From Ramlibacter tataouinensis TTB310 (GTDB taxonomy: Bacteria; Pseudomonadota; Gammaproteobacteria; Burkholderiales; Burkholderiaceae_C): 64,000 nucleotides of DNA. The translations under genes and the position numbers were made by a program. Numbering within the stretch: the first letter of the stretch is position 1; each line of letters opens with the position of its first letter. The notes under the pieces were generated by a model that was not told the DNA's origin, searched no databases, and saw only the letters and a program-made list of their open reading frames with translations. Below are positions 1 through 64,000 of the stretch, piece by piece. The stretch lies in NCBI RefSeq assembly GCF_000215705.1, contig NC_015677.1, forward strand, positions 3,794,001 through 3,858,000. Reading direction: 5' to 3'.

Positions 1-996
1 CAGGCTGGCTACGGCGGCTTCGCCCGCTCGCATGAGAAAGTGGTCTACGGCCACGAGTTTTGCGGCACCGTGGTCGAACATGGACCTGGCACATCCAGGA
101 AGCTTCGCACGGGCGCTTCTGTGGTGGCGCTGCCGCTCGTGCGCATGGCAGACGGCATGCATGCCATCGGCCTTTCCGCATCGGCGCCGGGCGCTTACGC
201 CGAACGGGTGCTGGTCGAGGAGGCGTTCACGATCCCCGTGCCCAACGGGCTCGCGCCGGAAGTCGCGGTCCTCACGGAGCCGATGGCGATCGGGCTCCAT
301 GCCGTCAGGCGGTCGGAGATCACCCGCAAGGATGCCGCGGTGGTGATCGGCTGCGGTCCGGTCGGACTGGCGATCATCTGCCTCCTTAGGGCCTTCGGCG
401 TCGAGACCATCGTCGCGAGCGACTATTCGCCGGGCCGTCGTGCACTGGCCCAGGCCTGCGGCGCCGCGGTGACGGTGGATCCTGCGGCCGGGTCACCCTA
501 CGAATCCCTTGCCGGCCGGGGCTACATGAACTCGATCTCCGATCAGGCCGCCGAGGGCCTGACGGGGATGATGGCGTTGCGCGCGCTGCCGGTTCCTTGG
601 CACGTGGCCCTGCGGGTACTGGACAAGGTGGGGGCGAGGGCGCCGAAGCGGCCGATCGTGTTCGAGTGCGTGGGCGTGCCCGGCGTCATCGACGACATCA
701 TCAGCAAGGTGCCGCTCAGCACTCGCATCGTGGTGGCTGGTGTTTGCATGAAGCCAGACCAGTTTCGGCCCGTCATGGCGATCAACAAGGAGATCGAACT
801 GCGGTTCGTCATGGGCTACGACCCGCTGGAGTTTCGCGACACCCTGCGGATGCTCGCCGAAGGCCGGATTGACGCCTCCCCCCTCGTCACCGGCGTCATC
901 GGGCTCGAAGGCGTGTCAGGCGCCTTCGACCTGCTCGGGTCGCCCGACGCCCACGCCAAGGTCATCATCGATCCGCGCAGCAGCGCGACGCTGTGA
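1..996 (+). CDS. Zinc-type medium-chain alcohol dehydrogenase family protein, 5' end cut by window
   Basis: The frame is open from base 1, so the N-terminus lies outside the window; 331 residues are visible. It has the catalytic-zinc segment GHEFCG near the start and a Rossmann dinucleotide-binding motif (GCGPVGLAII, about residues 117-126 of the visible part), followed by the usual C-terminal catalytic segment. The Cys-rich structural-zinc lobe seen in many liver-ADH-type enzymes is absent: the sequence runs directly into GAYAERVLV. This fits a MDR dehydrogenase oxidising an alcohol or polyol with NAD(P); the substrate cannot be told. The MFS transporter starts 61 bases downstream on the same strand, so the two probably form a small uptake/catabolic unit. 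Translation could also begin at GTG 40, but the upstream codons look family-like. Confidence 0.8.
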   Translation, partial: QAGYGGFARSHEKVVYGHEFCGTVVEHGPGTSRKLRTGASVVALPLVRMADGMHAIGLSASAPGAYAERVLVEEAFTIPVPNGLAPEVAVLTEPMAIGLHAVRRSEITRKDAAVVIGCGPVGLAIICLLRAFGVETIVASDYSPGRRALAQACGAAVTVDPAAGSPYESLAGRGYMNSISDQAAEGLTGMMALRALPVPWHVALRVLDKVGARAPKRPIVFECVGVPGVIDDIISKVPLSTRIVVAGVCMKPDQFRPVMAINKEIELRFVMGYDPLEFRDTLRMLAEGRIDASPLVTGVIGLEGVSGAFDLLGSPDAHAKVIIDPRSSATL

Positions 997-1057
997 AGTC
1001 ACGGCCCAGCAAGTGCCGAACCGAAGGACGCGCTCGGCCTTCCCACCAGGAGATGAC

Positions 1058-2359
1058 ATGAACAACGAGACCGCGGGCCAGCTTCCTCTGAACCGACTGC
1101 TTAATCGGGTCGCGCTGCGCTACCTGCCATTCCTGTTGGTGTGCTTCATCGTGTCGATCATCGACAGGGTGAACGTCGGATTCGCGAAGATGCAGATGCA
1201 GCAGGCGCTGGAGTTTTCCGACGTGGTCTTCGGGCTCGGTGCAGGCATCTTCTTCATCGGCTACTTCCTGTTTGAAGTACCGTCGAACATGATCCTGGCC
1301 CGAGTCGGGGCGCGGCGATGGATCGCGAGGATCCTGATGATCTGGGGCCCCATCGCCGCCGCCACTGCATTCGTCGAAACGCCGACCCAGTTCTACGTCC
1401 TGCGTTTCCTCCTGGGCGTCGGCGAGGCCGGCTTGTTCCCCGGCGTCGTTCTGCTGCTCACCTACTGGTTCCCCGTTGCGCGGAGAACCCGATACATGGC
1501 GCTTTTCATGCTGGCGATCCCCATCTCGGGCATCATCATCGGCCCGCTCTCGGCGGTCATCGTGGTCGGCCTGGGAGGCGCGGCCGGGTTGGCCGGATGG
1601 CAGTGGCTCTTCATCGTGCAAGGACTGCCCGCCCTGGGCTTTGGCTTCATTGCCCTGCTGATCCTGGACGACAAGCCTGCGGTCGCGAAGTGGCTCACGG
1701 ACTCGGAGCGCGCGCTCCTGCAGGGCGCCGTGGGCGAGGTCAGGCGGCCGCCTCCGTGGCGCGAGGAACTGCGCATCGCACTCAAGGAGCCAGGCATCTG
1801 GGCCCCGACGCTCTGCTCGTTCTTCCTGATCGCCACGGCCGTGTCCGTCGGCATCTGGGGACCGCAATTCATGCAAGACCTTCTTCGGACAGACCTGCGC
1901 GGGATCGGCGCCACCTATGCCGGCATCTCGCTTGCCGCCACCATCGGCATGGTTGCCATCGCAGCGATGGTGGACGCGACCGGACAGCGAGAGAGAGCGT
2001 TGCTCATCCTGCTGGCCACCGGTGCAGCCGCGTTCCTGCTCGCAGCCTTCACCACCACCCGCCCCTTGATTGCCGTGCTGGCCATCGGCGTCGGAGCGGT
2101 CTGCTACCAGGCGAGTTTCCCGGTCTTCTGGGGCTGCGTTACGCCCAGGCTGGGTGCGGCAGGCGCAGCTGCTGCGATCGCCCTCATTAACTCGGTGGGC
2201 AACCTTGGCGGCGCACTCGGCCCGTCCATCATGGGCCCGGTCAAGCAGAACTTTGGCTTGGGCCCGTCCATTGCCGTGTTCGGCGGATTCCTGCTGCTGT
2301 CGATGCTCTTCGTGCTCCCCATGCTGCGCGGTGCTTCAGCCAGCGAGACAGTCGGATAG
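1058..2359 (+). CDS. MFS transporter, anion:cation symporter (ACS)-like
   Basis: A 433-residue hydrophobic protein with about 12 membrane segments. The N-terminal stretch YLPFLLVCFIVSIIDRVNVG followed by FEVPSNMILARVGARRW is characteristic of the ACS/phthalate-permease branch of the major facilitator superfamily, which imports organic anions such as tartrate, glucarate or aromatic acids; the substrate here is unknown. ATG 1058 was chosen over earlier in-frame starts because AGGAG lies 6 bases upstream and the protein then has family length. It follows the dehydrogenase gene closely and may be cotranscribed. Its last codons overlap the decayed integrase on the other strand, so this C-terminus sits exactly at a mobile-element junction. 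Confidence 0.85.
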   Translation: MNNETAGQLPLNRLLNRVALRYLPFLLVCFIVSIIDRVNVGFAKMQMQQALEFSDVVFGLGAGIFFIGYFLFEVPSNMILARVGARRWIARILMIWGPIAAATAFVETPTQFYVLRFLLGVGEAGLFPGVVLLLTYWFPVARRTRYMALFMLAIPISGIIIGPLSAVIVVGLGGAAGLAGWQWLFIVQGLPALGFGFIALLILDDKPAVAKWLTDSERALLQGAVGEVRRPPPWREELRIALKEPGIWAPTLCSFFLIATAVSVGIWGPQFMQDLLRTDLRGIGATYAGISLAATIGMVAIAAMVDATGQRERALLILLATGAAAFLLAAFTTTRPLIAVLAIGVGAVCYQASFPVFWGCVTPRLGAAGAAAAIALINSVGNLGGALGPSIMGPVKQNFGLGPSIAVFGGFLLLSMLFVLPMLRGASASETVG

Positions 2360-2524
2360 GCGCCAAGGCTGAGTTTTACTTCCTCGGGGCCGGTCCGATA
2401 GCGGAAGGCCCATGCCTTTGCCAGTAGGCCTCACGCGAAGGTAGAGGCCCTCGCCGTCGGCCAGCAGGTATTCCTTGTGGCGCGGCTTTGCGGACTTGAT
2501 CTTCAGATCGTTAAGACGTCCCAT
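2334..2524 (-). pseudogene. Frameshifted N-terminal remnant of a tyrosine integrase (DUF4102 arm-binding domain)
   Basis: From ATG 2524 the minus strand encodes MGRLNDLKIKSAKPRHKEY and LLADGEGLYLRVRPTGKG, which matches the arm-type DNA-binding domain of P4-like integrases. After GKG the frame changes: one extra base restores WAFRYRTGPEEVKLSLGAY and then PTVSLAEA, the expected continuation. So this is a real integrase gene broken by a +1 frameshift and cut off near 2334, inside the 3' end of the MFS gene. No catalytic core remains. It lies just beyond the left copy of the tRNA-Phe repeat, the position expected for an integrase next to its attachment site. Non-functional. Confidence 0.8.
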
Positions 2525-2640
2525 TGTGGTACCCAGAAAAATGACTGTTGATGGAACACAGTCTGAGTACCTGCGTGGGTACACGCAAATGCGGGATTTG
2601 GTGGGATTTGACGAGACCGCCTGAGCCGCCTTTTCAGGCT

Positions 2641-2663
2641 AGGTCCTTGATTTTCAAGGACCT
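2641..2663. repeat. Perfect 10-bp inverted repeat between integrase remnant and att copy
   Basis: AGGTCCTTGA at 2641-2650 and its exact complement at 2654-2663 are separated by TTT. It lies between the integrase remnant and the partial tRNA copy. It could be a terminator serving the old tRNA end or an integrase/excisionase arm site; there is no clear U-tract on either strand. Confidence 0.6.
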
Positions 2664-2696
2664 TGAGCTTCAGTGGAACCGCTTGAGCAGGAAAGA

Positions 2697-2732
2697 TGGT
2701 GGCCTGGGGCGGAATCGAACCACCGACACGCG
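2697..2732 (-). repeat. Attachment-site copy: 36-bp duplicate of the tRNA-Phe 3' end
   Basis: These 36 bases are identical to 5327-5362, the 3' end of tRNA-Phe from the CCA tail through the T-arm. The match stops abruptly on both sides and no anticodon or D-arm follows, so this is not a tRNA gene. A duplicated tRNA 3' end is the classical attL/attR signature of a tyrosine-integrase element. Confidence 0.92.
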
Positions 2733-2815
2733 CCAGACCCCCGCCAACCCTCTGTTCTCAAAGGGAAATTCCCTCTTGGTTCGCGGTCCAGCGTACCAAT
2801 GTTGCGTACCTGCGC

Positions 2816-3514
2816 TCAGATGCCTGCCACGGATCGAAGGCGCTGAACCACGATTTGCACTCTCGCTTGGCTGGCGAGGTCTGCTTGGAAGTGGCCCGGT
2901 AGCTGCTCCAAGAACATTGGGTCAGCTAGCAGGCTCTCCACTTCGTCCTCGATGAAGCCTCTGACGAGTTGGTCGGACGCTTTCACTTCCGCAACGAGCT
3001 CGACTCGCCCGTCAATCACGTTGATGATGTCTTCCATGTCGTGGTGAAGGTAGTCCCCTTTGCCTCTGCTGCCGAACGATTCCAACTTGGTTGCGATGAA
3101 CAGCGGGGCCGAGATGACGCGAATTTCCTGCTTCGTACTGAGAGTCACCGTGTTGGCCTGATGAATGACTTGCTCGTACCAGATGTTCGTGGAGTGCCCG
3201 AAGATGTCCTTGCTCGGTATGACATCGACGATGAGTTTGCCCTTTGCCCATCGGCAGATGTGGTCAGCGTCGGCGCACTCAGCGAATCCACGCTCCTTGA
3301 GTTTCGGGTGAAGCCCCGCGTAGTAGTCCCCTATCGATGCCACTTGCGCGACGAGGTCAACGTCTATCGTTTGGCGAACAGGAGGACGCGCTGCATCCGT
3401 GATCAGAAGCCCGACGGAACAGCCGCCGATCAGAACGAGCTCGGCGCACAACGGGCCGAGTGCTGCTGCGACCAATTCGACGGCTGCTAGGTTAGGGTCG
3501 TCCATTGCTCTCAT
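2816..3514 (-). CDS. AbiEii-like nucleotidyltransferase, candidate toxin of a type IV TA pair
   Basis: A 232-residue protein with the nucleotidyltransferase core: GGCS at residues 30-33, the metal-binding pair D51-V-D53, a third acidic position at D97 (LIVDVIP) and a later K-L-E-S-F...HDMEDI segment resembling the AbiEii/MenT arrangement. Proteins of this family modify tRNA or block growth and are held in check by a cognate winged-helix partner; for this protein the function is inferred. ATG 3514 overlaps the stop of the upstream winged-helix gene in an ATGA, indicating translational coupling. The GGCS form differs from the more usual GGT/GGS. It could instead be a stand-alone nucleotidyltransferase of unknown role. 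Confidence 0.65.
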   Translation of the reverse strand: MRAMDDPNLAAVELVAAALGPLCAELVLIGGCSVGLLITDAARPPVRQTIDVDLVAQVASIGDYYAGLHPKLKERGFAECADADHICRWAKGKLIVDVIPSKDIFGHSTNIWYEQVIHQANTVTLSTKQEIRVISAPLFIATKLESFGSRGKGDYLHHDMEDIINVIDGRVELVAEVKASDQLVRGFIEDEVESLLADPMFLEQLPGHFQADLASQARVQIVVQRLRSVAGI

Positions 3515-4038
3515 CCAAACCTAAGTTCCAGTTCTCTTAGCGCGATCTCCCGCTCACGCGCAGCGCCAACACGCAACGCGTCAAGCAACGAGAGCGCGTC
3601 GTACAGGGGGTTGTCCTGTTCGATGGCGCTCAGCACGGCCGAATGAAGAGGCGGCACTGAGACACCCCAGTGCGTGCCCATTGGCGAGGGCCAAACAGGG
3701 GGCACCTCCACCTTCTCAAAGTGGCTGGCGAGCACTGGGGCGCCTATTGCCGTGGGCACGCCGCGCGTAGAGCTGCCAAGTTGGGCGGGGAAGGCGTATT
3801 TGGCTCCATGGATCACGAACTCCTTGACGGCAGGTCGCAGTGGCCGGATCGACCCGGAGGCTCTGCTTACGAGCTTTGCGAGTTCAGCTCTCTGTATGCA
3901 CCCGTGAACGACAGAGAGCGGCATGCTCAATTCTCTCGATAGCTCAACCAAGAGGTAGTCGCGGGTGGGGTTCACTGCGAGCTTTAGTGCGACGAGCAGG
4001 TCCTGCGGTTTCAGGGTGGTTTGCCTGATAGTAATCAT
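3511..4038 (-). CDS. Winged-helix protein, likely antitoxin/autoregulator of the nucleotidyltransferase
   Basis: 175 residues. Residues about 8-60 form a plausible winged-helix fold (LLVALKLAVN, then YLLVELSRELSMPLSVVHGC and a recognition-helix-like QRAELAKLVS). The remainder is family-specific and I do not recognise it. It is the first gene of a two-gene operon, overlapping the nucleotidyltransferase by 4 bases. The upstream AT-rich region has a 14-bp palindrome and repeated GTTTC half-sites, fitting autoregulation. Gene order and sizes resemble AbiEi/AbiEii-type pairs, but this protein is shorter than typical AbiEi; the antitoxin role is inferred from context. Confidence 0.55.
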   Translation of the reverse strand: MITIRQTTLKPQDLLVALKLAVNPTRDYLLVELSRELSMPLSVVHGCIQRAELAKLVSRASGSIRPLRPAVKEFVIHGAKYAFPAQLGSSTRGVPTAIGAPVLASHFEKVEVPPVWPSPMGTHWGVSVPPLHSAVLSAIEQDNPLYDALSLLDALRVGAAREREIALRELELRFG

Positions 4039-4058
4039 TAAGCACCAATATTAATGTG

Positions 4059-4138
4059 GAAACGGTTTCTCGTTTCATGAATGCCGAAAACAGTGTAATT
4101 CTGGCCGATTCTGCATTTGTTTCTTGTTTCATGAAACA
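4059..4138. promoter_or_regulatory. Candidate operator cluster (GTTTC/GAAAC half-sites, 14-bp palindrome)
   Basis: GAAACGGTTTC at 4059-4069, CGTTTCATGA at 4071-4080 and the perfect palindrome TGTTTCATGAAACA at 4125-4138 share the half-site GTTTC(AT). The cluster lies in the AT-rich divergent region (4039-4300) upstream of the winged-helix gene. That protein is the obvious candidate to bind here; not proven. Confidence 0.5.
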
Positions 4139-4244
4139 TGAAATGCGCTGTGATTTTTCAATATTTTTCTTAAAAATCAATGGTCTGCTGTCTCCACGGC
4201 AAAATTTCGTTTCAGAGAGACGTTAGACGTATAACGCATTCGCC

Positions 4245-4273
4245 TTGTCGGAGCGTATAACAACCCTTATGCT
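4245..4273 (+). promoter_or_regulatory. Predicted sigma-70 promoter for the 4301 gene
   Basis: TTGTCG at 4245-4250, a 17-bp spacer and TATGCT at 4268-4273 place a start near 4280. This is 10 bases before the Shine-Dalgarno AGGAGG (4290-4295) of the gene starting at 4301. Confidence 0.45.
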
Positions 4274-4300
4274 CCAAGGATTGCCGCTCAGGAGGCCCTT

Positions 4301-5056
4301 ATGGCAGTTGAACAACCCCGCAAGAAAAGTCCACGCGCTCCTTCAATTGCCCTTGATGAGGCGCTTGATAGAGCCTTCCGGGTCTACGAGAAAGAGCGAC
4401 TGCACCCAGCCCCGTCGGATGTCGTAGCCCAGCACATGGGATACAAGAATGCGAACAACGGGAACGCGCTGTCAGCACTCGCTTCGCTGAGGTACTACGG
4501 GCTGCTTGACCGGCCGAAGGAGGGCCTCTTCGCGGTTACGAAGGAGGTTGAAGCGTACAGATTCGCCCCCAACGAAGAGCTAAAACGCTCATTCTTGGTG
4601 CGATTTCTGGCCACCCCACCTCTTTTTGCCGAGCTACTCGATCGCTATCAGAGCGGACTTCCCTCGGATGGGAACATGCGTTATGAGCTCATTCAGCGCG
4701 GATTCCTGCCAGGGAGCGCGGAGAGCGTCGTTGGTGTCTTCAAGAGATCGGTCGCCTTTGCGGGCGTGTTTGACGCGCCCGCTGACGCCGCGCCTGCGCC
4801 TGTCGAGGACGAACCCGCAGAGGTCATCAGCGCCGGAACGCCTCCGATAGCCCCTCCTTCGCCAGTGACCCAAGCCGCGCCTAGCTCTCTGCCGCTGCAT
4901 GTGCCCGCGGAGGATGCCGGTCACGATCGCATTCCGGTGCGCTTGACTGGCGGCAGGCGTGCGTGGCTAGTCATCCCTTCTGTTCTCTACGAGGCAGACA
5001 AGCAGCGGATGAAGGCTCAAATTGACCTAATCCTCACGCAAGAGGACGAGCTTTAG
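4301..5056 (+). CDS. Island cargo protein of unknown function
   Basis: 251 residues, not recognised. Residues 15-75 look helical and DNA-binding-like (DEALDRAFRVYEKERL, then NALSALASLRYYGLLDRP, as in winged-helix proteins). A second helical part follows (about 85-145), then a Pro/Ala-rich linker (about 150-205) and a C-terminal segment around RAWLVIPSVLYEADKQRMKA that could be a short interaction helix. The start is supported by AGGAGG 6 bases upstream. It is divergent from the winged-helix/nucleotidyltransferase operon. The architecture (N-terminal domain, linker, C-terminal helix) suggests a DNA- or protein-binding regulator, but no function should be assigned. Its 3' end overlaps the end of the integrase remnant by 23 bases. 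Confidence 0.7.
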   Translation: MAVEQPRKKSPRAPSIALDEALDRAFRVYEKERLHPAPSDVVAQHMGYKNANNGNALSALASLRYYGLLDRPKEGLFAVTKEVEAYRFAPNEELKRSFLVRFLATPPLFAELLDRYQSGLPSDGNMRYELIQRGFLPGSAESVVGVFKRSVAFAGVFDAPADAAPAPVEDEPAEVISAGTPPIAPPSPVTQAAPSSLPLHVPAEDAGHDRIPVRLTGGRRAWLVIPSVLYEADKQRMKAQIDLILTQEDEL

Positions 5057-5243
5057 GCAGCGCGAAACCGACGGATTGGGCGCGTGCCCGAGCAAAGAGG
5101 GCCTCGCACTTGAGCCACTCCTCAGCGTGCAGGCGCGTGGCTTCGGCCGGATCACGGGTGCCAAGAGACTTCTTGTACTCGTACCCGAGGGCGGGCCGTA
5201 GCTCCCGAGGCACCCTGCGTCGGGTGTAGTAGACCCCCGACAT
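5034..5243 (-). pseudogene. N-terminal remnant of a DUF6538-type tyrosine integrase
   Basis: From ATG 5243 the reading frame gives MSGVYYTRRRVPRELR, then GYEYKKSLGTRDPAEA and a helical region, the N-terminal SAM-like domain of phage integrases carrying DUF6538. The intact family is about 400 residues; here only about 70 residues remain and the catalytic Arg/His/Tyr core is absent. The frame is open back to 5303, but that part is unlike the family and overlaps the tRNA terminator. The remnant lies 84 bases from tRNA-Phe, where the element integrase is expected. Confidence 0.75.
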
Positions 5244-5285
5244 GGGGTGCTGGAACCAGCGGATAAACGAAGTACGCCTTGAAGC

Positions 5286-5317
5286 AAAAAGCCCCTGATC
5301 CATTACAGATCAAGGGC
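5286..5317 (-). terminator. Rho-independent terminator downstream of tRNA-Phe
   Basis: GCCCTTGATC and GATCAGGGGC on the minus strand pair over 10 bp with one G-U wobble around a 7-base loop, followed by TTTTT (complement of 5286-5290). It begins 9 bases after the encoded CCA. It lies on the island side of the repeat, so the element seems to supply the tRNA terminator. Confidence 0.8.
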
Positions 5318-5326
5318 TTGGCGTTC

Positions 5327-5402
5327 TGGTGGCCTGGGGCGGAATCGAACCACCGACACGCGGATTTTCAATCCGCTGCTCTACCAACTGAGCTACCGGG
5401 CC
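5327..5402 (-). tRNA. tRNA-Phe (GAA)
   Basis: The complete cloverleaf on the minus strand has acceptor GGCCCGG, anticodon loop TTGAAAA (GAA) within GCGGA/TCCGC, T-arm GGTGG-TTCGATT-CCGCC and encoded CCA. A perfect TATAAT (5419-5414) sits 11 bases upstream of the 5' end, so it probably has its own promoter although it lies just after the response-regulator gene. Its last 36 bases are duplicated at 2697-2732 as an integration site. Confidence 0.95.
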
Positions 5403-5419
5403 GTGAGCCGGAAATTATA

Positions 5420-6142
5420 TCAGCCGGCAGCGGCAGCGCGCTTGCCCCGCGACAGGTCCACGCCCAGCTGCTTGAGCTTGCGGTACAGGTGGGTGCGCTC
5501 CAGCCCGGTCTTCTCGGCCACGCGGGTCATGGAGCCGCCTTCCTTGGCCAGGTGGAACTCGAAGTACGACTTCTCGAACTCGTCGCGCGCCTCGCGCAGC
5601 GGCTTGTCGAGCTCGAACAGCTGGCGCGCCTGCGGCCCCATCTCCACCACCGGCGGCAGGGTCTGGCCCCCCATCATCGCGGCCTCGACGGTGAGCTCGG
5701 CCGCCGGCGCCGCGGCGGCGACGGCCATGGACGTGGTGCCCACCGGACCCGGCTTGCGCAAGCCCACGGGCGCCGGCGGGGTGCGCGACAGGCCCTGCTC
5801 CACCGCCTTGAGCAGCTTCTGCATGGTGATGGGCTTTTCGAGGAAGGACTGCGCGCCGATCTTGGTGGCCTCGACGGCCGTCTCGATGGTGGCGTGGCCG
5901 CTCATCATGATGACCGGCATGGACAGCAGCCCGGTGGTGGACCACTCCTTGAGCAGCGTCACGCCGTCGGTGTCGGGCATCCAGATGTCCAGCAGCACCA
6001 GGTCGGGCCGTAGGCGCTGGCGCACGGCGCGGGCCTGGGCCGCGTTCTCGGCCAGCTCGACGTGGTGGCCCTCGTCGTTGAGGATTTCGGACAGCAGGTC
6101 CCGAATGCCCAGTTCATCGTCGACCACCAAGATGTTTGCCAT
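5420..6142 (-). CDS. NtrX-like response regulator lacking the AAA+ domain
   Basis: 240 residues. The N-terminal receiver domain has acidic pocket D8-D9, phosphoacceptor D52 (LLDIWMPD), S81 and K103. After an Ala/Pro-rich linker (about 120-165) the C-terminus has a Fis-type helix-turn-helix (EKTGLERTHLYRKLKQLG, about residues 208-225). Classical NtrX/NtrC regulators have a central sigma-54-interacting ATPase of about 240 residues; here it is missing entirely, so direct sigma-54 activation is not expected. The gene follows the NtrY-like kinase by 35 bases and is surely its partner. Signals sensed by NtrYX in relatives include nitrogen, redox and envelope state; which applies here is unknown. 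The start MANILVVDD is standard for receivers. Confidence 0.88.
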   Translation of the reverse strand: MANILVVDDELGIRDLLSEILNDEGHHVELAENAAQARAVRQRLRPDLVLLDIWMPDTDGVTLLKEWSTTGLLSMPVIMMSGHATIETAVEATKIGAQSFLEKPITMQKLLKAVEQGLSRTPPAPVGLRKPGPVGTTSMAVAAAAPAAELTVEAAMMGGQTLPPVVEMGPQARQLFELDKPLREARDEFEKSYFEFHLAKEGGSMTRVAEKTGLERTHLYRKLKQLGVDLSRGKRAAAAG

Positions 6143-6177
6143 GTTTGACTGCGAGCTCCCGCGCGTGAAGCTTGTTG

Positions 6178-8475
6178 TTACGCCGCAACTGCAAATGATA
6201 ACGACACTTGGGCCCCCGCAGGAACCCCGTCCAGCACGCGGTTCTTCAGATCGATGCGCGCGCCGTGCTCGTCCGCGATCTTCTTCACGACCGCCAGGCC
6301 CAGCCCCGTGCCCTTGGACTTGGTCGTGACATAGGGCTCGAAGGCCCGCTTGAGGATGTTCTCCGGGAAGCCCGGCCCCGAATCCTGCACGATCAGGCGC
6401 ACGCGCCGCGCCGCTTCGTTCCACTGCGTGCGGATGACGACTTCGCGCCGCGCGGCGCCCTCGGTCGCGTCCTGCGCGTTCTGCAGCAGGTTGTGGATCA
6501 CCTGGCGCAGCTGCATGGCATCGCCCAGGACGCGCGGGGCCTGCGGGTCCAGCTGCATCTGCACCGGCACGTGGTGGGCCGCGCCGGATTCGCCGGCGGC
6601 GGCCTCGCGCCCGTACAGGTGCAGCACGTCGGCCACCAGCGCGTTCAGGTCCAGCGGCTTGAGTTCGGCCGCGGGCAGCCGGGCATAGTCGCGGAACTCG
6701 TTGACCAGCCGCTTCATCGCGTCGACCTGGTCGACGATGGTGTGCACCGCCTTGGCCAGCAGGGCGCGCTCGGGCTCGGCCACCTTGGACGACAGCTTCA
6801 TCTCCAGCCGCTCGGCCGACAGCTGGATGGGCGTCAGCGGGTTCTTGATCTCGTGCGCCAGCCGGCGCGCCACCTCGCCCCAGGCCTGGGCGCGCTGGGC
6901 CGAGACGATCTCGGAGATGTCGTCGAACACCAGCAGGTGCGCCTGCCGGCCCGGCACGTCCGACGGCATCTCGGCGCCGCGCGCCACCAGGGTGATGGCG
7001 TTGCTGCTGGGGGTAGGCGAGCCGGGCTGCGGCGGGTTCAGCTCGAACGACTGCTGCCAGTGGTCCAGGCCGTGCTGCAGCCGCTCGTCCATGTACTCGT
7101 CGAAGCGCGCCATCACGGCCGCGCCGAAGGCCTCCAGCCCCTCGACCTCGGCCAGCGGCCGCCCCTGCTGGGCGGCCAGCGGCACGCGCAGGATGCGTGT
7201 CGCGCCTGGGTTGGCCGACTGGATGCGCCCCTGCGTGTCCAGCACGATGACGCCGGCGGTCAGGTTGTCCAGGATGGTCTGCAGGTGCAGCCGCGAGGCA
7301 TTCACCTGGCCCATGCTCTTCTCGACGGCGCGGCGGGCGTCGGCCAGCTGCTGCGTCATGTCGGCGAAGGAGCGGGTCAGGCCTTCCAGCTCGTCGCGGC
7401 CCTGCAGCGCCGGCTTGGGCGAGAGGTCGCCCTCGGCCACCTCGCGCACGCCTTCGGCCAGCAGCAGCAGTGGCCGCGCCAGCGAGTTGCCCAGGATGAC
7501 GGCCAGCAGGATGGCGCCGAACACCGCCAGGAACAGGCTGAGCGTGAGGGTGCCGATGTACATGCGGCGCAGGCCCTCGCGGCCCAGCGCGCGCTCCTGG
7601 TACTCGCGGTTGGCCTCCTGCACCGCCAGGGCGTTGGCCACCAGCGTGGGCGGCAGCACCTGGGTGGCCTGCAGCACCCGTGGCTCGCCCAGCAGCCCCA
7701 GGCCGGATGCCGACACCACCGCGATGGCCTTGATGCGGGCGTTGGGGGTGTTGGGCGTCGTCGTTTCGTCCAGCCCCTCGATCACGGCCAGGCTGCGCTG
7801 GCTGCGCACCGTGCGCAGCTGGTACGCGCTCGGCCGCTCGGGATTGAGCTGGAAGCGCGACTGGCCGGCGCTGGCGATGAGCTGGCCGGTGGCGCTCCAC
7901 AGGATCACGTCGTTGGCCGACAGCTGCTCGCGCAGCCGCTCCAGCACCAGCGGCGCCGTGGCATTGGGCGTGTCCGCCAGCTGCGTGGCGGCGTTGCGCG
8001 TCTTGGCCGCGAAGTCGTTGGCCAGCACGTCCAGCGTCGAGCGGCCCAGGCTGAGGCCGGCGTCCAGCGCGCCCTCCACCTTGACGTCGAACCAGCTCTC
8101 GATGGAGCGCGAGACGAACTGGTAGGACACCACGTAGATCAGCAGGCCCGGCGCGAAGCCCACCAGGGTGAAGATGGCCGCCAGCTTGATCAGCAGCCGG
8201 CTGCCGAACTTGCCCTGGCGCAGGCGCGAGAGCAGCCGCACGAACACCCAGCCGATGACGCTGAGCAGCACGCCGGCCACCACCATGTTGATGACGAACA
8301 GCCGGCCGTAGTTGCGCTCGTACAGCTCGCGGTTGTTGGTGGACTGGGCCAGCAGGAACAGCACCACGATGGCGATGCCCACCATGGCGGCCACCCCCAC
8401 CGCCAGCGCCCAGCGCACCGCGCGCGAGTTGCGCAGCAGGCCGCGCGGGCGCGCCGTGACCGAACCGGTGCTCAT
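6178..8475 (-). CDS. NtrY-like membrane sensor histidine kinase
   Basis: 765 residues. Membrane segments lie near 24-44, 60-83, 95-117 and 307-335, enclosing a periplasmic sensor of about 190 residues. HAMP (about 330-385) and PAS (about 395-520) follow. The HisKA box is RLAHEIKNPLTP with His541; the ATPase has an N-box (HNLLQNAQDA, about 660-670), DSGPGF (698-703) and GTGLGL (722-727). All phosphotransfer residues are present. The ATG overlaps the upstream DUF4390 stop (ATGA), so translation is coupled. The order rsmB-DUF4390-ntrY-ntrX is a conserved Burkholderiales neighbourhood. An earlier in-frame start would lengthen it by 17 residues without SD support. Confidence 0.9.
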   Translation of the reverse strand: MSTGSVTARPRGLLRNSRAVRWALAVGVAAMVGIAIVVLFLLAQSTNNRELYERNYGRLFVINMVVAGVLLSVIGWVFVRLLSRLRQGKFGSRLLIKLAAIFTLVGFAPGLLIYVVSYQFVSRSIESWFDVKVEGALDAGLSLGRSTLDVLANDFAAKTRNAATQLADTPNATAPLVLERLREQLSANDVILWSATGQLIASAGQSRFQLNPERPSAYQLRTVRSQRSLAVIEGLDETTTPNTPNARIKAIAVVSASGLGLLGEPRVLQATQVLPPTLVANALAVQEANREYQERALGREGLRRMYIGTLTLSLFLAVFGAILLAVILGNSLARPLLLLAEGVREVAEGDLSPKPALQGRDELEGLTRSFADMTQQLADARRAVEKSMGQVNASRLHLQTILDNLTAGVIVLDTQGRIQSANPGATRILRVPLAAQQGRPLAEVEGLEAFGAAVMARFDEYMDERLQHGLDHWQQSFELNPPQPGSPTPSSNAITLVARGAEMPSDVPGRQAHLLVFDDISEIVSAQRAQAWGEVARRLAHEIKNPLTPIQLSAERLEMKLSSKVAEPERALLAKAVHTIVDQVDAMKRLVNEFRDYARLPAAELKPLDLNALVADVLHLYGREAAAGESGAAHHVPVQMQLDPQAPRVLGDAMQLRQVIHNLLQNAQDATEGAARREVVIRTQWNEAARRVRLIVQDSGPGFPENILKRAFEPYVTTKSKGTGLGLAVVKKIADEHGARIDLKNRVLDGVPAGAQVSLSFAVAA

Positions 8476-9113
8476 CGGCCGCCCCTGGCCGGCAGCTGCA
8501 GGCTGCGCGCCGCCGACAGGTTCCACTCGGGCTGGCCGGCGATGCCGATCTGGAACGGCCGCGGCAGCTGCGACACGTCCAGCCGGAAGCTGAAGTTGAC
8601 GGTGTACGCCCGGTCGGGCTGGGCTTCGCCCGGTTCGGCGATCTTCCAGCCCGAGATGCGCTGCACCGCGGCCAGCGCCTCCTCGCGCGTGTCGAAGGTC
8701 TGGCCCAGCGCCAGGCCGGGGTTGCCGATCGGCCCGTTGGACGCCACCAGGCGCCAGCGCCGAGTCAGCGGCTGGTAGGACAGGCGCAGGTGCCGCTCGG
8801 CCGAGGCGATCTCCTGGTCGTACCAGTACCAGCGCTCGCGCAGCAGCACGGTGTCGGCGACGAAGAACAGCGGGATGCCCTTGGACAGGGCCTCATCGGC
8901 GGCCGGCGGCAGCTCCAGGCGCAGGCTGGCCGACAGCAGCAGCCCCTCTTCGGTGCGCGCCAGCTCGACCTGGTCGATCTCCAGGGGTTCGGCCCGCAAC
9001 GCCGGCGGCCACCCCAGGCACAGGACGGCCAGGACGAGTTGGAGTACCCGCTCAGCCCAGGCGGCCGCCCGGCTGCCGTCTTTTCTCCAGCAGCGCGTAG
9101 AAAAACCCGTCAT
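8472..9113 (-). CDS. DUF4390 exported protein
   Basis: 213 residues. A positively charged N-terminus and a hydrophobic stretch (VLQLVLAVLCLGW) end at ALRA, a plausible signal-peptidase site, followed by a beta-rich domain typical of DUF4390 (EIDQVELARTEEGLLLSA, later RRWRLV and FQIGIAG). The function of the family is unknown; its fixed place between rsmB and the NtrYX-like pair suggests a periplasmic partner of the kinase. The start overlaps the 3' end of rsmB by about 60 bases; ATG 9113 and GTG 9119 are both possible. Confidence 0.8.
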   Translation of the reverse strand: MTGFSTRCWRKDGSRAAAWAERVLQLVLAVLCLGWPPALRAEPLEIDQVELARTEEGLLLSASLRLELPPAADEALSKGIPLFFVADTVLLRERWYWYDQEIASAERHLRLSYQPLTRRWRLVASNGPIGNPGLALGQTFDTREEALAAVQRISGWKIAEPGEAQPDRAYTVNFSFRLDVSQLPRPFQIGIAGQPEWNLSAARSLQLPARGGR

Positions 9114-10401
9114 GGTCACCCGGAAGATTGTCCCGGAGGGGGTCCGGGTTTGCCCCGGTTTGGGGAATTAAATGCCCGGGCGCGGGCCGCAAAGCAGCGT
9201 CGGTGTTGTGCGCAACAAACGACTGGATTTGGGCTTCGCCCTCGGCGCGGAACACCGAGCAGGTGCAGTAGAGCAGCCGCCCGCCGGGCCGCAGCAGCGG
9301 CCACAGCGCGTCCAGCAGGCGCGCCTGCAGGGCGGCCAGGCGGGCGACGTCGGCTTCCCGGCGCAGCCAGCGCACGTCCGGGTGGCGCCGCACGATGCCC
9401 GAGGCGGTGCAGGGCGCATCCAGCAGGATGCCGTCGAAGGGCTGGCCGTCCCACCAGGCGGACGGCTCGGCCGCATCCGCCGCCACCACCTGCGCCGCCA
9501 GCCCCAGCCGGGCCAGGGTCTCGCGGATGCGTTCGCAGCGCGCCGGGTCCACGTCCAGCGCGATCAGTTCCGCCTCGTCGCCGGCCAGCTCCCGCAGATG
9601 GGCCGTCTTGCCACCCGGCGCGGCACAAGCGTCCAGCAAGCGCAGCGGCCGCATGCCATCGAGTTCGCGCAGCAGCAGCGGCGCGGCCAGCTGGGCCGCC
9701 GCGTCCTGCACCGAGACCTGGCCCTGGTCGAAGCCCGGGACCTCGTGCACCGGCCGCGGCCGGGTCAGCACCAGCCCGTGCTCGCCGACCGGCCGTGCCT
9801 CCACCTGCATCGCGGCCCAGGCCTGCAGCAGCAGCGCTGGCGTGGACTTCCTCGCGTTGACCCGCAGCGTCATCGGCGGCTGGGTATTGGCCGCCTGCAG
9901 GATGGCCTGCCAGTGGCGCGGATGGTCGTGACGAAGCCGCTCGATCCACCAGCGCGGGTGGTTCCAGTGCGCCACCGGCTCGCTGTCGGTCGCTGCCACC
10001 AGCGCCGGCTGCTCGCGCAGGAAGCGGCGCAGGCAGGCATTGATGAAGCCCGTCTGCCCCCGCGTGGCGGGATGGCGCTTGGCCGCCTCCACGGCCTGGT
10101 CCACCAGCGTGAAGGCCTCGTAGGGCGCATCCTCCGCCCGCCAGCACAGGGCCAGCGCGGTGCACAGCAGGGCATCGGCCGGCGGCGGCGGCGTGCGGGG
10201 GGCCAGGCGCCGGCGCAAGGCCTCGGCGCGGCCCAGCTGGCGCATGGTCTGGAAGGCCAGGGCCTGCACGCCGGCACGCAGCGCGGGCTCCACCGCGGCC
10301 AGGGCCGGGGTGGCCGAGGTGCCGGCACGCACCTGTTCGATCACGGAAGCGGTGGCCTGCAGCTGCCGCCACAGCGGCACCGCCGTGCCCGGGGTGTTCA
10401 T
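9052..10401 (-). CDS. rsmB: 16S rRNA (cytosine-967-C5)-methyltransferase RsmB
   Basis: 449 residues, close to the family length. An N-terminal NusB-like RNA-binding domain (about 1-140) is followed by a SAM-dependent methyltransferase. Motifs: LLDACAAPGGKTAHL (SAM binding, 255-269), DAPC with Cys331 and YCTCS with Cys381, the two cysteines used in m5C catalysis. It methylates C967 of 16S rRNA in the assembling 30S subunit. The ATG overlaps the lemA-type stop in ATGA. It belongs to the lemA-rsmB-DUF4390-ntrY-ntrX transcription unit. Confidence 0.95.
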   Translation of the reverse strand: MNTPGTAVPLWRQLQATASVIEQVRAGTSATPALAAVEPALRAGVQALAFQTMRQLGRAEALRRRLAPRTPPPPADALLCTALALCWRAEDAPYEAFTLVDQAVEAAKRHPATRGQTGFINACLRRFLREQPALVAATDSEPVAHWNHPRWWIERLRHDHPRHWQAILQAANTQPPMTLRVNARKSTPALLLQAWAAMQVEARPVGEHGLVLTRPRPVHEVPGFDQGQVSVQDAAAQLAAPLLLRELDGMRPLRLLDACAAPGGKTAHLRELAGDEAELIALDVDPARCERIRETLARLGLAAQVVAADAAEPSAWWDGQPFDGILLDAPCTASGIVRRHPDVRWLRREADVARLAALQARLLDALWPLLRPGGRLLYCTCSVFRAEGEAQIQSFVAHNTDAALRPAPGHLIPQTGANPDPLRDNLPGDHDGFFYALLEKRRQPGGRLG

Positions 10402-10958
10402 AGGCCGCGCGCCGGCTTGAAACCGAACAGCCAGGCCAGCAGCAGCGCCGGGAACTGGCCGATGGCCGCGTTGTAGCGGGCCACGGCCTGGTTGAAGTGG
10501 TCGGCCGCGGCGGCGGACTGCGCCACCAGCTGGGCCCGGGTGGAGGTCAGCGTCTCGGGCAGGCTCGGGCCCGCCAGGTCGTGCGCGTCGTCGCGCTCGG
10601 CCCGTTCCCAGGCCGTGGCCAGCACGTCGCCGGCCGCCACCAGGGCGGCGATGCGGTCGGGATCCAGCGGGCGCTGGCGCGCGGCGGCCAACGAGGCCAG
10701 CAGCTGCCCGGCGGCGCCGCGCAGGCCGGCCCAGAACGAAGGCTGGTTCTCGCCCTCGAACAGCGAGGCCGGCTGGGTCTCGCCTTCGGGCAGGCAGGCC
10801 TCGACCAGCCGCACATGGCGCAGCAGCTCGTCGTCCAGCGTCGTGAAGGCCTGCTTGGCCTCGGAGCGCAGCCGCACCAGCCGGTTGTAAGCACCCACAG
10901 ACCAGAACAGCAGCAGCGCCGCCGCGGCCCACCACAGCAGGGGGGAAGAAGAGGTCAT
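10398..10958 (-). CDS. LemA family protein
   Basis: 186 residues, with one N-terminal membrane segment (LLWWAAAALLLFWSVGAYNRL, about 7-27) and a long helical domain ending in FNQAVARYNAAIGQFPALLLAWLFGF in shortened LemA form. LemA proteins are membrane-anchored helical proteins of unclear function. The start has no good SD, but CATAAT lies 8 bases upstream of the ATG, so the transcript may be nearly leaderless. It is the first gene of the unit after the rpoC terminator and overlaps rsmB by 4 bases. Confidence 0.85.
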   Translation of the reverse strand: MTSSSPLLWWAAAALLLFWSVGAYNRLVRLRSEAKQAFTTLDDELLRHVRLVEACLPEGETQPASLFEGENQPSFWAGLRGAAGQLLASLAAARQRPLDPDRIAALVAAGDVLATAWERAERDDAHDLAGPSLPETLTSTRAQLVAQSAAAADHFNQAVARYNAAIGQFPALLLAWLFGFKPARGL

Positions 10959-10974
10959 CAGCGCCGATTATGAA

Positions 10975-11016
10975 TAAAAAAGCGCCCTGGCCCGCTTGCG
11001 GCGGACACAGGGCGCT
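10975..11016 (-). terminator. Rho-independent terminator of the rpoBC operon
   Basis: AGCGCCCTG and CAGGGCGCT (10981-10989/11008-11016) form a 9-bp stem just after the rpoC stop, followed on the minus strand by TTTTTTAT. This is a textbook terminator separating rpoC from lemA. Confidence 0.85.
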
Positions 11017-11036
11017 ATGGATTCAGGAGCGTCCGA

Positions 11037-15263
<4,227 letters not shown>

Positions 15264-15282
15264 TGACTCAATCCCTTCTGAT

Positions 15283-19395
<4,113 letters not shown>

Positions 19396-19555
19396 GAGAT
19401 CTCCGGGCTAATGAGCTCTTGCGCAACTGTCGCGCCGGCCCCTGGCGAAGGCTCGGCGTTGCTTGGTGGGTTGGCCACTACCAACCATGGCGGACGGCCG
19501 TGCATTGCACACGGCCCGAACCAAGGCGTCTTCTGCAGTCGGGTCAGAAGACACT

Positions 19556-19597
19556 CGAAAAAACTGGGGGGAACCGCGTATTGGACCAGTTTTTTCG
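19556..19597 (-). terminator. Hairpin with T-tract in the rplL-rpoB gap
   Basis: CGAAAAAACTGG (19556-19567) and its exact complement CCAGTTTTTTCG (19586-19597) form a 12-bp stem with an 18-base loop. On the minus strand the 3' arm carries six T, so it can act as a partial terminator/attenuator (or RNase processing hairpin) between rplL and rpoB, a known control point in other bacteria. Confidence 0.55.
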
Positions 19598-19629
19598 GGT
19601 GCGTTCAGGCCACGCCTCAATAAGCACCA

Positions 19630-19664
19630 AAGGCTGGAGGCCCTTTGCAGGACGCTCCAGCCTT
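19630..19664 (-). terminator. Hairpin immediately downstream of rplL
   Basis: AAGGCTGGAG (19630-19639) and CTCCAGCCTT (19655-19664) form a perfect 10-bp stem 14 bases after the rplL stop. There is no U-run, so it is more likely an attenuator or RNA-stabilising hairpin than a full terminator. Confidence 0.5.
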
Positions 19665-19678
19665 GGGCCAGGGACGAG

Positions 19679-20056
<378 letters not shown>

Positions 20057-20091
20057 TTCAGTTTTCCTTCAGTTGGGTTCAATGCCGCCGC

Positions 20092-20604
20092 TCAGGCAGC
20101 GGCTGCTTCGGTGGTCGCTTTGCCTTTTTTCGCCGCCAGCGCACCCAGCACCACGGCGGTGCGGGAGATCGGCGACTTCAACAGCCCGCACAGCTGGGCC
20201 AGCAGCACTTCCTTGCTGGGAATGCTGGCCAGCTGCTTCACGCCGTTGACGTCCAGGGCCTTGCCTCCGTAAGCGCCGCCGCGGATGACCAGCTTGTCGT
20301 TGGTCTTCGCGAAATCGGCCACCACCTTGGCGGCGGCCACGGCATCCACGGAGAAGCCATAGATCAGCGGGCCGGTCATCTGCTCGCTGACGATGTCGAA
20401 ACTGCTGCCGGCCACAGCACGGCGGGCCAGGGTGTTCTTCAGAACACTCAGGTTCACGCCCTTGCTGCGCGCGTCGTTGCGCAGTTTCGTCATGTCGGCG
20501 ACCGTGATGCCGCGGTATTCCGCCATCACCAGCGTTTGAGCTTTGGCGGCGAGCCCGGTCACCTCATCGATGACCGCTTGCTTCTCACTGCGATTCAGAC
20601 TCAA
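20092..20604 (-). CDS. rplJ: 50S ribosomal protein L10
   Basis: 170 residues, [15 protein letters not shown]..., the stalk base protein that anchors L7/L12. It starts at TTG 20604: AAGGAG lies 6 bases upstream and no ATG is available. L10 (with L7/L12) normally represses its own mRNA by binding the leader upstream of this start; the 261-base leader here has room for that. Confidence 0.95.
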
Positions 20605-20865
20605 GGTCTACTCCTTCCAATGCGCCGCTTCGGTTTGCACCTCCACGGCACGCCTTTCTTGCAGCGACCAACTGTTCAGAAACTTTTCAATTCCGTCTCA
20701 GCGGGATCGCCATCTGCGTTGGCTCGGAGCCGGAGGCGACCTCCTGACTCCTCGATTAAGCGGGTCGCCCCGCGCCAACGGTCCTGGATGGCCTGCCGGT
20801 TCCCTTGCGGGCACCGGCAGCCCACCACGCCGGCCGGCCTTGCGGGCCGGCCGGAATTCCTTGGC
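20605..20865 (-). promoter_or_regulatory. Gene-free rplA-rplJ gap: candidate L10 leader
   Basis: The region contains no plausible gene. A 10-bp GC-only hairpin (20830-20839/20845-20854, loop TTGCG) follows rplA closely. The section nearer rplJ is less GC-rich and precedes the TTG start; in proteobacteria this is where the L10(L12)4 autoregulatory leader lies. I could not fold it by hand, so the assignment rests on position and length. Confidence 0.45.
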
Positions 20866-21567
<702 letters not shown>

Positions 21568-21999
21568 TTACACGCCCTCCACGTTCACGCCCATGGACCG
21601 GGCCGAACCGGCCAGGGTGCGCACGGCGGCGTCCAGGCTGGCGGCGTTCATGTCCTTCATCTTGGTCTTGGCGATCTCCTCGAGCTGGGCCCGGGTGATC
21701 TTGCCGACCTTGTCGCTGTGGGCCTTGGACGAACCCTTGTCGAGCTTGATCGCCTTCTTGATCAAGGTGGTCGCCGGCGGCGTCTTGATGATGAAGGTGA
21801 AGCTCTTGTCCGCGTAGGCGGTGATCACCACCGGCAGCGGCAGGCCCGGCTCGACGCCCTGGGTCTGCGCGTTGAACGCCTTGCAGAACTCCATGATGTT
21901 CAGGCCGCGCTGGCCCAGCGCAGGGCCGATCGGGGGCGACGGGTTGGCCTTGCCAGCCGGCACTTGCAGCTTGACAAAACCGACGATCTTCTTCGCCAT
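21568..21999 (-). CDS. rplK: 50S ribosomal protein L11
   Basis: 143 residues. The N-terminal Pro-rich domain ([20 protein letters not shown]) and the C-terminal rRNA-binding domain ([13 protein letters not shown]) are both present. It binds the GTPase-associated centre. The start [12 protein letters not shown] is preceded by AAGGAG about 8 bases upstream. The 165-base gap to nusG includes a hairpin GCCAGGC-TTTCT-GCCTGGC at 22026-22044 and no gene. Confidence 0.97.
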
Positions 22000-22164
22000 G
22001 TTTTTTACTCCTTGCGGGTGATAGCGCCAGGCTTTCTGCCTGGCTCCCCGGGGGTTGACAGCTCTGGGCTTCCTTCGCTCCGGCGCCGAGCTGGCGGGCA
22101 CCGGTGAAGTCCGGCCGGCGGAAGGAGGCAGCGTGCCGCCTCTCCTGCCGAACCGGTATTTCGG

Positions 22165-22764
22165 TTAGGTCTTCTCGACCTGGGAGAACTCCAGCTCGAC
22201 CGGCGTGGCGCGACCGAAGATGGTCACCGACACGCGGACCTTGCTTTTTTCGTAGTTGACTTCCTCGACCGTGCCGTTGAAGTCGGTGAACGGACCCTCT
22301 TTGACGCGCACATACTCGCCCACCACGAACTCGACCTTGTGGCGCGGCTTCTCCACGCCCTCTTCCATCTGGCCCAGGATCTTGGCGACCTCGTCCTCGG
22401 AGATCGGGGCCGGGCGGTTCTTGGCGCCGCCGACGAAGCCGGTCACCTTGTTGGTGTGCTTGACCAGGTGCCAGGTGTCGTCGTTCATCACCATCTGCAC
22501 CAGCACGTAGCCGGGGTAGAAGCGGCGCTCCGACGTGCGCTTCTGGCCGTTCTTGATCTCGACCACCTCCTCGGTGGGCACCAGGATCTCGCCGAACATG
22601 TCCTGCATGCCGGCGCGGTTGATGCGTTCGCGGATGTTGCGCTCCACGGCCTTTTCCATGCCCGAGTAGGCATGGACCACGTACCAGCGCAGGTCCGGGT
22701 TGACCGGCTTGGCCGGTACGGACGGCTCGGCGGGTACGGCCTGGGCCGGATCGGTATCGCTCAT
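22165..22764 (-). CDS. nusG: Transcription termination/antitermination factor NusG
   Basis: 199 residues. The NGN domain ([19 protein letters not shown] through FVGG, about 25-130) and the C-terminal KOW domain ([21 protein letters not shown], about 150-170) are intact. It binds RNA polymerase and couples it to Rho or to S10. The start lies 2 bases after the secE stop. The N-terminal tail is Pro/Ala-rich ([13 protein letters not shown]). Confidence 0.96.
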
Positions 22765-22766
22765 GA

Positions 22767-23147
22767 TTACCTCCACCCCAGGATCAGGTCGTAGAACGCC
22801 CACTCCAGGGTCTTGTCGGTCAGCCACAGGAACAGCGCCATCACCACCACGAAGGCGAACACGTAGGCCGTCATCTGGCCGGCCTCCTTGCGGGTGGGCC
22901 ACACCACCTTCTTGACCTCGCGCCAGGCGTCGCGGCCGAAGGCCACGAATTCCTTGCCCGGCTCGGAGGTCAGGAACACCACGACGGCGGCGGCCAGCCC
23001 GACCAGCAGCGCGCCCCACTGGGCGATCTGCCCCTGGCGCGCCAGCAGGTAAAAGCCGACCACGGCCGCCACCACGAGGGCGACGGCGGCAGCCAGCTTG
23101 GCCTTGTCGGCGCCGGTGCTGACGGTTTCAACTTGAGAACTGGCCAT
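22767..23147 (-). CDS. secE: Preprotein translocase subunit SecE
   Basis: 126 residues with three predicted membrane segments, as in other proteobacterial SecE, and the conserved cytoplasmic amphipathic region [17 protein letters not shown] before the last segment. It clamps SecY in the translocon. Gene order tuf-tRNA-Trp-secE-nusG is standard. Confidence 0.95.
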
Positions 23148-23194
23148 GGACGGCTGTTTCCTGCTTCAAATTCACTGCGTCTTTTCAGACGCCA

Positions 23195-23217
23195 AACCCG
23201 CCGGGGCTCGGCGGGTT
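23195..23217 (-). terminator. Hairpin between tRNA-Trp and secE
   Basis: AACCCGCCG and CGGCGGGTT form a 9-bp stem around a 5-base loop, about 40 bases after tRNA-Trp on the minus strand. The following bases are only TTTGG-like, so it is probably a processing or attenuation hairpin. Confidence 0.45.
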
Positions 23218-23257
23218 GGTGAGGCCCGCCTCACGGCGGGAAGTGGCGCCACCTAGG

Positions 23258-23333
23258 TGGCAGGGGCAGTAGGAATCGAACCTACAACCTTCGGTTTTGG
23301 AGACCGACGCTCTGCCAATTGAGCTATACCCCT
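23258..23333 (-). tRNA. tRNA-Trp (CCA)
   Basis: Acceptor AGGGGTA pairs with TGCCCCT, the anticodon loop is CTCCAAA in TCGGT/ACCGA, and the CCA tail is encoded. It lies 7 bases after the tuf stop and just upstream of secE, so it is probably processed from the tuf-secE transcript. Confidence 0.96.
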
Positions 23334-23339
23334 GTGGCC

Positions 23340-24530
<1,191 letters not shown>

Positions 24531-24575
24531 TTTTTTCGCCTTCCGAAAAAAGTAACTAGACGGTCTTCATCAATC

Positions 24576-24650
<75 letters not shown>

Positions 24651-24702
24651 GAAATTCTTCGGTTCGCCAAGCAAACACATCATTGCCGTGCCGTGCGATC
24701 CG

Positions 24703-24776
24703 TGGAGCGGGAGACGGGAATCGAACCCGCGTCATTAGCTTGGAAGGCTAAGGTTCTGCCATTGAACTACTCCCGC
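24703..24776 (-). tRNA. tRNA-Gly (TCC)
   Basis: Acceptor GCGGGAG, anticodon stem TTAGC/GCTAA with loop CTTCCAA, and encoded CCA. It is the middle tRNA of the Tyr-Gly-Thr-tuf cluster. Confidence 0.96.
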
Positions 24777-24866
24777 GTTCGGGCTTTGCTCGACAGCCCC
24801 GGCAAACTTCCTTCGGCTACCACTCGATCGCTTCAACACATGTCGCCCAGCCTCTTCAACAAGGCT

Positions 24867-24952
24867 TGGTGGAGGAGGCTGGATTCGAACCAGCGTAGGC
24901 GTAAGCCAACAGATTTACAGTCTGCCCCCTTTAGCCACTCGGGCACCCCTCC
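24867..24952 (-). tRNA. tRNA-Tyr (GTA)
   Basis: An 86-base class II tRNA with a long variable arm (about TTGGCTTACGCCTA), anticodon GTA and encoded CCA. It is the first gene of the tRNA-tuf operon. Confidence 0.96.
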
Positions 24953-24964
24953 GGCGAACCTCGA

Positions 24965-24970
24965 AATATA
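24965..24970 (-). promoter_or_regulatory. -10 element of the tRNA-Tyr/Gly/Thr-tuf promoter
   Basis: TATATT on the minus strand lies 12 bases before the tRNA-Tyr 5' end, with a GC-containing discriminator (TCGAGG) as expected for a stringently controlled stable-RNA promoter. The -35 is weak. Confidence 0.5.
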
Positions 24971-25043
24971 GCACGATTTCGTGCCGAAAAGCGCTGCCGT
25001 CCGGCACCGCAGCCAGGGCGCCTGCGCCTGTCACCGTCAGCGC

Positions 25044-26207
25044 ATGGATGTTGCTTCCGCTTCCCCCAGCATGAAAAAAACCATCAACCTGGCCCTGCAG
25101 GGAGGCGGCTCGCACGGCGCCTTCACCTGGGGCGTCCTGGATACCTTGCTGGCCGACGGGCGCATCGCCGTGGAGGGCGTGAGCGGCACCAGCGCCGGCG
25201 CCGTGAACGCCGTTGCCCTGGCCAGCGGCCATGGCGCCGCCGAGGCAGCCGGGCGGGACGCCCATGCCGGCGCCCGGCAGGCGCTGGCCCGGCTGTGGGG
25301 CGAGATCGGCCACTGGGGCGCCCTGGGCAGCCTGCAAGCGCGCCTGGGCCGCACGCTCTGGGGCGGTCTGGGAGCGGAGTTCGCGCACACCAACCCCTGG
25401 CTGCAGGCGGTTCGCGACTACTGGTCGCCCTACCAGACCAACCCCATGGACCTCAACCCGCTGCGCGACCTGCTGCAGCGGCAGATCGACTTCGGCGCCA
25501 TCGCCCGGCCGGGCGGGCCCAAGGTGTTCGTCTCCGCCACCCACGTCACCACCGGCAAGGCCGTGATCTTCTCCGGCAGCCAGCTCAGCGTGCACTCGGT
25601 CATGGCGTCCGCCTGCCTGCCCATGCTGTTCCGCGCCGTGGAGATCGATGGCCAGGCCTATTGGGATGGCGGCTACTCGGTCAACCCGGCCCTGACGCCG
25701 TTGATCACCACCTGCGACAGCGCCGACATCCTGGTGGTGCAGATCAACCCGCTGCGGCGCGAGCGCCAGCCGCGCACCGCCGCCGAGATCGCCGGCCGTG
25801 TCAACGAACTGACCTTCAACGCCAGCCTGCTGACACAAATGCGCAACATCGACCTGATCAACCGCCTGCTGGCCGAAGGCCAGCTCGCACCCGGCCTTTG
25901 CAAGCCGGTGCGCCTGCACCGCATCGACGGCGGCGCCGAGATGCTGCACTACACCGCCGCCAGCAAGACCCAGGCGGACCCGGTGCTGATCCGCGAACTG
26001 TTCGAGATCGGCCAGCAGGCGGCCAAGCGCTGGCTGGACCAGCACTTCGAGGCGCTGGGCCGGCACGGCACGGTGGACGTGCGGCGCGACTACCTGGACG
26101 ACACCAGCCTGTCCTGGCCGGAGGCCCCGGCCGGCGAGCCGCGGCCGAGCCCGGGCTTCCGGCCCTGGCTGGCCCGGCTGTTCCGCCGGCTGCGGCCGCC
26201 GCGCTAG
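25044..26207 (+). CDS. Patatin-like phospholipase
   Basis: 387 residues from ATG 25044. The oxyanion loop GGGSHGAF (20-27), nucleophile elbow GTSAG with Ser50, and the dyad Asp208 in DGGYS are all present, so it should be an active Ser-Asp lipid acyl hydrolase, cytoplasmic or membrane-peripheral; no signal peptide is seen. The C-terminus is Arg/Pro-rich. ATG 25071 (MKKTINLALQGGG) is an equally good start; neither has a clear SD. It is convergent with ung and the two stop codons overlap in CTAG. Confidence 0.88.
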   Translation: MDVASASPSMKKTINLALQGGGSHGAFTWGVLDTLLADGRIAVEGVSGTSAGAVNAVALASGHGAAEAAGRDAHAGARQALARLWGEIGHWGALGSLQARLGRTLWGGLGAEFAHTNPWLQAVRDYWSPYQTNPMDLNPLRDLLQRQIDFGAIARPGGPKVFVSATHVTTGKAVIFSGSQLSVHSVMASACLPMLFRAVEIDGQAYWDGGYSVNPALTPLITTCDSADILVVQINPLRRERQPRTAAEIAGRVNELTFNASLLTQMRNIDLINRLLAEGQLAPGLCKPVRLHRIDGGAEMLHYTAASKTQADPVLIRELFEIGQQAAKRWLDQHFEALGRHGTVDVRRDYLDDTSLSWPEAPAGEPRPSPGFRPWLARLFRRLRPPR

Positions 26208-26914
26208 AAAACGCCCGGCTGGCCGCGTTCGGCCAGCCAGTCGCGCGCGTGGCGGAAGTGGCCGCAGCCCAGAAAAGGCACCGGCGGCCGGCGCGCCGAC
26301 AGCGGCGAGGGGTGGTTGGCCTGCAGCACCAGTGCCTGTCGCCCATGCGCGGCCGCCTGCGCCTGGATCAGCCCCGCCTTGGCCTGGGCATGTGCGCCCC
26401 ACAGCAGGTAGGCGCAGGGCGAAGCCGTGGCGGCGACCCGGGCCAGCAGCGCGTCGGTCAGCAGCTCCCAGCCCTTCCTGGCATGGCTGCCGGGCTGGCC
26501 GTCCTCCACCGTGAGGCTGGCATTGAGCAGCAGCACGCCGCTGCGCGCCCATTCCACCAGCGAGCCGTGCGGCGGCACGATGCCCAGTTCGGCAAAGATG
26601 TTGCGCAGCGAAGGCGGCAGCCTGACGCCGGGCGCCACCGAGAAGGCCAGCCCTTCGGCCTGGCCGGGGCCGTGGTAGGGGTCCTGGCCCAGGATGACGG
26701 CGCGCACCGAGGCCAGCGGCGTCAGTTCCAGGGCGCGCAGGGGCTGGGGCGGATAGATCACGGCGCCGGCCGCCAGCCGCTGCCGCATGAACTCGCCCAG
26801 GCGCTGGCCGGCCGGGCTGGCGAAGAAGGCGTCGACCACGGGACGCCAATCCGGCGCCATCGGCCAGCGCTCGGGGGCCCACTCGCGCAGGCGCGGCACA
26901 TCGTGGTCTTGCAT
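26204..26914 (-). CDS. ung: Uracil-DNA glycosylase
   Basis: 236 residues. The water-activating loop GQDPYHG has Asp78 and the minor-groove loop HPSPLS has His201, both intact. It removes uracil from DNA. ATG 26914 is one base after the trpC stop, so ung appears to be the last gene of the trp transcript and may depend on read-through or coupled translation. An upstream in-frame start would run into trpC and was not used. Confidence 0.95.
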   Translation of the reverse strand: MQDHDVPRLREWAPERWPMAPDWRPVVDAFFASPAGQRLGEFMRQRLAAGAVIYPPQPLRALELTPLASVRAVILGQDPYHGPGQAEGLAFSVAPGVRLPPSLRNIFAELGIVPPHGSLVEWARSGVLLLNASLTVEDGQPGSHARKGWELLTDALLARVAATASPCAYLLWGAHAQAKAGLIQAQAAAHGRQALVLQANHPSPLSARRPPVPFLGCGHFRHARDWLAERGQPGVF

Positions 26915-26915
26915 C

Positions 26916-27707
26916 TCAATCGTTGAACAGTTCGGCCAGGGCCTCGCCGGGCTCGGGTGCGCGCATGAAAGCCTCCCCGACCAGGAAGGCATGCACGCCG
27001 GCAGCGCGCATCCTGCGCACGTCGGCCTGGGCCAGGATGCCCGACTCGGTCACCAGCAGCCGGTCGGCCGGCACCTGCGGCAGCAGGTCCAGCGTGGTCT
27101 CCAGGCTGACCTCGAAGCTGCGCAGGTTGCGGTTGTTGATGCCGACCAGGGGCGTCTTCAGGCGCAGCGCCCGCTCCAGCTCGGCGCCGTCGTGCACCTC
27201 GACCAGCACGGCCATGTCCAGGCCGCGGGCGAGGGCCTCCAGCTCGGCCATCTGCGCGTCCTGCAGGCAGGCGGCGATCAGCAGGATGCAGTCGGCGCCC
27301 ATGGCGCGCGACTCGTACACCTGGTAGGGATCGACCATGAAGTCCTTGCGCAGCACCGGCAGGTCGCAGGAGGCGCGCGCCTGCTTCAGGTAGTCCGGCC
27401 GCCCCTGGAAGAACTGGCGGTCGGTCAGCACCGACAGGCAGGCCGCCCCATGCTCGGCATAGCTCTGCGCGATGTCGGCGGGGATGAAGTCGGCGCGCAG
27501 CACGCCCTTGCTGGGGCTGGCCTTCTTGACCTCGGCGATCACGGCGCTGCGGCCGGCCGCGATGCGCCGGCGCAGCGCGCCTTCGAAGTCGCGCGTGAGC
27601 ACGCGGCTCTCGGCGTCGGCGCGCATGGCCTCGAACGAGACCTTCTTCTTCGCCTGCGCGATCTCCTCGTGCTTGACCGCGACGATTTTCGTGAGGATGT
27701 CAGGCAT
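26916..27707 (-). CDS. trpC: Indole-3-glycerol phosphate synthase
   Basis: 263 residues, a monofunctional TIM-barrel enzyme (no fused TrpF). Catalytic motifs: [30 protein letters not shown] and TESGI. It closes the indole ring in tryptophan synthesis. It starts 2 bases after trpD and is followed directly by ung. Confidence 0.97.
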
Positions 27708-27709
27708 GG

Positions 27710-28741
27710 TCAGCCAGCGAGGCGGTTGGACACCTGGATCAGGTGCGCCAGCTTGGCCTTGGCCGCGCCCGATTCGAGCGCGGCGCGGGCCTGGTCCACG
27801 CCGGCCCTCATCGAATCCACCACGTTGGCGGCGTACAGCGCCACCCCGGCGTTGAGGATCACGATGTCGCGCGCCGGGCCGGCCTGGTTGTCCAGCACGC
27901 CCACCAGCATCTGGCGCGACTGCTCGGCCGTCTCCACCTTGATGGCACGGTTGCTGGCCATGGCCAGGCCGAAGTCCTCGGGGTGGATCTCGTACTCGGT
28001 CACCTGCCCGTTCTTCAGCTCGCCCACCATGGTGGCGGCGCCCAGGCTGACCTCGTCCATCCCGTCGCGGCCGTACACCACCACCGCGTGCTCGGCGCCC
28101 AGGCGCTGCAGCGCCCGCACCTGGATGCCCACCAGGTCGGGGTGGAACACGCCCATCAGGATGTTGGGCGCACCGGCCGGGTTCGTGAGCGGGCCCAGGA
28201 TGTTGAAGATGGTGCGCACGCCCAGCTCCTTGCGCACCGGCGCCACGTTCTTCATGGCCGGGTGGTGGTTGGGCGCGAACATGAAGCCTATGCCCACCTC
28301 GGCCACGCAGCGGGCGATGTATTCCGGCTGGAGATTGATGTTCAGGCCCAGGCTTTCAAGCACGTCCGCGCTCCCGCTCTTGCTGCTGACGCTGCGTCCG
28401 CCATGCTTGCTGACCCTGGCGCCGGCGGCCGCCGCCACGAACATGGCGCAGGTCGAGATGTTGAAGGTGTGCGAGCCGTCGCCGCCGGTGCCCACGATGT
28501 CCACCAGGTGGGTCTTGTCGGCGATGTGCACCTTGGTGGAGAACTCGCGCATCACCTCGGCCGCCGCCGTGATCTCGCCGATCGTCTCCTTCTTGACGCG
28601 CAGGCCGGTGATCAGCGCCGCCGTCATCACCGGCGAGAGCTCGCCGCTCATGATCAGCCGTACCACCTTGAGCATCTCGTCGTGGAAGATCTCGCGGTGC
28701 TCGATGGTGCGCTGCAGCGCTTCCTGGGGCGTGATGGGCAT
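27710..28741 (-). CDS. trpD: Anthranilate phosphoribosyltransferase
   Basis: 343 residues. The PRPP-binding motif [29 protein letters not shown] and [10 protein letters not shown] are typical. It joins anthranilate to PRPP. It lies 23 bases downstream of the lysE-type gene and 2 bases before trpC in the trp operon; the start has GGAG upstream. Confidence 0.97.
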
Positions 28742-28764
28742 GGCTTGCTCCTCGGGGAGATGCG

Positions 28765-29415
28765 TTATCGGGACGGATTGTCGGCCAGGGCCAGGCGCGC
28801 CCCGAAGACTATGAACATGGCGCCGGCAATCCGGTCCAACCCCTGCATGCCGCGCTGCACGGCATCGTGCCGGGCCATCCAGGCGGCGGCCAGCGCCCAG
28901 CCCACGTTGACGGCCACGCTGTTGACATTGAACAGTGCTCCCAGCAGCAGGAATGCGCGCGCGGGATGCGCGGCCTCGGGCGCGATGAACTGCGGCACGA
29001 AGGCCAGGAAGAACACGGCCACCTTGGGATTGAGCACGTTGGTCAGGAACCCGCCGCGGAACACCGCCCACAGGTCGGCGCGCGGCTGGGCGCCGGCCAG
29101 CGCCCGCAGGTCCGCCACCTGCCGCGGCGCCCTCGCCAGCAACAGCCGTACGCCCATCCACAGCAGATAGGCGGCGCCCGCCCATTTCAGCAGCGTGAAG
29201 GCGGTGGCCGAGGCGGCGAGCAGCGCGCCCACGCCCAGCGCCGCCGCGACGATGTGCACCAGGCAGCCGGCGTTGATGCCCAGCGCCGCGACCATCCCTG
29301 CGCGCGCGCCCGAGCGCAGGGACTGGGTGACGATGTACAGAACGTCGGGGCCGGGCGTGAGGTTCAGGAGCAGTCCGGCCGCCATGAAGAGGAGCAGCTG
29401 CTGTGCATCGGGCAT
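28765..29415 (-). CDS. LysE/RhtB family amino-acid exporter
   Basis: 216 residues and about six membrane segments. [20 protein letters not shown] near the N-terminus is the LysE/RhtB signature, with the [17 protein letters not shown] motif in the middle. The family exports amino acids such as lysine, threonine or homoserine lactones; the substrate is unknown. It is inserted between ltaE and trpD in the trp operon, 10 bases after ltaE, suggesting export of threonine, glycine or an aromatic-pathway overflow product. SD GAGGAG precedes the ATG. Confidence 0.88.
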
Positions 29416-29425
29416 GGCGGGCTCC

Positions 29426-30547
29426 TCAGGCGCCGAAGAAGGACCGGATCACGGCCGCGGCCCTGTCCACCCCCCGCGCATCCACGTCCAGATGGGTGAC
29501 GAAGCGCAGCCGGTACAGGCCGGTCGCCAGCACGCCGTTGCGGGCCAGGTGTTCCAGCAGCGCCGCGGACCGCTCGCGCGCCGGCCCCACCAGGTCGACG
29601 AACAGGATGTTGGTCTGCGGCGCTTCCACCTGCAGTCCTGTTATGCCTTGCAGCGCGTCGGCCAGCCGCCCGGCCAGCGCGTGGTCCTGCGCCAGCCGCT
29701 CCACCTGGTGGTCCAGCGCATGGTGGGCCGCCGCGGCCAGCATGCCGGACTGCCGCATCCCGCCGCCCGCCATCTTGCGGATGCGGCGCGCGCGGGCGAT
29801 CAGCTCCTTGGAGCCGCACAGCGCCGAGCCCACAGGCGCGCCCAGCCCCTTGCTGAAGCAGACGGAAACGCTGTCGAAGTGGCGGGCGATGCGCCATGCC
29901 TCGAGGTATGCGCCCCCACGCTCCCCCACTGCGTGTGGGTCGCTGCCCCCCGAAGGGGCTGTCCCGCCTTGGGGCGGCCCGGCGGCGGGACGCGCGTCTT
30001 TCGCGGCCGCCTGCGCGACCGCGGCATTGAACAGGCGGGCGCCGTCCAGGTGGGTGGCCAGCCCACGCGAGCGGGCCAGCGCGGTCGCCTGCTCCAAATA
30101 GGCCAGCGGCAGCACCTTGCCGCCCAGCGTGTTCTCCAGCGCCAGCAGGCGCGTGCGGGCGAAGTGCGGGTCGTCCGGCTTGATGGCGGCCTCGATGTCC
30201 GCCAGTGCCAGGCTGCCATCGGGCTGGTGGTCCAGCGGCTGCGGCTGCACGCTGCCGAACACCGCCGCGCCGCCACCCTCCCACCGGTAGCAGTGCTGCA
30301 TCTGGCCCACGATGTACTCGTCGCCGCGCTGGCAATGCGCCAGGATGGCGCACAGGTTGCCTTGCGTGCCGGTCGGCACGAACAGCGCGGCCTTGAAGCC
30401 GAGCAGGCCGGCGACCTTCTCCTGCAGCGCGTTGATGCTGGGGTCGTCGCCGAACACATCGTCGCCCAGGGGCGCGGCCGCCATCGCGGCTCGCATGGCT
30501 GCCGTCGGCTGCGTGACGGTGTCGCTGCGCAGGTCGATCGGCTTCAT
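29426..30547 (-). CDS. ltaE: Low-specificity L-threonine aldolase with an in-frame repeat insertion
   Basis: 373 residues, longer than relatives. The fold-type I PLP enzyme has [10 protein letters not shown] at the start, [11 protein letters not shown], and the PLP-binding Lys233 in [10 protein letters not shown]. It splits threonine to glycine and acetaldehyde. Residues about 184-212 (Pro/Gly-rich, with [16 protein letters not shown]) are extra and are encoded by a palindromic repeat element (29911-29991); the insertion sits before the lysine loop and keeps the frame, so the protein may still work. The ATG overlaps the trpG stop (ATGA). Confidence 0.9.
29911..29991. repeat. Comamonadaceae-type GC-rich palindromic repeat inside ltaE
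   Basis: The segment contains nested inverted repeats: CCCCCAC...GTGTGGG, CCCC-CGAA-GGGG, and GTCCCGCC (29961-29968) with GGCGGGAC (29984-29991). I recognise the CCCCGAAGGGG...GCCTTGGGGCGGC pattern as a widespread extragenic repeat of Acidovorax/Variovorax-like genomes; here it lies within a coding frame. It encodes the extra residues of the aldolase. Confidence 0.75.
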
Positions 30548-31116
30548 GCCTTCTGCTCCAGGAAGTTCCTCAGCATGGCATGGCCATGCTCGGTGAGGAT
30601 GGACTCGGGGTGGAACTGCACGCCCTCGATGGGCAGCTCGCGGTGGCGCACGCCCATGATCTCGCCGTCGTCGGTCCAGGCCGTGGCGGCAAGCGCGGCC
30701 GGGCAGCCGTCCTTCGCGATGGCCAGCGAGTGGTAGCGGTTGACCGTGAAGCGCCCGGGCAGGCCGCTGAACACGCCCTGGCGCGTGGTCGTGATCTCGC
30801 TGGTCTTGCCATGCATCAGCTGCTGCGCGCGCACGATGCTGCCGCCGAAGGCCGCGCCTATGCTCTGGTGGCCCAGGCACACGCCCAGAATGGGCAACTG
30901 GCCCGCGAAGTGGCGGATGGCTTCGACCGATATCCCGGCCTCGGCCGGCGAGCAGGGTCCGGGCGAGACCACCAGCCGGTCGGGCCGGCGCGCGGCGATG
31001 CCCCCCAGCGTGATCTCGTCGTTGCGGAACACCTCCACCTGCGCGCCCAGCTCGCCGAAGTACTGCACCAGGTTGTAGGTGAAGCTGTCGTAGTTGTCGA
31101 TCATCAGCAGCTTCAT
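30544..31116 (-). CDS. trpG: Anthranilate synthase component II (glutamine amidotransferase)
   Basis: 190 residues. The glutaminase triad is complete: Cys80 in LGVCLGHQ, His169 and Glu171 in [17 protein letters not shown] is the usual oxyanion motif. It supplies ammonia to TrpE (and perhaps to PabB). It starts 5 bases after trpE and overlaps ltaE by 4 bases. Confidence 0.97.
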
Positions 31117-31121
31117 GGTGC

Positions 31122-32642
31122 TCACTCCAGGCCTTCTTCCACGAGTTCGGACGCGCGCAGCAGCGCCCGCGCCTTGGCCTCGGTTTCCTTCCACTCCAGC
31201 TCCGGCACCGAGTCGGCCACCACGCCGGCGGCGGCCTGCACGTACAGCGTCTGGTCCTTGACGATGCCGGTGCGGATGGCGATGGCCACGTCCATGTCGC
31301 CGGCATAGCTGAGGTAGCCGCAGGCGCCGCCGTACAGGCCGCGCTTGCTGGGCTCGAGCCGGTCGATCAGCTCCATCGCATGCACCTTGGGCGCGCCGGT
31401 CAGGGTGCCGGCGGGGAAGGTGGCCCTGAGCACGTCCATGTTGCTCATGCCTTCGTCCAGCATGCCTTCCACGTTGCTGACGATGTGCATCACGTGGCTG
31501 TAGCGCTCCACGGCGAAGGCCTCGGTCACCTTGACGCTGCCGGTCCTGGCGATGCGGCCGATGTCGTTGCGCGCCAGGTCGATCAGCATCACGTGCTCGG
31601 CGCGCTCCTTGGGATCGTTCACCAGTTCCTGCTCCACCGCCTTGTCCTGCTCGGGCGTGGCGCCGCGCGGCCGCGTGCCGGCCAAGGGGCGGATGGTGAT
31701 CTTCTGCCCTTGCGCGGTCTGCTCCTGCCGCACCAGGATCTCCGGCGAGGCGCCCACCACGTGGAAGTCCCCGCCCTGGCCGTCGTACCCGGTGAAGTTG
31801 TAGTAGTACATGTAGGGGCTGGGGTTGAGCGAGCGCAGCGCGCGGTACAGCGACAGCGGCGACTCGGTGTAGCGCTTCTTGATGCGCTGGCCCACCTGCA
31901 CCTGCATGAAGTCGCCGGCGGCGATCAGCTCCTTGGCCCGGCCCACGGCCTTCAGGTAGTCGGCCTTGGCGAACTCGCGTTCGGCGGCAAAGGTCTGGGT
32001 CTGCGCCAGCTTGGGCGCGCTGACCGAGTACTTGAGCTGGTCCTTGAGCTCGCGCAGGCGGCGCTTGCCGTTGGCGTAGGCCTCGGGCTGGCCCGGGTCG
32101 GCGTAGACGATGAGGTACAGCTTGCCCGACAGGTTGTCGATGACGGCCAGCTCCTCGCACTGCAGCAGCAGGATGTCGGGGCAGCCCAGCGTGTCCGGCG
32201 GGCAGCTTGTCTCCAGCTTCTTCTCGATGTGGCGCACCGTGTCGTAGCCGAAGTACCCGGCCAGGCCCCCGCAGAATCGCGGCAGGCCGGGGCGCAGCGC
32301 CACCTTGAAGCGTTTCTGGTAGGCCTCGATGAAGTCCAGCGGGTTGCCGCGCGCGGTCTCCACCACCTGGCCGCCCTGCACGACCTCGGTGCGGGCGTCC
32401 GCGCCGAAGCCGCTGGCACGCAGCAGCGTGCGTGCCGGCAGGCCGATGAAGCTGTAGCGGCCGAAGCGCTCGCCGCCCACCACCGACTCCAGCAGGAAAC
32501 TCAGGCGGCCGTCACCCCGGGCATGGGCGAGCTTGAGGTACAGCGACAGCGGCGTTTCCAGGTCGGCGAACGCCTCGGCGATCAGGGGGATGCGGTTGTA
32601 GCCCTGCAGCGCAAGGCTCTTGAATTCGAGTTCGGTGAGCAA
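31122..32642 (-). CDS. trpE: Anthranilate synthase component I
   Basis: 506 residues. The feedback-inhibition motif LLES (50-53) and the chorismate-binding core ([54 protein letters not shown]) are intact. TTG 32642 was chosen because GGAGG lies 6 bases upstream and the protein then begins [13 protein letters not shown] as in relatives; no ATG fits. Expression is probably controlled by the trpL leader just upstream. Confidence 0.95.
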
Positions 32643-32734
32643 GGTGAGCCTCCACAAGCTCGGCGGCATCAGGCCGCGGGGGGATCGATTGGCCCCGGGG
32701 GCCGGGGCGACGGGGCACGGGCTGCCCCGTGCAA
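32643..32734 (-). promoter_or_regulatory. Candidate trp attenuator region between trpL and trpE
   Basis: Downstream of trpL the minus-strand RNA can form ACGGGGCA/TGCCCCGT (32710-32717/32723-32730) and a GGCCCC/GGGGCC stem (about 32691-32703). An earlier stem GGCGCA/TGCGCC (32740-32745/32758-32763) covers the second Trp codon. This stem series fits alternative pairing driven by ribosome stalling. There is no U-tract, so control might be translational or Rho-linked rather than intrinsic termination. Confidence 0.5.
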
Positions 32735-32818
32735 TCAATGGCGCACGATGTCAGGCTTGCGCCAGGGCCAGGCTCCCCGGTCCGAGCAACCTGTGATCAT
32801 GGTGCGGTGGATGAACAT
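32735..32818 (-). CDS. trpL: trp operon leader peptide (27 residues, Trp-Pro-Trp)
   Basis: An ATG-to-TGA ORF directly upstream of trpE. It encodes 27 residues beginning MFIHRTMITG and containing GAWPWRKP, with Trp codons at 32770-32768 and 32764-32762. Two Trp codons separated by one residue in a short ORF before trpE are the hallmark of ribosome-mediated attenuation. No Shine-Dalgarno is present, but TACACT (32831-32826) lies 7 bases before the ATG, so the mRNA may start at or next to the A of ATG, as known for the leaderless trpL of Sinorhizobium. It was found from context and is shorter than normal gene-calling limits. Confidence 0.8.
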   Translation of the reverse strand: MFIHRTMITGCSDRGAWPWRKPDIVRH

Positions 32819-32933
32819 GCGGGCCAGTGTAGCAAAGCGGTACGGCAGCGACCCGCGCCCTCGTGACATTGAGGGATGCGGCCGGCGGGACAATCTGATA
32901 CAAAACGCGCCCACAGCATCCGAGGAGACAGCC

Positions 32934-33548
32934 ATGAGGGGACTTCGACAACTGGTAGGAGTGGCCGGGCTGGGCCTGGCTCTGGGAGCGGCGGGCCAGC
33001 CGGTCACGGTCTCGGGCGTCAAGTACGACGAGAGCCTGGAGCTGCGCGGCAACAAGCTGCAGCTCAATGGCGCAGGCACGCGCTACCGCGCCATCATCCA
33101 GGTCTACGCCGCCGGCCTGTACCTGCCGCGCAAGACCACCGCCGCCGAGGAGGCCCTGGCCATGCCGGGAGCCAAGCGCATCACGGTCACCATGCTGCGC
33201 GACATCGATTCCGGCGAGCTCGGCCGGCTGTTCACACGCAGTGTGGAGGACAACATGGACAAGGCCGCGTTTTCCAAGCTGATCCCGGGCCTGATGCGCA
33301 TGAGCCAGCTCTTCACCGACATCAAGAAACTCAGCGCCGGCCAGAGCTTCAGCATCGACTGGGTGCCCGGCACCGGCACCATCATCAACGTGCGCGGCGT
33401 GCCCCAGGGCGAACCGTTCAGGGAGCCCGAGTTCTTCAACGCCATGCTGCGCATCTGGCTGGGCCCCAAGCCGGCCGACCACAGCCTCAAGGAAGCCTTG
33501 CTGGGAAAAGCCGGCCCAGCGTCGAATCCAGCTCAGACCATGAATTGA
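32934..33548 (+). CDS. Chalcone isomerase-like periplasmic protein
   Basis: 204 residues with an N-terminal signal-like segment ([19 protein letters not shown]) and a chalcone-isomerase-fold domain (RGNKLQLNGAGTRYRAIIQVYAAGLYLPRK near 38-67, later FREPEFFNAMLRIWLGPKP). Bacterial members are not flavonoid enzymes and probably bind fatty acids or lipids; the role is unknown. SD GAGGAG lies 7 bases before the ATG. Its last 62 bases overlap the end of gph on the other strand. Confidence 0.85.
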   Translation: MRGLRQLVGVAGLGLALGAAGQPVTVSGVKYDESLELRGNKLQLNGAGTRYRAIIQVYAAGLYLPRKTTAAEEALAMPGAKRITVTMLRDIDSGELGRLFTRSVEDNMDKAAFSKLIPGLMRMSQLFTDIKKLSAGQSFSIDWVPGTGTIINVRGVPQGEPFREPEFFNAMLRIWLGPKPADHSLKEALLGKAGPASNPAQTMN

Positions 33549-34182
33549 GGTAGGCATCGGCATCCACGGCCTGCACCGGCTCGCCGTGGTTGTAACCGAA
33601 GGTCACCAGCAGCACGGGGCAGCCGGCGGCGCGCCCGGCCTGGGCATCGTTGCTGGAATCGCCCACCACGAGGGTTCGCGCGGGCTGCGCGCCCAGGGCC
33701 CGGGCCGCCATCAGCAGCGGCAGCGGATCCGGCTTCTTGCGGGCAAAGGCGTCACCGCCGAACACGGCATCGAAGCAGCGGTCCAGGCCCTTGGCCCGCA
33801 GCAGCGGATCGGTGAAGGCCTGCGGCTTGTTGGTCACGCATGCCAGCTTCAGCCCGCGTCCGCGCAGCGAGCGCAAGGCCTGCGGCGCACCGGGAAACAC
33901 CGTCGAGTGCCGGCCGTTGATGGCGAGGTAGTGGCGCTGGTAGGCCTCCCAGGCCGCCGGGTACAGCGCGGGGTCGCCCTCCACCTGCGCCAGCACCGAG
34001 CGGATCAGGTGCTCCGAGCCCTTGCCCACCAGGCGGGCGACCGCGTCGGCCCCGATGGCGGGCAGGGACAGTTCGTCCAGCATGCCGGCCAGCGCGGCGC
34101 CGAAGTCGCCCAGCGTGTCGATCAGGGTGCCATCGAGGTCGATGATGGCGGCGTGCAGCGGCTGGGCGGAAGCGATCGGCAT
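33487..34182 (-). CDS. gph: Phosphoglycolate phosphatase
   Basis: 231 residues. HAD-superfamily motifs are present: DLDGTLIDT, CVTNKP, KKPDPLP and VGDSSNDAQAG. It dephosphorylates 2-phosphoglycolate formed during DNA repair or oxygenation. Next to rpe and trpE, as in many Burkholderiales. The ATG has no SD but CACACT lies 6 bases upstream, part of a leaderless-looking pattern. A TTG 18 bases upstream is an alternative. Confidence 0.92.
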   Translation of the reverse strand: MPIASAQPLHAAIIDLDGTLIDTLGDFGAALAGMLDELSLPAIGADAVARLVGKGSEHLIRSVLAQVEGDPALYPAAWEAYQRHYLAINGRHSTVFPGAPQALRSLRGRGLKLACVTNKPQAFTDPLLRAKGLDRCFDAVFGGDAFARKKPDPLPLLMAARALGAQPARTLVVGDSSNDAQAGRAAGCPVLLVTFGYNHGEPVQAVDADAYLNSWSELDSTLGRLFPARLP

Positions 34183-34202
34183 GCGGCGAGTGTGCAGCAA
34201 AC

Positions 34203-34228
34203 AGGAAGGGCGCCGCAGCGCCCTTCCT
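34203..34228 (-). terminator. Hairpin terminator after the KGG gene
   Basis: AGGAAGGGCGC and GCGCCCTTCCT form an 11-bp stem with a 4-base loop, followed by TGTTTGC on the minus strand. It separates the KGG stress gene from gph. Confidence 0.65.
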
Positions 34229-34245
34229 GGGACGGCGGCGGTGTC

Positions 34246-34569
34246 CTAGCGGCTGCCGCCCTGGGGGTTGCCCTGGTTGCCTTGGGTGTTGCCGCCGCGG
34301 TTGCCGCCGCCGGAGGCCTCGCCGCCTTTGCGACCGGCTTCGCGCGCCTCTTCCGAGGTGAACTCGTGGGCGGTGCCTTTCTCGTGGGCGGCCTTGCCGC
34401 CCTTGCTGCCGGCCACGCGGGCTTCCTCGGGGGTGAACTCGTGCGCGTTGCCGCTCTCATGCGCGGCCTTGCCGCCTTGGCTGGCGATCTCGCGCTGGCG
34501 CTCCGGGTCCATCGACGCGAAGCCCCGGTTGGACTTTCCGCCTTGATTGCCCTGGTTGCTCGATGCCAT
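34246..34569 (-). CDS. KGG-repeat stress-induced protein (con-10/GsiB-like)
   Basis: 107 residues, Gly/Asn/Gln-rich ends around three KGG-type repeats (SQGGKAAHE, SKGGKAAHEKG, RKGGEAS) separated by EFT(P/S)EEAR linkers. This hydrophilic LEA-like design is known from general-stress proteins in Bacillus and enterics and is expected to be disordered or helix-forming in desiccation. Start MASSNQGNQGG has AAGGAG upstream. It lies downstream of the katE-like gene on the same strand. Confidence 0.9.
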   Translation of the reverse strand: MASSNQGNQGGKSNRGFASMDPERQREIASQGGKAAHESGNAHEFTPEEARVAGSKGGKAAHEKGTAHEFTSEEAREAGRKGGEASGGGNRGGNTQGNQGNPQGGSR

Positions 34570-34710
34570 GGATGAACTCCTTGGGATGTGAGCAGCCGGC
34601 ACCGCGCCGGCCGCGTCCGCCCATTGACGCGCAGAACGGCCCGGCCCCAGGTCAGTACCGGCGTGAAGCAGCCGTAGGAAAGGCCTGCTGCCGCGCAGCG
34701 GTGCCGAGAC

Positions 34711-36867
34711 TCAGGCGGGCGTGGCGTCGGCCGCGAGCCGCGACCAGTGGCGATGGCGCGCGATGGCGGCGATGAATTCCTGTGCCATCTGCAGCCGGGT
34801 CGCCGGGTCGTTGCTCCCCGTCACCACGCCGGCGCCTCGCCCGCCATCGGGTGCGCCCGGCACGACGCCTTGCAGCAGGTCCACCGCCTCGCCGATCAGG
34901 CACAGCGCCTTGCCGTGCCGCCAGGCCTCGTGCACGAACTGCAACGCTGGCGCATGGCGGGCCAGCGCCTGCGTGCTGGCACTGCCGCCGGGCACCAGCA
35001 CGGCGTCGAACAGCACCGACGAGGTGCTGGCAAAGGTATGGTCCACCGCCAGCTGCTGACCCGAGGAGGTGGACACCACCCCCAGCTGGGCCGAGACCAC
35101 GCGCGTCAGCGCGCCCTGGTCCTGCAAGGCCTGCTGCAGCACCTTGTACGCGCCCACCTCCACGCCCGGGGCCACCAGGACGGCGACCTTGCGCGTGACG
35201 ATGCCGGAGCCGCCGCCGTCCTGGCCCAGCGCCGGCGAGGACTCGATGGGCAGCCGGGCGCGGTGCGCCCGGAACCCGGCCCGCCCGGCGGCCGCCCTGC
35301 CGTCCGGCGGCGCGATGCCCAGGGGCTCGGCGACCTTGCGCGCCAGCTTGGGATCCACGTGCGCCAGGTTGTCCACCACCCGCTGGCGGATGGCCGCCGT
35401 CTCCAGCTTGGCCAGCTCGAACTGGAAGGCGGCGATGATGTGCTCCTTCTCCGCGGCCGGCTGGCTGTTCCAGAACAGCGTGGCCTGGCTGAAGTGGTCG
35501 TCGAAGGCCGGCCCGCGCCGCCGCAGCTTGGGCGAGTCGATGGCTTCGGCCACGCTCTGGAAGCCCTGCTGCCCGCCGTCCATGCGGAACTCGGCGCCGC
35601 TGGCCAGCGAGTTGGGCTCGTAGCTCACCGAGCCCTTGCTCACCAGCATGCGGTGCTGCCCGTCGCGCTGGAAGTTGTGGAACGGGCAGACGCCGCGGTT
35701 GATCGGCAGCTCGTGCCCATTGGGCCCGCCCAGGCGCGACAGCTGGCTGTCGGAGTAGGCCAGCAGGCGGCCCTGCAGCAGCGGGTCGTGGCTGAAGTCG
35801 ATGCCCGGCACCACATGGCCGGGGTTGAATGCCACCTGCTCGGTCTCGGCGAAGAAGTTGTCGGGGTTGCGATTGAGCACCAGCCGGCCCACCGGCAGCA
35901 CCGGCACCATCTCCTCGGGAATGAGCTTGGTCGGGTCCAGCAGGTCGAAGCCCAGGCCCTCGGCCTTGTCCTCGTGCACCAGCTGCACGCCCAGCTCCCA
36001 CTCCGGAGGGTGGCCGCGGTCGATCGCCTCCCACAGGTCGCGCCGGTGGAAATCGGGGTCGCTGCCGGCGATCTTCTGCGCCTCCTCCCAGGCCAGGGCA
36101 TGGCGCCCCAGCCGCGGCTTCCAGTGGAACTTGACGAAGTGCGAGACGCCATGCGCGTTGACCAGGCGCCAGGTGTGCACGCCGAAGCCTTCCATCATGC
36201 GCAGGCTGCGCGGCAGGGCCCGGCCGGACATCAGCCACATCAGCATGTGCGTGGTCTCGGGCACCAGGGAGGCGAAATCCCAGAAGGTGTCGTGCGCGCT
36301 GGAGGCCTGCGGCATGCCGTGGTGCGGCTCGGGCTTGAGGGCATGCATCAGGTCGGGGAACTTCATCGCGTCCTGGATGAAGAAGACCGGCATGCTCGCG
36401 CCCACCAGGTCGTACACGCCTTCACGGGTGTAGAACTTGACGGCGAAGCCGCGCACGTCGCGCACCGTGTCGGCGCAGCCGCGCTCGCCGGTGAGGTTGG
36501 AAAACCGCACGAACACCGGCGTGCGGCTGCCGGCCTCCTGCAGGAAATCGGCGCGGGTGTACTGCGACAGCGTCTTGTACAGCTCGAAGTAGCCGTGCGC
36601 GCCGCAGCCGCGCGCGCCCACCACGCGCTCGGGGATGCGCTCGTGCGCGAAATGCGTCAGCTTCTCGCGCAGGATGAAGTCTTCCAGCAGGGTCGGCCCG
36701 CGCGCGCCCGCGCGCAGCGAGTTGTGGTTGTCGGGGATGACCACGCCCTGGTTGGTGGTCAGGATGCTCTCGGGCGCCTGGCTGAAGGCTTCCAGCTGCT
36801 TGTTCTTGGCGGCGACTCCCTCGCCGGCCTTGGACTTGCGCTGGGCATCCAGCTTGGATTGGGCCAT
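34711..36867 (-). CDS. katE: Large-subunit catalase (HPII/KatE-like) with altered active site
   Basis: 718 residues: catalase domain (about 25-500), linker, and a C-terminal DJ-1/PfpI-like domain (about 535-690), as in E. coli HPII. The proximal heme ligand Tyr371 ([14 protein letters not shown]), Ser123 and FFIQDA are kept. Both distal catalytic residues are changed: the usual VVHARG is VVGARG (Gly84 in place of His128 of HPII) and VGNNTP is VGASMP (Ala157 in place of Asn201). The spacing of 73 residues is conserved, so this is substitution, not misalignment. Normal catalase activity is therefore doubtful; it may be another heme peroxidase-like activity. The gene symbol reflects homology only. 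The start is [15 protein letters not shown] upstream. Confidence 0.85.
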
Positions 36868-36925
36868 GGGGGCTCCTGGTGGCGGCGGAGGAACTACAAG
36901 GTGCGGGGCCCGGCCCCGCCGGCGG

Positions 36926-37048
36926 TCAGCGGGCTTCGAGGTCGAGCGCCGCCTCGATGACGTTGGCCACCATGGCCACCGCGAGCACGCCGCCCGAGCC
37001 GGCAGCACACCAGACCAGCCATTCGGGGATGCCGGCGAGCAGTTCCAT
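36926..37048 (-). CDS. 40-residue single-span membrane microprotein
   Basis: An ATG-TGA ORF with AGGAG 8 bases upstream encodes 40 residues: a short N-terminus (MELLAGIPEW), one hydrophobic segment (LVWCAAGSGGVLAVAMVANV) and an acidic tail (IEAALDLEAR). It lies 58 bases upstream of the katE-like gene on the same strand and may be cotranscribed. I do not recognise it; coding support is the SD and the sensible one-span topology. Confidence 0.5.
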   Translation of the reverse strand: MELLAGIPEWLVWCAAGSGGVLAVAMVANVIEAALDLEAR

Positions 37049-37279
37049 GGGTCTTTCTCCTGAGCGACGTGTAAGGACGATAGCCAAGCCTCAGCGTAAC
37101 AAGCTCATGGGCAAAGCCCGTAGTTGGCTGGCGGGCGCGTTCGTCGGTGCGCACCATCAATCGCGGTAGGACGGCGCCGACACGGCAGAGCTACGGAGTA
37201 CGCCGACAGCGCTCCCGCGCACCGTCCTACCCGGCCGGCGTCGGCCGCGGCGCAGCATGAAAAGACAGGAGCCGCCACC
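37049..37279. promoter_or_regulatory. Divergent intergenic region with a 10-bp spaced inverted repeat
   Basis: Promoter region for the katE-like unit (minus) and the 37280 gene (plus). GGTAGGACGG (37165-37174) and its complement CCGTCCTACC (37222-37231) are 47 bases apart. They may be a stress-regulator site pair or the ends of a small palindromic repeat. I see no convincing gene. Confidence 0.4.
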
Positions 37280-37564
37280 ATGCCCGAGAAGAACTTCCCG
37301 CTGCCCTCCGACCGGCCGCAGTCCGAGACCTTGCCGGCCCAGGGCGAAACCCAGGAGGCCGTGCCGCGCATGCCGCACGAGCGCGACGAATCCGCCGGCA
37401 GCACGCAGCCGCGCGCCGAGCCGTCGGCCGAACGCGTCGGCCGCATCGCGCAGCAGGATGCCGAGCGCGGGGTGGCCGACACCAGCAAGGGCGCCGAGCT
37501 GGACGCGACCTACGACCGCCTGCGCGAGGACCTGCCGGACGGCGAGAAGAAGCACCGTCCGTGA
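37280..37564 (+). CDS. Small hydrophilic protein of unknown function
   Basis: 94 residues, strongly hydrophilic and rich in Glu, Arg, Pro and Asp (e.g. RMPHERDESAGS, RIAQQDAERGVADT), with no membrane segment and likely disordered. CAGGAG lies 10 bases before ATG 37280. It sits beside the KGG protein and the catalase-like gene, so a stress role is plausible but only by context. Its end is 9 bases from the rpe stop (convergent). Confidence 0.65.
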   Translation: MPEKNFPLPSDRPQSETLPAQGETQEAVPRMPHERDESAGSTQPRAEPSAERVGRIAQQDAERGVADTSKGAELDATYDRLREDLPDGEKKHRP

Positions 37565-37573
37565 CGCGCTCCC

Positions 37574-38257
37574 TCAGCGCGCCAGCGCCGAGCGCATCGC
37601 GTCGATGACGGCGCGGTAGTCCGGCTTGCCGAAGATGGCGCTGCCGGCCACGAAGGTGTCGGCGCCGGCGGCTGCCACCCTGCCGATGTTGTCGGCCTTG
37701 ATGCCGCCGTCGACCTCCAGGCGGATGTCGCGTCCGCTGGCTTCGATGCGCCGGCGCGCCTGCTCGATCTTGCGCAGGGCCGAGTCGATGAAGCCCTGGC
37801 CGCCGAACCCCGGGTTGACGCTCATGATCAGGATCAGGTCGATCTCGTCGATGGTCCAGTCCAGCACGTCCAGCGGCGTGGCCGGGTTGAACACCAAGCC
37901 CGCCTTGCAGCCGCGCGCCTTGATCGCCTGCACGCTACGGTGCACGTGGGTGGACGCGTCGGGGTGGAAGCTGATGAAGTCGGCGCCGGCGTCGGCGAAG
38001 GCCTGGGCCAGCGCGTCCACCGGCTGCACCATGAGGTGCACGTCGACGGGCACCGCCGTGCCGTCGGCGCGCCGGGCGTGCGGCTTGAGCGCCGAGCAGA
38101 TCATGGGGCCGAAGGTCAGGTTGGGCACGTAATGGTTGTCCATCACGTCGAAGTGGATCCAGTCGGCGCCGGCGGCGATGACGTTCCTCACTTCCTCGCC
38201 CAGGCGGGCGAAATCGGCGGACAGGATGGACGGCGCGATGCGGTGCGTGGGGCTCAT
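37574..38257 (-). CDS. rpe: Ribulose-phosphate 3-epimerase
   Basis: 227 residues, TIM barrel. Motifs [51 protein letters not shown] and EVDGGI carry the metal-binding His/Asp residues. It interconverts ribulose-5-P and xylulose-5-P. GACAAT lies 6 bases before the ATG and there is no SD. It is divergent from apaG with only 55 bases between them. Confidence 0.96.
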
Positions 38258-38312
38258 GGCGCGATTGTCCCAAAACCCCTGGCCGAGCCGGCCCTGCAGT
38301 TACCATCGCCGC

Positions 38313-38693
38313 ATGGCCAAGTACCAGTTCCGCGTGGAGGTCACGCCCCAGTACCTGCCCGAGCAGTCCGCGCCCAGCCAGGGCATCCACAGCTTCGCCT
38401 ACACCATCACCATCACCAATGCGGGCGAAGTGGCGGCGCAGCTGATCTCGCGCCACTGGATCATCACCAACGCCGTCGGCCAGACCGAGGAGGTGCGCGG
38501 CCTGGGCGTGGTGGGGCACCAGCCGCTGCTCAAGCCGGGCGAGGCATTCCAGTACACCAGCGGCTGCCGCCTGGCCACGCCCACCGGCAGCATGCGCGGA
38601 AGCTACTTCTGCGTGGCCGAGGACGGCACGCGCTTCGAGGCGGACATTCCCGAGTTCATCCTGCACGACGGCGCCCAGCGGGTGCTGCACTGA
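38313..38693 (+). CDS. apaG: ApaG family protein (Co2+/Mg2+ efflux protein ApaG)
   Basis: 126 residues, full length, with a fibronectin-III-like beta fold: YTITITNAGEVAAQLISRHW, GEAFQYTSGCRLATPTGSM and FEADIPEFILH. ApaG is linked to cation resistance and polyphosphate/ApaH contexts; its molecular role is uncertain. TACCAT lies 6 bases before the ATG and there is no SD, the same pattern as rpe opposite. Confidence 0.93.
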   Translation: MAKYQFRVEVTPQYLPEQSAPSQGIHSFAYTITITNAGEVAAQLISRHWIITNAVGQTEEVRGLGVVGHQPLLKPGEAFQYTSGCRLATPTGSMRGSYFCVAEDGTRFEADIPEFILHDGAQRVLH

Positions 38694-38724
38694 CCCGCGT
38701 GGCGGGCATCACCGAGGCCGGCCC

Positions 38725-40689
38725 GTGACCGACCTGAACCGGCTGCTGGACACGCTGGACGCCGACGCACCCCTGGCTCGGCGCCACTTGTGGCTGATCG
38801 GCCTGCTGCGCTGGCTGCGCGGACGCCGCCGCTCGCTTCCCGAGGCCGCCGCCGGCCGCGTGCGCCTGCTGCTGGACGCGCTCGAAGCGCGGCCCCGGCA
38901 CCGCGAGGAGCTGCAGCGCTGGTGGCGCGTCCTGACCGGCACGGTGGACACCACCGCCCTGCTGGCCGACTTCGGGCTGGCGGCGCGGCTGGCCTTTCGA
39001 AGCGAGCTGAACGAGCGGCTGCGCCAGAAGCTGCTGCCGGCGACACCCGAAACCACGGACGCGGCCGAGCTGTTCTCGCTGGCCATGCCGCGCGGCGAGG
39101 ATGCCGCCTGGGTGGCGGCTCTGGACGCCGCCACGCTGCAGCGCCTGGCCGCGCTGCTGTCGCTGCCTTCGGCCCGGCCGGCCTTGACGCTGTGGCAGCA
39201 CGAGGTGCTGCAGGCCATCGATTTCTGCGCCAGCCAGGTGCGCGCCGCCGGCCTGTCGGCCGAGCTGCGCCAGCGCATGAGCACGCCCGAGCGCCGCGCC
39301 CAGCCTTTCCATGCGCTGGCCCTGGCCTCCGACGATTTCCGCGCCGCCTACCTGGAGACGCCGCGCGAGGCGCAGCGGTTGGAGGCCGCCGCCGAGCGGC
39401 TGCGCGAGGCGCTGGACGCCTGCCGCACCGCGGCGGCCAGCGTGTACCCGCATCTGAACGAGCATGGCATCTCCATCGGCCTGGTGTTCCAGCTGCGCCA
39501 GTTGCGCGAACGCGTGCTGCGCATCCGCGAGCTGATGGACTGCCTGCTGGCAGCCGAGCCGCAGGCCGCGACCGCGCGCCTGATCGGCCGGCTGGCCACG
39601 CTGGGCCAGGAACGGCGTAGCCTGCGCGCCCTGGTCGCCGCCAACTCCTCGATGCTGGCGGCGCGCGTGACCGAGCGCAGCGCCGAAACAGGGGAGCACT
39701 ACATCACGCGCACGCCGGCCGAGTACCGGGGCATGCTGGGCAAGGCCGCCGGCGGCGGCATCGTGACGGCCGGCACGGTGGTGCTGAAGTTCATGCTGAA
39801 CAAGCTGGGCCTGGCGGCGTTCTGGGGCGGCGTGTGGGCGGGGGTCCTGTACTCCGCCAGCTTCATGCTGATCCAGCTGATGCACTGGACGCTGGCGACC
39901 AAGCAGCCCGCCATGACCGCGCCGGCGATGGCCGCCCGGCTGCGCGACCTGAGCAGCCAGGCACGGGTCGAGGAGTTCGTCGACCAGGTCGCCAACCTGG
40001 TGCGCTCCCAGGTGGCAGCAGTGGTGGGCAACGTGGGACTGGTGGTGCCCACGGTGATCCTGCTGTGCCTGGCTTTCCAGCAGGCCACCGGACAGCCGGT
40101 GATCGCCCACGCCGAGGCCGACTACGTGCTGCGCAGCCTGAACCTGCTGTCGCCCGGCACGCTGCTGTTCGCCGCCTTCACCGGCACCTTGCTGTTCGCC
40201 TCCAGCCTGATCGCGGGCTGGGCCGAGAACTGGTTCGTGCTGCACCGGCTGGACTCGGCGCTGCGCTACAACCCGCGCATCACCGCCGTGCTCGGGCCGG
40301 TGCGCGCCGACCGCTGGGCCCGCTTCATGCGCGAGCACATCTCCGGCTTCGCCTCCAACATCTCCCTGGGCTTCATGCTGGGCCTGGTGCCGCCGGTGCT
40401 GGGCTTCCTGGGCGTGGGGCTGGAGGCACGCCACGTGACGCTGTCGGCCGGCCAGCTCACGGCGGCCGCCATGGCCTATGGGCCGCAGGCCTGGCAGCTG
40501 CCGCAGCTGGCCTGGTGCGTGGCCGCCATCCCGCTGATCGCCATGCTCAACCTGGGGGTGAGCTTCTACCTCGCGTTCCGGCTGGCGCTGCGTGCGCACA
40601 GCGTCAGCGGCGTGGACCGGCGCCGCATCCGCGGGGCCATCTGGTCGCGCTGCCAGCGGCGGCTGGGCAGCTTCCTGCTGCCGGTCTGA
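38725..40689 (+). CDS. Gcr-family protein (named site-specific recombinase; looks like a membrane protein)
   Basis: 654 residues from GTG 38725. The first half (to about 320) is helical and charged. The second half has about six hydrophobic spans (e.g. LAAFWGGVWAGVLYSASFML near 365, VGLVVPTVILLCLAFQQ, LLFAAFTGTLLFASSLIAGW, FMLGLVPPVLGFLGVGL, and the last near IPLIAMLNLGVSFYLAF). It matches the family catalogued as Gcr site-specific recombinase, yet I see no tyrosine- or serine-recombinase catalytic motif, and multispan topology argues against a DNA recombinase. Function should be treated as unknown. Confidence 0.7.
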   Translation: MTDLNRLLDTLDADAPLARRHLWLIGLLRWLRGRRRSLPEAAAGRVRLLLDALEARPRHREELQRWWRVLTGTVDTTALLADFGLAARLAFRSELNERLRQKLLPATPETTDAAELFSLAMPRGEDAAWVAALDAATLQRLAALLSLPSARPALTLWQHEVLQAIDFCASQVRAAGLSAELRQRMSTPERRAQPFHALALASDDFRAAYLETPREAQRLEAAAERLREALDACRTAAASVYPHLNEHGISIGLVFQLRQLRERVLRIRELMDCLLAAEPQAATARLIGRLATLGQERRSLRALVAANSSMLAARVTERSAETGEHYITRTPAEYRGMLGKAAGGGIVTAGTVVLKFMLNKLGLAAFWGGVWAGVLYSASFMLIQLMHWTLATKQPAMTAPAMAARLRDLSSQARVEEFVDQVANLVRSQVAAVVGNVGLVVPTVILLCLAFQQATGQPVIAHAEADYVLRSLNLLSPGTLLFAAFTGTLLFASSLIAGWAENWFVLHRLDSALRYNPRITAVLGPVRADRWARFMREHISGFASNISLGFMLGLVPPVLGFLGVGLEARHVTLSAGQLTAAAMAYGPQAWQLPQLAWCVAAIPLIAMLNLGVSFYLAFRLALRAHSVSGVDRRRIRGAIWSRCQRRLGSFLLPV

Positions 40690-40720
40690 CGCCTGGCCCG
40701 GATGGCCGCGTCCGTGCTGG

Positions 40721-40795
40721 GATTTTTGCTATCAACTTAAGAGCAACGCAGGGGCTCTTGTCCTACAAGCTCTGCCATTGCAGGCGGTTACAGTC
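40721..40795. repeat. Degenerate Comamonadaceae TTTTTGCTATCAA-type extragenic repeat
   Basis: GGGATTTTTGCTATCAACTT begins a segment with inverted pieces (GAGC...GCTC, CTTGTCCTACAAG). I recognise TTTTGCTATCAA followed by a gene-sized hairpin as a common intergenic repeat in Rhodoferax/Polaromonas/Acidovorax genomes. It may act as a terminator after the preceding gene. Confidence 0.5.
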
Positions 40796-40815
40796 CAGCC
40801 CCGGGGGTCTGTCGC

Positions 40816-42117
40816 ATGAATGAAATCACGGCCATCTGGGCCCAGTGGCTGCGGCCGTCGGCGGGCTTGCCCACGGTGCAGTGGTCCATCCTGCTGGCCG
40901 TCGCGGCCGCGGCGGGCCACCTGCTGCAACGCCACACCGGCCTGCCCAAGGTGGTGGGCTATTCGCTGGTGGGCACGCTGGCCGGCCTGGCCGGCTTTTC
41001 CGGGGCCGCCTGGCCGCTGCAGGGCATCGGCCTGTTCCTGCTGGAACTCGGCGTGGCCGTGGTGCTGTTCGAGGCCGGCGGCCGGGTGCCGCTGCGCTGG
41101 TTCCGGCACAACCCCATGGTGCTGCTGCAGAGCCTGCTGGAGGCCCTCCTCACCTGGATCCTGGTGTACTACACCATGCGCTGGCTGGGCGTGCGCCCCA
41201 GCGTGTCCGAGGCGCTGGCGCTGATCGCCATGGCGGCCTCGCCGGCGGTGCTCAGCCGGGTGGTGATGGACACGCGCGCCGCCGGGCCCGTGACCGAGCG
41301 GGCCATGGTGCTCAGCACCCTGAGTACGCTGTACGCCCTGACGCTGGTCAGCGCCCGCACCGGCACCATGCACCGCGCCGACGGGCTGGGCCTGGCCGAC
41401 ACGCTCTACCCCATCGCCGTGGTGCTGGGCATCTCCGTGGTGGTCGGCGCCGCCCTGGCGCTGACGCTGCGCGCGGCCCTGCGGGTGATGAGCCCGACCA
41501 GCGAGAACACGGCTTTCCTGCTGCTGAGCCTGATCGCCGCCGCGTCCACGCTGGCGGCGCACTTCGGCGGTTCGGCGCCGCTGGCGGCGCTGCTGGGCGG
41601 CATCCTGCTCAAGCAGCTCAACCCCCGCCCCTGGGCCTGGCCGCGGCAGCTGGGCACGGCCGCCTCCCTGCTGCTGATGCTGACCTTCGTGCTGGTGTCC
41701 GTGGTGGCCGCGCAGGCGCCCTGGAACCCGGCCGTGGCCGGGCTGGTTCTGGCCCTGGTGGCGGCCCGGGCCGTGGCCAAGGTGCTGGGCGTGGGCGCCG
41801 CGAACTGGGGCAGCGGGCTGGCCTGGCGCCAGGCTTTCTGGACCGCCTGCGCCATGTCGCCCATGTCGTCGGTCGCGCTGCTGCTGGTGTCGCAGTTCGT
41901 GGCTTCCTCGCTGGAGCTCGGCCCGCGCATCGCCAGCATCGCGCTGCCGTCCATCCTGCTGATGGAGGTGCTGGGCGCCATCATCACCACCTTCGCCATC
42001 TACCGCGCGGGGGAAAGCCTGCGGCCGCTGTCGGCCCATGCCGCAGGCGGGCAGATCGCCGGCGCGCCGCCGGGTGCCCCGGCCGACAGCACCTACCCGG
42101 GAGGCGCCCGTGGATAG
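40816..42117 (+). CDS. Cation:proton antiporter, KefB/CPA2-like, without RCK domain
   Basis: 433 residues and about 12 membrane segments. It has the CPA2 pattern ([37 protein letters not shown], later [21 protein letters not shown]). There is no C-terminal TrkA-N/RCK nucleotide-binding domain, so it is not classical KefB/C, and the ligand control is unknown. Probable role is K+ or Na+/H+ exchange at the inner membrane. It overlaps the following YbdK-type gene by 8 bases, implying linked expression. Confidence 0.85.
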
Positions 42118-43258
42118 GCCGGCCAGCGATCTCGCGCCGGCGCTCGAGCCCTTCAGCCAGTCCGCGGCCCTGTCGCTCGGGGTCGAGCTCGAGCTGCAGC
42201 TGGTCAACACCCACCACTACGACCTGGCGCCCTATTCGGACGAGATGCTGCGCCTGATGGCGCGCCACCAGCTGCCCGGCAGCGTGGTGCCGGAGATGAC
42301 CTCGAGCATGATCGAGATCTCCACCGGCGTGTGCCACTCCGCGTCCGAGGTGCTGGGCGAGCTGTCGCAAATCCGCGATGCGCTGGTGCAGTGCGCCGAC
42401 AAGCTCAACATCGCCGTGGTGGGCGGCGGCACCCACCCGTTCCAGCAGTGGCACGAGCAGCGCATCTACGACAAGCCGCGCTTTCGCCAGCTGTCGGACC
42501 TGTACGGCTACCTGTCCAAGCAGTTCACCATCTTCGGCCAGCACGTGCACATCGGCTGCCCGACCGCGGACGAGGCGCTGCTGATGCTGCACCGCATGTC
42601 GCGCTACATCCCGCACTTCATCGCGCTGTCGGCCTCCAGCCCCTACGTGCAGGCGCAGGACACGCAGTTCGACTCGGCACGGCTGAACTCGGTGTTCGCC
42701 TTCCCCATGTCCGGCCGCGCCCCGTTCACCCTCAGCTGGGACCACTTCGGCGAGTTCTTCAGCAAGACCACGCGCACCGGCGTGGTCAAGAGCATGAAGG
42801 ACTTCTACTGGGACATCCGGCCCAAGCCCGAGTACGGCACCATCGAGATCCGCGTGTTCGACACGCCCTTGACCGTGGAGCGCGCCGCCGCGCTGGCCGG
42901 CTTCGTCCAGGCCCTGGCTTCCTGGTTCCTGCACGAGCAGCCGTTCATGCCGCAGGAGGACGATTACATGGTCTACACCTACAACCGTTTCCAGGCCTGC
43001 CGCTTCGGCCTGGACGCGGTGTACGTGGAGCCCTCCACCGGCGCCCACATGCCGCTGCGCGAGCACATCCTGCAGACCTTCCGGCAGATCGGCGAGCATG
43101 CGCGCCGCCTGGGCGCCGGCCCCGGCGTGCAGATGCTGGGCGAGGACGTGGAACTCGGCAGCAACGATGCGCGGTGGCTGCGGCTGAAGCAGCGGCGCGA
43201 GCGCCTGCTGGCCGAGGTGGTGCGCCAGGGTGCGTTGCGATTCCGCGGACAAAGCTAA
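42110..43258 (+). CDS. YbdK-type carboxylate-amine ligase (GCS2 family)
   Basis: 382 residues from GTG 42110, with GGAGG 5 bases upstream; the usual length of the family. ATP-grasp-like GCS2 motifs: [40 protein letters not shown] and EIRVFDTP. E. coli YbdK has weak glutamate-cysteine ligase activity; the true substrate in this branch is not known. It is coupled to the antiporter. Confidence 0.9.
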
Positions 43259-43309
43259 GCAGCGATTTGTTACCTGGCGCGAGAGAGCTATTCCCGCACT
43301 GCCGCGGAA

Positions 43310-43353
43310 TGTAAGAAGGTATAAATGTGAAGACCTCCCATTTATCTCTTACA
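43310..43353. promoter_or_regulatory. Spaced inverted repeat upstream of the DUF6502 gene
   Basis: TGTAAGA...ATAAATG (43310-43327) and CATTTAT...TCTTACA (43339-43353) are imperfect mirror arms 11 bases apart, 50 bases before ATG 43403, in a locally AT-rich island. A candidate operator or leader hairpin. Confidence 0.45.
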
Positions 43354-43402
43354 CCGTGCGGCCCACTCCTCTTTGTCCCTGCCCCCGCCGTGCGGCCACG
43401 TG

Positions 43403-44203
43403 ATGGAACCCGACCGCCTGTCCCTGGTGCGCTCCGCCTGCGCCCGCGCGATGCGACCCATCGTGCGGCTGGGGCTGGGCATGGGCCTGAAGCTGCCGCA
43501 CCTGGAGGAGATGCTCAAGGAGCTGCTGCTGGACGAGGGCGAGCGCCTGCTCAGGAGCCAGGGCGTGAAGCCCAACATCAGCCAGCTGGCCGTCACCACC
43601 GGCCTGAACCGCAAGCAGGTGACGGCCCGCGTGCGCGCGCTGATCGATCCGCTGCCGGCGACCGGGCTGTCGGCGGCCGCCCGCACCTTCACCTCCTGGC
43701 TGCAGCTGTCCGCGGACCGGCCTGAGCGGGCCCGCCTGCCCATCGCCTCGACCGGCGGCGGCGACTCGTTCCAGGAACTGGCCCGACAAGCCAGCCGTTC
43801 GGACGTGCACCACCGCGCGGTGCTGGACGAGCTGGTGCGGCTGGGCCTGTGCCGCGAGGCCGACGGCTTCGTGGAACTGGCCGCCGACGGTTTCGTGCCG
43901 ACCGCCGACCTCAAGACCACGCTGGCCTTCCTGGGCGACAACCTGCGCGACCACGCCTCTGCGGCCGTCACCAATGCCCTGGCCGGGCAGGCGCTGTTCC
44001 TGGAGCGCGCCGTGTTCGCCGATGGACTGGAGGCCGCCGATTGCGAGGCCACGCACCAGCTGGTGCGCCAGCGCTGGAACGGCCTGCACCACGAACTGGT
44101 GCAGTCGCTGACCCGGGCGGTGGACCGCAATGACGGCCAGGGCCCGCAGCGCATCCGCATCGGCATCTATCTGTACGCCGCCCCCAAGGACGAAACACCG
44201 TGA
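43403..44203 (+). CDS. DUF6502 protein, likely DNA-binding
   Basis: 266 residues. A helix-turn-helix-like stretch occurs at about 50-75 (GVKPNISQLAVTTGLNRKQV), followed by RVRALID, and a helical C-terminal domain. The family is uncharacterised; a regulator role is inferred. It is coupled to the following lipoprotein gene by a GTGA overlap, so both probably serve one process. No SD is visible; GTG 43400 is an alternative start. Confidence 0.75.
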   Translation: MEPDRLSLVRSACARAMRPIVRLGLGMGLKLPHLEEMLKELLLDEGERLLRSQGVKPNISQLAVTTGLNRKQVTARVRALIDPLPATGLSAAARTFTSWLQLSADRPERARLPIASTGGGDSFQELARQASRSDVHHRAVLDELVRLGLCREADGFVELAADGFVPTADLKTTLAFLGDNLRDHASAAVTNALAGQALFLERAVFADGLEAADCEATHQLVRQRWNGLHHELVQSLTRAVDRNDGQGPQRIRIGIYLYAAPKDETP

Positions 44204-45447
44204 TCGCGCGACCGCCTTTCCGTATCGGCTTGATGGCCGCCGTGCTGCTGCTGGCAAGTTGCGGCGGCGGCGGCACCGGGGTGGCTGGCGGGGGCGGCGG
44301 CGTCGGCTCTGGCGGCACCGGCGCCATGGCCTCCAACGTCACCGTGGGATCGGTCGAAGGGTTCGCCAGCATCATCGTCAACGGGATCCGATACAACGTC
44401 GATGCGGCCGACACCCGCCAGGTCGAGGACCCGGAGGGCCTGAAGTTCGGCATGACGGTGCGGGTCCAGGGGATGGTCGACGCCGGCGCAGCCACCGGCA
44501 CCGCCAGCAGCCTCGCCTCCACGCCCCAGGTGCGCGGCGCCGTGACCTCCGTCGACGCCGCCGGGGCCAGCTTCGTGGTGCTCGGCCTGCAGGTGCGGGT
44601 CAACGCCGCCACCGTCTACGAGGGCCTGGGCGGCCTGGGCGAGCTGGTGCCGCCGGCCACGGTGCAGGTCTACGGGCTGCCGGGCGAGGCCGGCCGGCTG
44701 CTGGCCACGCGGGTGGAGCGGGTGGCGCCGGGGGCCACGCGCGTGCTCACCGGCGCGGTGCAGGACCTGGACCGCCCGGCCCGCCGCTTCCGCCTGGGCG
44801 GCCGGTTGGTGGACTACCGGACCGCTACCTTCGACGCCGACCTGACGCCGGCCTCCCTGGACAACGGCACGCTGGTGCGTGTCGAGCTGCCGTCCAACGA
44901 CGGCGTCGGCGTGCTCGCGGCGCTGCGCGTGAGGCCATGGTATGCCGTGCCGCTGGCGGATGGCACCGCTCTCAGCCTGTCGGGTCCGGTCACCGACTAT
45001 GCCGGCCCCGGTGCGTTCAAGGTGCAGGGTGTGCGGGTGGACGCGAGCCAGGCGCGCATCAACGGCGGGCCGGCGTCTGCGCTGCGCGAAGGCGCCTACG
45101 TCGACGCGAGCGGGGTGTCGCGCAGTGGGGTGCTGGTGCCCGAGCGGTTGCGCATCCGCAGCGGCGACGACGAAGACGAGGACGACGATGAGGAGAACCG
45201 CGGCCGCGGGGAGGACGACGAGCAGGACCGCACCCGCTTCTCGGCCGAGGGGCGCATCAGCCAGTTCGAGGGGCTGCAGCGCTTCCGGGTCCAGGGCCAG
45301 TGGGTGGATGCCAGCGGCGCGTCGGTGCGTTTCCAGGGCGGCAGCGCTGCCGACCTGGCGCGTGGCCGCCGGGTCAGCGTGCGCGGGTCAGCGGTGCGGC
45401 AGGGGACGTTGCTGGCCGACAGCGTCCGCTTTGGCGGCGACGACTAG
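44200..45447 (+). CDS. DUF5666 lipoprotein with acidic insert
   Basis: 415 residues from GTG 44200. A lipobox LLASC puts the lipidated Cys at 21, followed by a Gly-rich tether. Repeated beta-barrel units of about 70 residues (DUF5666, OB-like: VTSVDAAGASFVVLGLQVRV, VQDLDRPARRFRLGGRLV, GPVTDYAGPGAFKVQGVRV, GRISQFEGLQRFRVQGQWV) are punctuated near residues 324-345 by a run of Asp/Glu/Arg that could bind divalent cations. Location: outer or inner membrane leaflet, periplasmic face. Function unknown; coupled to DUF6502. Confidence 0.85.
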   Translation: MIARPPFRIGLMAAVLLLASCGGGGTGVAGGGGGVGSGGTGAMASNVTVGSVEGFASIIVNGIRYNVDAADTRQVEDPEGLKFGMTVRVQGMVDAGAATGTASSLASTPQVRGAVTSVDAAGASFVVLGLQVRVNAATVYEGLGGLGELVPPATVQVYGLPGEAGRLLATRVERVAPGATRVLTGAVQDLDRPARRFRLGGRLVDYRTATFDADLTPASLDNGTLVRVELPSNDGVGVLAALRVRPWYAVPLADGTALSLSGPVTDYAGPGAFKVQGVRVDASQARINGGPASALREGAYVDASGVSRSGVLVPERLRIRSGDDEDEDDDEENRGRGEDDEQDRTRFSAEGRISQFEGLQRFRVQGQWVDASGASVRFQGGSAADLARGRRVSVRGSAVRQGTLLADSVRFGGDD

Positions 45448-45828
45448 CTCCTGCGGCACGGCAACGCGGCTGCGCTGGCGGCACAGCTGCAGCAGAGCCT
45501 GTATGGCTGCTTCGTGCTTGCCGCGCAGTTTCTCCAGCTGGGCGTCGTCGCCCGGACGCGTCGGATCGCCGGCCTGCACGGCCAGGTGGCGGCGCAGCAC
45601 CAGGATCTTGATGTCCAGGTGGTAGAGCGACAGCTCGCTCATCTCGCCCCGGCCGGTGGAGAAGGTCTGCTCCACCAGCAGCTGCACCAGCTGGAGCTGG
45701 GCATCGGCGCGCTGATACTTGGCGATGTCGGAGGGACTCTGGCACCAGTGGCGGAAGCTCTCCCCGTACGCCTCCAGGGCGTCGGTGAGCTGGTAGGCCA
45801 GCGAACGGACTCGGTGTTCTGCCAACAT
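45388..45828 (-). CDS. Conserved hypothetical helical protein
   Basis: 146 residues, helical and soluble (VRSLAYQLTDALEAYGESFRHW, YHLDIKILVLRRHLAVQ, KHEAAIQALLQLC). The start has a strong GGAGG 6 bases upstream. I do not recognise a domain; size and helical pattern suggest a small coiled protein. Its last 60 bases overlap the end of the DUF5666 gene on the other strand, so the C-terminal residues are constrained by both frames. Confidence 0.65.
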   Translation of the reverse strand: MLAEHRVRSLAYQLTDALEAYGESFRHWCQSPSDIAKYQRADAQLQLVQLLVEQTFSTGRGEMSELSLYHLDIKILVLRRHLAVQAGDPTRPGDDAQLEKLRGKHEAAIQALLQLCRQRSRVAVPQELVVAAKADAVGQQRPLPHR

Positions 45829-45959
45829 GGGCACCTCCTGACGGCTAAGTCGTTCCAGTCTGCCAAAGCGAGCTCAACGAATGGGAACTTTTCCCAGCCT
45901 AATTTGCGACCGGTTGTTTCAAAGGGGTAGCGCGCAACGGCTATCCTTGGCGCCCTCCC

Positions 45960-46934
45960 ATGGGTGAATTCCAGCTCATCGATCGCTATTTCAAACGCCG
46001 TGCGCTTCGCAGCCCGCTCGGGGTGGGCGACGATTGTGCGTTGCTGGCGCCGGCACCCGGAATGCAACTGGCTGTATCCAGCGACATGCTGTTGGAAGGC
46101 CACCACTTCCTGGCCACGGTGGACCCCGTACGGCTGGGCCACAAGGCGCTGGCGGTCAATCTCAGCGACTTGGCTGCCTGTGGCGCCCAGCCGCTGGCCT
46201 TCACCCTGGCACTGGCGCTGCCCCAGGCGGACGAGCGCTGGCTGGAGCCGTTTTCGCGCGGCCTGTTCGCCCTGGCGGACGCGCAGGGCTGCGAGTTGGT
46301 CGGCGGCGACACCACCCGCGGGCCGCTGAACATCTGCATCACCGTGTTCGGCGAGGTGCCGGCCGGTCAGGCCCTGCTGCGCTCGGGTGCGCGGGCCGGC
46401 GACGACCTGTGGGTCAGCGGCACGCTGGGCGATGCCCGGCTGGCGCTGGAGGTCTTCCGCGGGACGCTGTCGCTGCCGGAGCCGGTGTTCCAGTCGGCGC
46501 GGCTGCGGATGGAGCAGCCCGTGCCGCGCGTGGCGCTGGGCCAGGCACTGCGCGGGGTGGCCAGCGCCGCCATCGACGTCAGCGACGGACTGCTGGGCGA
46601 CCTCGGGCACATCCTGCGCCAGTCGGGGGTGGGGGCCACGATCGACGCCACCGCCGCCATGGATCTCCTGGCCGCCGGACCGGCTCTGCAGCAGTCCGGC
46701 GGGGGGCTGGACCAGGAGCTGCACCTCGGGTGCGTGCTGGCCGGCGGCGACGACTACGAGCTTGCATTCACCGCCCCCGCGGCCCGGCGCGACGCCGTGC
46801 AGGCCGCCGCGGCCCAGGCCGCCACGCCGGTCACGCGCATAGGCCGCATCGAGGCCGAGCCCGGCCTGCGGCTGGTGGACGGCCGCGGCCGCCCCATCGA
46901 GCGGCGCTACGGCTCCTTCGATCACTTCGCCTGA
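45960..46934 (+). CDS. thiL: Thiamine-monophosphate kinase
   Basis: 324 residues. The PurM-like fold has GVGDDCALL, SSDMLLEGHHF, NLSDLAACGAQPLAFTLALA, GGDTTRGPL and SDGLLGDLGHI. It phosphorylates thiamine-P to thiamine-PP. It is followed by a nuclease and pgpA on the same strand, a common thiL-pgpA-pncC order. Confidence 0.96.
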   Translation: MGEFQLIDRYFKRRALRSPLGVGDDCALLAPAPGMQLAVSSDMLLEGHHFLATVDPVRLGHKALAVNLSDLAACGAQPLAFTLALALPQADERWLEPFSRGLFALADAQGCELVGGDTTRGPLNICITVFGEVPAGQALLRSGARAGDDLWVSGTLGDARLALEVFRGTLSLPEPVFQSARLRMEQPVPRVALGQALRGVASAAIDVSDGLLGDLGHILRQSGVGATIDATAAMDLLAAGPALQQSGGGLDQELHLGCVLAGGDDYELAFTAPAARRDAVQAAAAQAATPVTRIGRIEAEPGLRLVDGRGRPIERRYGSFDHFA

Positions 46935-46941
46935 GCTGTAC

Positions 46942-47463
46942 ATGCGCGGCATCCTCCGGCTGGCCGGCCTGTGGGCCGCCCTCGCGCTGGCGCCCGCCCT
47001 GGGGGCCGACTTCTCCGGCGTGGTCACGCGGGTAACGGACGGCGACACCCTGTGGGTGCGGCCGGCCGCGGGCGGCAGGCCGCGCGAGGTGCGGCTGCAG
47101 GGGCTGGACGCGCCGGAGATCTGCCAGGCCCACGGCCCGCGGGCCCGCGCGGCGCTGGCGGCACGGCTGCAGGGCCGGCGCGTGCAGGTGCGCATCCGGG
47201 CGCGGGATGACTATGGTCGCTGGCTGTCCCGCGTGGCCACCCCCGACGATCCGGACGTGGGCGCGTGGATGGTGGTGCAAGGCCATGCCTGGTCCTACCG
47301 CTTCCGGGACAGCCGCGGCCCTTACGCAGCCCTGGAAGACCGGGCCCGCCAGGCGCGCCGCGGCCTGTGGGCGCAGGCGGCACCGCTGGAGCCGCGGGAG
47401 TTCCGTCGGCGGCACGGCAGCTGCGGCGGCGCCGGCCAGCCCGGCACGCGCCCGAACCGCTAA
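46942..47463 (+). CDS. Thermonuclease (SNase-like) family exported protein
   Basis: 173 residues. A signal peptide (MRGILRLAGLWAALALAPALGA) is followed by an SNase OB-fold domain: VTRVTDGDTLWV, RLQGLDAPEICQAHGP and YGRWLSRV, with the catalytic Arg/Glu/Arg positions plausible. It probably cleaves nucleic acid in the periplasm or outside. It starts 7 bases after thiL. Confidence 0.85.
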   Translation: MRGILRLAGLWAALALAPALGADFSGVVTRVTDGDTLWVRPAAGGRPREVRLQGLDAPEICQAHGPRARAALAARLQGRRVQVRIRARDDYGRWLSRVATPDDPDVGAWMVVQGHAWSYRFRDSRGPYAALEDRARQARRGLWAQAAPLEPREFRRRHGSCGGAGQPGTRPNR

Positions 47464-47536
47464 GCGCTCCCGGTCTCGCATGCGCGGCATGCCTGGCGAC
47501 CCGATGGCGCGCATCGCGGCTGGTTACCATCGACCC

Positions 47537-47593
47537 ATGCGCGATCCAGCCTTCGATCCCCTGCACCTGTCGGCCCGGGTGGCGGCCGCATGA
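47537..47593 (+). CDS. 18-residue upstream ORF overlapping pgpA
   Basis: An ATG-TGA ORF (MRDPAFDPLHLSARVAAA) ends in ATGA, overlapping the pgpA start codon. TACCAT lies 6 bases before its ATG and no SD is present, so it may be read on a leaderless mRNA and pass ribosomes to pgpA, whose own SD is poor. It could instead be fortuitous. Confidence 0.4.
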   Translation: MRDPAFDPLHLSARVAAA

Positions 47594-48129
47594 GCGTCGC
47601 TGCGCCGTCCGAGGCGCCCGCGGCCAAGCGGCCCACCGTGCGCTTCGCGTTCTCGCATCCGGCGCATGCCATTGCCCTGGGCTTCGGCATCGGCCTGTCG
47701 CCCTGGGCACCCGGCACCGCGGGCACGCTGTGGGCCTGGCTCAGTTTTGCGGCCCTGCAGGCCTGGCTGCCGGTGGCCGCCATCGGCTGGCTGCTGCTGG
47801 CCTCGCTGGTGGTGGGCTGGTGGGCCTGCTCGGTCACGGCCCGGCACATGAACCTGGCGGACCCGGGCAATATCGTGTGGGACGAGATCGTCTCGTTCTG
47901 GCTGGTGCTGTGGCTGCTCATGCCGGCAGGGCTGGGCACCCAGGTCGCGGCCTTCGTGCTGTTCCGTTTCTTCGACGCCGCCAAGCCCGGACCGGTGGGC
48001 TGGGCCGACCGCCTGTTCCACGGCCATGGCTGGCGCGGCGGCCTGGGCGTGCTGCTGGACGATCTGGTGGCGGCGCTTTGCACCTTGCTGGCGATCGCCG
48101 CCTGGCGGTTTGCCTGGAGATTCATTTGA
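47590..48129 (+). CDS. pgpA: Phosphatidylglycerophosphatase A
   Basis: 179 residues with about four membrane segments. The catalytic motifs IVWDEIVSFW and FRFFDAAKPGPVGWAD are intact; it converts PG-phosphate to phosphatidylglycerol. pncC begins within its stop codon. Confidence 0.95.
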   Translation: MSVAAPSEAPAAKRPTVRFAFSHPAHAIALGFGIGLSPWAPGTAGTLWAWLSFAALQAWLPVAAIGWLLLASLVVGWWACSVTARHMNLADPGNIVWDEIVSFWLVLWLLMPAGLGTQVAAFVLFRFFDAAKPGPVGWADRLFHGHGWRGGLGVLLDDLVAALCTLLAIAAWRFAWRFI

Positions 48130-48647
48130 GCGATCCGGTCCCACCCCGACCCGAACTGGAGACCGCCGTCGCCTGCGGGCTGCTGGCCGATCTGCTGGCG
48201 CGCAGGCGCTGGATGCTGGCCACCGCCGAGAGCTGCACCGGCGGCCTGATCGCCGCGGCCTGCACCGACCGTGCCGGCTCCAGCGAGTGGTTCGAGCGGG
48301 GCTTCGTCACCTACTCCAATGCCGCCAAGACCGAACTGCTGGGGGTGCATGCCGGCCTGATCGAGGCCCATGGCGCCGTCAGCGAAGTGGTGGCGCGCGC
48401 CATGGCCGCCGGCGCGGCACGCCGCTCGCGCGCGCTGGTGAGCGTGGCGGTCACCGGCGTGGCCGGACCCGGCGGCGGCAGCGCGGACAAGCCGGTGGGC
48501 ACGGTATGGTTCGCCTTCATGGTGGATGGCCAGCTCACCAGCGAGGTGCTGCGCTTCGACGGCGACCGCGCCGCGGTACGCGCCGCCGCCGTGCGGCACG
48601 CGCTGAACCGGCTGCTGGCCCTGCTCAGCCCCGCGCCAGCCGCCTGA
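48126..48647 (+). CDS. pncC: CinA-type nicotinamide-nucleotide amidohydrolase
   Basis: 173 residues, the C-terminal CinA domain as a stand-alone protein: TAESCTGGLIAA, TYSNAAKTELLGV, AVTGVAGPGGGSADKPVGTVW. It deamidates NMN in NAD recycling. It starts at TTG 48126, overlapping the pgpA stop; no other start gives a complete N-terminus. Confidence 0.93.
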   Translation: MSDPVPPRPELETAVACGLLADLLARRRWMLATAESCTGGLIAAACTDRAGSSEWFERGFVTYSNAAKTELLGVHAGLIEAHGAVSEVVARAMAAGAARRSRALVSVAVTGVAGPGGGSADKPVGTVWFAFMVDGQLTSEVLRFDGDRAAVRAAAVRHALNRLLALLSPAPAA

Positions 48648-48653
48648 ACCGCC

Positions 48654-49004
48654 TTACATCGACATACCCAGCCGCGACAGCACGGCCAGCAGCGCGGCAT
48701 AGGCCAGCACCGTCGCCGCGCAGGCGGCCGCCAGGCCGGGCCAGAAGCCCCAGCCGGCGCGCAGCAGCAGGGGCAGCACCACGAACAGCACCAGCGAGGG
48801 CAGCACCAGCCAGCCGATGCCCGCGGCCAGCTGCGCCACCTGCTCGCCGCTGCCGCCTTCCAGGTGCAGCCAGACCAGGGCCAGCAGCGAGGTCAGCGGC
48901 AGCGATGCCAGCGCCGCGGCCAGCAGCGAGCTGCGCCGCGCGAGCTCGCTCACGGCCACGATCACCGCGGCGGAAAGCGCGACCTTGAAAACGTACTGCC
49001 ACAT
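48654..49004 (-). CDS. DUF3147 membrane protein
   Basis: 116 residues with four hydrophobic spans (MWQYVFKVALSAAVIVAVSE, SLLAAALASLPLTSLLALVW, IGWLVLPSLVLFVVLPLLL, GLAAACAATVLAYAALLAVL), matching DUF3147. Function unknown. GAGACT lies 7 bases before the ATG and no SD is seen. It is convergent with pncC. Confidence 0.85.
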   Translation of the reverse strand: MWQYVFKVALSAAVIVAVSELARRSSLLAAALASLPLTSLLALVWLHLEGGSGEQVAQLAAGIGWLVLPSLVLFVVLPLLLRAGWGFWPGLAAACAATVLAYAALLAVLSRLGMSM

Positions 49005-49037
49005 GGGCCCGAGTCTCGCAGCAAAGGCGCCGCGCCC

Positions 49038-49502
49038 TCAGGCCGCGGGCAGCCGCAAGGTCATGAACACGCTGTTGGGGTCTTCGACGTAGTCGCCGAA
49101 GGGCGCGCAGCCCAGGAAGCCGAAGCGCTGGTACAGGCGCCGCGCCGGCGCGAAGGCCGGCTGCGACCCCGTCTCCAGGCTCAGGCGCTCGTACGAGCGG
49201 CGACGAGCCTTGGTGATCAGGTGCTCCAGCAGGGCGGCCGCCACGCCGCGCCCGCGGTGCGCCGCCACGGTGCGCATGGACTTCACCTCGCCATGCCGCG
49301 GCGACAGTTCGCGCAGCGCGCCGCAGCCCAGGAGTTCGCCCGGGGACCAGGCGGTCCAGAAGGTGACGTCGGGGCGGCGCAGCTTGGCGATGTCCAGCGC
49401 GTGCACGCTCTGCGGCGGCGAGACCTCGTGCATGTGGCGCAGGTGCTCCTCGAGCAGCGCCCGGATCTCGGGGCCGGCAAGGTCATCGACACGGATTTGC
49501 AT
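49038..49502 (-). CDS. GNAT family N-acetyltransferase
   Basis: 154 residues. The acetyl-CoA motif is HRGRGVAAALLEHLITKAR preceded by KSMRTVAA, with the C-terminal RLYQRFGFLGCAPFGDY. It resembles PhnO/YsnE-like small-molecule acetyltransferases; the substrate is unknown. Its start lies just past the terminator of the rplQ/tRNA-fMet transcript. Confidence 0.9.
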   Translation of the reverse strand: MQIRVDDLAGPEIRALLEEHLRHMHEVSPPQSVHALDIAKLRRPDVTFWTAWSPGELLGCGALRELSPRHGEVKSMRTVAAHRGRGVAAALLEHLITKARRRSYERLSLETGSQPAFAPARRLYQRFGFLGCAPFGDYVEDPNSVFMTLRLPAA

Positions 49503-49510
49503 GGCGGTCC

Positions 49511-49538
49511 AAACAAAAACGCCCACGGATGTGGGCGT
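49511..49538 (-). terminator. Rho-independent terminator of the alpha operon/tRNA-fMet
   Basis: ACGCCCAC and GTGGGCGT (8-bp stem, loop GGAT) are followed on the minus strand by TTTTTGTTT. It lies 8 bases after the CCA end of tRNA-fMet. Confidence 0.88.
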
Positions 49539-49546
49539 CTCGATGT

Positions 49547-49623
<77 letters not shown>

Positions 49624-49642
49624 TCAGAAGAGAAATTATAGG

Positions 49643-50047
49643 TTATTCGGCAGCCGTTTGCTCGGTGTCGGCGGTGGTTTCCGTCGGCTCGGGACGGTCC
49701 ACCAGTTCCACCAGGGCCATGGGCGCGTTGTCGCCCACGCGGAAGCCCATCTTCAGGATGCGCGTGTAGCCGCCCGGGCGCGCCTTGTAGCGCGGGCCGA
49801 GCTCGGTGAACAGCTTGGCGACGATGTCGCGGTCGCGCAGGCGGTCGAACGCCAGGCGCTTGTTGGCCAGCGTCGGCTCCTTGGCCAGGGTGATCATGGG
49901 CTCGACCACGCGGCGCAGTTCCTTCGCCTTGGGGACGGTGGTCTTGATGGCCTCGTGCTGGAGCAGCGAGTTCATCATGTTGCGCAGCATCGCGAGGCGG
50001 TGCTCGCTGGTGCGGTTCAGTTTACGAAGGCCGTGGCCGTGACGCAT
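49643..50047 (-). CDS. rplQ: 50S ribosomal protein L17
   Basis: 134 residues. [20 protein letters not shown] is the standard N-terminus; the C-terminal tail ([12 protein letters not shown]) is an acidic extension often seen in beta-proteobacteria. Last protein gene of the alpha operon. Confidence 0.97.
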
Positions 50048-50120
50048 GGTGCTTTCCTTTCCTTATCGATCACCCGGCCGGATCAGGTACCGGGCGTTGC
50101 ACGTTCTGTTGACGGATTCA

Positions 50121-50143
50121 ACAAGGCTGCTGTGCAGCCTTGT
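50121..50143 (-). repeat. 10-bp hairpin in the rpoA-rplQ gap
   Basis: ACAAGGCTGC (50121-50130) and GCAGCCTTGT (50134-50143) pair perfectly around TGT, 2 bases after the rpoA stop, without a U-tract. Probably a 3'-end-protecting or attenuating RNA hairpin. Confidence 0.6.
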
Positions 50144-50145
50144 CC

Positions 50146-51135
50146 TTAACGCTTATCGAGGCCGGCCGGGGGCCAGCTCTCGAGTTTCATGCCCAGCGTG
50201 AGGCCACGCGAGGCGAGGACTTCCTTGATCTCGTTGAGCGACTTGCGGCCCAGGTTGGGGGTCTTGAGCAGCTCGTTCTCGGTGCGCTGGATCAGGTCGC
50301 CGATGTAGTAGATGTTCTCGGCCTTCAGGCAGTTGGCCGAGCGCACCGTCAGCTCGAGCTCGTCGACCGGGCGCAGCAGGATCGGGTCGAACTGCTGCGA
50401 GCTGCGCTGCACCGGCGCGTCGAAGGCCGCCAGCTCGCTGCCCTCCAGCTGCGCGAACACCGCCAGCTGCTCGACCAGGATCTTGGCGGAGGCGCGCACC
50501 GCGTCCTCGGCGGTGATGGCGCCGTTGGTCTCGATCTCCACCACCAGCTTGTCCAGGTCGGTGCGCTGCTCGACGCGGGCGCTCTCGACCGTATAGCTCA
50601 CCCGCTTGACCGGCGAGAACGAAGCGTCCAGCACGATGCGGCCGATCGACTTGGTCGGCTCGTCGGCGTAACGGCGCATGGTGCCGGGCACGTAGCCGCG
50701 GCCCTTCTCGACCTTGATCTGCATGTCGATCTTGCCGCCTTGCGACAGGTGGGCGATCACATGGTCGGGGTTGATGATCTCGACGTCGTGCGGCGTCTGG
50801 ATGTCGGCGGCCGTGACCACGCCTTCGCCGTCCTTGCGCAGCGACAGGGTGACCTCGTCGCGGTTGTGCAGCTTGAAGACCACGCCCTTTAGGTTCAGCA
50901 GGATGCTGACCACGTCTTCCTGGACGCCGTCGATGGACGAGTACTCGTGAAGCACACCGGCGATGGTGACTTCGGTTGCCGCATACCCGACCATCGAGGA
51001 CAGCAGCACGCGGCGCAGGGCGTTGCCCAGCGTGTGGCCGTAGCCGCGCTCAAACGGCTCCAGCGTCACCTTGGCGCGGTTCGTGCCAAGCTGTTCCACG
51101 TTGATGGCTTTGGGTTTCAGCAGGTTGGTTTGCAT
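50146..51135 (-). CDS. rpoA: DNA-directed RNA polymerase subunit alpha
   Basis: 329 residues. The N-terminal assembly domain ([21 protein letters not shown]) and the C-terminal DNA/activator-binding domain ([38 protein letters not shown]) are complete. Within the alpha operon after rpsD. Confidence 0.98.
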
Positions 51136-51214
51136 GCAGGACTTCCTCTCAATACCCCCGGCTCGTTACACCGGTAAGGCTGGGGCCCGCTCGGGATGCC
51201 TCCCGGCGGGAACT

Positions 51215-51252
51215 AAAAAAAACCGGCGGACGAGGCTGCGACAGCAGCCTCG
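51215..51252 (-). terminator. Terminator-like hairpin with T-tract between rpsD and rpoA
   Basis: CGAGGCTGC and GCAGCCTCG (51231-51239/51244-51252) form a 9-bp stem; on the minus strand the run TTTTTTTT follows 8 bases later. It sits in the 135-base rpsD-rpoA gap and probably sets partial termination or processing before rpoA. Confidence 0.55.
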
Positions 51253-51270
51253 TTATCCTCCGTAACTCGT

Positions 51271-51894
51271 TTAACGCGAGTACAGTTCCACGATCAGCGC
51301 TTCCTTGATGTCGGCGCCGAATTCATCGCGGTCGGGGACCTTCTTGAAGGTGCCCTCGGCCTTGTCGGCATTGACCTCCACCCACGCGGGCAGGCCGACC
51401 TGCTGGGCCAGCTGCAGCGCCTCGACCACGCGGTTCTGCTTCTTGGACTTGTCGCGCACCGCGATCACGTCGCCGGTCTTGACCATGTAGGACGGGATGT
51501 TCACCGCCTGGCCGTTGACCGTGATGGCCTTGTGCGAGACCAGCTGGCGCGCCTCGGCGCGGGTCGAGCCGAAGCCCATGCGGTAGACCACGTTGTCCAG
51601 GCGGGACTCGAGCAGCAACAGCAGGTTGGCGCCGGAGTTGCCCTTGCGGCGGGCGGCTTCCTCGAAGTAGCGGCGGAACTGCTTCTCCAGCACGCCGTAC
51701 ATGCGCTTGACCTTCTGCTTCTCGCGCAGCTGCAGGCCGAAGTCGGAGGTGCGCTGGCCCGACGTGCGGCCATGCTGGCCGGGCTTGGAGTCGAACTTGG
51801 CCTTGTCGCTGATGGAGCGGCGTGCGCTCTTGAGGAACAGGTCCGTGCCTTCGCGGCGGGAGAGTTTGGCCTTGGGGCCGAGGTAACGTGCCAC
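51271..51894 (-). CDS. rpsD: 30S ribosomal protein S4
   Basis: 207 residues. [20 protein letters not shown] and the S4 RNA-binding fold ([30 protein letters not shown], given here in part) are intact; the zinc-binding Cys cluster of some S4 proteins is absent. Binds 16S rRNA early and is the usual operon repressor. Confidence 0.97.
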
Positions 51895-51977
51895 TTGTCT
51901 TTCCTTGGTTCATCTGCCGCGGCCATTCACCGCGGGAGCCATCGGCGAGCAGCCGATGGCGGTGGGCTTACTGAAGG

Positions 51978-52004
51978 ACAAGGCGTGCCGAAGGCATGCC
52001 TTGT
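51978..52004 (-). repeat. 12-bp hairpin in the rpsK-rpsD gap
   Basis: ACAAGGCGTGCC and GGCATGCCTTGT pair with one mismatch around GAA, in the 118-base gap. It shares its ACAAGGC end with the rpoA-rplQ hairpin. Candidate regulatory or processing hairpin, possibly part of the S4 control site. Confidence 0.5.
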
Positions 52005-52012
52005 TTTCACCT

Positions 52013-52417
52013 TTAGATCCTCCGGCGCTTCTGCGGACGGCAGCCGTTGTGCGGCACCGGCGTCACGTCGGCGATCGAAGTGATGCGGATGCCCAGCGCG
52101 GCCAGCGCGCGCACCGAGGACTCGCGACCCGGGCCGGGACCCTTGATCTCGACGTCCAGGTTCTTGATGCCCTGCTCGATCGCGGCACGGCCGGCCACTT
52201 CCGATGCGACCTGGGCGGCGAACGGCGTGGACTTGCGCGAGCCCTTGAAGCCCTGGCCACCCGAGGACGCCCAGCTCAGGGCGTTGCCCTGGCGGTCGGT
52301 GATGGTGATGATGGTGTTGTTGAAGGACGCGTGCACGTGGCAGACGCCGTCCGACACGTTCTTGCGAACCTTCTTGCGCACGCGCTGCGCGGCGTTGTTG
52401 GCGGGAGCTTTAGCCAT
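52013..52417 (-). CDS. rpsK: 30S ribosomal protein S11
   Basis: 134 residues. [39 protein letters not shown] and the C-terminal [15 protein letters not shown] are invariant. Platform protein of the 30S subunit. Confidence 0.97.
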
Positions 52418-52435
52418 GTCGAATCCTTTTCCCGT

Positions 52436-52801
52436 TTATTTCTTGAGCGCCTGGGCGGCCTTGCGCGGGCCCTTGCGGGTGCGCGCGTTGGTGCGGGTGC
52501 GCTGGCCGCGCATGGGCAGGCCGCGGCGGTGGCGGAAGCCCCGGTAGCAGCCGATGTCCATCAGGCGCTTGATGTTCATCGTGGTCTCGCGGCGCAGGTC
52601 GCCCTCGATCGTGAACTGCGCGATCTGGTCGCGGATCTTCTCGAGGTCGGCGTCGGACAAGTCCTTGACCTTCTTGGAGTAGGCGATGCCGCAGGCCTCG
52701 CAGATCTTGCGGGCGCGCGTGCGGCCGATGCCGAAGATGGCCGTCAGGCCGATCTCGGCGTGCTGATGCGGCGGAATGTTGATGCCAGCGATACGTGCCA
52801 T
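52436..52801 (-). CDS. rpsM: 30S ribosomal protein S13
   Basis: 121 residues, [20 protein letters not shown], with the helix-hairpin [14 protein letters not shown] and the basic C-terminal tail reaching the P-site tRNA ([17 protein letters not shown]). Confidence 0.97.
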
Positions 52802-52831
52802 GTGCGTCTTTCCTGTATCTGTGCCTGTGCC

Positions 52832-52945
52832 TTAGCCCTGGCGCTGCTTGTGGCGCGGATCGGTGCAGATCACGCGGACAACGCCCTTGCGGCGGATGAT
52901 CTTGCAGTTGCGGCAGATCTTCTTGACGGAAGCCGAAACTCTCAT
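52832..52945 (-). CDS. rpmJ: 50S ribosomal protein L36
   Basis: 37 residues, [18 protein letters not shown], with the zinc ligands Cys11, Cys14, Cys27 and His32/33 of the C+ type. Short, but its place between infA and rpsM and its full conservation make it certain. Confidence 0.95.
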
Positions 52946-52973
52946 TTGCTTTTCTCCTAAATCTTTCTCGCGC

Positions 52974-53192
52974 TCACTTGGCGCGGAACACGATACGTGC
53001 CCGCGACAAGTCGTAGGGCGTCAATTCAACGGTGACCTTGTCACCCGGCAGGATGCGGATGTAGTGCATCCGCATCTTTCCCGAAATATGTCCGAGCACC
53101 ACGTGCCCGTTCTCCAGCTTCACGCGGAATGTCGCGTTGGGCAGGTTTTCCACGACCTCGCCCTGCATCTGGATGACATCGTCCTTCGCCAT
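52974..53192 (-). CDS. infA: Translation initiation factor IF-1
   Basis: 72 residues, an S1/OB-fold protein ([44 protein letters not shown]). It blocks the A site during initiation. It starts 7 bases after secY. Confidence 0.97.
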
Positions 53193-53199
53193 CTCTTTC

Positions 53200-54519
53200 T
53201 CAGCCGCCGAGCGAGGTCTTGAAGTTGGCCTTCTTGAGCAGCGACTCGTACTGCTGGCTCATCAGGTAGTTCTGCACCTGGGCCATGAAGTCCATGGTCA
53301 CGACCACGATGATCAGCAGCGAGGTGCCGCCGAAGTAGAACGGCACGTTGTACTTCAGGATCAGGAACTCCGGCAGCAGGCAGACGAAGGTGATGTACAC
53401 CGCGCCGGCCAGCGTCAGCCGCACCAGGATCTTGTCGATGTAGCGCGCCGTCTGGTCGCCCGGGCGGATGCCCGGGATGAAGGCGCCGCTCTTCTTCAGG
53501 TTGTCGGCCGTCTCCCGGCTGTTGAACACCAGGGCCGTGTAGAAGAAGCAGAAGAACACGATGGCCGCGGCGTACAGCAGCACGTAGATAGGCTGGCCGG
53601 GCGACAGCGTGGCCGCGATGTCGCGCAGCCAGCGCATCGACTCGCCGGTCGAGAACCAGCCCACCACCGTGGCCGGCAGCAGGATGATGGACGAGGCGAA
53701 GATCGGCGGGATCACGCCGGCCATGTTCAGCTTCAGCGGCAGGTGCGACGACTGGCCGCCGTACACCTTGTTGCCCACCTGCCGGCGCGCGTAGTTCACC
53801 AGGATCTTGCGCTGGCCGCGCTCGACGAACACCACGAAGTAGGTGACCAGGGCCACCAGCGCCACGATGAAGATGGCCACCAGGACGCTCATCGCGCCGG
53901 TGCGCACCAGCTCCAGCAGCCCGCCGATCGCGCTGGGCAGCCCTGCGGCGATGCCGGCGAAGATCAGGATGGAGATGCCGTTGCCCAGGCCGCGCTCGGT
54001 GATCTGCTCGCCCAGCCACATCAGGAACATGGTGCCGGCCGTCAGGCTCACCACCGCCGTCATGCGGAAGCCGAAGCCCGGGTTGATCACCAGGCCGGCC
54101 GAGCCTTCCAGCGCCAGCGCGATGGACAGCGACTGGAAGAGAGCCAGGCCCAGGGTGCCGTAGCGGGTGTACTGCGTGATCCTGCGGCGGCCGGCCTCGC
54201 CCTCCTTCTTCATCTGCTCGAACGTCGGCACGACGTAGGTGAGCAGCTGCATGATGATGGAGGCCGAGATGTACGGCATGATGCCCAACGCGAACACGGT
54301 GAAGCGCGACAGCGCCCCGCCCGAGAACATGTTGAACAGGCTCAGGATGCCGCCCTGCTGGCCCTTGAACAGGGCCTGCAGCTGGGTCGGGTCGATGCCG
54401 GGCACGGGGATGTGCGCGCCGATGCGGTAGACCACCAGCGCGAGCAGCAAGAAGACCAGCCGGCGACGCAGGTCGCCGAACTTGCCGGTCTTCGCGATCT
54501 GGGCAGCGCTAGTGGCCAC
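53200..54519 (-). CDS. secY: Preprotein translocase subunit SecY
   Basis: 439 residues with ten membrane segments. [20 protein letters not shown] and [20 protein letters not shown] are typical. It forms the protein-conducting channel with SecE and SecG. Confidence 0.98.
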
Positions 54520-54544
54520 GCGGTCCGTCCTTGACTGCCGTCAT

Positions 54545-54976
54545 TCAGGCCAGGCTGCCGCCGGCCGCCTCGATGGCGGCCTTGGCGCCGGCGGTCGCGG
54601 CGATGCCGGTCAGCTTCACGGCGCGCTTGATCTCGCCGGACTTGATGACCTTCACGTTCTGGACGATCTGGCCCACCAGCTTGGCGCTCTTGAGCGCCAG
54701 CAGGTCGACTTCGGCCAGGCCCAGCTGGTCGAGATCGCCCAGGGTGACCTCGCCGTTGAACTTCAGGTTCTGCGACTTGAAGCCGCGCTTGGGCAGGCGG
54801 CGCTGCAGCGGCATCTGGCCGCCTTCGAAGCCGACCTTGTGGTAGCCGCCGGAGCGGGACTTCTGGCCCTTGTGGCCGCGGCCGGCGGTCTTGCCCAGGC
54901 CGGAGCCGATGCCACGGCCGACGCGGCGGCGCGCCTTGCGCGAACCGTCGGCGGGCTTGAGGTTGTTCAGTTCCAT
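54545..54976 (-). CDS. rplO: 50S ribosomal protein L15
   Basis: 143 residues, [20 protein letters not shown] with the Gly/Arg-rich N-terminal extension ([20 protein letters not shown]) that threads into 23S rRNA. It starts one base after rpmD. Confidence 0.97.
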
Positions 54977-54977
54977 G

Positions 54978-55160
54978 TCAGAGCACCTTCACCAGGTAGT
55001 CGACCTTGTTGATCATGCCGCGGACGGCGGGCGTGTCCTGCAGTTCGCTGACGCTGTTGAGCTTGCGCAGGCCCAGGCCGCGCACGGTGTCGCGGTGCGA
55101 CTGCTTGGTGCCGATCGGGCTGCGCACCAGCTGGACCTTGATGGTTTGTTGGGTTGCCAT
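54978..55160 (-). CDS. rpmD: 50S ribosomal protein L30
   Basis: 60 residues, single domain: [20 protein letters not shown] and [20 protein letters not shown], the compact L30 fold. Confidence 0.96.
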
Positions 55161-55174
55161 GTCGATGACTCCGG

Positions 55175-55696
55175 TCAGGCGGCGAAGAGGTCCTCGACCG
55201 ACTTGCCGCGCTTGGCCGCCACTTCCGAGGGCGTCGTCGAGTTCTTCAGCGCGTCGAACGTCGCGCGGACCATGTTGTAGGGGTTGGTCGAACCGTGGCT
55301 CTTGGCCACGATGTCGGTGATGCCCATGACTTCGAACACGGCGCGCATCGGGCCGCCGGCGATGATGCCGGTGCCCTTGGGCGCCGGCGACATCATCACG
55401 CGGGCTGCGCCGTGCTGGCCGTACACCGTGTGGTGGAGGGTGCCGTTCTTCAGCGAGACCTTGGTCATGTTGCGGCGCGACTCTTCCATCGCCTTCTGCA
55501 CGGCCGCAGGCACTTCCTTGGACTTGCCCTTGCCCATGCCGACGCGGCCGTCGCCGTCGCCGACCACGGTGAGCGCGGCGAAGCCGAGGATACGGCCGCC
55601 CTTCACCACCTTGGTGACGCGGTTGACCGCGATCATCTTCTCTTTGAGGCCGTCTTCCGGACCGTCACCCTGACGGTTAGCTTGAATCTTTGCCAT
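55175..55696 (-). CDS. rpsE: 30S ribosomal protein S5
   Basis: 173 residues. The double-stranded-RNA-binding domain ([20 protein letters not shown]) and the C-terminal S5 domain ([19 protein letters not shown]) are present. Involved in decoding accuracy and the spectinomycin site (loop at about 30-45). Confidence 0.97.
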
Positions 55697-55714
55697 ATCG
55701 ATATTCCGTGTCCG

Positions 55715-56080
55715 TTAGAACTGCAGGCCGGCTTCGCGCGCGGCGTCGGCCAGCGCCTTGACGCGGCCGTGGTAGGCAAAACCGGCGCGGTCGAACGCGA
55801 CCTTCTCGACGCCGGCGGCCTTGGCCTTCTCGGCGATCAGCTTGCCCACCTGCTGCGCGGCGGCGGTGTTGCCGCCCTTGCCCGCGCCGCCGAGCTGCTT
55901 GCGCAGGTCGGCCTGGGCGGTGGACGCCGTGGCCAGCACCTTGCTGCCGTCCTCGGAGATCACCGTGGCGTAGATGTGCAGGTTGGTGCGGTTCACCGTC
56001 AGGCGTGCCACGCCCTGCTGGGCGATGCGTACGCGGGTCTGCCGGGCCCGGCGAAGACGCTGCTCTTTCTTGGTCAACAT
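55715..56080 (-). CDS. rplR: 50S ribosomal protein L18
   Basis: 121 residues from the second of two adjacent ATG codons ([19 protein letters not shown]); an ATG three bases upstream adds one Met. [20 protein letters not shown] is the 5S-rRNA-binding core. Confidence 0.96.
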
Positions 56081-56092
56081 CATCTGGGCTCC

Positions 56093-56626
56093 TTACTTCT
56101 TCTTGGTCTCTTTGATCGTGATCTTCTCGTCCGCATAGCGGATGCCCTTGCCCTTGTAGGGCTCGGGCGGGCGGATCGCGCGGATCTCGGCGGCCACCTG
56201 GCCGACGCGCTGGCGGTCGGCGCCCTTGACCACGATCTCGGTGGGCGCCGGCGTCGCCACCGTGATGCCCGCCGGCATGTCCTTGTTGACCGGGTGCGAG
56301 AAGCCGACCGACAGGTTCAGCTTGGCGCCCTGGGCCTGGGCCTTGTAGCCCACGCCGACCAGCGACAGCTTCTTCTCGAACCCCTTGGTCACGCCCAGCA
56401 CCATGTTGTTGACCAGCTGGCGCATGGTGCCGCTCATGGCGTTGGCCTCGCGCGACTCGTCCACCGGCGCGAAGCTCAGCTTGCCGCCTTCGCTGGTGAC
56501 CTTGACCAGGCGGTTCTGGGCCAGCGACAGCGTGCCGCCGGTACCCTTGACGCTGATCTGGTCGTTCTTGATCTGCACGTCCACGCCCTGCGGGACGGCG
56601 ACCGGCATCTTTCCTACTCGGGACAT
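56093..56626 (-). CDS. rplF: 50S ribosomal protein L6
   Basis: 177 residues, two tandem L6 domains, ending with [35 protein letters not shown] is the standard start. Confidence 0.97.
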
Positions 56627-56642
56627 TTGTCTTTCCTTCCCT

Positions 56643-57038
56643 TTAGGCCACGTAGCACAGCACTTCGCCGCCGACCCCGGTGGCGCGGGCCTTGCGGTCG
56701 GTCATCACGCCCTTGGGGGTGGTGATGATGGCCACGCCCAGGCCGTTCTGCACCTGGGGGATCGCCTCGCGGCCCTTGTAGACGCGCAGGCCGGGGCGGC
56801 TGACGCGCTCGATGCGCTCGATCACCGGACGGCCGGCGTAGTACTTCAGCGCGATCTCGAGCTCGCTCTTGTTGCCGTCCTTCTTGACCTCGAAGCCGTC
56901 GATGTAGCCCTCGTCCTTCAGGACCTGGGCGATCGCGACCTTGATGTTGGACGCCGGCACGCTGACCGTGGCCTTGGCCACCATCTGCGCGTTGCGGATG
57001 CGGGTCAGCAGGTCGGCGATGGGATCACTCATGCTCAT
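56643..57038 (-). CDS. rpsH: 30S ribosomal protein S8
   Basis: 131 residues, [20 protein letters not shown] with the C-terminal [20 protein letters not shown]. Binds helix 21 of 16S rRNA and is the classic translational repressor of the spc operon via the rplE leader. Confidence 0.97.
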
Positions 57039-57061
57039 GTCTTGTCACTCCTCGCCGTGGC

Positions 57062-57367
57062 TTACCAGCTGGCCTTGATCACGCCCGGGATGTCGCCGGT
57101 GAAGGCCATCTCGCGGATCTTGTTGCGGGCCAGGCCGAACTGGCGGAACGTGCCACGCGGGCGGCCCGTGATCTCGCAGCGGTTGCGCTGGCGGGTCGGG
57201 TTGGCGTTGCGGGGCAGCTTCTGGAGCGCCAGGCGCGCGGCGGCACGCTCCTCGTCGCTCTTCTTGGCATCGCCGGCGATGGCCTTCAGTTCCGCGTGCT
57301 TCTTCGCGTACTGGGCGACCAGCTTGTCACGCTTGAGTTCGCGCTGGATCAAAGCAGTTTTTGCCAC
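57062..57367 (-). CDS. rpsN: 30S ribosomal protein S14 (zinc-independent type)
   Basis: 101 residues, the long C-minus form without zinc cysteines; [20 protein letters not shown] is the conserved C-terminal motif. It starts 9 bases after rplE. Confidence 0.97.
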
Positions 57368-57376
57368 GATGTACCT

Positions 57377-57916
57377 TCAGTTCTTGAACGGGAAACGGAA
57401 GCCCGCGAGCAGCGCCTTGGCTTCCTCGTCGGTCTTGGCCGTGGTGGTGATGCTGATGTTCAGGCCGCGCAGGGCGTCGACCTTGTCGTACTCGATCTCG
57501 GGGAAGATGATCTGCTCCTTCACCCCGATGTTGTAGTTGCCGCGGCCGTCGAAGGCGCGGCCGGAGATGCCGCGGAAGTCGCGCACGCGCGGCAGCGCCA
57601 CCGTGACGAAACGGTCGAGGAACTCGAACATCTTCTCGCCGCGCAGCGTGACCATGCAGCCGATGGCCTGGCCTTCGCGGATCTTGAAGCCGGCGATGGC
57701 CTTCTTGGCCTTGGTGACCACGGGCTTCTGGCCGGCGATCTTGGTCAGGTCGCCGACGGCGTTGTCCATCACCTTCTTGTCCGCCACCGCCTCGCTCACG
57801 CCCATGTTCAGCGTGATCTTGGTCAGGCGCGGCACCTGCATCGGCGACTTGTAGCCGAACTTGGCGGTCAGCTCGGGGACCACCTTCTCGCGATAGTGTT
57901 GTTGCAGTCGTGCCAT
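57377..57916 (-). CDS. rplE: 50S ribosomal protein L5
   Basis: 179 residues from ATG 57916 ([20 protein letters not shown]); a start two codons upstream is possible. [11 protein letters not shown] and [20 protein letters not shown] are conserved; binds 5S rRNA. Confidence 0.97.
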
Positions 57917-57918
57917 GG

Positions 57919-58236
57919 TCATGCCACCTTGATTTCTTCGCCGCTGGACTTGAAGACGCGCACGCGCTTGTCGCCCTTCAGCTCGATGCCCACGCGGTCG
58001 GCCTTGCCGGTCGCGGGATTGAAGATGGCCACGTTGGACTGGTGGATCGGCATGGCCTTCTCCACGATGCCGCCGGTCGTGCCCTTCATGGGGTTGGGCT
58101 TGGTGTGCTTCTTCACCTGGTTGATGCCCTCGACCACCACGCGCTCGTCGTCCTTGCGCAGGATGACCTTGCCGCGCTTGCCCTTGTCACGGCCGGCGAG
58201 GACGATGACCTCGTCGCCTTTGCGAATCTTGTTCAT
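57919..58236 (-). CDS. rplX: 50S ribosomal protein L24
   Basis: 105 residues, with the N-terminal KOW motif ([20 protein letters not shown]). One of the two assembly initiators of the 50S subunit. It ends 2 bases before rplE. Confidence 0.97.
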
Positions 58237-58247
58237 GGCTTTGCCTC

Positions 58248-58616
58248 TTACAGGACCTCGGGGGCCAGCGACACGATCTTCATGAACTTCTCGGTGCGCA
58301 GCTCGCGCGTCACCGGGCCGAAGATGCGGGTGCCGATGGGCTCCAGCTTGTTGTTGAGCAGCACGGCGGCGTTGCCGTCGAACTTGACCAGGGAGCCGTC
58401 GCCGCGGCGGATGCCCTTGGCGGTGCGCACCACCACGGCGCTGTAGACCTCGCCCTTCTTGACGCGGCCACGCGGGGCGGCTTCCTTGATGCTCACCTTG
58501 ATGATGTCGCCCACGCTGGCGTAGCGACGCTTGGAGCCACCGAGCACCTTGATGCAAAGCACGGACTTCGCGCCCGTGTTGTCGGCGACTTCGAGCCGGG
58601 ATTCAGTCTGGATCAT
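58248..58616 (-). CDS. rplN: 50S ribosomal protein L14
   Basis: 122 residues, [20 protein letters not shown] with the L14 signature near [20 protein letters not shown]. It is the first gene of the spc operon here: no rpsQ or other S10-operon gene lies upstream; glpD does. The ATG was preferred to a TTG five codons earlier. Confidence 0.97.
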
Positions 58617-58754
58617 GTCAAATATTCCCAACTTGACCCCAGCGCTGTCCTTGCGGGCGGCGCGTGGGTCAGTCTTGGGCCCGCCGTCGCTGAAAGCGAA
58701 CCGTTCGCAGCCAGCTTCGAATGGGCAGAAGTTTGCCTCGCCTCATGGCAAGGG

Positions 58755-58779
58755 CCCGCCAAAAAATGGCGAGCCCGCG
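58755..58779 (-). repeat. Leader hairpin upstream of rplN
   Basis: On the minus strand GGGCTCGCCA and TGGCGGGCCC pair over 10 positions with a T-rich 5-base loop, just after the predicted rplN transcription start. It could terminate stray glpD read-through or stabilise the ribosomal mRNA. Confidence 0.5.
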
Positions 58780-58807
58780 ATTGTGCCATATCGCGGCGGC
58801 TTGTCAA
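58780..58807 (-). promoter_or_regulatory. Promoter of the spc/alpha operon
   Basis: A consensus -35 TTGACA (58807-58802), a 16-bp spacer and CACAAT (58785-58780) place the start near 58773, giving a leader of about 155 bases. The -35 overlaps the glpD stop codon. Confidence 0.7.
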
Positions 58808-60381
58808 ACCCCCGGGTTCGGCAGGCCCTGGTAGGCCTGGGCCACGCGCTCGAAGGCCTGCACCTGGGGGTCGGCCCCGGTCTCCTGCCGCAGCAGCTCG
58901 CCGACCGCCGGCGCCAGCGAGGCGGCCAGCCCGGCATCGAGGAACAGCAGCCGCTGGCGCCGCGCCAGCACGTCTTCCACGGTCCGCGCGTATTCACGGC
59001 GGGCGGCGAAGCGGACCATGGCCTCGCTCAGGCCGCCGCCCAGTTCATGACGGGCGCCGGGCAGCGCGGCCACCTCGTCGGCTTCGCTGCCGTACAGGTG
59101 CAGGCCCGGCGGCGCGCTCAGGGGGCGGCAGGCGGCCGGCGCCACGTCGGCCCCGACCAGGGGCAAGTCAGCCGTCACCCCGGCAACGGCCCGGTCCAGC
59201 AGCCGTTCGGCAAAGCAGCGTTCCAGCACGTCCTCGGCCATGGCGCGGTAGGTCGTCCACTTGCCCCCGGTCACGGTGACCAGGCCGGAGCGGCTGACCA
59301 GCACGGTGTGCTCGCGGCTCAGGCTCTTGGTGTCCTCGCCGTCGTCGCCCTGCGGCTTGACCAGGGGGCGCAGGCCCACCCAGATGCTGCGCACGTCCTC
59401 GCGCCGCGGCGCCCGGCGCAGATAGCGGCCGGCCTCGCCGAGGATGAAGTCCAGTTCGTGGCCGAACGGGGTCGGCTCGCGCGCCAGGTCGTCGCGCGGC
59501 GTGTCGGTGGTGCCCAGGATCAGCTTGCCCAGCCAGGGCACGCCGAACAGCACCCGGCCGTCCGCGGTCTTGGGCACCATCAGCGCGTGGTCGCCGGGCA
59601 GGAAGTCGCGGTCCACCACCAGGTGCACGCCCTGGCTGGGCGCCACCATGGGGCGCGCCGCCCGGCCGGTGGCCTCGCCGTCCTGGCGCCGCAGCTCGTC
59701 CACCCAGACACCCGCCGCATTGATCACGCAGCGGGCGGCCAGCGGGAACTCGCGGCCGCTCTCGCGGTCGCGGCAGCGCAGGCCGGCCACCTTGCCGTCC
59801 TCGTAGACCAGGCCGGCGGCTTCGCAGTAATTGACCAGCAGCGCGCCGCGGGCGGCCGCGGTGCGCGCCAGGGCCAGGGCCAGGCGCGCGTCGTCGAACT
59901 GGCCGTCCCAGTACTTCACGCCGCCCTTGAGGCCCTCGGGCCGCAGGGTGGGCAGCAGGCCCAGCGTCTCGCCGCGGCCCAGGAACTCGGTCGAGCCCAG
60001 GCCGGCCCGGCCGGCCAGCACGTCGTAGAGCTTGAGCCCGGCGCCGTAGAACGGCGTCTCCCACAGCCGGTAGGACGGCATGACGAAGGGCAGCGGCTGC
60101 GCCAGGTGCGGCGCGTTGCGCAGCAGCGTGCCGCGCTCGTGCAGGGCCTCGCGCACCAGCGAGACATTGCCCTGCGCCAGGTAGCGCACGCCGCCGTGCA
60201 CCATCTTGGTGGCGCGCGAGGAGGTGCCGCTGGCGAAATCGTGCGACTCGATCAGCACCGCCGAGAAGCCCCGCGCGGCGGCATCCAGCGCCACCCCCAG
60301 CCCGGTGGCGCCGCCGCCGATGATGGCCAGGTCGTATTTCTTGGGCCGGGCCAGTTCGGCGAGCAGCTGCTGTCGTTGCAT
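58804..60381 (-). CDS. glpD: FAD-dependent glycerol-3-phosphate dehydrogenase
   Basis: 525 residues. FAD-binding GGGATGLGVALDAAARGF, SSRATKMVHGGVRYL, and WVGLRPLVKP, VTVTGGKWTTYRAM mark the aerobic membrane-bound GlpD. It oxidises glycerol-3-P to DHAP and feeds electrons to ubiquinone. GAGAAT lies 7 bases before the ATG with no SD. It is divergent from proC (48-base gap). Confidence 0.95.
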   Translation of the reverse strand: MQRQQLLAELARPKKYDLAIIGGGATGLGVALDAAARGFSAVLIESHDFASGTSSRATKMVHGGVRYLAQGNVSLVREALHERGTLLRNAPHLAQPLPFVMPSYRLWETPFYGAGLKLYDVLAGRAGLGSTEFLGRGETLGLLPTLRPEGLKGGVKYWDGQFDDARLALALARTAAARGALLVNYCEAAGLVYEDGKVAGLRCRDRESGREFPLAARCVINAAGVWVDELRRQDGEATGRAARPMVAPSQGVHLVVDRDFLPGDHALMVPKTADGRVLFGVPWLGKLILGTTDTPRDDLAREPTPFGHELDFILGEAGRYLRRAPRREDVRSIWVGLRPLVKPQGDDGEDTKSLSREHTVLVSRSGLVTVTGGKWTTYRAMAEDVLERCFAERLLDRAVAGVTADLPLVGADVAPAACRPLSAPPGLHLYGSEADEVAALPGARHELGGGLSEAMVRFAARREYARTVEDVLARRQRLLFLDAGLAASLAPAVGELLRQETGADPQVQAFERVAQAYQGLPNPGV

Positions 60382-60429
60382 GGCCGCGATTCTCGCAGGC
60401 AGCGCCGGGGCGGGACGTAGACTCGCGCC

Positions 60430-61278
<849 letters not shown>

Positions 61279-61282
61279 AGGC

Positions 61283-62158
61283 TCAGCGCCAGCCGTGGCC
61301 GGCCACCACGCCGGCGAACACGGTGAAGCCCAGCCAGTGGTTGAGCCGGAAGGCCCGGAAGCAGCCCTCGCGGCTGCGCCGGCGGATCAGGAAGAAGTGC
61401 CACACGGCCTGCGCCGCGGCCAGTGCCGTGGCCACGAAGAACAGCGCGCCCAGCCCGCGCGGCGCGAGGGCCAGTGTCCAGATGGCGAGGTAGGCCGCGT
61501 AGCAGGCCATGACCACGGCGACGTCGGCCCGGCCCAGGGTGATGGCCGAGGTCTTCATGCCGATGCGCAGGTCGTCGTCGCGGTCGACCATGGCGTACTC
61601 GGTGTCGTAGGCCAGCACCCAGAACAGGTTGCCGGCCAGCAGCACCCAGGCGATGGGCGGCACGCGCGACTGCACCGCCGCGAAGGCCATCGGGATGCCG
61701 AAGCTGAAGGCGACGCCCAGCACCGCCTGCGGCATGGACACGTGGCGCTTGGCAAAGGGATAGGCGAGGGTGATGGCCAGCGCGGCGAACGACCAGGCCA
61801 CGGTGGCCGCGTTGGTGGTGAGCACCAGGCCGAAGGCGGCAAGCGCCAGCACCGCGCCCACCGCCAGGGCCTCCTTCACCGACACCTTGCCCGCCGTCAC
61901 CGGCCGCTGTGCCGTGCGCTTGACGTGACGGTCAAAGTCGCGGTCGGCGACGTCGTTGACGCAGCAGCCGGCGCTGCGCATGAGGATGGTGCCCAGCACG
62001 AACACCGCCAGCAGGTGCCAGCCGGGGAAGCCCTGCGCCGCCACCCACAGGGCCGACAGCGTGGGCCACAGCAGCAGCAGCCAGCCGGCCGGCCGATCCC
62101 AACGAATCAGATCCAGATAAAGGGCGGCTTTCGAGCCGCCGTCACCGTCAGCCTTCAA
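61283..62158 (-). CDS. ubiA: 4-hydroxybenzoate polyprenyltransferase
   Basis: 291 residues, eight to nine membrane segments. Both Asp-rich motifs are intact: [19 protein letters not shown] and [20 protein letters not shown]. It prenylates 4-hydroxybenzoate in ubiquinone synthesis. The TTG start lies inside the last codons of dps (11-base overlap) with a weak SD; the exact start is uncertain. Confidence 0.92.
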
Positions 62159-62630
62159 GCAGCGAGCGCAGCATCCAGGCCGTCTGCTCGTGCACCGCCA
62201 GGCGCTGCGTCAGCAGGTCGGCCGTGGGCTCGTCGCTGGCCTTGTCGGCCACCGGGAACAGTCCGCGCGCCGTGCGGGCCACGGCCTCGTGGCCCTTGAC
62301 CAGGATGCGCACCATCTCCATCGCCTGGGGCGGCTGCACCGGCACGTCGGGCAGCGAGGTGAGGCGGCCGAACTCGGCATAGGAACCGGGCGCATGGGCG
62401 CCCAGCGAGCGGATGCGCTCGGCGATCGGGTCCACGGCGTTCCACAGCTCGGTGTACTGCGCCATGAACATGTCGTGCAGCGAGGTGAACATCGGGCCGG
62501 TGACGTTCCAGTGGAAGTTGTGCGTGGTCAGGTACAGGGTGTAGGTGTCGGCCAGCAGGCGCGACAGGCCCTCGGCGATGGAGGCGCGGTCCTGCTCGCT
62601 GATGCCGATGTTGATGGCGGGTGCGCTCAT
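62148..62630 (-). CDS. dps: Dps family DNA-binding ferritin-like protein
   Basis: 160 residues. The inter-subunit ferroxidase ligands are present: His40 (HNFHWN), His52, Asp67 and Glu71 (VDPIAERI). It stores iron and protects DNA from peroxide. AAGGAG lies 7 bases upstream of the ATG. It is downstream of oxyR on the same strand, a probable OxyR target. Confidence 0.95.
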
Positions 62631-62755
62631 CCTTGTGCTCCTTGAAAGTCGTGGTCGATCCGACACTGTAAGGCGCTGCCGGAAACCCGGGCAACAGAGG
62701 GCGTCAATCGGCCCCATAGGCGCGCACGGTCGCGCAGCGCGCCGGCGGCGACGGA

Positions 62756-63709
62756 TCAGGACAGTCGCTTGACGCCCGGCAGCTCGCAGGCGTAGATGGC
62801 GTTGCGCAGCGCGGCGATCGCCTCGTAGCGGGTGAAACTGCGGCGCCAGGCCAGCACCACCCGGCGCATCGGCGGGTCGCCGTCGAACGGGATGTAGCGC
62901 ACGAACGCCTGGTCCTCCTTGCGCCGCTTGGGCCGGGGCTCCAGCGCCTCCTTGGGCACCGACAGCCGCGGCACCAGGGTCACGCCCATGCCGGCGGCCA
63001 CCATGTGCTTGATGGTTTCCAGCGAGGAGCCCTCGAAGCTCTTGCGGATGCCCTCGGCGTCGCTGGAGAAGCGGGCGAACTCCGGGCACACCTCCAGCAC
63101 GTGGTCGCGGAAGCAGTGGCCGGTGCCCAGCAGCAGCATGGTCTCGCTCTTGAGCTCCTGCGAGGTGATGGCGGCGCGCGAGGCGAACGGATGGGTGGCC
63201 GGCACCGCCGTTAGGAAGGGCTCGTCGTACAGCGGCGCCAGCGCCAGGCCGGTGTCGGGGAAGGGCTCGGCCATGATGGCGCAGTCGATCTCGCCGGTGC
63301 GCAGCATCTCCAGCAGCCGCGCGGTGAAGTTCTCCTGCAGCATCAGCGGCATCTGCGGCGTGCGGGCGATGGCCTGGCGCACCAGGTCGGGCAGCAGGTA
63401 GGGGCCGATGGTGTAGATCACGCCCAGCTTGAGCGGGCCGGCCAGCGGGTCCTTGCCGCGCTTGGCGATCTCCTTGATGCTGGCCGCCTGCTCCAGCACG
63501 CTCTGCGCCTGCCGCACGATCTCCTCGCCCAGCGGCGTCACCGTCACCTCGTTGGCGCTGCGCTCGAACAGCTTGACCTCCAGCTCGTCCTCCAGCTTCT
63601 TGATCGCCACGGACAGCGTGGGCTGGGAGACGAAGCAGGCCTCGGCCGCCTTGCCGAAGTGCTTTTCCCGGGCGACGGCGACGATGTATTTGAGCTCGGT
63701 GAGGGTCAT
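62756..63709 (-). CDS. oxyR: Hydrogen-peroxide-inducible regulator OxyR (LysR family)
   Basis: 317 residues. The N-terminal LysR helix-turn-helix ([20 protein letters not shown]) is followed by the effector domain with redox cysteines Cys199 and Cys208 in [14 protein letters not shown], exactly the E. coli OxyR positions. It should form the peroxide-sensing disulfide and activate defence genes such as dps. It is adjacent to recG, a conserved neighbourhood. Confidence 0.95.
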
Positions 63710-63734
63710 GGTCGTCCGGAATTGTCGCGCAACG

Positions 63735-64000
63735 CTAGGCCTTGAGGTAATCCTGCCGCCCGCCCAGCCAGCGGGCGACGTGCTTGCGCGCCAGCTCCGC
63801 ATGGCGGTCCAGCATCACCGGCGCCAGCTCGCGCACCCGCTCGAGCAAGGCCGCGTCCGCCACCAGGTCGGCGAACCGCAGCAGCGGCGCGCCCGACTGG
63901 CGCGCGCCCAGGAACTCGCCCGGGCCGCGGATCTCCAGGTCGCGCCGCGCGATCTCGAAGCCGTCGGCCGTCTCCACCATGGCCTTGAGCCGCGAGCGCG
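63735..64000 (-). CDS. recG: ATP-dependent DNA helicase RecG, C-terminal part (cut by window)
   Basis: The last 87 residues are visible: [40 protein letters not shown] and the C-terminal helical end, typical of RecG. The helicase motifs lie beyond the window edge. It drives fork reversal and branch migration. It ends 25 bases before oxyR on the same strand. Confidence 0.9.

Follow-up and report, generated by a model that had tools for sequence, protein, structure and literature searches.

Catalase is a textbook enzyme, and its distal histidine is regarded as essential. The systems closest to the locus analysed here are E. coli HPII (KatE), Neurospora CAT-3 and KatE1, a second large-subunit catalase found in the same bacterial genus. 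For HPII, laboratory variants with Asn at position 128 (PDB 1gg9) and with Ala at position 201 (PDB 1ggj) are known, and the H128N variant is described as inactive (PMC9687031). Large catalases also carry a C-terminal domain derived from Hsp31, and its chaperone activity has been measured in Neurospora CAT-3, where removal of the last 17 residues leads to the loss of 85% of this activity (PMC9687031, PMC9137513 and PMC10135305). The catalase fold, the HPII variants, the chaperone tail and pseudoenzymes are thus each already known separately; among the titles and abstract openings searched, which covered few subscription journals, no report was found of catalytic residues being lost repeatedly from natural catalases, with the loss maintained by selection. 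The original prediction, made without a search, knew of no described catalase group in which both distal residues are missing.

The window, i.e. the whole stretch of DNA that was analysed (64,000 nucleotides), covers positions 3794001-3858000 of a genome consisting of one contig of 4.07 Mb. It contains a gene, here called katE2, with the following features:

34711..36867, minus strand: katE2, large-subunit (clade-2 type) catalase paralog, 718 codons (translation, Pfam and alignment to HPII)
36616..36618, minus strand: codon 84, Gly, replacing the distal catalytic His (HPII His128) (translation and HPII alignment)
36397..36399, minus strand: codon 157, Ala, replacing the distal Asn (HPII Asn201) (translation and HPII alignment)
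35824..35826, minus strand: codon 348, Asn, replacing HPII His392, the partner in the His-Tyr bond (HPII alignment)
35755..35757, minus strand: codon 371, the proximal heme-ligand Tyr, retained (HPII alignment)
34714..35202, minus strand: C-terminal DJ-1/Hsp31-like domain, approximately residues 556-718 (PF18011 and PF01965)

The coordinates and residues given for this gene in the original prediction were correct, the minus strand having gone unstated. Residues 24-712 of KatE2 align to residues 67-746 of E. coli HPII (phmmer, E ~1e-227); the alignment is gapless at both sites and places Gly84 on HPII His128 and Ala157 on Asn201. Translation likewise yields the other motifs listed earlier: VVGARG (Gly84) and VGASMP (Ala157) with a spacing of 73, Ser123, FFIQDA, Tyr371, Asn348 and the DJ-1-like tail. 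Like HPII, KatE2 has the proximal Tyr and Arg, the Ser, the gate Phe pair and the C-terminal domain; unlike HPII, it has Gly, Ala and Asn for His128, Asn201 and His392, as well as Asn for Thr168 and Leu for Val169. The distal His and distal Asn expected of a monofunctional heme catalase are therefore both absent, as is the His of the HPII His-Tyr cross-link, with Ser123, Tyr371, Arg367, Arg81 and Arg121 being retained. Arg367 is the arginine that goes with the proximal Tyr, Arg81 and Arg121 are taken to serve the heme propionates, and residue 125 (HPII Val169) is presumably part of the inner channel.

That the protein is otherwise a complete large catalase is indicated by its Pfam scores (PF00199, 568.7 bits against a cut-off of 25; PF06628, 77.7; PF18011, 71.2; PF01965, 51.3), and both the catalase core and the long-catalase C-terminal domain sought in our fold test were found. 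The Hsp31/DJ-1-like tail and terminal stretch of chaperone-type large catalases are also present, giving KatE2 the tail architecture of Neurospora CAT-3 (PMC9137513, PMC10135305 and PMC9687031). CAT-3, the fungal protein from which the chaperone data come, differs in that it retains catalase activity. With the NCBIfam HPII equivalog model NF008422, KatE2 scores 985.1 bits against a cut-off of 1102, a cut-off which is not diagnostic here, given that all seven tested relatives, intact ones included, also fall under it (1019.5-1094.4 bits). The predicted structure of KatE2 has a mean pLDDT of 63.4 and a poor core, and nothing concerning the pocket was based on it.

Two neighbouring genes on the same strand complete the description of the locus:

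34246..34602, minus strand: gene for a stress protein with KGG repeats, just downstream of katE2 (PF10685)
36926..37048, minus strand: 40-codon hydrophobic small ORF (MELLAGIPEWLVWCAAG...), 58 bases upstream of katE2 (ORF reading)

The KGG gene lies beside katE2 in 16 of the 50 full-length genus rows, a count made on flanks that are often short. The small ORF has no Pfam match; by the one motif used, a similar ORF precedes katE2 in 28/48 genus rows vs 0/19 rows from outside the genus, and it is this conserved ORF, rather than any nameable promoter motif, that emerged from the upstream region. Further upstream, the plus-strand frame at 37124-37564 encodes a hydrophilic protein without a Pfam match; many genus rows have a counterpart there, with 40-73% identity. 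Upstream of katE2, rpe occurs in 47/50 rows of the genus, altered ones as well as intact (three stretches end short), and gph or trpE occurs downstream in 36/50, with flanks often of just 1.5 kb. This shared locus indicates that the katE2 copies of the genus are orthologs at one site.

The genus is understood here as the GTDB group containing Ramlibacter and Caenimonas, represented by 60 genomes, since named records of both carry KatE2 proteins identical to those of its genomes; counts per genome pool the fragments of one genome. KatE2 was found in 55 of the 60. Because the distal His is missing in 28 of these 55 gene-bearing genomes, being replaced by Tyr, Phe, Asn, Gly or Trp, sequencing error can be dismissed as a general explanation and, by the same recurrence, so can a lone mutation. 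The exact Gly/Ala pair occurs in three genus genomes (G000, G053 and G057). In the 50 full-length genus rows, from which G012 was removed because its intact copy duplicates the named locus L041, 33 are altered: His has been lost in 28, Asn in 26 and both in 21, while five of the 33 retain the distal His and have lost Asn157, and these may retain some activity. Four further genomes that retain His and Asn (G001, G035, G040 and G049) have copies too fragmentary to enter the full-length set and are included in the counts per genome. Unlike the substitutions of 1gg9 and 1ggj, which introduce residues that altered KatE2 proteins carry naturally, these losses are natural, recurrent, often combined (21/50 genus rows) and accompanied by further changes in the pocket and channel.

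Outside the genus, a sample of 250 genomes of the family was searched, 73 of which gave a match with an E-value of 1e-190 or lower. In this sample 4 of the 18 KatE2-like rows (at least 59% identity) are altered, namely L203 and L205 (Tyr), L207 (Asn) and L211. The last of these (G123, another genus of the family) retains the distal His and the first Asn, its second Asn and its proximal Tyr both having changed to Ser. The remaining 67 large catalases from outside the genus have both the distal His and the first Asn. Within the set of 80 named loci, 2 of the 69 non-genus rows are without the His: L083 (Polaromonas) and L089 (a Comamonadaceae MAG).

The original prediction suggested testing for a monophyletic group sharing Gly and Ala, and the trees show none: a single Gly/Ala clade is ruled out, and there are instead repeated losses to Tyr, Phe, Asn, Gly or Trp. 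One tree was built with the trait columns excluded, from 61 rows (50 from the genus and 11 from outside); most Variovorax and Bacteroidetes loci were omitted from the trees. Parsimony on this tree gives at least 10 changes of the distal His, 4 of the Asn and 9 at the His392 position, tallies which count either direction, so that a few could be regains. With genus rows alone, at least nine His changes are needed; forbidding the return of His results in 14 losses, including a single one outside the genus, and an 87-row tree gives 13 His changes. Some losses are shallow, with G042 standing beside intact G034, G026 beside intact G023, and G002 beside intact G041 and G019. In these three young losses it is mainly the His that has changed, together with residue 348 in two of them and single further positions.

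Positions that change were compared in an altered set of 35 rows (the 33 from the genus, L083 and L089) against a reference of 34 intact KatE2 and 3 KatE1 rows. Of 225 positions invariant in the reference, 135 are unchanged throughout all 35 altered rows. The most frequently changed are His84 (30/35), Thr124 (27), Asn157 (27) and Phe483 (25), followed by Met208 (18), Asn158 (17), Ser370 (17) and Asp74 (15). Changes cluster around the distal pocket and along the inner channel; Phe483, Asp74, His75, Trp260 and Lys265 are among the frequently changed positions that lie elsewhere or are unplaced. Residue 125 is Val in 32/34 intact vs 3/35 altered rows, the other 32 having Leu, Met, Phe, Ile, Thr or Ala. 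The gate-valve Phe162 is lost in 10/35 altered rows and Phe170 in 12/35 (roles of the gate Phe pair and the final channel section taken from PMC9687031 and transferred by alignment). Residue 348 is other than His in 13/35 altered vs 2/34 intact rows, and Ala stands at 157 in 16/35. The terminal HRHW stretch is retained in 31/35 altered rows and in 31/31 intact rows reaching that end. Taken at the level of residues, this is the pattern of a protein that would have been released from the needs of peroxide catalysis while still being bound by those of its fold.

Whether such proteins could split peroxide in another way, as ordinary if slower catalases, bears directly on the reading of these losses. 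Compensating residues in the pocket had been named beforehand as a possible objection: no His was found at positions 124, 125, 157, 158, 162, 170 and 208 (pocket and inner channel) in any of the 35 altered rows, and Asn occurs at 124, adjoining the pocket Ser, in 16 of them, including the KatE2 of the window. Some altered rows have His at 287, 338, 373 or 483, positions which were not placed in the pocket. In favour of a slower catalase are this Asn, the presence of Ser123 in 34/35 altered rows and that of His84 in five altered genus rows. Against it, besides the want of His at the listed pocket positions, nine of the 35 altered rows carry precisely the Asn of the inactive HPII variant H128N (PMC9687031), and the earlier expectation that normal dismutation is unlikely is upheld by this analogy. 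We consider an ordinary slower catalase quite improbable. Judged from the HPII variants, silent residues would probably make a silent protein, and catalytic silencing of KatE2 appears well supported by its residues.

The strongest rival, already raised in the original prediction, is that of a repurposed heme enzyme or sensor in which proximal heme binding is kept and the distal side is remodelled for a new substrate or a gas ligand. It is in agreement with the clustering of changes about the distal side, with the fixation of Tyr371, Arg367, Arg81 and Arg121 in 35/35 altered rows, and with a channel mouth in which Arg136 and Met213 are unchanged in all 35 rows and Asp137 in 34. Against it, the replacements of the distal His vary among close relatives (Tyr, Phe, Asn, Gly, Trp), and with such variety a single new distal chemistry common to all is not to be seen; the alteration of residue 125 in 32/35 rows fits poorly with a kept substrate path; and L211 has lost its proximal Tyr, which weakens a heme-centred role. 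The fixed proximal residues leave some room for a sensor or other heme role, which seems to us unlikely. For a role as scaffold the loss in L211 would be acceptable, with the qualification that heme may not always be kept.

Codon omega values were estimated in IQ-TREE (GY+F3X4) under a model with a single omega and equal rates at all sites, and they are therefore averages. The 17 intact rows of the genus have an omega of 0.0525; the altered clades give 0.092 (16 rows), 0.054 (5 rows) and 0.048 (7 rows). By domain (means of 15 bootstraps each), omega in the clade of 16 is 0.068 vs 0.037 for intact rows in the barrel and 0.088 vs 0.035 in the wrapping and helical part, while in the tail it is not raised (0.057 vs 0.064). 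No clear shift relative to intact rows was found in any domain for the altered clades of 5 and 7. The contrast between domains comes from one clade (16 rows). All 33 full-length altered genus copies are unbroken, with start, stop and 712-721 codons, and broken copies were seen only among those of the intact type (one internal stop in G040, frame breaks in G049). These open frames and low omega values rule out a pseudogene, as had been argued from the single intact frame. At the sequence level the KatE2 group thus shows what characterizes a pseudoenzyme: catalytic residues gone, frame whole and purifying selection.

A slower form of decay, in which KatE2 is redundant beside KatE1 (or, in some genomes, KatG) and drifts, its intact frames being just a matter of time, could account for the approximately twofold omega of the core and the longer end branches in the clade of 16. 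It is difficult to reconcile with an omega far under 1 in all three altered clades and with 33 unbroken copies out of 33. A second complete catalase had been suggested as something to look for in the same genome, and one was found: KatE1 (L001/L185), a large-subunit catalase approximately 55% identical to KatE2, with an intact His and Asn-Asn. The genome also contains an intact small catalase and a 782-codon open frame with a KatG-type match. A further short catalase-family match (L004, G000:C1:666498-667391, minus strand, 93.3 bits) has one TGA within the matched stretch. KatE1 was found in 42 genus genomes and, unlike KatE2, keeps the distal His and both Asn in 42/42, with Cys at the place of His392.

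In the 48 genomes that are at least 90% complete, KatE2 is present in 44, together with KatE1 in 35 and alone in 9; KatE1 alone was found in none and neither gene in 4. This means that KatE2 occurs in 44/44 of these genomes with a large catalase and KatE1 in just 35, which counts against decay. KatE1 is present in 25/26 His-less vs 10/18 His-bearing genomes of this completeness (Fisher p 0.0017), an association favouring decay; with loss of His or Asn pooled, the figures are 26/30 vs 9/14 (p 0.12), and on seven independent pairs, about two of which differ in KatE1 and do so in the expected direction, the association is not significant. The explanation of His loss by KatE1 redundancy was therefore set aside, its raw significance disappearing once relatedness is considered, and slow decay as a whole is in our view improbable.

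The same association could be taken as a sign that altered KatE2 subunits act as regulatory partners in mixed tetramers with KatE1, which is present in nearly all the His-less genomes just counted. The low identity of the two proteins (just ~55%) argues against this, as do two His-less genomes without any other PF00199 match, G018 (estimated 100% complete) and G038 (80%), and we regard mixed tetramers as very improbable. In total, six genomes have an altered KatE2 as their sole PF00199 match and lack a PF00141 or Mn-catalase match. In G018 (L132; 220 contigs) the only heme-catalase match comes from an altered KatE2 (Tyr, Ser, Ser), and in G038 it is a KatE2 with Phe for His. The other four (G027, G029, G048 and G006) have a KatE2 with His and without Asn157, a point in favour of the slower catalase considered above: that genomes with a single catalase mostly keep the His fits with partial activity there and counts against full silencing of the rows that retain it.

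Repeated loss of catalytic residues with the rest of the protein whole suggests a second job that would need no catalase activity. We propose that katE2 is the ortholog of an ordinary large catalase of two functions, a core splitting H2O2 and a chaperone tail derived from Hsp31/DJ-1. Changes in the distal pocket and inner channel may have abolished the first of these repeatedly, within the genus and in part of the wider family. What would remain is a folded, probably heme-loaded tetramer (both states being presumed) that purifying selection preserves for some task other than catalysis, the likeliest candidate being holdase or unfoldase work of the C-terminal domain on the catalase scaffold in times of stress. 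We hold with moderate confidence that the catalase is silenced and that KatE2 persists because of another function, most likely as a chaperone on its tetrameric scaffold, the chaperone part being drawn from architecture and selection. Several observations count against this reading: in absolute terms the tail is under no stronger constraint than the core, the difference in omega between domains comes from the clade of 16, and the whole core has been kept, though a shorter protein could serve if just the tail mattered. The fixed heme anchors are weak evidence alone, because 135 of the 225 invariant positions likewise never change.

KatE2 may accordingly be described, in a proposition that we judge as apt to prove right as wrong, as pseudo-catalases that form a natural series, their catalytic activity having been switched off at least nine times in the genus and more often among its kin, in which the whole scaffold has been kept under selection for a non-catalytic job; these would possibly be the first proteins of the catalase fold with solely a chaperone or heme-scaffold function. 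The recurrent loss of the distal His constitutes a natural experiment separating catalytic residues from those of the fold or a second function, and makes the role of the extra domain of large catalases directly testable in its native setting. It also means that catalase annotation, or the number of catalase genes when taken as a measure of peroxide resistance, can mislead, as exemplified by G018.
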